Below are positions 1 through 64,000 of a DNA stretch of 64,000 nt, piece after piece. Position 1 is the first letter of the stretch, and every line of letters begins with the position of its first letter. The stretch covers positions 930,001 to 994,000 of the forward strand of contig MU271147.1 in assembly GCA_021432605.1 (NCBI GenBank), given 5' to 3'. The notes beneath the pieces are model-generated. The model saw only the letters and a list, made by a program, of their open reading frames with translations. It made no database searches and was not told the origin of the DNA. A program made the position numbers and the translations under genes. This DNA is from Coniochaeta sp. PMI_546 (lineage: Eukaryota > Ascomycota > Sordariomycetes > Coniochaetales > Coniochaetaceae).

Positions 1-2
1 AC

Positions 3-332
3 CGAGGTTGGCGCGGTCGGTGGATTCTCCAGGCCCTCGCTAATATCGTCCTCGCTCCTTTTTTCTTGCTCTTGGCCTTCAGCACCGAGGAGTCAGCGCA
101 GCGAACACTCTACGTCATGACGAGCGCCAAGTACGGCGGCCATGGCGTTCCGCTGCAGGCACCTGTGCCACCCGGTCTGACTGTGCGAGGGGAAGAGACT
201 GGCAGCCTCTTCCTAGTTGCCCAGCGCGGCGCTACTGTGGCGAATGAGAAGGTGTTGACCGCGCTGCGTAAGGAGACCAAGGGGCGGATCTGGGCGAAGA
301 CGACGGAGGTGCTTCAGCCTTACCTAGGATAG
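3..332 (+). CDS. 3' end of a probable short-chain dehydrogenase/reductase (partial)
   Basis: The frame is open from the left edge of the window and ends at a TAG at 330-332, so only the last ~109 residues are present and the start lies outside. The visible part has a hydrophobic helix (about 66-120 nt), then a segment of the type TSAKYGG followed by GVPL, a short beta-rich stretch, and a C-terminal helix with KETKGRIWAKT. This resembles the C-terminal substrate-binding end of fungal SDR-family oxidoreductases of the retinol-dehydrogenase type. The Rossmann nucleotide-binding motif and the YxxxK catalytic motif are not in the window, so the family is inferred from C-terminal similarity recalled from memory. 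It converges with the AA9 gene on the opposite strand, with only ~165 nt between the two stop codons. Confidence 0.5.
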   Translation, partial: RGWRGRWILQALANIVLAPFFLLLAFSTEESAQRTLYVMTSAKYGGHGVPLQAPVPPGLTVRGEETGSLFLVAQRGATVANEKVLTALRKETKGRIWAKTTEVLQPYLG

Positions 333-496
333 ATATCAACCCCCATTTTGGAAGTATGGAATTGAAAATGCTCTATTTGATGGGAATCACACCCTGCTGC
401 GCTACACTTGGAGAACATGATTGATTCAGTCTGAAATCAGCGCTACTTCCAAATGCACAATAACCTCCACACTGTCGAACAACGCCAATCTCCTCA

Positions 497-1722
497 TCAC
501 GACGGCACACATTGGGAGTAGTACGGTGGCGATACAGCCTTGCAGGTCGCGCCGCTCTGTGCAACACATCATAGTCAGCATGGTTCCTTTTCAACTCTCC
601 AAGAACAGATTTTGCAAGGCCAATTGGAAAGCACTCACCCCACAGCTGGTACAACCCGTGTACCCATTCCCACCACATTGCCCAAAAGCCTGGACGGCGC
701 ACCCAGCATCACCGCCAGGGGCGGCCGCGCCTCCACTCCCACCAGCCGCATCGGGACCCGTAGCAGCAGACGTCGGCAGCGCGGCCGCGATCGCGGTGCC
801 CGTCGCCCCGGACCCGGCCTTACAGCTGCCCGCGCACCCCGTGCACGCCGAACCGGCGCTCTTCGTCGTACCGCCGGTATATACCGGTGGACCGGGGACG
901 ACATACGTGCTCAGCGCAGCATGGATGTTGACCAAGATGCCCGGGTCGCTCGCCTTGTACGCGCCGGGGAACTTGACGGTCGCCGGGGTCGCCGTGCCGG
1001 TCCCACTGACAGTCAGTTGGTAGCAGCTCATGTAGAGCTGCGCACCACCGCTCGATCCAGCGGTGTGCAGCGCGATGACCTCGGCACGGAGTAGATAATC
1101 GCCCGGCGCGATGTCCTCGGGTATCTTGACGTCCATCTTGCCGCAGCACGAGTTCAGGTCCTTGACGCCCCAGTAGTCGTTGTCGCCCGCCCCGCCGCCG
1201 TCCTTCTTGTTCCACCCGTCTTCGAAGATCTTGAACCACCCCGTGCTGCCGTCTGCCGTGGCCGCGTCGGCCACTTTGGACATGTACACCATCACCGGGC
1301 CGTAGTGTGCGCCGCCGATGGCTTCGCTGCCGCAGGAGCGATCGCCCGGTTGCTTTTTTTGTGGCGTCTAGTTAGCAACGAGAGCTGGGGAGGGGTGCTA
1401 GCACGAGAGGGGGTGGTTACCTGGTGCATCTCGACTGTGACTGTTGAACCGGCTTTGACGGGGCACTTCTTGCTGACGCCCCTGGAGCCGCCCACATTGC
1501 ACCGGACGTCGTTGCCTCCCACGTTCGTCACCGGTGTGTTGGACTGGGGCATGCGGATGCATTGCGACCCGTGCTGCGGTGGTCAGCTTTTCGCTGTGTT
1601 GGAAAAGAAACGAGAGGTAGACTTATCATGTCAACGCTATCGACCCACAGCTGCTGGAAGAGGGCATGACCGGCGACCTCCTTTGCAGCTAGTGCTGCGA
1701 GGATGACAGAGACTGACTTCAT
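497..1722 (-). CDS. AA9 lytic polysaccharide monooxygenase with C-terminal CBM1
   Basis: Secreted copper enzyme of the AA9 family (formerly GH61) that oxidatively cleaves cellulose or related glucans. Proposed exons: 1722-1627, 1573-1421, 1352-639 and 556-497, giving about 340 residues. Residues 1-18 are a signal peptide; mature His19 would be the N-terminal half of the histidine brace, the second His lies in VEMHQQPGD, and GGAHYGPV and AQLYMSCYQ (axial Tyr) follow. The family's conserved cysteines are present. A Gly/Ala/Ser-rich linker leads to a C-terminal cellulose-binding CBM1 (FGQCGGNGYTGCTSC, then GATCKAV and YYSQCV). Intron 3 splits the CBM1 and has a canonical GTGAGT donor. Intron 1 is odd: the expected donor after codon 32 reads ATAAGT rather than GTAAGT. 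The only in-phase GT nearby (GTTGAC at 1635) would remove three more residues. Family assignment is certain; the exon 1 junction is not. Confidence 0.9.
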
Positions 1723-3574
1723 GACAGGCGTGCACTTGTTGGATCTACAAGACTCGGACGGGGTTCACTGGCACAGATTCGGAAAGGGCAAGGGGGATAC
1801 TAGTCGCGGCAAGTGAACGCCACCAGATCAACAGCCAGACGCAAAAGTGCAGCAGACATCCGGGAAACGGGAGATACCAAGCTTTCTCAATATATAACCT
1901 CCCACTTCAACCTCTTTCCAGGATACGGGCAGCGGCATGCAGCACACACTCGTCATAAGGTCCGTTGCAATCAATTTCGAGGGACATTTCGGGTTGGCTT
2001 TCTTGTGTTATGGGCAGGATATCTCGGCTCGCTCTTTCGCCTCCAACTCCATCGCGTAAAGTGCCAGTGTTCCGTGCAGCTCACGCTCCGCCCGCAGTAT
2101 CCGCATGGAAGGCGAGAGAACAAAATCATCATGCCCAGTACCCCAGAATCTGGGGGAAGGGATAATAGATTGCACCAAAGGCATAACGCGCGAGTAATAT
2201 GTGCGGCACACGGCCAGCGGTCAGACGGGCAAAGATGAAGTCGCGCTGGCCTAGGCAATTTATATCCTGCAATTTACCCGGCTCGACGGCTGGTCTTCCA
2301 CCGGCTTTCGAGTGACGGCTTCGGCAAAAGTCATGCGAGCGCAAAATGGAGGGAGATGTGCCGAGTGGAGGGTTTTTTGATTGGGGAAGAGTTGCTGGCC
2401 GAGGGAGAAGGCAATGCCATATGCTTCTCGAACGTGCATGGGTTGGGTTAATTAACAGTGAGCAGGGCCGATTTCGAGAGACTGGGGACGAGGTCAAGTG
2501 ACATCGAGATCGAGATGATTCTTGGAGTTAACTTGCTCATGCAATGGTATACTGTTCGCAGTATGCGGCGCCTGGGGGAGGAAATATTCTTGATCGTGAT
2601 TGAGGTCGAGGCACGAAGTAGACCTCGAGAACTAAGGTAGCGCTTGCCTTCCACCTGGCACGTGCATAACGTCATGTATACCTAAGGTATCGAGGGGATA
2701 CTGACGAGAACTGTGACATCTTAGGAAGGTCTAACATTTTGCCTACATTGGACGTCGAGAGACAAGTCGCCCATGTGTAGTACCAGAACTCATGATCTAT
2801 CGCAGGAAAGTGGTCCAGCCTCGGAAGTACCCGAAGTACAAGAGCCGTCCCAGCCTGTTGCGCGCATTGGACATCTCAGCCTCGGAGCTATCAGCATGTT
2901 GTCGGGCTGCCAAGGCTGTTCCCTCAGCCCCGATCAACATCTAAGCGTCCCCCTTCCCTCAAGCCGCGAGGTGAGAACGCGGAATCAAACCATCGCGGTC
3001 TTGGTCGCGTCCAAGATGGACATGTGCAGACATGTGCAGACAAGCAATTCCTGGTTGAAGCACACCTGTGCGCTCCACCATGTCTATTCTGAGCCTTCCT
3101 ACGCAACACAGCCGCATCATCAAGAGGCGACATTGTACATGGGAAGTGAGAGCTTTACATGTCGTCATCGCAAATTTAGTGTTCTGAGCTTACGATTTGA
3201 CCTCCAAAGCACAACGTTGGCATCTACGTTGTTGGCCAGCGAGGCTTTGTCCTTAATCAGTTCAATCAACATTTCGACCAACAAATTGGAGATGCAGATG
3301 TGCGTAGATGTGTCCCAGTGCAAAATACACAGTTCAAAAGGGAGATCTCATATCACAAGAGGATAAGGCACATAAAGTAGTCAGTCAAGTAGTAGGATTC
3401 ACGCTATAACTAACTGATCACCAGATCAGAGTACACTGCCGTCTCCGAAGAACTGTGCTTCGAGACCCAGCAGAACCACAAACGCCTAGCCGTTAAAATG
3501 TTACAAGTTTTAGTAACCCCCATCGCAGCCCGTAACCTCATGTTGTAACGTCATTTAATAAGGAAAACGCCCAT
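1723..3574. other. Intergenic region upstream of AA9 and downstream of hac1
   Basis: No convincing gene was found in this 1.85-kb stretch. The open frames present have no recognisable domain and no flanking splice signals that extend them. A TATATA sequence at about 1891-1896 lies ~170 nt upstream of the AA9 start and could be its TATA element (inference from position only). A short tandem duplication of a CATGTGCAGA unit occurs near 3020-3042. Confidence 0.5.
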
Positions 3575-4432
3575 CTATTCCATCAACCTTGGGTTGGGAT
3601 CGAAGTCAAGCCTGCGTTCCGCTTCCCAGGTGTGGTAGTCAGCCTTTATGTCCGGCATCACCAAGTCTGGTATCCTCGACTCTGGTTTAGACACAACAGC
3701 TTCCCTTTGCTTCACTTCAGCATACGTAGACCGTATCTCCTGATGCTTCTTATACGACTTCTGCAGCTCGACCTCACAAATCCACGCGAGAGTGAACAGG
3801 GCTTCCATGGATGGGAGCCTGCCACGCTGGAACTCCGGTACGTACTTCAGATACTCTATCTCTTCTTCCGGCTGCTGCCTCTGCTGCGGCGACGATGAGC
3901 CATCGTCCGCGTCAGTCGTCGGCCAGTCAGCTCCATCGACCATGTCGACGTCCAAAGTCTTCTTAGAGACCACCAACCGCAATACCTCCAACGTCGCATC
4001 CTTCAAGGGACGCGCCAGATGGGGGCTGCAGGAAAGGATCCGCCGAAGACTCCGTAGTCGCAAAGTCGGGGAGCGAGAGGCCGGCGCCTGCGCGGTCGCT
4101 GGGACCGTGCTGCTGCTGTTGGCGCTCGCCGGTAGAGGAGAGGTTGATATCGTCTGTGAGGAACTCGGTGATGTCGAAGTGGTCGTATTGGCTGCCTCCC
4201 GGGAAGTATGCCGCCGAGTCGTCACGAACCAGATGATCGTATTCAAAATGGCTGGCGTCGGGGGAAGCGAGAAGCCCGCTCTCATCGACATAGCCACCTG
4301 TAGGAGTGGACGCTGACACGCCGAAAGTATCAAGAGCTGAAGAGGAAACAAGAGAGTCCGGAAGAGCCATAGCTGCTGTTGAACCGAGGCCGTAAGCTGC
4401 GACTGAGGAGGTGCTTCCGCCGACCGACACTG
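3575..4432 (-). other. Alternative reading frame of unspliced hac1 mRNA
   Basis: If the 23-nt intron is kept, the bZIP frame stays open to a TAA ending at 3575, adding roughly 290 residues in a different frame from the spliced protein. The first part overlaps the spliced coding sequence and contains a hydrophobic segment (LWLFRTLLFPLQLLIL, 4324-4373). The part past the spliced stop (3575-3962) looks protein-like. It has an acidic Gln/Pro-rich stretch, then MEALFTLAWICEVELQKSYK and a charged tail ending FDPNPRLME. Whether it is translated is unknown. It could also be a 3' UTR that is open by chance, or a separate small ORF. Confidence 0.5.
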
Positions 4433-5346
4433 CAGGTCTGAGCACAACTTCACGGCAGGAAGTTGTGTCGCATCGGGGGAAGTCTCCTCGGTAGTAGCGG
4501 GGGCCTCGGCAACAGGTGCGGCCGTTGTGGATGACTCGTTCTGAGCGAGCCACTCCTCTTCGTCTTCCTCGGGGACGGGACAGAGCGTGGGAGATAGTGA
4601 GGCGGGGTTGACGGTATTGCTCGATTGGGACGTCATGAGGATACCGTCCATTAGGGAAGAAGTTGTTGTCTGGGAAGCCATATGGCCGTCTTGAGAGTTG
4701 AACAACTCTTGGGAGAATGTGATGGGGTTCGGCCGGAGGGCGTCGAATGATGACGAGGCACCCGAAGAGCCCAGCTTCTGGAGGAGCTCTTCGATAATGT
4801 GGTGAGCCTTGTCGAGCTTGTCGACGAGTTCTTGGTTCTTTTTCTCAAGCGCCTCGACCTCCTGGCGCTTGCGCTCGCGAGATGACTGAGCAGCTCGCCG
4901 ATTGCGGAGGACACGCTCGACTCTGCGTTGCTCCTTCTCGTCTTCTGTCTTGGCGCGCTTTCTGTGGGACGAATTAGTAGCTATCTCAGAAACCGGACCG
5001 CGACAATCCTTTCTTACCTTGGAGGGAGGTTAGTCTTTGGTTCTGGAAGGACCTGACCCCACGACTTCCTCTTCTTCGTTTGCTTCTTTTCGCCTGCACC
5101 CGGTTCTGGCGTCGATGACGCTGCGTCCTGGTCGGCAGCTGATTGAGAAGGGTTATCGTTGTGCCTCTCATCATCGGCGTGTGTTGACTCGGGCGTCATG
5201 ATGTCTCGAGGATTCATAGTCGATGGCATAGGCGAGTTTCCAAAGAGACTAGGATACTCGCCACCTGGTGTTGACATGAAGGACTCGGTTGGCGAGGGCT
5301 CAAACTTCAAGTTCGGCTCCGGTGTTCCGTAGTCGTAGGAATCCAT
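3963..5346 (-). CDS. hac1: HAC1/HacA bZIP transcription factor of the unfolded protein response
   Basis: Master regulator of the ER unfolded protein response, made active when Ire1 removes a short non-spliceosomal intron from its mRNA. Exons of the spliced form: 5346-5018, 4961-4456 and 4432-3963, 434 residues. A conventional 56-nt intron (GTAAGA..CACAG) lies at 4962-5017, and a 23-nt Ire1-type intron at 4433-4455. The N-terminus has the HacA hallmark KKRKSWGQVLPEPKTNLPPR. It is followed by the bZIP basic region (RVLRNRRAAQSSRERKR) and a heptad-leucine coiled coil. After removal of the 23 nt the reading becomes TQLPAVSVGG, and the protein ends SGASLEGCDVGGIAVGG, closely matching the Trichoderma HAC1 C-terminus as I remember it. 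The start is the first ATG in frame; the open frame further upstream has none. Without Ire1 splicing the frame runs on to 3575, giving about 571 residues. Confidence 0.95.
4433..4455 (-). promoter_or_regulatory. Ire1-type non-spliceosomal 23-nt intron of hac1
   Basis: Two seven-base loops of the Ire1 consensus CNG|CNGN are present in the mRNA sense: CTGCCGT and CTGCAGT, exactly 23 nt apart. The first is closed by a perfect 7-bp stem (CAACTTC with GAAGTTG, 4465-4445). The second is closed by at least GAC/GTC (4438-4426). Cleavage after the third loop base on each side removes 23 nt and shifts translation into the frame that encodes the conserved HacA C-terminus. The fungal introns of this type that I know of are about 20-23 nt. 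Boundaries follow from loop symmetry and frame; they are not experimentally shown here. Confidence 0.9.
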
Positions 5347-5410
5347 GTTGGGCGGTGGTGTTTGATAGGAGGACTTGTCGTTTCTCTGCGTTGACTGGAT
5401 TGATTGAAGG

Positions 5411-5488
5411 TCAAGCGTTGTTGCGTTGAGAAATGGTGGTAAGGATATGGAGGGCTGTATCGAGGCGCCGTCCCAGTTCCTGATACAT
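5411..5488 (-). promoter_or_regulatory. Upstream ORF in the hac1 leader (25 codons plus stop)
   Basis: An ATG at 5488 opens a 25-codon frame beginning MYQELGRRLDTALHI and ending in TGA at 5411-5413, 64 nt before the hac1 start codon. A minimal ATG-GAT-TGA frame precedes it at 5513. Upstream ORFs that repress translation, and leader shortening that removes them under ER stress, are known for Trichoderma hac1 and Aspergillus hacA. Its role here is inferred from that precedent and position. Confidence 0.55.
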
Positions 5489-5513
5489 ATAGCCCAGTAG
5501 GGTTTCAATCCAT

Positions 5514-8500
5514 ATGATAATGGTACGTGTACAAAGTTCAATGACTCAGAGTACTGAACTATACCGCACTGGGTGTACTGCGTTTAGTTGGGGTTTGAAT
5601 GAGTATGCTGTGTGGTGATTCAAAAGTGTCTGAAGTCGAAGCCTGGAGGTCCGGAAGAGTGGGAGGACGTCAGCTCTTTATCATGAAAGGACACGTTGCC
5701 CTTAACAAAGGGGGTGCGGACGAGGAGACCACTCTGATTGGTCAGAGGGTATCCTGGTGGATGAGCAAGGGTCCTCAGGGGGGCAGTGTGTGGGGCCGTA
5801 GACGAGCGGCGACATTGACGGAAGGAGCAAAACAGGAATAGCTCCGAAGGGGGGACAACCTCCATTTCTAGGTCCACTTTGTAGGTGCGAGAATAATAAA
5901 TCGATCGACGCAAGGGAGCCTGTCACTCTTAGCAAATGCTAAATCATCACTGAGGCCTGGCAAAGGATACACATACGACAGACGTTGTTAGCAGACAGCC
6001 TTGTGTCAACTTGACTCGAGTGAGACTGAGGTTCAAGCTTGATGAACAACCGGTGAGCGCCATCGACAGGTGATACCGTATGTCAGCCGCAGCATGTAAG
6101 TAAGATGGTTCAGGAGTAAGCCAAGTTGGTATGTGTACGACCAGGCATCGCATGTACCAGCGTATTGATCCCCTTATTCGGGTGCACGGTGGTATTCTGC
6201 CGGGACTGCTGCAGGAGAACACAATGTGGTACATACATCTGGGCCAACCTCCTTCCATATCCGAAGCTCCACTAGCCAGCGAACTCATGATGCCAGGCAG
6301 GCAGAATGGCAGAAGCGATATATCCAAATCGGGCAGCTGGCTGATTAGGTACTTCATGGCAGAGGAGACAGTCTCTCTCCTGGACCAAATGTACCCCCAA
6401 GCCGAATCTTCGTATTTTGTGTGGCTTTGATAACAAGCTCAGCCTCAGCATCCACAGTTGTCATTGCTGGTTGACCACATAGGTTTGAGATTTCCGTCGC
6501 GACACTGTCGCAGATGTGCCGGAAAAACTCATAGCGTCCGGTTGTGAAGTCTTTGGGTCTGGCAATGAACAAGACTTCAGGTATTGCACTGAGTAAAGAT
6601 TTGCCTCCAAATGCATTTTCTTGGCTCCGACACTCAACATTATGCTAGGTATCTCTGTAAATTTAGCCCTTCAATACGATGCAACAATTAGGCTTCCTGT
6701 CGTGCGTCTGTCGAGATTTCTAGGCACCATTGTGTGGTTCAGAGCTTTAAAGTTAGACGGCGGCCCGCACCCTCACTCTTTCTGGCGGCGTCCTGCCGTG
6801 CTCTGCATGCAGATTTCGACGAGCAGTCTCGGAGTGTCTGTGGGATTGCTGTATAGGGATACGTTACCCAAGGGTCGCACACTATCCCTCGGGCCTTTCC
6901 TTGGATGGTGCATGGAATCGATTTGACGGACGCAATCCATCGTCGCTCCGAGATTTGGAGCCAGGGGGAAATCCGGAGTGTCGCAGCCGTGTGGGGTATG
7001 GAGGGTAGATTTTGAGCCTCTCGGCCCGCTTGCCGCTTGCTTCGTTCATGCTTCTCTGACTTTCGCGTGCCGACTCTTCCACTCTCACGCATCAAGTGCC
7101 GGGTATAATGCTGAGTACCAAGATGCTCGTTGAATCTGGGGTAATAAATGTCTAGTGGCTATTGATTGCCCTTTTGTGCTACGAACTTGATGATTGGCCT
7201 ACAGTCCCGGAATTCGAGAACCGTTTTGTTACTAACACCCAGCCTCGCCACCACTGATCTATGATAGCCCTCGGCGTGTTTTAGGACATTGTTGGACCGG
7301 GCCGTTGAAACATAGACTGAGCTAACGGATGACCGCTTCTGGACCCGGACCACTTTAGCTGTTGGTCCATCAAACTCCGTTGCTTCGTGATGGCCGGAAT
7401 GCGGTTCGAGGTATATTGTTGCTTGATGCCGCACGCTGCCCGTTCCGGCTCGCTGGCAGTCGTATTGAGTCGTTTTGGAGGCAGAATGTCGCATGACCTG
7501 TCGACCATGTACCTCTCTTACCGTAGACCTGGTGCAGAAATCAAGCATTAGTTTGGGCTTTAGACAACCGCTCTATTATGACAACTTCCTTTCCGTCTTC
7601 ACCAACGCACTTAGCCTTCGTCTCTAAATCATGGTATGGGCAAGAGCTGCCCTGAGATCGACTGTCTGTCTTGCCTAGGTAGTGCGGATAGAGCGGGTTC
7701 CTCAACCCTGGACCACTCTCTGCGATCTGTTTGTGACGAAACATGCAACCCAAACAGCCACATGTCAACTTGGACGGCGCACACGAAGGGGCATATGTTC
7801 GCGTGTGGGTGGTCATTGTCTAAGTTCCGCCGTGAACTCACGGGGAGTCAGAGAAGTCGGAGGACTACTTGAGGCTCTGCTGTGGGGACGCCTTGTTGCG
7901 CAACACCGCCACCGACTGGATCTCTGTGAAGTTATGAGAGACAACCTTACTCTTTGGCTACTGGTTAGCCAGTGGCGAAGCCGCAATGTAGCGATGAGCT
8001 TGTCAGATTACTTACGCTTACCAAGGATTGAAGCCGTGAAGCGTTGCAACAGTAACACGACTTCTAGCTCGTCCAAGTCTTGCGTGAAAGAATTGCACTC
8101 GAAGGCGACGAGGAGACTGAGACCAAATTCCCAGAAGTTATGGTTGACGGACTGGTGGCAGCTGGAAAAGAATCAAGGACCTTCGCCAGAAGCTCTAGAT
8201 ACTGAAAAGGAGGGAAAGGTTGAAGGTAAAAGAACAACTCCTGTTCTCGAACCCGGCTGGGTCAGGACCTACCTGTCTGAAGGTTGACATTCAAAGGAAC
8301 GCGCTAGAACATACGCCTCTACATGGTGTTCGTCTGGGAGGAACTTCCAGCCAATGTAGAATAGGAGATATGGCTTCTGTACCAGGCAGGATTTGCAGTA
8401 CTAAGTTCATTGGGACTATAGACTTTGTGCTGAGGACGAAGCGTCGGTGTGTTCCAGGCATATGTAGAGATCGCGACCAGCCTATACGTATTGGCACAGT

Positions 8501-8705
8501 TGTTCTCAGAAACAATTATGAATCCTCTGAACATCGTTTGCCGTGTCTTTGGGAATCTTACAACGAACTGTGACATGATCAACAAATCGAAAGGGGAAAA
8601 AAAGGAGTGCTTATTGACTCAAGCCACGGTGCCACCATCGAAACCACTATATACACTTGGCCAGACTCGAGCGCTACCAACATCATCCTTCCCACCAGGC
8701 TTTCC
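5514..8705. other. 3.2-kb region without a recognised gene, including the hac1 upstream region
   Basis: Long interval between hac1 and the complex I subunit gene. Several frames of 70-200 codons exist on both strands, but none shows a known motif, a good start context or splice signals linking it to a neighbour. The most protein-like are a minus-strand frame at 7159-7548 (129 codons, ATG start, ending VLEFRDCRPIIKFVAQKG) and a minus-strand frame at 6354-6572 without an ATG. I cannot assign either. Part of the interval is probably hac1 promoter and leader. Confidence 0.4.
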
Positions 8706-9549
8706 TCACGATCCCCCCCTGGACAGTCTCTCGGCCTCCAGCTCCCGCTCCGCCTGCTGGTAGTACTTGGCCGTGTCGACGCCGTGCTGGTTATGGTTGA
8801 CAAAGTTGAACCACGGCATGACGCCGAAGAAGAGGGCCGAGTAGCGCGACTGCCGCGCCGCCGTGCCCTGCAGCGCTGGGGAGAGTTGGCTTTCGCCGTA
8901 GAGCGTCTGGCCGGCCTTGACGCGGTCAACCATCTCGCGCATGTCCATGCGCACCTCGCGGGCGTTTTCGGACATGCCGTAGAACCGGACTATAAGAGAA
9001 GACAGTCAGCGTTAATGCTTCGTCTAGCTTTGTTCGAAAGCCCAGGTAGCTAAGGGGGACTGGTTTGCCGTCTGGCTAATTCAATGGACATGCCCGCCGA
9101 GATTGAGTGACGTACGAATTGAACGTTGATAAAAGTATAGGAAGCCACCACCAATACCAATGGCACCAGCCAAACGCATGGCACTTGCAAATCCGCCCTT
9201 GCCGACATGTGATGGTGCGAACTTCTCCATGGTCAACAGCAGGCCTGGGCCAGCTGCCGCAGCAACGAGACCGTGGGCGTAATCGGACGGCCGCGCATAT
9301 CGGATGACTCGTGTGAAGTGTCTGTTGGACCAATCGAGTCAGTATAATCACCCCAGAGAGCAGAGATCGATGCGGAGAGTCGAGGCTTGCTCGGGGCAGG
9401 ACGTACGGGTCATTGTCGATGAGCTGATATCGAACTCAAGGGTCAGCATTTGCACATCAACAGGGGGCCGATTGGGCGGACAATCTCACAGGATAGTCAG
9501 TTTGGAGCGTCTTGCTCGGGACATATGTCTGCGCAGGAGTGGTCGACAT
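8706..9549 (-). CDS. Mitochondrial complex I accessory subunit, NUXM / 20.9-kDa type
   Basis: Fungal accessory subunit of NADH:ubiquinone oxidoreductase in the mitochondrial inner membrane. Exons: 9549-9490, 9423-9407 (a 17-nt micro-exon), 9321-9116 and 8989-8706, 188 residues. The joined protein reads MSTTPAQTYVPSKTLQTDYP, then LIDNDPHFTRVIRYARPSDY. A Gly/Ala-rich membrane segment follows around residues 45-95, then RFYGMSENAREVRMDMREMV and a C-terminal part containing PWFNFVNHNQHGVDTAKYY. The LIDNDPHF..RYARPSDY and NFVNHNQHGVD blocks are those I remember from the Neurospora 20.9-kDa and Yarrowia NUXM subunits. All introns have canonical borders (GTGAGA, GTACGT, GTACGT; CAG, CAG, TAG). It is divergent from csm3 with a ~330-nt shared upstream region. 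Confidence 0.88.
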
Positions 9550-9881
9550 GGTGGCGGCTGACCGTAGGGGTTAGAGAGGCGACCAATTCCCGAGCGATGG
9601 ACGATGTGAAGTCGCAGATGGAGTTCGAGGTCAGGAACGTGAAGCTTGAAATTAGTGGGGCAAAGTGAGCCTGGTGTCAAGCCACACCGAGATCCAGTGC
9701 CGCTGAGCATGTCAGCCACAGCTCATGCACGGACCACTTTACACAAGTGTGGCTTGCCGAACGCGTCAAGTCGCGTCTCATCACCACCAGGGCACTTAAA
9801 CACTTGAACATCTAGCACCATATCCAGCACGCAAGTTGGAAAACACACTGTATACGTGCTACTTTTACAGCTGCCGACATC
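9550..9881. promoter_or_regulatory. Divergent promoter region between complex I subunit gene and csm3
   Basis: 332 nt separate the two start codons, so the regulatory sequence for both genes must lie here or extend into their 5' ends. I see no clear TATA element or recognised binding site. Confidence 0.5.
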
Positions 9882-11175
9882 ATGCCCTCGAAAACAGCCT
9901 CTAAACCTCCCGCACGCGATTCTGCGACAGCAGACTTCGACGACTACCTCCTCGACGGCGACCTCTCGGACAACCCCTTCCGCTCTCCCAGCCCAACGAG
10001 CAACAAACGCAAGGAGCCAAGCGGCCTCGGCATCGACGAGGAGGTCGAGGTCAAGAAGCGCGTAACAGTACCGCGCGTGAAGCTAGACGAAGCCAGGTTC
10101 GATCATACCATTTGCTTCTTCCCCCCATCCATTCCGCCCACTAACTGTAATGCCCAGACTCCTCTCAGAGAACGGCATCCCCAAACTCCGCAAGCGCGCT
10201 AAACACCTCCACCTCAAGGGCAAAGGGCACGAGTGGTCCGACGCCGCGAAGCTCCTGTCGTTCTACCAGATATGGCTCGACGATCTCTTCCCCAAAGCCA
10301 AGTTCCTCGACGCCCTGGCGATGGTGGAGAAGGCGGGCCACAAGACGGCGATGCACAAGGCGCGGATGGAGTGGATCAACGAGGGGAAGCCGAAGGATCA
10401 GACATTTGAGGACGACGGCGAAGACGGTTATGCCGCGCCCGAGGCTGCCCGAGAACCGACGAGGATAGCGCCCATTTTCGACCGGGCGAAGCCTGCTGCC
10501 GGAGGCGAGAGGCAGACGACGCCCTCGGGAGACGATCTGTTTGGAGACGAGGATATCTACGATGCTACACCTAGGGCCAAGAGCACTAGGGCAGTTGGTG
10601 GAGAGCCGGACGAGGATGACCTTGACGCGCTGATGGCTGAGGCCGAGAGCGCACCAGCGCAGAGTATCTTTGGCGGAGGTGGAAAGCCAGCGGCCAGCTT
10701 ATTTGGCGGACCAATGATGGCAGCAGCGAATGACCCTGACGAGGAAGACTTGGATGCTCTGATGGCGGAACACGAAGGGGCGCAGGCGCCTACGACGCGG
10801 CCGACGACTACAGCGGCTGTTGGCAGCATCTTTGGGGACGGGAAACCTAAGGTATCTGCAGTGGACGAGGCCGAAGACGATTTGGATGCGTTGATGGCGG
10901 AGCAGGAAGGGACACAGGCGTCTTCGTCGCGGCCGGTCACAACAGCGGTTATTAGCAGTGTCTTCGGGGACGGAAATCCCAAAGTGCCTGCGGTGGTGGA
11001 CGATGCCGAAGATGAGTTGGATGCGCTGATGGCGGAGGTGGAGGGCAACGGGGCATCTTCGAACCCCCTGCCAGCGACGGCGGAGGTGCCCAAGTCGCCT
11101 GATGACAATAGCGGATCCAAGGACAGCCTTGCGGATGACGAGGAAGCCATGGCTGAAATGGACGGGCTTTGGTAG
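9882..11175 (+). CDS. csm3: Csm3/Swi3 (TIPIN) replication-fork protection protein
   Basis: Subunit of the Tof1-Csm3 (Swi1-Swi3, Timeless-Tipin) complex that stabilises stalled forks and mediates the S-phase checkpoint. Exons 9882-10096 and 10158-11175, 410 residues; the 61-nt intron joins DEAR to [10 protein letters not shown]. The Swi3 domain occupies roughly residues 60-145 ([20 protein letters not shown], then [17 protein letters not shown] and [20 protein letters not shown]). The C-terminal two-thirds is acidic and low-complexity. It carries four diverged copies of a unit with core DDLDALMAE; between copies lies [10 protein letters not shown]-like sequence. The first ATG follows a pyrimidine-rich leader. 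Domain identity is clear; the function of the repeats is unknown. Confidence 0.92.
10610..11040 (+). repeat. Coding repeats with DDLDALMAE core in csm3
   Basis: Four diverged copies of an acidic motif begin near 10612, 10741, 10873 and 11008, spaced about 130 nt apart, with cores [27 protein letters not shown] and DELDALMAE. The spacer contains SIFG(D)GKPK or a close variant in the first three units. The codons differ between copies, so this is an old internal duplication kept under selection on the protein, not a recent tandem array. Confidence 0.85.
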
Positions 11176-11392
11176 GACGGACAGTAGTGGTCACGGGCAT
11201 AGCTCCTTTCCTCCTACCTACTTAATGCATAATGACAGTTCACGATATTCTCTGCGTCGAGTGGAATTTGACCTTGCGATTGCAACTAGCATCTACACAA
11301 GCAGACGACAACGCCTTGGTCGTATCATCATGATCATGACTCCGTTATCTAGAACGTGGATGCCCATACATCCCTCAAACAACAGCACTAGT

Positions 11393-14300
11393 CTAGACGT
11401 ACAAACTGGCCACGGCAGTGATATCCCTGCGGATCATCTCCTGCGCCGCAGCCATCTTCTGGTATAGCTCTGGGTCACCGATGATCCGGGCAGCGTTCTT
11501 GACCTCCCTGCACGTCTCGTCCAGTCTCGTAATCGTCCGAACAATAGTGCCCTCGAGGACATCGGTCAGATCCGTGATATTCTTGAAGCTCATGCCCCTC
11601 GCCCACTCATACACGACCTCCATGAGCCCGAACCTCGGCCGGCTGGTAAAGTCGCTCCCCTCATCACTCTGCAGTATGACCTGGTGCTGCACCTGAATGG
11701 CGTTGACCTTCTCGGCGATCTCGGTGATGGTCTTCTGCCCCTTCTCCAGCTTGGCAGTCAGCGTCGGCTCGCTGTCCGTCTTCTCCTGGAAGACAAAGGC
11801 GGACAGCAGCGCGGCGATCTCGGCCGGCTCGTACTCGGCCAGCACGTTGTCGAGGATGAGTTCCGTGAGGACGAGCTCGTCGCCCGAGTGGATCTCGCAG
11901 GCCACCTTGCCCTTGAGCTGGATGCGCGACGCGCTGTCGATGAAGGAGAGGTCCTTGAGCACCTGGATGCGCTGCTCGTAGTCGGGCAGGAGCTGCAGGT
12001 TCTGGTTCGAGAGCGTTTGGCGTAGTTGGTCGATTTGTGTCTTGATTAGCCACTGATCGTGGCACATGGCAAACTGGAGAGAGATGTTAGTCATCTGTGA
12101 GCGTTGAATACGTCAAAAACTTCAATGTACTTACATGCTTGATGAACTGCTTGCAGCTGACTGCGGGCGATGTGTAAGTGTTGACCTCCGCTTCTTTGCG
12201 TTTGTTTATCATCTCTTGTATCTGCAAATTTCGGAATTTGGTCATCTCCATCTCGTCCCAGATATCCGAGTTCCAGGTTTTGCAGATTTGGAGCAGTTTA
12301 TCACGGGCCCCATGCAGCTCTTCTCCGCTGGAAAAGACCTCGGGTACGATGCCCCGGGTAATGGTCTTGGTCAGACATTCGACATCCGAGATGGGAACGT
12401 GGCAGGTCTTGAACTGTATCTGCCTCTTGCCCTGCGGTAGGTTGGTGTACAACGACCGGAAGGCGGGTATGAACGGCAGCAAATCGGTTGAATTGCGCGT
12501 GCCACGGACAACCTTAATTTCCAAGACGTGCACGGATGGACAGTCGGCATTGCTCTTAACACTAGCTCCTTCAGAGAGGAGGATTCCCGGCGTGCGGATC
12601 CCTTCTTTCTGCCATACAATGAGGCGCCCGGCGGTAAACATCTTGCGTCCGATTGGGATAGCAAGCAGGCTGCGGTAGAGCTCCTCCGTGAGCTGTCGGT
12701 AGTCCTGAGCCGCTTGGTGACACGAGTCCAGGTGCACGTCACAGATCTCGCAAACGTCCCGTTTGACCTTTGCGAGATCGGCCTCGGCCAGCTTGACTCC
12801 CTTCTCGTGCTCGGGCAACAACTGCTGCGTGGCGTGCTCGGAGAAAGAACGCTTGATCATCTCTTCGATCTTCAACGCCTCGACTCGTAGCAGGTTTAGA
12901 ATCATGTTGTAGGTGAGACGGAACTGCGATCGGAGCTTGGAGGGTTCGCCCAACATCATCTGCCTCAAATCGGTCACGGGAGGGGCCTCGTCGCCGCCAG
13001 GTGGGACAATGATGACATAGCCCACAGTATCCAGCCCTCGACGGCCAGCTCGTCCAGCCATCTGGGTGTACTCACCAGGGAGTAGGTTGCGGAACGAATG
13101 CCCGTCATGTTTGCGATAACCAGAGAACACGACCGTCCTCGTCGGTAAGTTCAAACCCATGGCGAATGTCTCAGTCGCAAACAGAACCTTGACCAGCGTC
13201 TGTGCGAACAAGATCTCGACAAGCTCCTTGACGATAGGAAGCAAGCCACCATGATGAACAGCGATGCCGCGGGAAAGCAGGCCCCGCAGTCGCACGATCT
13301 GCGGCAGCACACGATCCTCAGGCTTCAGCCGCGCGAGCGACCGTTCGATGATCATGTGGATGGCACTCTTCTCCTGCGCCGTGCAGAAGTCTTGGTTCGT
13401 CAGGCCGTCGGCATTCTCCTCGCAGCGCTTCTTGGAGAAGACGAAGATACAGGCGGGTAGCAGGTTGGCTTTTTTCAGGTACTGCACCAGGTGGACCCAT
13501 AGGTTCTTGTCCTGAGCAGCGGAGGTAAATCCGCCTGGCCGTCCAGCCCGTCCCATGTGACCGGGTGTATGACTTGCTCGGGGCGGGCCGCCTCTGCCAC
13601 GTTGCTGGACCGCACCACCGCGTCCGCCTCCTCGTTGCTGATTACCGCCACGCTGTCCACCTCGTCCTCCTCCTCTCTGATTTCCTCCTCCTCGAGCGGG
13701 TGGGGCTGATTCGATGGCTCTGGGCTTGTCGCTACCCCTCAGGGCGGCGTTGGCTTCCTTCCATCCCTTCTCGACGAACTTCTTCTCCGCGTCAACGATC
13801 TTGTGTATATTCTTCCCAGCCCACAGGTAGTGCTCCAACGGAACGGGGCGTTTGGGCGTAGATATGACGTAGATGTCCTTCTGCTTCGTGCGACCAACCC
13901 ACGACGCGAAGTCGTACGTGTTGGGGACAGTGGCGGACAGCAAGATGAGCGACACATGCTCCGGGAGCATGATAATGACCTCTTCCCATACGACACCTCG
14001 CTCAAAGTCGTTGACGTAGTGTACCTCGTCGAATATGACAAACTCGACGTCCCGGATGAGATCGGCGCCGCGATACAGCATACTCCGCAGGATCTCCGTC
14101 GTCATGATGAGGCAACTAGCCTCAGGATTGATCTGGACATCGCCGGTGAGGATACCGACTTCATCAAACGTCTGGCGGAAGTCGCGAAACTTCTGATTAC
14201 TGAGGGCTTTGATCGGCGAAGTGTAGATGGCCTTGGTCATGTGTCTTGCTGCAAGCGCAATTGCATACTCGGCCACCACCGTCTTGCCGGCCGACGTATG

Positions 14301-15359
14301 CGCGGCAACGAAGACCGAGTCACCGTTTTCTAGATGATAGATAGCCTCCTTCTGGAATGTGTCGAGCTCGAAGGGCCATTCTCTAGCCATGTCTGGCACC
14401 AACTCGCGGAAGTTGGGGATGTCCCTCCTTATATCAACCATGTGTGCCCATTCTCGGCCAGCCTTGCGTGCGGCCGACGGGGCCAGTTTGCCGTGCGGTT
14501 CCAAGGCAGGAAACTCAACCGGAAGAATAGAATCAATGTCCTCAAAGTCTGCGCTGTCGTCACTGTCCTTGGCTCCGTTCTCCTTCGCATCACCATTAGT
14601 GAGGCCGTCAGCTTGCTCACCCGCGTTCTCTTCGTCATCGGTCCCCGGGGCGGCCTCTGGCTCCTCGTCCAAAACATCCTCGACCTCTTGGGCTTGCTTC
14701 TGCCGCTCAGCATCGGCGTTTGGGTCTACTGCCTTCTTTTTCTCCGCGAAGTTGATCCCCCTTTCCAAGCCAGGGGCAATGTGCAGCAAGCCGCCCTCAG
14801 CTCCGAGCTTAATTACTCTCTCTAGCTTATTCTTCTCTCCGTTCTCGCCAGCACGGGTATTTCTGAGCAGCTGGTCTTCCATGGCAGCCGTAGCTTCGAT
14901 GCTCTCCACGCCACTCGGGGCAAAAGGGAAGAAACCAGCAGCACCGCGGACAAAGTCGGCTCTGCTTGCTGGTTTGCGCCCCAGACTGGTGCTGTTCTTG
15001 GCCGTCGTCGCAGCATAGCGGTCTGCAGGCACTGTGACATTCTTGTAGCCTGTGACTCTTCCCTCGAGGCCGTGACGAATGAAGCGAGTAACGGTTCGTG
15101 ACTGGGTCGGGGCAATACGGAAGAGCTGACCAAGGTCAGTGGGTTCGTCCCAACGCTGCTGCAGACGGTTGAGCCACTCGGTAGAGAATGTCTGGGACGG
15201 GGCTAAGTATTTCTCCTCCAAGGCAGCCTTGAGAGCTTCCGGATCTGGCTTGCGGCGTTTGCGAGGCGACTGGAGGAAGAGTATGTCGTCGATCGACTTG
15301 TCGTCGCTGCTGTCGCTCACATGGAGCCGAGCCATAGCTTCGGAAATGTCTGAAGCCAT
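11393..15359 (-). CDS. ski2: Ski2 (SKIV2L) DExH-box RNA helicase of the cytoplasmic Ski complex
   Basis: ATP-dependent 3'-5' RNA helicase that, with Ski3 and Ski8, feeds mRNA to the cytoplasmic exosome. Exons 15359-12135 and 12073-11393 with a 61-nt GTAAGT..CCAG intron; about 1,301 residues, near the length of yeast Ski2 (1,287). The N-terminal arm is followed by the helicase core: Walker A AHTSAGKT (about residue 354), TSPIKALSNQK, DEVH (FDEVHYVND, about 441), SATVPN, and later MGLNLPTRT and QMAGRAGRRGLDT. An insertion with repeated RGG blocks (about 560-600) sits in the second RecA region. The C-terminus is a DSHCT domain. The start chosen is the ATG at MASDISEAMARL; the upstream in-frame extension lacks an ATG. 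Mtr4 is the alternative, but the Ski2-type N-terminal block argues for Ski2. Confidence 0.95.
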
Positions 15360-15993
15360 CGTGGCTTGTGCGTGCTTCCCCTCTTGAAAGAGAAGAGGGA
15401 GGGAGTTGAGGGAAGACTTGCGTGTCCTTTTGATCTTCAACACTGACGTGGTACCTTATTTCGAATGCCCCGCCAAATTCGCAGTGGGGTGCGTTGTCCG
15501 ATGACAGCATACATACACCCGCTGGTAGGTAGGATTTACATAGCGTCGTACCTTATCGGCTGCGATACGGAACTTCCTCGGGAGGGCTTGCTGAAGCTCG
15601 TTGGCAACCATGTGTACAACTTGGATACTGCATATTTGAGACTCTCATTAGATATTAGACTGTCAAACCGCTTGACAACGGAGTATGACGGGACAAGTAG
15701 AACGTAGCCTCCGTTGGCGGAGTCCTTCAATGTCGGAGGGCGGCACCTTGATAGTCTTCATTGCACGTCGCGCCATTCAGATCACCAGAACATCAGAAGC
15801 AGGCTGCATGAAGCCATTCATAACACATATAAACATATAGGAAAGACAAAAAAAAGGTGACAAGCCAAACCGCCCGAGGACCTTGCTCCCGCCAACGCCA
15901 GTCGTGAAATCCATACCCCGTAAATCAAGCGAGTGTAGCCGTCCGCCAAACCTCGCCCCTCAGCATCCTCCAATGTAAATTTCAAGCACAATA
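15360..15993. other. Intergenic region between ski2 and did2
   Basis: About 630 nt between the ski2 start and the did2 stop, both on the minus strand. It must hold the ski2 promoter and the did2 3' end. No gene-like frame or recognised motif was seen. Confidence 0.5.
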
Positions 15994-16810
15994 TCAAGCC
16001 CTCAGGGCCCTCAACCGCTGGCTAAGCGCATCCTCCTCCTCGGCCGTCGGCTCCCCAGCCGCGACCTCCTTGACTGGTTCCTCCTTCCCGGCCGGCACCT
16101 TGCTGAACTCCTGGCTCAGCTCCACACCCGCGTCATCCGCCAGCTTGCCGAGCAGCTCGTGTACCGCCTCGTCAGAGACCTGCACGCTCGTGTTCTGCGT
16201 CATGGCGTCCTGGTAGATGCCGTTGCTAACCGCGTACTCCTCGTTCTGCGCGCGGACCTGCTCCAGGGTCAGCAGCGTGCGCTCCGGGTTGGCGCTCCGC
16301 TGCGCGCGCGTCATCGTCCGGGAGGACTGCGCCATCATGGCCGTCATGCGGTTCATGGCGTTGTTGGCCTGGATCTGGGCGACGGACAGCTCCGCCATGT
16401 CGGCCGCTTGGTCCATCTGCGCGGCTATTGCCTGTTTGGCGAGGAGCATGCGGGCTTTCTGGGCTGCTTGGGCGGTTTCGCCCTTTTTTAGGAGCTGGAG
16501 GGCGGGAAAACGAGGTTAGCTATGTGTTCGAAGACGATGTATGTGCGGAAAGAGGATCGAGGGGTTCGGTAAAGGAAGCGGCTGCTCATACGTTCTGGAT
16601 CTGCTTTCGTAGCTCGTTGTCTTGCTTGGCGGCTTTTTGGGCTTCGCGGCGGGCTTGCTTTGCGTTGAACTGGTCAAGAAAGGCTGGTCAGCATGACCGG
16701 TGATCGTATCATCCGTTGGCGGCATGCGCGACAAGGCTGATAAGGAGGGGGAGCCTTACCCGAGCCTGGAACTCGGTCTGCATGTCGCGCGCAAGTTGCC
16801 GGTTGGACAT
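15994..16810 (-). CDS. did2: Did2/Vps46 (CHMP1) ESCRT-III accessory protein
   Basis: Acts in multivesicular-body sorting by recruiting the AAA ATPase Vps4 to ESCRT-III. Exons 16810-16760, 16669-16592 and 16494-15994, 209 residues, with canonical introns. The protein is a charged coiled coil (FNAKQARREAQKAAKQDNEL, then KGETAQAAQKARMLLAKQA) with the CHMP1-type central helix AELSVAQIQANNAMNRM. It ends in a MIM1 motif, EEDALSQRLRALRA, matching the yeast Did2 end LAQRLRALRG. Length fits the family (about 200 residues). The first ATG, followed by SNRQLARDMQ, is the only reasonable start. Confidence 0.93.
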
Positions 16811-17222
16811 TTTGTCGGTGTACTATGTCGAGGCTCCGACTTCTAGGGTTCGTGGTAGATCTGCGAGGTTGCTCGTGTCAGGAATGGTAATGCTAGGTGT
16901 TGAAGGTCGATAGAGTTCAAGTGAAGAGGTACTTAAGTATACGTATCAAGCGAGACGTCCAGCTTCCGCGGTCTTCCAGCAGAACCTCTATCCTGATTGG
17001 TCGCTAACCTGGCATTCAGGCGGGCTGAGTGGGGCTGTTTCTACTGCTGGATGACGCAGATTTGGTGGCTTTTACTGCCCATACAGCACGGGCCTTACGG
17101 TACTCCATTCTTCTAAGTTGAACGCCGTCTTTGAGGACAAGAGTGTCTAACTAGTTCTCTCTTTTCATACGACATTCCATCACTAGACAATGTGTACAAG
17201 GACATTCTGCTACATGGATCAT
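16811..17222. other. Intergenic region upstream of did2
   Basis: 412 nt between the did2 start and the stop of the ankyrin gene. It presumably carries the did2 promoter. Nothing else is evident. Confidence 0.5.
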
Positions 17223-20200
17223 TCACTCTCTGGCTCCACGGCGCCGTAATAACTGAACAACCTCGTCACTTCGGCCCTTTACAGCTGCCGCCAATGGTCT
17301 CTGGCCGTCGACTAGAGGAGTATTGACATCGAATCCCGCATCGAGCAGAACCTCGACAAGCGGAGCGTTCGACGCTGCAATCGCCGCTCCCAAAGTCCCT
17401 CTGCATCTGTCCTGCCGTTTCTTCCATCCCGGACTGTGTTTGCCGTATTGCTCGCTCAGCAAGCGCGCCATCGGCAGTGGGTCTGTACATTCCTCCTCTA
17501 TCAAGTCTTGCAGCCAACCCCAGTGTACTGTGAGGCCATGTCGCCGAACGGCTGCGTCGTGGAACATTGGAACACCAAGCCCGAGGAGTTGCTGTAGGAC
17601 CTCTACCTGACCACCGCACACTGCTTGCTCCACCAGGGTGGTGCGTGCCTCTTTGTGGTCATACACTTGCCATGGAGCCCGTTGTAACAGTAACGCCAGC
17701 ACGTCTTTGTGGCCCTCATATGCGGCGATGTGTGCGGCAGTCCTTGACAGGCTGTCCCTCGTAAATTCCAACGCCCCATTGGCAAGAAGAAGTTCGACAC
17801 AACTGAGTGCGCCTCGCTCAGCGGCACTCATTAATGGGGTCGAGTCGCGAGGTCCCGCGGGGATGTCAAGGCATGTGTCATCTGGCGGCAGAGCCGAGAT
17901 CATAACCCCAAGCAATTCCGTGTATCCCTTCCCGCTCGCGTAGTGCAGGGCAGTCCACCCTTTGTCGTCCTTGCAAAGCATCGATGCCCCCTTCTGTAGT
18001 AAAAACTCAGCGCAATCAAGCTGGCCGCTGGCAATAGCAGAGAGAAGCGGTGTGAATCTGAGTGGGCCTCTAGGTATGTCGAGCGTATGGTCCGCTGGCA
18101 GCGCACCAAGCAAGATCCGGAGCATATTGATGTTTCCGACTGAACATGCCCTATGTATCGGAGTTGGTCCTCCATGGTTCGAGAGGACTGATGCTCCGTG
18201 CTTGAGGAGCATCTCTGCGCAATCCTGTTTGCCTTCGCTTACCGCGTAGTCCAACGCCGTGTTGTTTTCGTCTTCCGCAAGTGGCGTGTCAATCTCCCAT
18301 GTTGGCGGAGCGGCGTCTAGCAAGACGTCCAGGACATCCAGCCTCCCTTCTGCCACCGCAATGTGCACCGGTGACCATGATTTGCCGTGCTGAAGCATCC
18401 ATGATTCGAACTGAGCAGGGACTTGTTGGATGAGCATTCTGACAAACGAGACGTGACCTTGCCTATACGGTGCATGTGTCAGTAAAGGTGGCATGTACAG
18501 AACAGTCCTCAGCCGCAGAACCTACTGAACAGCAAGATCCAACACAGTCCAACCATCTTGAGCTAGTGCCGTGACTTTGGCACCGCGGGAAATGAGAAAT
18601 TCGCCGCAGCTGGCGTTGCCTTCATGCGCGGCCACCAGCAGCGGCGTAAGTTGGTGCCAACACTCCGCGGCCTCGATATCAGCTCCATTGTCGAGGAGAC
18701 AGGCGATGGACGCTGGTGTACCGCACTTTGCTGCGTAATGAATTGGCTCTAGCCCATACCTGTCCTGTGAGGACACCCGCTCACCCCTCGTCACAAGCAT
18801 CTCCATACTTCCTACACAGCTACTCTTCGCGACGGTGTGCATCATAGTCGCCCAATCCTTTTCCACATATAGACCTGTCGCCGCTTGTTGAATCAGCCAC
18901 TCCGCAATGGTAGTCTAGTCGAACATGAGAGCGTACCGGAGGGCTGCGTTGGGATATGTAATTGGCTGGTCAGATCCGAGTCCATGAGCGGCGAGTTTCT
19001 GCATGAGCCTAAAGTGACCGCCAGCGGCTGCGAACGCGGAGGCCGAGTATGCTGCTGCGCTTGGAGGCTTCCTGTCAGCGTCCATCCCCTTGGAATGACC
19101 TGCACCAAGCCGTAAGAGCATAGTCACAGTGTCCGCTCGGCCATGGAGGGCGGCAAGCATAAGGCAAGTACAGTCGTTCCAATCCAGCTGTCCCTGTGGC
19201 CCATCGGGCATGGCGAATGTGGCATCGGTTTTCGCCCCGTTCCGGACCAGGTATTCTATCTCAGAGTCTGCTCCCATGGGCGCGACCATGACCAGAAAGT
19301 GGAGGACGCACATGCCTGCCGACCAGCCGGCAAATCCATTACCAAGACGGATATTTGTCGCCATATCGGTCCAACGAGCCTCGAGCTCCTCCTCGCTCCA
19401 TTGCCAGAACGTCTTGATCTCGTAGTTGTCCTTCAGAAAGCGAATTCCCATTGCCGCAGCGGCGTCGGCCTGGTCAATAGAGCACAGCCTGCGTATTTCA
19501 TTGTGGCATAAGATAAATCGCTCGTACCGCGGCAGCTCAGACGGTGGTAAGAGCGATGACCAGAGTTCGACCTCGTCCGGCTCGCCCAGTGCTTTATATA
19601 TGTCGATCAGGAGCTTGATGGAAGAGTAACACGCAGTATTCGTCGTTCCAAATAATCTGCGACGCCCTTTCGCTGCATCAAGGCAGAGACCTTCAGCTTT
19701 CTCCATGTCTCCGTGGAGCAGCGCCAGCTCTGCGAGCATGTGTTTCGCCGAGCAATTAACAGCGTCGTCCGACCCATTTGTAGCCTCCACAAGAGCTGTC
19801 AGTACCTCTACCGCCTCATCGTCCTTCTTCTGTCCGATGAGGGATTTCGCAAGTAGCAGTCTCACGTCATTGACCAGCGGCTGTACTTCGGGCGCTGTCG
19901 ACCTCTTCTCCATCCGCGTCAATGCCCTAGAGAAGAACGCGGCCGCGTCACTAAATCGACCATCATCGAGCAGAGAGACGCCTTTGGCGATACGCTTTCC
20001 GTGTAGTTCGACTTCCAAGTCGTCCATCCCAGAGCTCAAACTGTTGATGTCGCCATCGAGGACTGCATATCTCACACTACTCGGTCCTTCGTGAGAACCA
20101 TTGGTTGTCTTGGGCGGAATCCAGTTCAGTATCTGAAGATGTTTTTCTTCTGGCTGAGGCTTCCCATAGACTGACTGTGTGCCTGCCCCATAGATCGGCA

Positions 20201-21025
20201 TGTAGTTATGGCTCGGTGTCCTGAACTTTCTGTTTTCGCCGACTGGAAAAGCTTTAACTGTTCCAACTGATGATACATTGCCCAGAACAACGGTGGCATC
20301 AGAAGCAAATTCCTCTGCTGTCTCGGCCAAGGCTTTTATGTGGCCGTATATATCTTTGTCGTCAATAAGAGACGGAGATGGTGCCTTTTCCTGCCTCGAT
20401 AGCGAAGCGTGGATTGCCCGGATTGTTGAGTCCATGTCGCCTAACTTCTCGGTCAGGACCTGAGCAAGGCCGTCGTCCCTCTCAGCTCTTTCGACATGGA
20501 TCTGTCTAAATGCAGTGTTACTAGCTGCATCGAATCGCTAACTGTGAGTGTAAAATCATAATCTTCAACTCACAGGTTTAACATCTGCAGGGGCAAATTG
20601 AGTGCCGAATTGATCAAGACAAGCCGTTGGCGGAGGGTAGCGACCTCGCCGGACTCGAGGCTCATCCTGAACTGCTTAAGCACCTTGGAGAAGATACCGG
20701 AGCTGCTAGCTTCAAACTTCTGCAAAATCTTGTCCAGAGCTTGGAGGACACGTTCAGCGTCCCTTATGGACCGCCCAACCTGGGCCCAGAGGGGTCGGCC
20801 GTTGCTCACACTGCTGAACGCGCCGGATGAGCCAAGCTGCTGCCCCTGAGTTGCTTCGACGAGCGCCGCAACAACACTTTGGATTGATTCGACCTCGCCC
20901 CGCAAGCCAGAAAGCGCCGTGTCAATGCCGGTGACTTCATGGCCCCATTGGGAGAGCGTGTATATAGTCTTGATGCACAACGAGGCCACAGAAGCCGTCG
21001 TGGTCGCAATACTCACGGGATCCAT
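17223..21025 (-). CDS. NLR-like protein: fungal N-terminal domain, TPR-like middle, ankyrin repeats; in-frame TAG
   Basis: Exons 21025-20574, 20520-18526 and 18462-17223 join in phase to 1,229 codons, but one internal codon (18915-18917) is TAG. The first ~150 residues (MDPVSIATTTASVASLCIKT...) are of the kind that opens fungal STAND proteins (PF17111-like, inferred). The middle contains repeated helical units (KGVSLLDDGRFSDAAAFFSR, KHMLAELALLHGDMEKAEGL) resembling TPRs, with no NACHT P-loop. From about residue 430 there are ankyrin repeats (DCTCLMLAALHGRADTVTML; TPLLVAAHEGN; TPIHRACSVGNINMLRILLG; WTALHYASGKG; RTAAHIAAYEGH) to the end. The sequence is continuous ankyrin-like on both sides of the TAG. 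It is therefore either a nonsense allele, a sequence error, or two proteins. Such proteins are thought to sense non-self or pathogens; no role is demonstrated for this one. Confidence 0.75.
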
Positions 21026-21763
21026 CCTTAATTATCTTCTGCAGAGCGGAAATCCAACATCGAAGACTCAAGTGCTGGGCCCAAGTGCTAAGCTCAAATG
21101 CTAGGCGGAATGACTTTGCTGGTCTGATAGCGCTGAGCTGGTGTGGCGGCTACCTGAGATGCGAATGCAATCACTGATCTCGAATTCGACGTGAGCCTCG
21201 TAGAGATCGCTGCACTTGTCGATTTACTCAAGGTGCTAGCTGTCCGGCTGTCTCCCTCACAAATATAATATTTATGTCGAGTTGGTTGTCGAGGCGTGCA
21301 GCCTGGCTGAGACCATCTCTGCGGAGTGCAATGGGTGAGGTCCTCGGCGTCGGTCTCCCGAAAGAAATCCAGATGGGCACGCAAAAGCCCCCTGGGGCGC
21401 CTGTTATAGAAGTACCTCTTCAACATAACCACTACTATCCAGGATATGGCTTTTGGGGACGCCAGTCGCGAGAGCCTCGTGGGCAGAGGTATTGCTTAAC
21501 GCCGGGCGGAGAGGAGATGCATGAGGCCACAGCTCGGTACAGCTGAACAACCATTTCAATAGCGCAGATCGAATGGGAGCGACCGCCCACCATGGATCCC
21601 TGACCTTGCAGATTCTAGATGCGCTTCGGTACGCACCACCAGACCCAGCCGCTTGATAAAATCGCAGGTGCATTAGGACAGGTATAAAATAAGACTTCTT
21701 GGTATTTCTCGCCATTCTGTCGACGCCCGAAGGCAGCCGAATTGTCTGAAAATTAGCGCGAGT
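21026..21763. promoter_or_regulatory. Divergent promoter region between the ankyrin gene and the subtilase gene
   Basis: 738 nt separate the two divergent start codons, so both genes may be co-regulated from here. Overlapping frames on both strands have no recognisable content. I see no defined binding site. Confidence 0.4.
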
Positions 21764-44211: not shown

Positions 44212-44622
44212 TCTGCTGATGATCTAGCTGAATAAGAAAGGACAGCAAGTGACGATGGCAAGGATCTCGCCGAGGGTGATGTTGGGCGAGGGAAAGGGTG
44301 TCGGAAGATTGCAGAGTGGGTTAAGAGTCTGTGAGTCATCAGCGTCTTGCATCATCCGCGCTGCGAATCAGGGAGACATTTGATACTCACGGATGATCTC
44401 CGCAAGGATATTTTGCAGATATCATATAAATATATATATATATATATATCGTGTTAGTTAGGTTGGGGCTTTGCGTTGGTTCGTAAAGCAGTCAGTCCAT
44501 CCACTGCTGCGCTTTCTGTTGGTTGAGGTGCTGTTAGACTGAACCCCGCTTCAACCTACACAGATGCTCGAACAGTCGTACGGAACAAACGAACCTCCCC
44601 CAATTAACCTCGAATAATCAAT
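44212..44622. other. Intergenic region with a TA microsatellite
   Basis: 411 nt between divergent genes; contains an (AT)n tract at 44429-44449. No gene. Confidence 0.5.
44429..44449. repeat. (AT)n microsatellite
   Basis: About ten uninterrupted AT dinucleotides. Confidence 0.95.
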
Positions 44623-45111
44623 ATGGCGACGCCTTCGACAGCGCCCGATGCAGGATCACCCCGGCTCGTCCTCGAGACCCCAGAGACGGTGCGAAAGCAG
44701 GGAAAGACGTTCCGACTTCGCAGGGAGGTCGAGGCTATGGAATTTGTGCGAAGTCGGACCCTCATCCCCTTGCCACGAGTACACGAGACGCATTTCGACC
44801 GTGATGAGAACGAACAAGGATGGATAATTATGCAGCGGCTGCCCGGCGATCAACTAGGCGATGCATGGCTGACGATGAGCGAAAGTTTCCGCTGTGAGAG
44901 TTGTTTAAGGTATCTGAAGATGTTCCCACATTGCGCCGTGGGAGAGCCTAGAGAACCCCACTACCTAACCTACCTGAGAAACTACCTAACCTACCTGAGA
45001 AGGTGTTCCATTTCACAAGGGCATTTGTGCCGCCAACCTTCAGCTATCCCGACGGATCGGTATGCACTCCCAACGTCTCTTTCTTACAGTAAGGCCATAG
45101 ATACCTGGTAG
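44623..45111 (+). pseudogene. Truncated APH-fold phosphotransferase gene
   Basis: Open frame of 162 codons. The first ~90 residues resemble the N-lobe of fungal APH-fold kinases (VRKQGKTFRLRREVEAMEFV, then TLIPLPRVHETHFD and GWIIMQRLPGDQLGDAWLTM). After the expected hinge, homology stops abruptly and the frame runs through a 21-bp tandem duplication to a stop. The catalytic HGD loop and the C-lobe are missing, so it cannot be an active kinase. It faces away from the intact APH-fold gene at 42828-44211, but the two N-lobes differ too much to be a recent duplication. A small functional ORF cannot be excluded. Confidence 0.6.
44960..45001 (+). repeat. Exact 21-bp tandem duplication
   Basis: Two perfect copies of ACTACCTAACCTACCTGAGA plus A lie head to tail within the degenerate end of the truncated kinase frame. 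Confidence 0.95.
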
Positions 45112-45568
45112 GTGGTCTATGGTTCGGGACACCCCATATAAAGCGATCCAACCTGCAAAAACCCAGGCGGAATCGCCAGAACTGCCAAGGTACTACGGTA
45201 CCTAACCTAAAACTTAGGTGAGTCGCCGTCAAGCTCGGGGCGCCTTACCTGATTTACACGTAGCATAGCCTCCTGTCATGCTATTTTCGTCTGAAGTCCC
45301 CCATTTGCGAATAACTGCATTCAAGCTGTATGAATGATTGTTTGTAACCGCCGAGACCCATGCACTGCAGACGCGAGTCAATCGTGGCGCCAGTAGAGTT
45401 GTTGGTTTGACGTCCACGTTTTGGTCACAAACTACGACAAGACATGCAGACATAATACGGAAAGCGACAAACAGGCGCGGCCGAGCGCACCATGATAGGG
45501 ACTGTGGTTCATCAGGACGTCTACTGAGGTCAGCACTGCTTCACGCAACCGCACCAGCGAACGTCGAA

Positions 45569-46621
45569 ATGGCAACTCCTGAGCAACCTGCATATCGCTC
45601 CGCCGCCGAACACTGTTTCTGCGAGGAACAGTCCGACGCCATTGTTCAAGCTACCGCCTACCATAGGAAAGACTACTGTCGCTCTGTGATATGGTTCTCG
45701 CCTCGTGAACACTCTGGCATTCGCCAATATACTGCGACACCTTTCCGGCGAACCCCTGCTTCAGGACTTGGCTCCCTCGATCGCCTACCTGTCGAACTCA
45801 TGCATCACATGCTGTTAGGTCTGGACATGTATTCTCTCTTTAACTTCCGGCAAGTAAATATCAGGGCGAGGCAGATGTCAGACTCTCTGAAGCAATATCG
45901 AATGTTGGTCACACATGCATTGAACACTTTCTGCGCCTCATTACGGACACGATTCGCCATAGGCGTCTCCTTATCCGACTTTTACCCCGCACTGTGTACC
46001 AAGGCTTGTACTCTGTGCGGCGATTTCGGCCGGATTCATGTCCCTGCTAACGTGGACTCGATGCTGTTTCAAATGCCTCCAGGAGGCCCCAGAAACGCAA
46101 GTGCAACCTCTTGCTGCTGTCCGGAAGCAACTCCACCTGACCAAGGCCGAAGCAGGCCAACTAAGGTCATTCAAGACTTTGCCTGGGATATATTCGATGG
46201 AGGAACGCGTACCAAATCCCGCATCACGGCCGTTTCTGTTCATCAGGCCATGCACGTCTTTAGACAACGACCGCAAGCGCCACCGCAGGCACAGCCGGCG
46301 AACTCCACAAAGTATCAGAAATTCAACTTTATGGGATCATGCGCACTTCCTTACTATGATATGCGGACCGGCAGAGTAGAACACGGAGTGTCGTGTGCCA
46401 GATGTCAACTCGCGCTTGAGATGGACGTCATCGGTTCTAGGGGGGTGAAAAGGGCATTCGAAACTCGCGACAAGGTGTATGCAGAAGATGGCTTTCTAGA
46501 GCACTTTCGATGTTGTGAACAAGCACAGCTCTTGTGGAAGTCGAGTGCCGAGGGTATCAGCCCGCCAGCTCAGCTACCGGAGGCTGCCAGACGAGGAGGT
46601 TACTTTAATATGAGAGAATGA
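45569..46621 (+). CDS. F-box family protein with probable compensating frameshifts
   Basis: Open frame of 350 residues from the first ATG (MATPEQPAYRSAAEH). An F-box-like segment LDRLPVELMHHMLLGLDMYS is followed by FNFRQVNIRARQMSD and a zinc-ribbon-like start KACTLCGDFG. The end carries KYQKFNFMGSCALPYYDMRT, SCARCQLALEMD and FLEHFRCCEQAQLLWK, matching fungal F-box proteins that recruit substrates to SCF ubiquitin ligases. Between ~46045 and ~46220 the used frame looks random. The +1 frame there encodes TRCCFKCLQEAPETQ and RSFKTLPGIYSMEERV, which are the family's expected second Cys pair and LPGxYS block. Two opposite one-base shifts thus appear to have replaced ~55 residues without opening a stop. 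Function may be lost. Confidence 0.65.
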   Translation: MATPEQPAYRSAAEHCFCEEQSDAIVQATAYHRKDYCRSVIWFSPREHSGIRQYTATPFRRTPASGLGSLDRLPVELMHHMLLGLDMYSLFNFRQVNIRARQMSDSLKQYRMLVTHALNTFCASLRTRFAIGVSLSDFYPALCTKACTLCGDFGRIHVPANVDSMLFQMPPGGPRNASATSCCCPEATPPDQGRSRPTKVIQDFAWDIFDGGTRTKSRITAVSVHQAMHVFRQRPQAPPQAQPANSTKYQKFNFMGSCALPYYDMRTGRVEHGVSCARCQLALEMDVIGSRGVKRAFETRDKVYAEDGFLEHFRCCEQAQLLWKSSAEGISPPAQLPEAARRGGYFNMRE

Positions 46622-48617
46622 CACACTGTCTCAGGTTTCCGCCATTATGAATGTATTTCCAGCCTGGTCACAGTTCCAGAACTGAAAAGCACACATAAAG
46701 AGAGTTATTTCGTCAAGGACTATTCGCCATCTCACTCGGGCTCTTATCTCAAATCTCACGAGTTTTGCGTCGAAGAAGCTCAAACAGGTGGCACTGGTTT
46801 ACGAAGCCGCCTCAGTCTTGATCCTCCCGTTCACTTCCTGGTCAGCAGCCAATGTCATCGCCAAGATTGTGATGTGCGTTTTCAATGAGAGATTCCTCGT
46901 CTCGAACGACAAACAAGAGCATATCAACTGCTCGAGGGTCCTCGACCGGCCCCGCGCTTCCTGGCGCATGTCCACGAGCATTGGCACATCGTGGGCTTTC
47001 TGCTGAAGAAAGATAGGGACGTTCTACTCCCTTCTCAGACCTTAGCGTCTGCAAAACCGCTTGGAGGAGCTCACTAACTAGGACTTCCATGTACATGAGG
47101 ACATGAACCAGTCCAATCTCCCCGTCACGGAGGCAGTGGAAGCTGCTTGACTTTGAACGCTGAAGAATGCTAGCCCAGTGTCGATCAGTAAGGAGTTGGA
47201 GGACTTGCTTGCTGAATTGGTTTACGACCTGAGACACGGTGCAGGTTTCATTTTCCACAGCGATAGCAACTGGTGCATATGTGTACGCTGGTCAGAGCCA
47301 TCTGTGTGGGATTGATTAGGCCTCACCATGCTATTGTAAGTCTAAGTTCAGTGAGACCTATCCCAACACTTTTATTCTTGGTAACAATACCTAAGACCTA
47401 GAGGTACCCAGGTACCTTAAGTAATGTCTTTAAAATGACAGCTAACGTGATCGTGAGAGCCGAGTTAGAGTATCCAAACCACTGGTAACGCGAAGGCGCG
47501 GAACAAATATTTGATACATGGCCAGCGTTCCGTCAGACGGGTTCACTTTCAGAACATCGAGAAGTTCAAGGAAATCCGAAGGTCATTCGGTGGTTGGAGA
47601 CGATAGCTGCAGCAACGTTCCATTTGACCCGTGGGGAGCAATTCGTGCGGTGAAAGCTTGGCGCCTTCCCCAAACGGGAGCTGACAAGGATCTCCGCCGG
47701 CAAGTGTTGGGGCGACGAGGAGCACAAACGAACGACAGCATAAACTTCTTAGAGGATGACGCTCTTTTCAATATGATGATAATCATGGCACACATCTTGA
47801 ACTTGAATTGAAACAGCCTCGTGAGCATCCAGATGTGACCTGCCTGTTCTCCGACTCTGCGGACGATGTACAGTGGTACTCGAACCTTAATATCCCCAAG
47901 CTGTGGGAGACGTGCAGTGATGTTATCGGCAGTTTACCCCACATCCGCGCTTCGCACCTTCCACCATCGACGACGGAGAAGAACTTCGATATATGGAAAG
48001 GAAACCAATCTAGTTTGGCTTTGGTGTCAGCGGACCTCATATATGATATCTACTACGCCGCTGAAGTTATCCTGTCTTGCCTAGTCTCGCTGGTATCGCC
48101 GGGTCACGAGTGCTTCCAGCTCTTCCCGATAACGGCAGTGCTTTGTGCAGTTCAACCTGCTCTTGGGATCTGCAAGCGATCATTTGGGGAAGCTGTCATT
48201 TTCTAGGGGTCGCAATAGACACATGGTTGCAGCCGATCCACAGGCGAATTGATAACAATACTTAACTGGCCAGCGGGAGAAGCCCAGAGGAGCATTACCC
48301 TGCCAGCACTTATCGAATATCTACGGGGTCGGTGCCAAGCCGTGTGTTATCGATCCACATTGGACCGGGTGAAAACCTGCCAGGGTAACATCTCAATGTA
48401 CACTTCGGCCGGGAGGGGTGCTCACCTCGGCACGGTACTGGGCGAGATAGCTTAATCGATACGATGTCGTGGTTAATAAAGATTTGCTGTCTCGCTGGCT
48501 GTCCCGCTTCGTGTCCCTCCCCATTCCCCACCTCCGCTCCAACCATCGACTCCGGTCAAGACGGCCACGCTACCCCAAGATAAAGAGCGGCGCGATTGTG
48601 TGTCGTGAAACGCCGGC
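46622..48617. other. 2-kb region without an intact gene
   Basis: On the minus strand at 46780-47280, two overlapping frames look protein-like in succession (VHVLMYMEVLVSELLQAVLQ, then LVDMRQEARGRSRTLEQL and LKTHITILAMTLAADQ), as if one gene had suffered a frameshift. I cannot name the family; a CorA-like helical protein is only a guess. A plus-strand frame at 47808-48206 (132 codons) is unassigned. The last ~300 nt should contain the sugar-transporter promoter. Confidence 0.35.
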
Positions 48618-50419
48618 ATGAGTGTCGAAAAGGAATCCTCACCTCAACATGAGGTGACAAAACCAGAGGTTGACGATGCTGCCCTGGCGGAGGCTATCGC
48701 CTTCGAACACAACCTGACGCTCAGGGAAGCCTTGAAGCTCTATCCGGCTGCCATCGCCTGGTCGGGCTTCGTCTCCATTGGTGTCATTATGCTGGCTTTC
48801 GATCCGCAGCTCCTTGGAAACCTCTATGCTACACCGCAATTTCAATCTGATTTTGGATACTTGTATGAGGATGCGGTAAGGTTTTTTTATTAAGAGGTTA
48901 TACCTCGAGACCTTCTGGCTAACTTCATGGATACTCCACCTAGTACATCATCAGCGCAGCATGGCAAACCGGCCTAAGCATGGGCAATCCGGTCGGGCAA
49001 GTCGTCGGCGCACTGGTGGCCGCCTACCCAATGGACCTATTCGGACGCAAATGGACATTCTTCGGCTGCGTGGGCTTGACTGCCTGCCTCATCTTCATCC
49101 AGTTCTTCGCGAGGTCTCTTGCAGTTCTTCTGGTCGGGGAGCTATTGGGTGGCCTTATCCTCGGATGCTTCGTCGTCATCGCTCCCACCTATGCCTCCGA
49201 GGTCTGCCCGATGGCCATCCGTGGACATCTCACGTCATATGTCAACCTCTGCTTCGTTATTGTTTGTTACGCCGTTCTTATCGCTAAATGTCGTGTCATA
49301 AAGAGCTAACAGTACTTCAGGGACAATTGCTAGGAAACGGTGTCACCTCCGGAACTAGTAAACTCACCGATCACTGGGCTTACTCTCTCCCCTTTGCGCT
49401 CCAATGGATCTGGTGCGCAATAATCATCCCCGGCATGTTCTTCGTACCCGAGAGCCCATGGTGGCTGGTCCGCAAGGGACGTCTCGACCAGGCCGAGGCC
49501 GCGCTGAAGAGGCTTGCGTCTAGCAAGGTTAACATCAGGGCCACGCTCGCCGCGATTGTTGAGACCGATCGGCTGGAGAGAGAGCTCGAGATGGGTAGTA
49601 CCTATTGGGACTGCTTCAAGGGGACCAACCTGCGGCGCACGGAAATCGCCATCGGAGTCTACTCTACGCAGGTTCTGAGCGGTATCTACCTCATCAACTA
49701 CGGCACTTATTTCTTCACCCTGGCTGGGCTGAAGACAGAGGACGCATTCTATATGGGCATCGGTATGATATTACCTTGTGATTGGGAGAAGCGATGTTCT
49801 AACCGCTTCAAAGGCTTTCTAGCTGTGGGCTTTGTCGCCACCATCATCTCCTGGTGGGAAATCGTCCGCTTCGGACGGCGCCGTATCTTCAACACCGGAC
49901 TGGCGTTCATGGTCGTCATCCAGCTTGTGATCGGTATCCTTGGTAAGTAGCGTCTTCATAGGAACCTATGCATACGGTGCCATTCCTAACAAGACTCAAG
50001 ACTGCATCCCCAACCGCCCCGCGGGCGTCCAATGGGCCGAGTCAGCCCTGATGCTCGTCTGGAACTTCTTCTACGACCTCTCGGTCGGCCCGATCTGCTT
50101 CATCATCATATCCGAGGTCAGCGCCACACGCGTACGGTCCAAGAGTATTGCCATCGCCACCGCCGCGCAAGCCATCTTCGGCATCGTCATGACGGTCGGT
50201 ATCCCGTACACTATCAACCCGGACGCCGGAAACTGGGGTGGCAAGCTCGGCTTCTTCTTTGGCGGCCTGGGTTTCCTGTGTCTCGTCTGGTCTTGGCTCC
50301 GTGTTCCTGAGACTTGGGGACGCACGTATGAGGAGCTGGACATTCTGTTTGATCGGAAAGTGCCAGCGAGGCAGTTTAAGGTGTACGTGGTTGATGGTCT
50401 TACGAGTGAAGAGATATAG
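48618..50419 (+). CDS. MFS sugar porter, alpha-glucoside/maltose-permease-like
   Basis: Twelve-TM proton-coupled sugar importer of the plasma membrane. Exons 48618-48875, 48944-49261, 49321-49762, 49814-49942 and 50001-50419, 521 residues, all in phase. Sugar-porter signatures are PMDLFGRKWTFFGCVG (after TM2), FFVPESPWWLVRKGRLDQAE (before the central loop), EIVRFGRRRIFNTG (after TM8) and VPETWGRTYEELDILFDRKV (end). The N-terminal AIAFEHNLTLREALKLYPAA and the C-terminal signature recall fungal MAL-type permeases. Intron 4 has an early TAG at 19 nt. The 58-nt form with branch site CCTAAC gives the sensible join GILDCIPNRPAGVQW. It is the most direct nutritional partner of the polysaccharide-degrading enzymes here, though no regulation is visible. 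Confidence 0.9.
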
Positions 50420-51828
50420 GTGTGCTTGGAAGAGATACCATTTGATAGTTCTGCTTAGCGTCCTATACCAATTTCTGCAGGCGTGTTTGGATAGTTCCGC
50501 TGCCCATAGCGGCAGGCTGGACTTATGCATTCAGTACAGGTCTATGTTCGGCTCTTTCTAGACAACCTTGCTTAGTGGCTTTTACTGCCTACCTCATGTC
50601 GTAGTCGTGAGCGTTTTCCATTGTTTTAAATGAGACCAAAGACTGGATCGACGCCGTAACCGTGAGGAAACAAGAAAGTAAATCCTATGTGTCACCTGTT
50701 ACATAGTAGAGCCTCCTTATGCCGCTCGATGTTACTAGTAGACACACTGAGGTAATCTGGGAGAATGACCAATTCCTGTCTCTTTCTTGACTCGCAGGGT
50801 TGCGTCTCCTTTGGGCCCCTTCACCTCGCCTTGAGACCATCCCCATATTGAAGGCCATTTCAATCACGTCCTGACCCCTCCTTCTGCTTGGAAACTAGTA
50901 GATGTACTTCCATGGCAGTCAATGCAAAATGAGGCCGTGATAATTTCTGTACTTACACATGTCCCCCTTCCCCTATCCCTTTCCCGGCTGGCTGCTCTCT
51001 TGCATTCAGCTTCTGCTTCCTGATAGTGGTGTGCTGTAAGTCATCATCCTTTCTCAGCAGTCATAGATGAACAAGATCATATAGCAGACTTAAGATATTT
51101 TAAGTCTCCGCTTAGTTTAGGCCTGGCTCAAGGCTTGCTCACATGCATTAGGCTTTAAAACTTAGCCCCGATCACGTAAGGCTCGCTAACAGGTTCATTC
51201 CAACCGACTAAGTCATCTCTCGTTATAACTGTTAGACCTAAGTTTAACATACTTTTAGCTAGGTAGGACATCACATGTCTGGCTAACTTACTGCTAATGA
51301 AACGCCATCCTAACCCGACCACGTCGAAGAGTCAAGAGACTTCAGATACATAAGGAGCCACAAAGCTATGGACTCTTAGGACATACGAATAACGGTGACG
51401 AATTTGATACTCTTTATCAGGTTCGTCCAAGAGTCCTATTGATCACTTTGTTTGCGTTCGACGGTCATACAGAGCCCAGCCTCTACCAGCAGCGATCAAA
51501 AGCGGTACAATAGCGCCGTGGTCAAAGTAATAGCCAAGGCAGACATTGTGACCAGCAATTAGGCCCAACCTCGATATATGATGTTTCAGCCATGGATTTA
51601 TGTGAGAGCAGGTCTTAAGAATCATATGCATTGTTGAGGGGTTTTCTCGAAGTGCTGGGGGAACAAATGGTCATGTGACTTTGTATACGCTGCGCTTCTG
51701 CCTTCAGCTGAGCTAGATCTGCACAGCCTCATTTAATGCCCTCCAAGCGCTGGCGATAGCCTCACGTTTCTGGCGCTTCTTCTGCATCTACCGTTAGAAG
51801 CCGGCCAGACATTACTTGATGTGTTTCC
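50420..51828. other. 1.4-kb intergenic region
   Basis: AT-rich, with only short frames. It contains the transporter 3' end and the NACHT gene promoter. Nothing recognised. Confidence 0.5.
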
Positions 51829-54780
51829 ATGGATCCCCTGTCTACTCTAAGCGTGGTTGCGAACGTGATAGCGGTTGTGGACTTCAGCTGCCAGGTCATC
51901 CGCATCGGAAGGCAGATCTACGAGGATGGCTCGACCAGTCGACAGTCCGAACTCAAGAGAGTGGGAGCTGATGTCCAGGTCATGACCTCAGCACTCAATG
52001 AAGCAATTCGTACAACCGCTGGATCCTCAAAGCCATCAAAGCGAGATCAACAACTTATCTCGCTCGCATCCGAAGCCGCCAAGATTGGAGCTGAGCTCTC
52101 ATCGCTAGTGGCCGGGGTCCAAGGTGACGGCGGGGCAGCTGGATCAAGACGAAATGCCGTGAAGGCGACGCTCCGGACTCTTTGGAGCCAGTCTGAAATC
52201 GAGAAGACGGAGCGGAGACTGCAAACCGTGCGCGATGAACTGCTCTTTGAGATCGTTGCCGATCTTCGCTGCCGCAGCGATCTGACGGCGGCTTTGCAGA
52301 GCGCCAACTTCCAAGCCCTCAACGACCAGACGAAAAAGCTCTTCCAGTCTATCATCAGCAACCAGGATAGTCTCGACTCGCTCGTGGATCTACAATTCGC
52401 GAGCGAGCGGCGCGCCGAGATGAGACACGACCAGCTCCTGCAGTCGCTGGAAGCTCTACGACACTACGCGCCACCCCCAAAGTCAAAGACCTGGCAGTCC
52501 ACGGGAAGTGAAGACGCCCGAACTACCACCAGGCGAGATCTGAAAGCACTGGGAACGATTGTTCAGTCTCTGAGGTATCCTACAATGGAGGAGCGCCAAG
52601 ACAGCATCGGCGAGGCGCACGAGAGAACGCTGCGTTGGATCTTCTGCAACCCCACGGCCTCTCAAAAGCCGTGGGATGACTTCAGCCAATTTCTAAGGTA
52701 CTCTTCTGGTATTTACTGGATTTCTGGCAAGGCGGGCTCTGGAAAGAGCACGTTGATGAAATACATCCAACAGCATCCTGATACGGACACAATACTGGAT
52801 CAGTGGGCGTCAGACACGGGAAAGACCCTCGTCCGGTCGTCGTTCTACTTCTTCTATCACGGGACTGATATGCAGAAAACAGAGGACGGCCTTCTTCGGT
52901 CTCTGCTTTATTACATCCTCCAGACATCAGTCGGCGACGAATCGCGCATCGCCTTCGCCCGTCATGCGCTGCCGAGCCGCTTCGAGAGGGCGACGCAAGA
53001 TCGGATGTTCGTTGATGATTTCACAAAATGGGAGCTACGACGCGCCATCGAGAACGTCGTGGCGAAATCCCACGACATGTGCTTCTTTTTTCTCGTCGAT
53101 GGTCTTGACGAATTCAATGCCTCTGCCCCAGACATGGCTCTCTTGGTTGAGTTCTTCTCCAAGCTGGCCAAGTCTCCTAGAGTCAAGATCATCCTCTCTA
53201 GCAGGCCATTACAGGTCTTTGAGGACTCGCTGGCGCACTTTCCAAGAGTTCGAGTGCAGGATCTCACGTACGGCGATATTCGCATCTACGTTGAAGACAA
53301 GCTGTACCCTCACCCCCGGATGCAGAGACTCAAAGCGAAGAGGAAAGACGAAGCAGCCGCGCTCGTACACGAACTTGTCCGCGCGTCGTCTGGTGTGTTT
53401 CTGTGGGTTAGTCTCGTCGTCACATCGTTTCTCGAGGGTTTAGGTAACGGCGACGACATTAGTGATCTTCGCCAGAGGTTGACAGAACTGCCAAGCGAAA
53501 TTAACGATCTTTATCTCGTCATGTTGAAGAGAATTCCTCCAAGATATCGACACCAGACGGCCCGCCTCCTGCAACTTGTCTTCTTCGGGACCAAAGATTC
53601 CACGAGTCTGAGCGCCCTAGGTCTCTGGTATGCATCGGAAGTAGACGTGGAGAATTTGATGGCCACACCAGTCTCCCCGCTCACCCAAGAGGAGGAAGTC
53701 GAAGCGCTGGAAGATGTTGAACGACGCCTTAAGAGCCGTTGCTTCGGCATGGTTGAAGTCCAACTGACTGAGCGAAGGAAGTTCCTTGAAGAGTCACACA
53801 ACCTGGCCGAACGTCCCATCTACGAACCGTACACTTGCGACAGTGCCAAGTATGTCCATACGGTAGCGTTTATCCACCGCTCCGCGACCGAGTTTCTACA
53901 GCAAGAGTCGGTATGGGAGCAGTTCGTACAACATCAGACCGAGAGTGGTTTCGACCCGATCGTCTCTCTGCTCATATCGAGTATCTACTGCATCAAGAAG
54001 TTACGATTCGTGAATAGTCACGACGGCATTGATACTCTTAGGGAGATGATCATGTGCGCAGCCTTTCGAATGCGTCTGGCTGAAGTCAACTGTTTGGAGC
54101 CGCAGACAATTCTGGTCGATCACCTAGACAAAAGCGTCAAAATGCTGATTCTGCAGAATGTCTACTGCACGGCACCCCTGCCGTATGGTCCGTCGGAGGA
54201 ATGCTTACGAAGTTGCGGTCTTCTGAAAGCCATCCGAAACCAGCACTGGTCCGCAATATTTTATGATCGGCATACGCAACCAAAGCAATCCTGCTCCCTT
54301 CTTTCTTTCGCAGTGTCATCTAACTGGCGTCTTTATGTCGAAGCACAATTTCTTCGCGTTGGACCCAGTCTGGCCAAAAAGAGCGGCTGGCCACTTCTGC
54401 TTTTCGCGCTCTACGGCGAATATCCCAAAGTACGACACAATGATGCCGGGTGGATGTATGACATCGACCATGGGCGCATGATTCAACTCCTGGCCCAGAA
54501 CGGCTGCGACCCCGATGAACAATTCGAAGGGAAGACCGCGACGCAGTGGCGGGACAAGCGCCTGATAGCGAGCAACCTTTCCGCGAGGGGGAATGCCATC
54601 AACGATGATGACCTCCGGGGATATGCTAGAAGTGAGACACTGAGTTTAGGCCTAACTCCTGCCTTTCATATATCTTCGGCGGTTGGCAGTATCGATCACC
54701 AGACGTTCGGCAAAGACACCAAGAAAAAGAGATCACAACGGTTGTGTGCCTGTGCTGACGGCCCATGTCTGATCTTATGA
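51829..54780 (+). CDS. NACHT-type STAND NTPase (NLR-like)
   Basis: Single exon of 983 residues. The N-terminal ~230 residues (MDPLSTLSVVANVIAVVDFS, then heptad-rich helices) are of the fungal STAND N-terminal type, possibly a HeLo-like or adaptor helical domain. The NACHT domain starts with YWISGKAGSGKSTLMKYI (Walker A, about 296-313), has FFFLVDGLDEFN (Walker B, about 419-430) and VKIILSSRPLQVFED (sensor 1). SSGVFLWVSLVVTSFLEGL and LPSEINDLYLVMLKRI follow, as is usual in fungal NACHT proteins. The C-terminal ~400 residues are helical, with no ankyrin, WD40 or TPR array that I can see. Such proteins are candidates for non-self recognition and programmed death, but no partner or trigger is known here. 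Confidence 0.88.
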   Translation: MDPLSTLSVVANVIAVVDFSCQVIRIGRQIYEDGSTSRQSELKRVGADVQVMTSALNEAIRTTAGSSKPSKRDQQLISLASEAAKIGAELSSLVAGVQGDGGAAGSRRNAVKATLRTLWSQSEIEKTERRLQTVRDELLFEIVADLRCRSDLTAALQSANFQALNDQTKKLFQSIISNQDSLDSLVDLQFASERRAEMRHDQLLQSLEALRHYAPPPKSKTWQSTGSEDARTTTRRDLKALGTIVQSLRYPTMEERQDSIGEAHERTLRWIFCNPTASQKPWDDFSQFLRYSSGIYWISGKAGSGKSTLMKYIQQHPDTDTILDQWASDTGKTLVRSSFYFFYHGTDMQKTEDGLLRSLLYYILQTSVGDESRIAFARHALPSRFERATQDRMFVDDFTKWELRRAIENVVAKSHDMCFFFLVDGLDEFNASAPDMALLVEFFSKLAKSPRVKIILSSRPLQVFEDSLAHFPRVRVQDLTYGDIRIYVEDKLYPHPRMQRLKAKRKDEAAALVHELVRASSGVFLWVSLVVTSFLEGLGNGDDISDLRQRLTELPSEINDLYLVMLKRIPPRYRHQTARLLQLVFFGTKDSTSLSALGLWYASEVDVENLMATPVSPLTQEEEVEALEDVERRLKSRCFGMVEVQLTERRKFLEESHNLAERPIYEPYTCDSAKYVHTVAFIHRSATEFLQQESVWEQFVQHQTESGFDPIVSLLISSIYCIKKLRFVNSHDGIDTLREMIMCAAFRMRLAEVNCLEPQTILVDHLDKSVKMLILQNVYCTAPLPYGPSEECLRSCGLLKAIRNQHWSAIFYDRHTQPKQSCSLLSFAVSSNWRLYVEAQFLRVGPSLAKKSGWPLLLFALYGEYPKVRHNDAGWMYDIDHGRMIQLLAQNGCDPDEQFEGKTATQWRDKRLIASNLSARGNAINDDDLRGYARSETLSLGLTPAFHISSAVGSIDHQTFGKDTKKKRSQRLCACADGPCLIL

Positions 54781-55955
54781 AAAACACTCGTTTATTCGAT
54801 CTAGTTCTTGTCTCTGAAAAATCATCCTGGAACCTGGGTTGAGCATCAGTCAATTTCCTTGAGGATACTGACAAAGCATCGCCCAAGCGAGTGCTCGTGC
54901 AATCCACAAGCTCTACCCCTATATAAGTGAGACATATGGCGCATGAGAGACCGGAGTGCTGTTTTGAGGCGGCTGGGTGATCATGATCGATGTTGGATGT
55001 TGTAGCAAAGAGATAATAATGAACATAGACTGGAAGTATCTATAGGAGGATATCTACAGCGTCACTTTGCAAATGGACTTCGTTAAGATGTCACCGGCGC
55101 ATTGCCCCCTATGAGTCGCATCAAAAGCGCTCAATCACAGTGTGCACATGTGCAACAGGCGGCATTGCAGAGGCCTCAATGGTTTAAGTAGACAGTGTGC
55201 ATGCAGCTGTGCATCTTGGCTTTAGGGCCATTCGGGGCCCGATGCTCCGGGCAGCCAGTGCAGCGACTCTGAGCCAGGTCCACAGTCACGGATCACACAT
55301 AGATCAATACGACAGGTAGCACCCTGGCAGCCTTCCGTGCGTTGGTCTACTCGGAATGGGTGGAGGGAGCCACTACGGCGTGAGCCACGCTCCTCCACGA
55401 CCTTTCTGACCACCTTAGCCACAAACTGTCTCCTACCTCTTATAAACATAGCGTGTGGAAAGGAACTAACAGGCGTCCCTGTGCTTTGGATGAAAAGCAC
55501 CGTCTTCATTATTGAGACGGCCAGCAATCTGGCGCTGAGCTCCTGGAATTCGAAGTCACCATCCTCATCAGATACTAAGCCCTTACATCCTTACAAACTC
55601 CTTAAGGTTTCAGCACTACTACTACTATACGATGATCAAGATCCAATCTTACACGCGATGCAATAACTAGGACGTGCCTGCCTTGCAAAGTCAAATTCTC
55701 ATGTGAAGTATCAGTCACACTGACCGCACAATCACGTCAAAGATAACTTCTCACCAGCCTTGTACGCTATCAGGATTGAAGGGAGAGTATTGGACAAACT
55801 CGAGTACTGACCTTGAGCCATAGAAAAGATAAATAGGATTTCTGCACTTCGTGGGCCAACTTAATTGACTATCAAAGCAACTCATGACTACCGTCACAGT
55901 CTCACAGAGACCCCCTAAACATCGCGGACTTTACACTCTTATAGAGCAGCTAGAG
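54781..55955. other. 1.2-kb intergenic region between convergent genes
   Basis: Between the NACHT stop and the subtilase stop. Only short unassigned frames on both strands. Confidence 0.5.
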
Positions 55956-57449
<1,494 letters not shown>

Positions 57450-58926
57450 GATATAAGAGTTACAGAGAGGAAGTGTCTAACTAGAAGAGTGGTGTGCTGA
57501 TGGTGATTTTCCCTGCAGGAACAGTCTGGGTTCTCGATCGTCAGGAGTCTTGGGCGATGATAGAGGAGAGAGGTGACGGCATTTATAGTGAAGTCGATGG
57601 CACTCCTAACCATACCCTCTCACTTGACCTCACAGGGTAGAATATCTGTACGTCTCTCTCGCTGCCATGCCAGGTGTGACGCTTAGCTTTCTCATTGCAG
57701 CCACTGACCCCTCCTTCATGCCTCTGGTTTCAGAGAAATGTCACAATGCACTTCTATCACACCACGCCAGACTCGACCTTGCTCAGAGCAATAGGCGCCG
57801 ATAACCTTTCTTCCCCTCAGTTAGACGCATAGGCATCAGCCCGCCCATCAACTTGTGTGCCTCTCGGGCTACCTTTGAGCCTGTTGGTACCCGTTTCCTG
57901 CGGCATTCGTCGCTGATCACGCTTGGCACCGATGTGATGGTGCGAGACCAGTAGGTGGCCAAGGCTATGGATTTGTCTAGAGCTGCGTCGGGCGTGCAAA
58001 CGTGAGCTTTTACGGCCTCAAGGCGTCGTGCAAGAACGTGATGGCGTCGGAGATGGCAGCTGATATATTGGAATGGCACTTCGAGTGGAATGCATAGCTG
58101 AGGACATGGCGGCTTACGCTTCTATCACGGCTTAGGGCTGAAAGAGGAGCAATTCTATTGGTGGCAACACAATGCCGAGCTTTCGTGCTCTGATTGGCGT
58201 CGTCGGTGAGGATGCGCATTCGTTTACATGTGTAAAAAGCCAATGCTGATCATCCCGTGCTTATACCGCGGCTTTGCCTCGTTGGAGGTCGGCAACTACA
58301 ACACCTACCCCACGATGTGATGAGTCTAGCGCCACCGCGGATGTCGAGAAGCCCTCCGCTGGTGTCATAGGGCTGAAGCGGAGTGTCGGGTGCAAGTCTA
58401 TCCAATCAGAGCTAAATTTGGACCGTGTTAGAGCATAAAGGACGGATCCCTACATATGCTCGTCAGTCAGCGGACGAGAGAATGTAGCCAGATTGCTGGC
58501 TTAGAAGAGAGCCTTCGCTCTCTATCCAATAAGCGATGTGTTACACTGACACGGCAGCTTCACCGGCACCCACCGACGGCTTGCGTGCGGCTGATGGGCC
58601 AAACTTTTCGCAGGGTTTCTTGGCACATTGTTGTTTCCTGATACCTCAATGTCTCATGCAGCAAGTCATGGTGTAAGCGCAAACCACGTCCTTTCGTGCC
58701 CCAGTACCGTGTTCGAGGCGGTATATTACCCTCTCCTCTCCCGTGTCAAGTTACTTACTGCAAGAGTTTGCTGTTGACCTACATTACCGCAGATCCTGGC
58801 ATAGAAAGAAAGGCCGACGACAAGGTAAGAATCATTCCACCTTCGCGTGTGATCAGGTGATGATACTTGAGTTGGCGACTCTCCTCCTTTCAACAGTTGT
58901 GATAAGATTAACCATTATTGTCGCAG
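57450..58926. other. 1.5-kb region with weak minus-strand coding signal
   Basis: Two overlapping minus-strand frames at 57783-58243 have coding-like composition (FHSKCHSNISAAISDAITFL, then KAHVCTPDAALDKSIALATY and AREAHKLMGGLMPMR), but no ATG or family. They may be a relic. The rest presumably holds the promoters of the flanking divergent genes. Confidence 0.35.
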
Positions 58927-59700
58927 ATGGCCGGCACCATGACACCAGACTTTGAGGTCAAACTCCTGCTCGACCCGGAAGAGGTACTTGAAGGGGACTC
59001 CAACCTCGCCAGCGCTATACGGTCGACGTTCTCAATATCCCCCGCAGTGGCCAAGATTGGCGTCCTCTTCCTAGACAATGACGCCAAGGAGATTTACAAT
59101 GCCGGATGGAGCCCTCGCATCCGCAAGACAGAGGGGAAGGACGAGTTCGAGCTCACGTATAAGAAGCGATACCCCATCACCGGAACGGCCATTCTCGCAG
59201 CACTGGCCAAAGCGGCTGAGGACGGCTTCGAAGCATCGAACAATAACAAGTACGAAGCCCAGGTCGAGTGGGGCTACGAGAAAATGACCCTGTCCATTAG
59301 TCGCAACAAGAAGGTCTCCGACGCAGGGCTCGACAGCGTGAGCTCGCTAGACGTCAAGGCCGCACAGAAAATGCTTATCGACGAAGCGCCAGACAAGTTC
59401 AACAATTCCGGAAGCGATGGATGGGGCAAGAGACTGCTTCGGCAAGCACGCATATACGGCCCAATCCACACGACCCGCTTCACTGGAGTCTGGCAGGGGG
59501 TAAAGTTGACTATAGAGATCTGGCCGGTCACAATAGCTAAAGAAGCGAGAACCGAGCTCATCGTGGAGCTATCGTTCAAGATGGATGCTACGAGCGACAG
59601 CGCGGCCTTGCGGTCAAGTCTCATCGAGATTCTCCAGAAGAAGGGCTGGCTGTGCCCGCGAGACTCGCTCAAGACGCAGCTTGTCATGGATAACTACTAG
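58927..59700 (+). CDS. Hypothetical protein, possibly CYTH-like
   Basis: Single open frame of 257 residues from the first ATG (MAGTMTPDFEVKLLLDPEEV). The first half alternates beta strands with charged residues: EVKLLLDPEEVL; KIGVLFLDNDAKEIYNAGWS; RIRKTEGKDEFELTYKKRYP; AQVEWGYEKMTLSISRNKKV. This is the pattern of a CYTH/triphosphate-tunnel fold, where such strands line a substrate tunnel. Later parts contain a KRLLRQARIYGPIHTTRFTG segment and a C-terminal helix. No signal peptide or membrane segment. The fold suggestion is inferred from strand pattern only; no catalytic set of residues could be confirmed. Confidence 0.6.
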   Translation: MAGTMTPDFEVKLLLDPEEVLEGDSNLASAIRSTFSISPAVAKIGVLFLDNDAKEIYNAGWSPRIRKTEGKDEFELTYKKRYPITGTAILAALAKAAEDGFEASNNNKYEAQVEWGYEKMTLSISRNKKVSDAGLDSVSSLDVKAAQKMLIDEAPDKFNNSGSDGWGKRLLRQARIYGPIHTTRFTGVWQGVKLTIEIWPVTIAKEARTELIVELSFKMDATSDSAALRSSLIEILQKKGWLCPRDSLKTQLVMDNY

Positions 59701-60333
59701 AATTGCCGTTCCTATATTCCGTCCGCAGGTTATGGATCGTGAAGGAATAATAGCATCAGGTAGCGTGCTCTTGGCACCACGTCGTTGACGTCTATGCTGC
59801 ATACATGCATTTTTTTGGCGTCGAGAAGAGAAAAGAGATTCCGACGGTCGATGCTTTAGATTACTTCCAACACATTTTCTTCGTTATTATATCTGATCCT
59901 AAATGTTTCAATCTGAGGACGGAATATGGTATCTCGGAGTTGACATGTCATCTACGCTGCAGTAGTCCCTCCTCTCAAGATGACGAACTGCGAAAAGAGA
60001 TACGCGAACGATGGTCAACTTTGATGATGATAATACTTGCTTAATACTTATTTCAGCAAGCTCCTCATGTTTTTGACTCTTTTTGGCCCTCAGGATGATC
60101 GCATGTCGTCAAACATGTGTGGGGATCGGCAGCTATTGAATGAAGCCCTGTTGACATAGTGGGTGGGGTAGCTGTGATTTGTCAATTGGTGTCGACCGGA
60201 GCTTCCCGTTGCGTCACCTTGTCGTCATGAGTTTACCACTCGTCATCTCTAAACCCCATTAAAACCCCAAGATGGACCTGGGCATTAAATACGACATGTT
60301 CTCACGCATGGTAATTCCGGAGCCTCTGAAGTC
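59701..60333. other. Intergenic region upstream of the SDR gene
   Basis: About 630 nt; only short frames. Presumably the 3' end of the hypothetical gene and the SDR promoter. Confidence 0.5.
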
Positions 60334-61456
60334 ATGATCTCATCTGCTGCCTCCCGAACCCTTGTTACTTCCAACACCACAAGAAACATCTCCAGAGCAC
60401 TCATCCAGTCTGCACAGCATCGTCTACCACGGAATACTGGTTGCCTAAGACTGCTACCTCTTAACCCAGCTCCCGCCCGTCACACAATCAACAGATCAAG
60501 AGCCATGTCTACCAAGCCTGGTGTCGCAAGTCATGCGGACTTGCACCGCAGCTCCATCTTCAATATGAAGGGACGAGTCGCCCTTGTAACAGGTTAGTCG
60601 CTTCACCTCGCCTTCTCTCCACAAAAATGTTGTTAACAACCTGATAGGAGGCGGCTCCGGCATCGGCTTGATGGCAACCCAAGCCTTAGCGGTAAACGGC
60701 GCAAAAGTCTACATCGTCGGCCGCACCAAAGAGAAGCTCGACACAGTAGTCAAGACCTACGGCAAGGACATCGAAGGCGAGATCATCCTGCTGCAAGGCG
60801 ACGTGACCTCCAAGGAAGACATCGCGCGTCTGGTCAAAGAAATCTCCTCCAAAGAATCCAGCCTGCACATCCTCGTCAACAACGCCGGCGTCTCGGGCGA
60901 CACCGTCTCGACCGAGTCCAAGTCCGCATCCGAGATGAAGTCCAACCTCTTCGATGCCGAAGGATCGACCTTCGACGACTGGACGAGCACATACAAGACG
61001 AACGTCGCGTCCGTCTACTTCGTCACGGCCGCCTTCCTGCCCCTCCTCCAGAAATCCTCAGAGACCACCCCCGGCTGGTCGGCCGCCGTGATCAACACCT
61101 CCAGCATCTCGGGCCTCGTCAAGTCCGCGCAGCACCACTTCAGCTACAACGCCTCGAAGGCGGCCACGATCCACCTAAACCGCATGCTGGCCGCCGAGAT
61201 CGCCGAGCAGGGCCTCAAGATCCGCGTCAACACCATCGCCCCCGGCGTCTTCCCGTCCGAGATGACGGCCGACGAGAGCGACGAGAACCAGAAGAGCGTC
61301 ATCGACAAGGAAAAGTACAAGGACAAGGTCCCCGCCGCGCGGCCGGGTAACGACATCGACATGGCGCAGACGGTGCTGTTCTTCGCCAACAACCAGTACC
61401 TGAACGGACAGGTCGTGGCTGTGGATGGTGGCTACACTATCAGGGCTGGGGAGTGA
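60334..61456 (+). CDS. Short-chain dehydrogenase/reductase with probable mitochondrial presequence
   Basis: Exons 60334-60592 and 60648-61456 (55-nt intron inside the glycine motif), 355 residues. A Ser/Arg-rich, acid-poor N-terminus of ~60 residues (MISSAASRTLVTSNTTRNIS...) looks like a mitochondrial targeting sequence; an internal MSTKPGVASH could start a cytosolic form. The Rossmann motif is VALVTGGGSGIGLMATQALA, NAG is in VNNAGVSGD, the catalytic Ser is in INTSSISG, and the YxxxK is YNASKAA. RPGNDIDMAQTVLFFANNQY and NGQVVAVDGGYTIR complete the classical SDR C-terminus. The substrate cannot be inferred. Confidence 0.9.
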
Positions 61457-62992
61457 TCCTTTCCTGGCTGGCTCAGGAACTGGGGCGTTTGGTCGATGTG
61501 CGTACTTTTAGTCTAGTCGGAAGCACTGTATTATTTAGCAAGCACAATACGAGGAAGCTACAGCCCCAATTGAACCATGGGAGCTGGACTTGTTTACTAT
61601 CCAGAAGAGAACTGCACGATCCCTTCACGTTGGGTACCCTTCATTGCAGCAATCGAATTCTTAACATGAAGAAGCGTACTTGTGTTCCAATTCTACCATT
61701 ACAATCTCCCCCCTTGTCAGTTTCACATGCCGCCGTCCCTCTCGATAAACCCCCCTATCTTATCTTTTATCACAATCGCTAACACACTTGCATCACATCG
61801 CCAAAAAAAAAAAAAAATAAGCTTTGCGGCATGACATCACGCTGCCGTTTGGGGGCCCTCTAAGGGGCTGCGCTATACTAGCGGGCCGCCCTTGCTGCTT
61901 GCCGCCCTCCCCCCGGGCGTTCAGGGCCCTGGTCTTTTGGGACCGGAATGGTGGGGTGTGGAAAATCTGCCCGATGCACCATTTCGGACGAGGGTAGATC
62001 TTTGGGGGGGGATCGATCGTAGGGCTGAAATACAAACAGGGACGACGCTGGTTGGGGTGGGATGGCTTGGTTACCGAGTCAAATTCAATGCACATCGATA
62101 GAAATTGGGACAGGGCACAAGATGTTCTGCTCATTTTGCAAAATGAGTGTTTTCATTATTGGTGTAGTCTGCATGGGGGGGCTGTGGGCAGGGGGGATTT
62201 CGCTGGGGTGAACAAGCGCAAAACACCAGACAACCGGAAATAGAGCGATGAACCGCTGCATCACGGATCCGGTCTCACAATGAAGCAACCCTCGCTTCAA
62301 GTCAGCAGAACAACTTCGCTGGCAAAGAAGTGAACAAAAGAAACAGCCGCTGTGGCTCGTCCCGAAAGCCTCAACCGTCCTCATAAACTGAACAATAACC
62401 AATTTGCATGCTTCCGTAAACCAAGAACCAAAGGGGTATAGTAGGGTATTTCCTCATGCTTCATGAACCAGTAGCACTCCGTAGCCCGAACCCGAACCAC
62501 TGACGTGAGTAACCGTCAAATCCATAGTCCGTTATCCCAACTCCTTTATAAAATGCAGAAATGTGTGTCTCGCCGTGCAATCTGTCTGTACGGGGGAATA
62601 GGTGCAGTTCAAAAGACTGTATCCCACCGACCTCAGCGCCCCCTTGATATGTCGGAGAGGAGATCCAGGAATATCGAACCATAAACCAAGCCAAGTCATA
62701 ACCATAATGAACTAATCGTGAAATCTCGTAAAGCAAACGCCCAGGTGGAGTGGAGTGACAACAAATAACAAGTCCGCAGGAAGGAGGCCACCGCCTATGG
62801 CACTCTGCAAATCAAGAGCAGAGGACTGGCGATCGCCGGGTGTGGTGTGGCTGTGTGTAGTGTCGCGCTCCGGGTATCATTGAAATGAAAAGCCCTAAAA
62901 GTCCGTCGATGTGTAGAAGAACAGTAGACGTCGATAGATCAGTCGTAAAAAGCCTGTGATGTGCCGGCGAAACCAATTCGCGTGTCTACCCT
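61457..62992. other. 1.5-kb intergenic region between convergent genes
   Basis: Lies between the SDR stop and the SWIRM gene stop. Contains a 14-base A run at 61803-61816 and several G-rich stretches (near 62005 and 62175). No gene recognised; probably long 3' ends. Confidence 0.5.
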
Positions 62993-64000
62993 TTAATTAT
63001 CAAGGATAACCCACCGATCATCAAGCCAGCCGACGCTGTCGTACGCCGTCCAGAGTTTCGAGGCCTTGTTCACGTCAATCTTGCACGCCTGTTGCGCGTC
63101 TGTCTTCCTGAAAGGCTTCGGCGGCGTTCGCAGGAAGCAATTGCGGCGGCTTTCGAAAATGCGCCGCTTGCTCGTGAGGTAGGTAGCGCAGTCAAGACGT
63201 AGGTTTGCGGCAAGTTTGAGTTCCTCCGGATGCAGCATGTGGGCGTGCGGATCCTTGCTTAGATCGAGTGGGTTCCCTTTCCAGTCAACCTTCAAGCTCT
63301 TGTTGCCCAGGGATCCCAATGGAGGCGAGTAGTCCCTGATCGAGTTGAAGTCCTTGTCCTCCCGGTTGGGTGCAACAGTACGCACCCTCGGCTCAGGAGT
63401 AGAGCTGACACGGATCGTCCCACGAACCGTACCCGGGCTCGTCCGAATCGGCCTCGGCGCTTGTTGTTTGGTGACCCGCGGTTCCTTGCCCTTCAATGGT
63501 TTCTGGACGCGGTTGATGTTGCTTCGAATCGGTTGTGGCTTCGGTGTTTGGGTTCGAATCGCCTGTGGCTTCGCGTAGGTCCTGGCATGATACAGAGGCT
63601 GAGGACGAGCGCGGTACGAAGCGGAAGCTGCGCGGTCAGCAGCCAGGAGCGCCTTCTCTTGATTCAGCCAGCGCACCTGGTTGGACTGGAACTGCTGCAA
63701 GACATTTGACTTGAAGCGCAACACCATACGGTACTCCTCCTCCGTCGGTCGCTGACCCTCGCTTGACACACCGGTTGCCCGAATATGCTCATGAATGATC
63801 CTTTCAGTATCTTGCTCGGCTGTACCAAAAAGTGGCACTGGCTGCGACGGGCTGACTGAAGTTTCCGAATTCGGGAACAGAATCGGATCCTTGACAGGAA
63901 CGCTGATTGACGGTGTCGGGCTGATGATATGCTTCACTTGCTCTAGGGGTGAGCTCGATTGATTCGAGATCGGAGGTGAGGGTGGTCCATCCAGAAGACC
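62993..64000 (-). CDS. SWIRM-domain protein (partial, start outside window)
   Basis: The frame is open from the right edge to a TAA at 62993, about 335 residues; the N-terminus lies beyond 64000. The visible N-terminal part is disordered, rich in Pro, Gln and Arg (AKPQAIRTQTPKPQPIRSNI). The C-terminal ~90 residues form a SWIRM domain: MLHPEELKLAANLRLDCATY, then TSKRRIFESRRNCFLR, then IDVNKASKLWTAYDSVGWLD. SWIRM domains bind DNA or histone tails in chromatin complexes. The organisation of a disordered region plus a terminal SWIRM recalls yeast Fun19-type proteins. Nuclear role is inferred from the domain. Confidence 0.85.
   Translation of the reverse strand, partial: GLLDGPPSPPISNQSSSPLEQVKHIISPTPSISVPVKDPILFPNSETSVSPSQPVPLFGTAEQDTERIIHEHIRATGVSSEGQRPTEEEYRMVLRFKSNVLQQFQSNQVRWLNQEKALLAADRAASASYRARPQPLYHARTYAKPQAIRTQTPKPQPIRSNINRVQKPLKGKEPRVTKQQAPRPIRTSPGTVRGTIRVSSTPEPRVRTVAPNREDKDFNSIRDYSPPLGSLGNKSLKVDWKGNPLDLSKDPHAHMLHPEELKLAANLRLDCATYLTSKRRIFESRRNCFLRTPPKPFRKTDAQQACKIDVNKASKLWTAYDSVGWLDDRWVILDN

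Follow-up and report, generated by a model that had tools for sequence, protein, structure and literature searches.

Evidence for a second, selected reading frame in the unspliced hac1 mRNA of Sordariomycetes

In mammals, IRE1 takes out a 26-nt intron from the XBP1 mRNA and swaps the tail of the encoded protein. The tail of the unspliced form, XBP1u, contains a hydrophobic region, and XBP1u pairs with the spliced form via its zipper and restrains the response. The plant factor bZIP60u has a clear membrane span. Like HAC1u of fungi, it is an unspliced form with a different tail that is removed by IRE1 splicing, and it has been described as an unstable protein, located at the ER under proteasome inhibition (PMC4393087). 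A constraint acting on both frames of XBP1 was argued by Nekrutenko and He 2006, as cited in PMC7580959. HAC1u of Saccharomyces cerevisiae is again the product of an IRE1 substrate, a bZIP factor with an alternative tail; there the intron is 252 nt long and comes with a stop, a 10-aa degron and a 5'UTR-intron block (PMC8071499, PMC4488935, PMC8002603).

Long HAC1u frames are in print for N. crassa, V. dahliae, A. fumigatus, A. nidulans, M. thermophila and C. fructicola (PMC8071499, PMC4488935, PMC2606855, PMC7044415, PMC12310822, PMC12162442). The lengths given are 580 aa in N. crassa, 526/417 in V. dahliae, 571/448 in M. thermophila, 415 + 110 = 525/415 in C. fructicola, 433/342 in A. fumigatus and 441/350 in A. 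nidulans. T. rubrum, at 402 and 395 aa, is reported with almost no extension (PMC7044415), and the extension may therefore have been lost there. The authors of the A. fumigatus work suggested that HacAu is itself functional and that it may act at the ER (PMC7580959). An earlier note on the DNA described here supposed that a fungal HAC1u with a membrane-targeting or inhibitory tail would be new; with six species and a proposed function already in print, that view has to be given up. The printed accounts, as far as they were accessible, consist of lengths and schemes and report neither conservation of the tail nor a conserved block beyond the spliced stop. Also, among titles and the beginnings of abstracts, in a coverage that lies outside most subscription journals, no paper was found to test whether filamentous fungi conserve the alternative tail.

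The hac1 locus and its two products

The window, a stretch of 64,000 nucleotides from Coniochaeta sp. PMI_546 (contig MU271147.1), carries on its minus strand a hac1 gene that begins at ATG 5346 and encodes a bZIP factor (PF07716 at 30.6 bits, cut-off 22.3). Its coordinates were rechecked and are as follows.

5018..5346, minus strand: exon 1, the N terminus common to both forms (ATG at 5346, GT at 5017)
4962..5017, minus strand: conventional 56-nt intron, GTAAG...CACAG (relatives' proteins run across the join as NLPP-RKRAKTED)
3575..4961, minus strand: exon 2 in the unspliced (HAC1u) frame, with the bZIP at its start (stop 3577-3575)
3963..4432, minus strand: exon 2 in the spliced (HAC1i) frame (stop 3965-3963)
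4433..4455, minus strand: putative non-canonical 23-nt IRE1-type intron, CTG-CCGTGAAGTTGTGCTCAGACCTG-CAG (two CTG'CNG sites)
4412..4484, minus strand: IRE1 substrate hairpins, Rfam RF04247 'Hac1/Xbp1 intron' (E 8.5e-05; 37.1 bits, just below the gathering score of 41)
3578..3961, minus strand: HAC1u-only extension beyond the spliced stop (codon score, 0 stops)

The IRE1 cleavage positions were placed by consensus of the sites, CTG'CCG and CTG'CAG, which stand 23 nt apart in the arrangement of a short intron between CNG'CNG sites; the fold of the surrounding hairpin region has a z score of -1.66. When the 23-nt intron is kept, the product is HAC1u, of 571 aa; its removal shifts the frame and gives HAC1i, of 434 aa, with a different tail. 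The two share 280 aa, followed by tails of 291 aa in HAC1u and 154 aa in HAC1i. The HAC1u frame overlaps that of HAC1i from the intron to 3963 and then continues alone for 388 nt. These values agree with those of the earlier note, which had described a 23-nt intron and a tail of about 290 residues in a frame open for about 880 nt, 388 nt of it beyond the spliced stop.

The locus has the same short intron and the same long alternative tail as the fungal HAC1u/HacAu genes in print, and is the same gene. As in XBP1, a short intron would be removed and the tail swapped, whereas in hac1 of the window it is the unspliced protein that is the longer. The status of IRE1 substrate, the bZIP factor and the alternative tail are common to S. 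cerevisiae also, but the long intron with stop and degron of that species is not matched here: the 23-nt intron has no internal stop.

Upstream of hac1, ATGs open short frames at 5411-5488, 5505-5513 and 5670-5684 on the minus strand (25, 2 and 4 codons), and further ATGs stand at 5815 and 5865, which may or may not fall within the hac1 mRNA. Such short frames agree with the control by uORFs or by the 5'UTR that is mentioned for fungal hac1 (PMC8071499).

Openness, conservation and constraint of the HAC1u frame

Codon usage for the null models was taken from 27 mechanically chosen ORFs of this genome (17,127 codons). With the spliced protein fixed and this codon usage applied, the HAC1u frame was open over the 154 overlapping codons in 1.9% of 20,000 simulations. 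Because it stays open in 69% of cases when the gene's own codons are shuffled among synonymous sites, openness alone is weak evidence. The signal is better beyond the spliced stop, where the HAC1u frame has the best codon score of the six frames (+0.206 bits per codon, 0 stops), the other five ranging from -0.22 to +0.03 bits per codon with 1-8 stops. GC content by codon position is gene-like in this extension, at 0.59/0.38/0.67 compared with 0.58/0.48/0.66 in the genome ORFs. From one genome alone, the case for a non-accidental HAC1u frame is modest. The strong evidence for the tail, as judged from sequence comparison, is its conservation rather than its openness or its hydropathy.

Protein searches with the HAC1u frame returned three sets of 22, 219 and 257 matches, of which the best 22, 120 and 120 were used. 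The comparison set consists of the 205 distinct database proteins among the matches listed and the protein of the window, 206 in total; all 205 were recovered via the HAC1u frame, and the search shows solely proteins that keep it. Stops or frameshifts in relatives, which the earlier note regarded as grounds for abandoning the frame, occur in none of these 205 proteins, recovered as they were through that frame. The printed length for V. dahliae is found again in P0170 of the set, from the same species (526), that for C. fructicola in P0132 from C. chrysophilum (525), and that for M. thermophila in P0025 from Thermothelomyces hinnuleus (571). The named relatives whose taxonomy was looked up belong to seven orders of Sordariomycetes: Sordariales (Neurospora), Chaetosphaeriales (Thozetella), Magnaporthales (Magnaporthiopsis), Glomerellales (Colletotrichum), Hypocreales (Purpureocillium), Xylariales (Xylaria) and Amphisphaeriales (Truncatella). 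In a tree of the shared region of HAC1 (45 sequences, with many weak forks) the window falls within the Sordariomycetes, close to Sordariales, Chaetosphaeriales and Magnaporthiopsis.

Four parts of the tail stand out.

4325..4372, minus strand: hydrophobic stretch LWLFRTLLFPLQLLIL (hydropathy, composition in relatives)
4220..4324, minus strand: conserved overlap block 1, SACQRPL...TPAILNTIIWFVT (four-fold wobble identity, conservative mismatches)
3965..4075, minus strand: conserved overlap block 2, TLRLRSLRRILSCSPHLARPLKDATLEVLRLV (four-fold wobble identity, predicted helices)
3746..3826, minus strand: conserved post-stop block, LPSMEALFTLAWICEVELQ in the window and LPSKEVLLTLLWALRVEERR in consensus (Trp in 206/206, predicted helix)

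In the joint alignment the Trp of the post-stop block is kept in all 206 proteins, and a loose motif for the block is matched by 195 of them; P406, L411 and W416 of HAC1u are invariant in both alignments. In and beside overlap block 1 (236-272), 9 of 37 residues are the same in all 14 representatives; for block 2 (320-356) the figure is 16 of 37, and for the post-stop block 8 of 27. The IRE1 intron, as translated, is of 20 nt in 132 proteins, 23 nt in 70, 26 nt in 1 and 32 nt in 1 (204 of 206). These lengths are all equal modulo 3, a regularity that is partly built in because the search finds solely kept frames.

Two odd gene models of the 206, P0148 and P0182, are without 7 or 8 residues over the IRE1 intron (they read 'PAC'), as if annotation had taken out an in-frame piece. 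Separately, the window's clade (P0001-P0006) has the VEERR part and the basic end of the tail, kept by most other proteins of the set, lost or replaced (residues 417-484 of P0001). This would reflect either a function that changed in the lineage or a relaxed end of the tail.

Owing to the geometry of the overlap, HAC1i wobble bases fall at the middle position of HAC1u codons, and since an amino acid fixes that position (Ser excepted), they can be read from HAC1u proteins alone. Relatives were compared as proteins, and the wobble expectation assumes that their spliced residues are those of the window. In 5,222 pairs whose shared regions are less than 40% identical, agreement at four-fold wobble sites was 0.64 for residues 215-235, 0.73 for 236-270 (block 1), 0.39 for 271-318 and 0.81 for 319-355 (block 2), where codon usage leads one to expect about 0.28. 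With one protein per lineage (eight, the window included), agreement was 0.54 for residues 207-235, 0.82 in block 1, 0.38 for 271-318 and 0.80 in block 2. The overlap taken as a whole gave 0.68, and the maxima reached by segment in 2,000 simulations were 0.34 to 0.36. At eight four-fold sites, T is implied by all 206 proteins, in a genome that ends 0.17 to 0.21 of such codons in T. The segment between the blocks (residues 271-318; 4076-4219, minus strand) lies at 0.38 against 0.27 expected and a simulated maximum of 0.36. Being near neutral though just over that maximum, it makes the dual coding patchy.

Replacements were examined in the mismatches of 200 relatives against the window protein, scored by mean BLOSUM, with single-base and middle-base changes as nulls. 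Mismatches average +0.24 in block 1 and +0.22 in block 2, compared with -0.56/-0.71 for single-base changes and -1.41/-1.46 for middle-base changes (overall to about -1.47); in the shared region, which served as control, they average -0.17 against a null of -0.43. Residues 215-235 (-0.95), 271-318 (-0.59) and 357-401 (-0.98) do not rise above the one-step null. Nor does the post-stop block when scored against the window's divergent sequence: at -0.53 it is level with the one-step null (-0.50), though above the saturated one (-1.29).

These data bear on the simplest alternative, that the frame is open and conserved merely through constraint on the DNA from the spliced frame and from RNA elements, with no protein meant. 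The ease with which the gene's own codons keep the frame open (0.69) would suit it, as would the IRE1 hairpins, which constrain the first part of the overlap. Against it, the wobble constraint comes with replacements that are conservative, among them K/R swaps at residues 326 and 330 that alter the HAC1i wobble base, which argues for constraint on protein, not RNA. Furthermore, a conserved, gene-like block lies where there is no overlap at all. We therefore regard this alternative as very improbable. With the post-stop Trp in 206 of 206 proteins, the wobble agreement and the conservative replacements, exon 2 appears to be dual-coding, and the HAC1u tail is very probably coding and under selection. 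The protein-like character that the earlier note saw in the alternative tail is borne out by the same Trp, by the wobble constraint and by the codon score beyond the stop. In essence, the frame, a coding signature beyond the spliced stop and amino-acid-level constraint over seven orders of Sordariomycetes are demonstrated by the comparison of sequences.

The hydrophobic stretch and the predicted structure of the tail

The earlier note likened the hydrophobic part of the tail to that of XBP1u, and allowed that it might instead be a by-product of reading an Ala/Ser-rich frame out of phase. In the window alone the signal is marginal: peak hydropathy over 19 residues is 1.73 compared with 0.93 +/- 0.36 (P 0.02; 0.06 against own-codon shuffles), and over 16 residues P is 0.04 (own-codon shuffles 0.11). 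Across relatives it is clearer: in 200 proteins from outside the window's clade, FLIMV accounts for 46% of the residues at 219-236, where 21% is expected (T-ending codons). This excess suggests that the stretch is no plain by-product of out-of-phase reading, and the alternative offered by the note is not borne out. The segment aligned to residues 216-237 has no charged residue in 110 of 206 proteins. In a 19-residue window, 117 of 206 reach a hydropathy of 1.6 within residues 207-245 (median 1.66), 28 of 206 do so in a second segment at residues 247-274 (median 1.32), and 133 of 206 in either. Conservation in the second segment (ILNTIIWLVT) ranks with the highest in the tail; other parts are better conserved than the first. 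The segments contain or adjoin Pro, Arg, Lys and Asn. Thus, of the proposed likeness to XBP1u, the hydrophobic character holds in relatives too, and the evidence for a membrane span is borderline (117/206), in which HAC1u would differ from bZIP60u. Membrane targeting and translational pausing of the XBP1u kind are hypothetical for HAC1u.

AlphaFold2, run on 462 residues with 120 sequences, gave a block mean pLDDT of 97 in the zipper, and means of 78-92 were reached by the helices of block 2 and of the post-stop block. When the tail was modeled by itself (236 residues; 149 rows including one repeat), the pTM was 0.54 and pLDDT means were 87-95 across most of these two blocks, namely 87-90 for most of block 2 and 88-95 in the post-stop block from its third residue. 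The first hydrophobic part is a low-confidence prediction (pLDDT below 65). Among the solved structures with which the predicted tail was compared, no match was found, including on a second look.

Through a hydrophobic region of this kind, HAC1u or the mRNA under translation might reach the ER membrane, so that IRE1 could cut the mRNA, as in XBP1u and bZIP60u. The excess of FLIMV residues, the frequently uncharged segment and the conservation of ILNTIIWLVT are all consistent with such delivery, but the hydropathy is borderline and marginal against own-codon shuffles, the segments are interrupted or flanked by Pro, Arg, Lys and Asn, and the first of them is poorly predicted. In unstressed C. 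fructicola, GFP::Hac1, tagged at the N terminus, is reported to be diffuse (PMC12162442), which also speaks against delivery; bZIP60u is seen at the ER solely with a proteasome inhibitor (PMC4393087), so the absence of a HAC1u signal there need not exclude it. On balance we consider delivery to the ER a possible, if unlikely, purpose of the tail.

A possible role for HAC1u

The explanations considered are not all mutually exclusive. The one we prefer is that exon 2 is dual-coding and that HAC1u is a short-lived, largely non-nuclear regulatory isoform; taken whole it seems somewhat probable to us, and for its functional part, in which HAC1u would act like mammalian XBP1u, the balance is about even. 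Before IRE1 acts, the mRNA would encode HAC1u, composed of the shared bZIP and a 291-aa tail in which a low-charge hydrophobic stretch is accompanied by a predicted helical core assembled from a conserved piece within the overlap with the spliced frame and another beyond its stop. In most relatives, though not in the window's clade, the tail would also carry a basic end. HAC1u would be made in unstressed cells and would hold the response down, through heterodimers that it may form with leaked or residual HAC1i via the shared zipper and through its lack of the HAC1i tail; its own tail probably keeps it out of the nucleus and short-lived. IRE1 splicing would then exchange this tail for the 154-aa tail of HAC1i. 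A regulatory isoform is the best reading because HAC1u would have the same zipper with another tail, would be present when the response is off and would be removed when IRE1 fires. In favor of such a role, GFP::Hac1 of C. fructicola, where both Hac1 forms are reported on a blot, collects in the nucleus solely with DTT (PMC12162442), A. fumigatus that lacks splicing alone is less impaired than the deletion strain (PMC7580959), and in U. maydis Cib1u has been suggested to act as a brake (PMC6988420). Against it, V. dahliae HAC1u with a 3' tag yielded no band, and V. dahliae with the spliced form alone is reported to be viable, with slower growth when unstressed (PMC8071499). No demonstration of inhibition by HAC1u was found in the accessible literature on filamentous fungi.

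The tail could instead be chiefly a degradation signal that clears leak protein of the unspliced mRNA, like the 10-aa degron of yeast Hac1u, which is more conserved than any other part of the yeast intron (PMC8002603). The failure to see a band for V. dahliae HAC1u tagged at its 3' end (HAC1u-HA; PMC8071499) would fit. A degron needs few residues, however, whereas here some 100 residues in three blocks, two of them with confident predicted helices, are kept across orders; also, a blot of Flag-Hac1u and Flag-Hac1s in C. fructicola is reported to reveal two proteins, Hac1u being visible (PMC12162442). We find it doubtful that degradation is the chief purpose.

HAC1u might also be an independent transcription factor that acts on different targets and has no inhibitory role. 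It retains the bZIP with its basic region, 161 of 206 proteins have a basic C-terminal end (by a loose pattern), and A. fumigatus keeps benefits of hacA without splicing, a block of splicing being milder than deletion of the gene (PMC7580959). Against this, the literature covered yielded no HAC1u-specific target genes, and the tagged C. fructicola protein is described as nuclear solely after DTT (PMC12162442); a separate factor strikes us as quite improbable.

Beyond the regulatory isoform that we prefer, one may go further and view IRE1 splicing as a domain swap between two selected proteins instead of the switching-on of a silent mRNA. HAC1u would then possess a hydrophobic region and a helical domain of its own, the latter encoded out of frame across the HAC1i tail and finished beyond the HAC1i stop, would act as a regulator at or near the ER, and would continue an arrangement common to XBP1u and bZIP60u by ancestry and not by repeated invention. 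This is speculative, and we hold it to be unlikely in full.

HAC1u of filamentous fungi has mostly been regarded as a precursor or a leak. The present analysis points to a tail held by selection over at least seven orders of one fungal class, partly where each base serves two proteins and partly where HAC1u alone is coded. Its conservation makes the role of HAC1u directly testable. Strains with constitutively spliced hacA would lose HAC1u entirely, and phenotypes of hacA deletion would combine the effects of losing both proteins, a suspicion already raised in the A. fumigatus work (PMC7580959).
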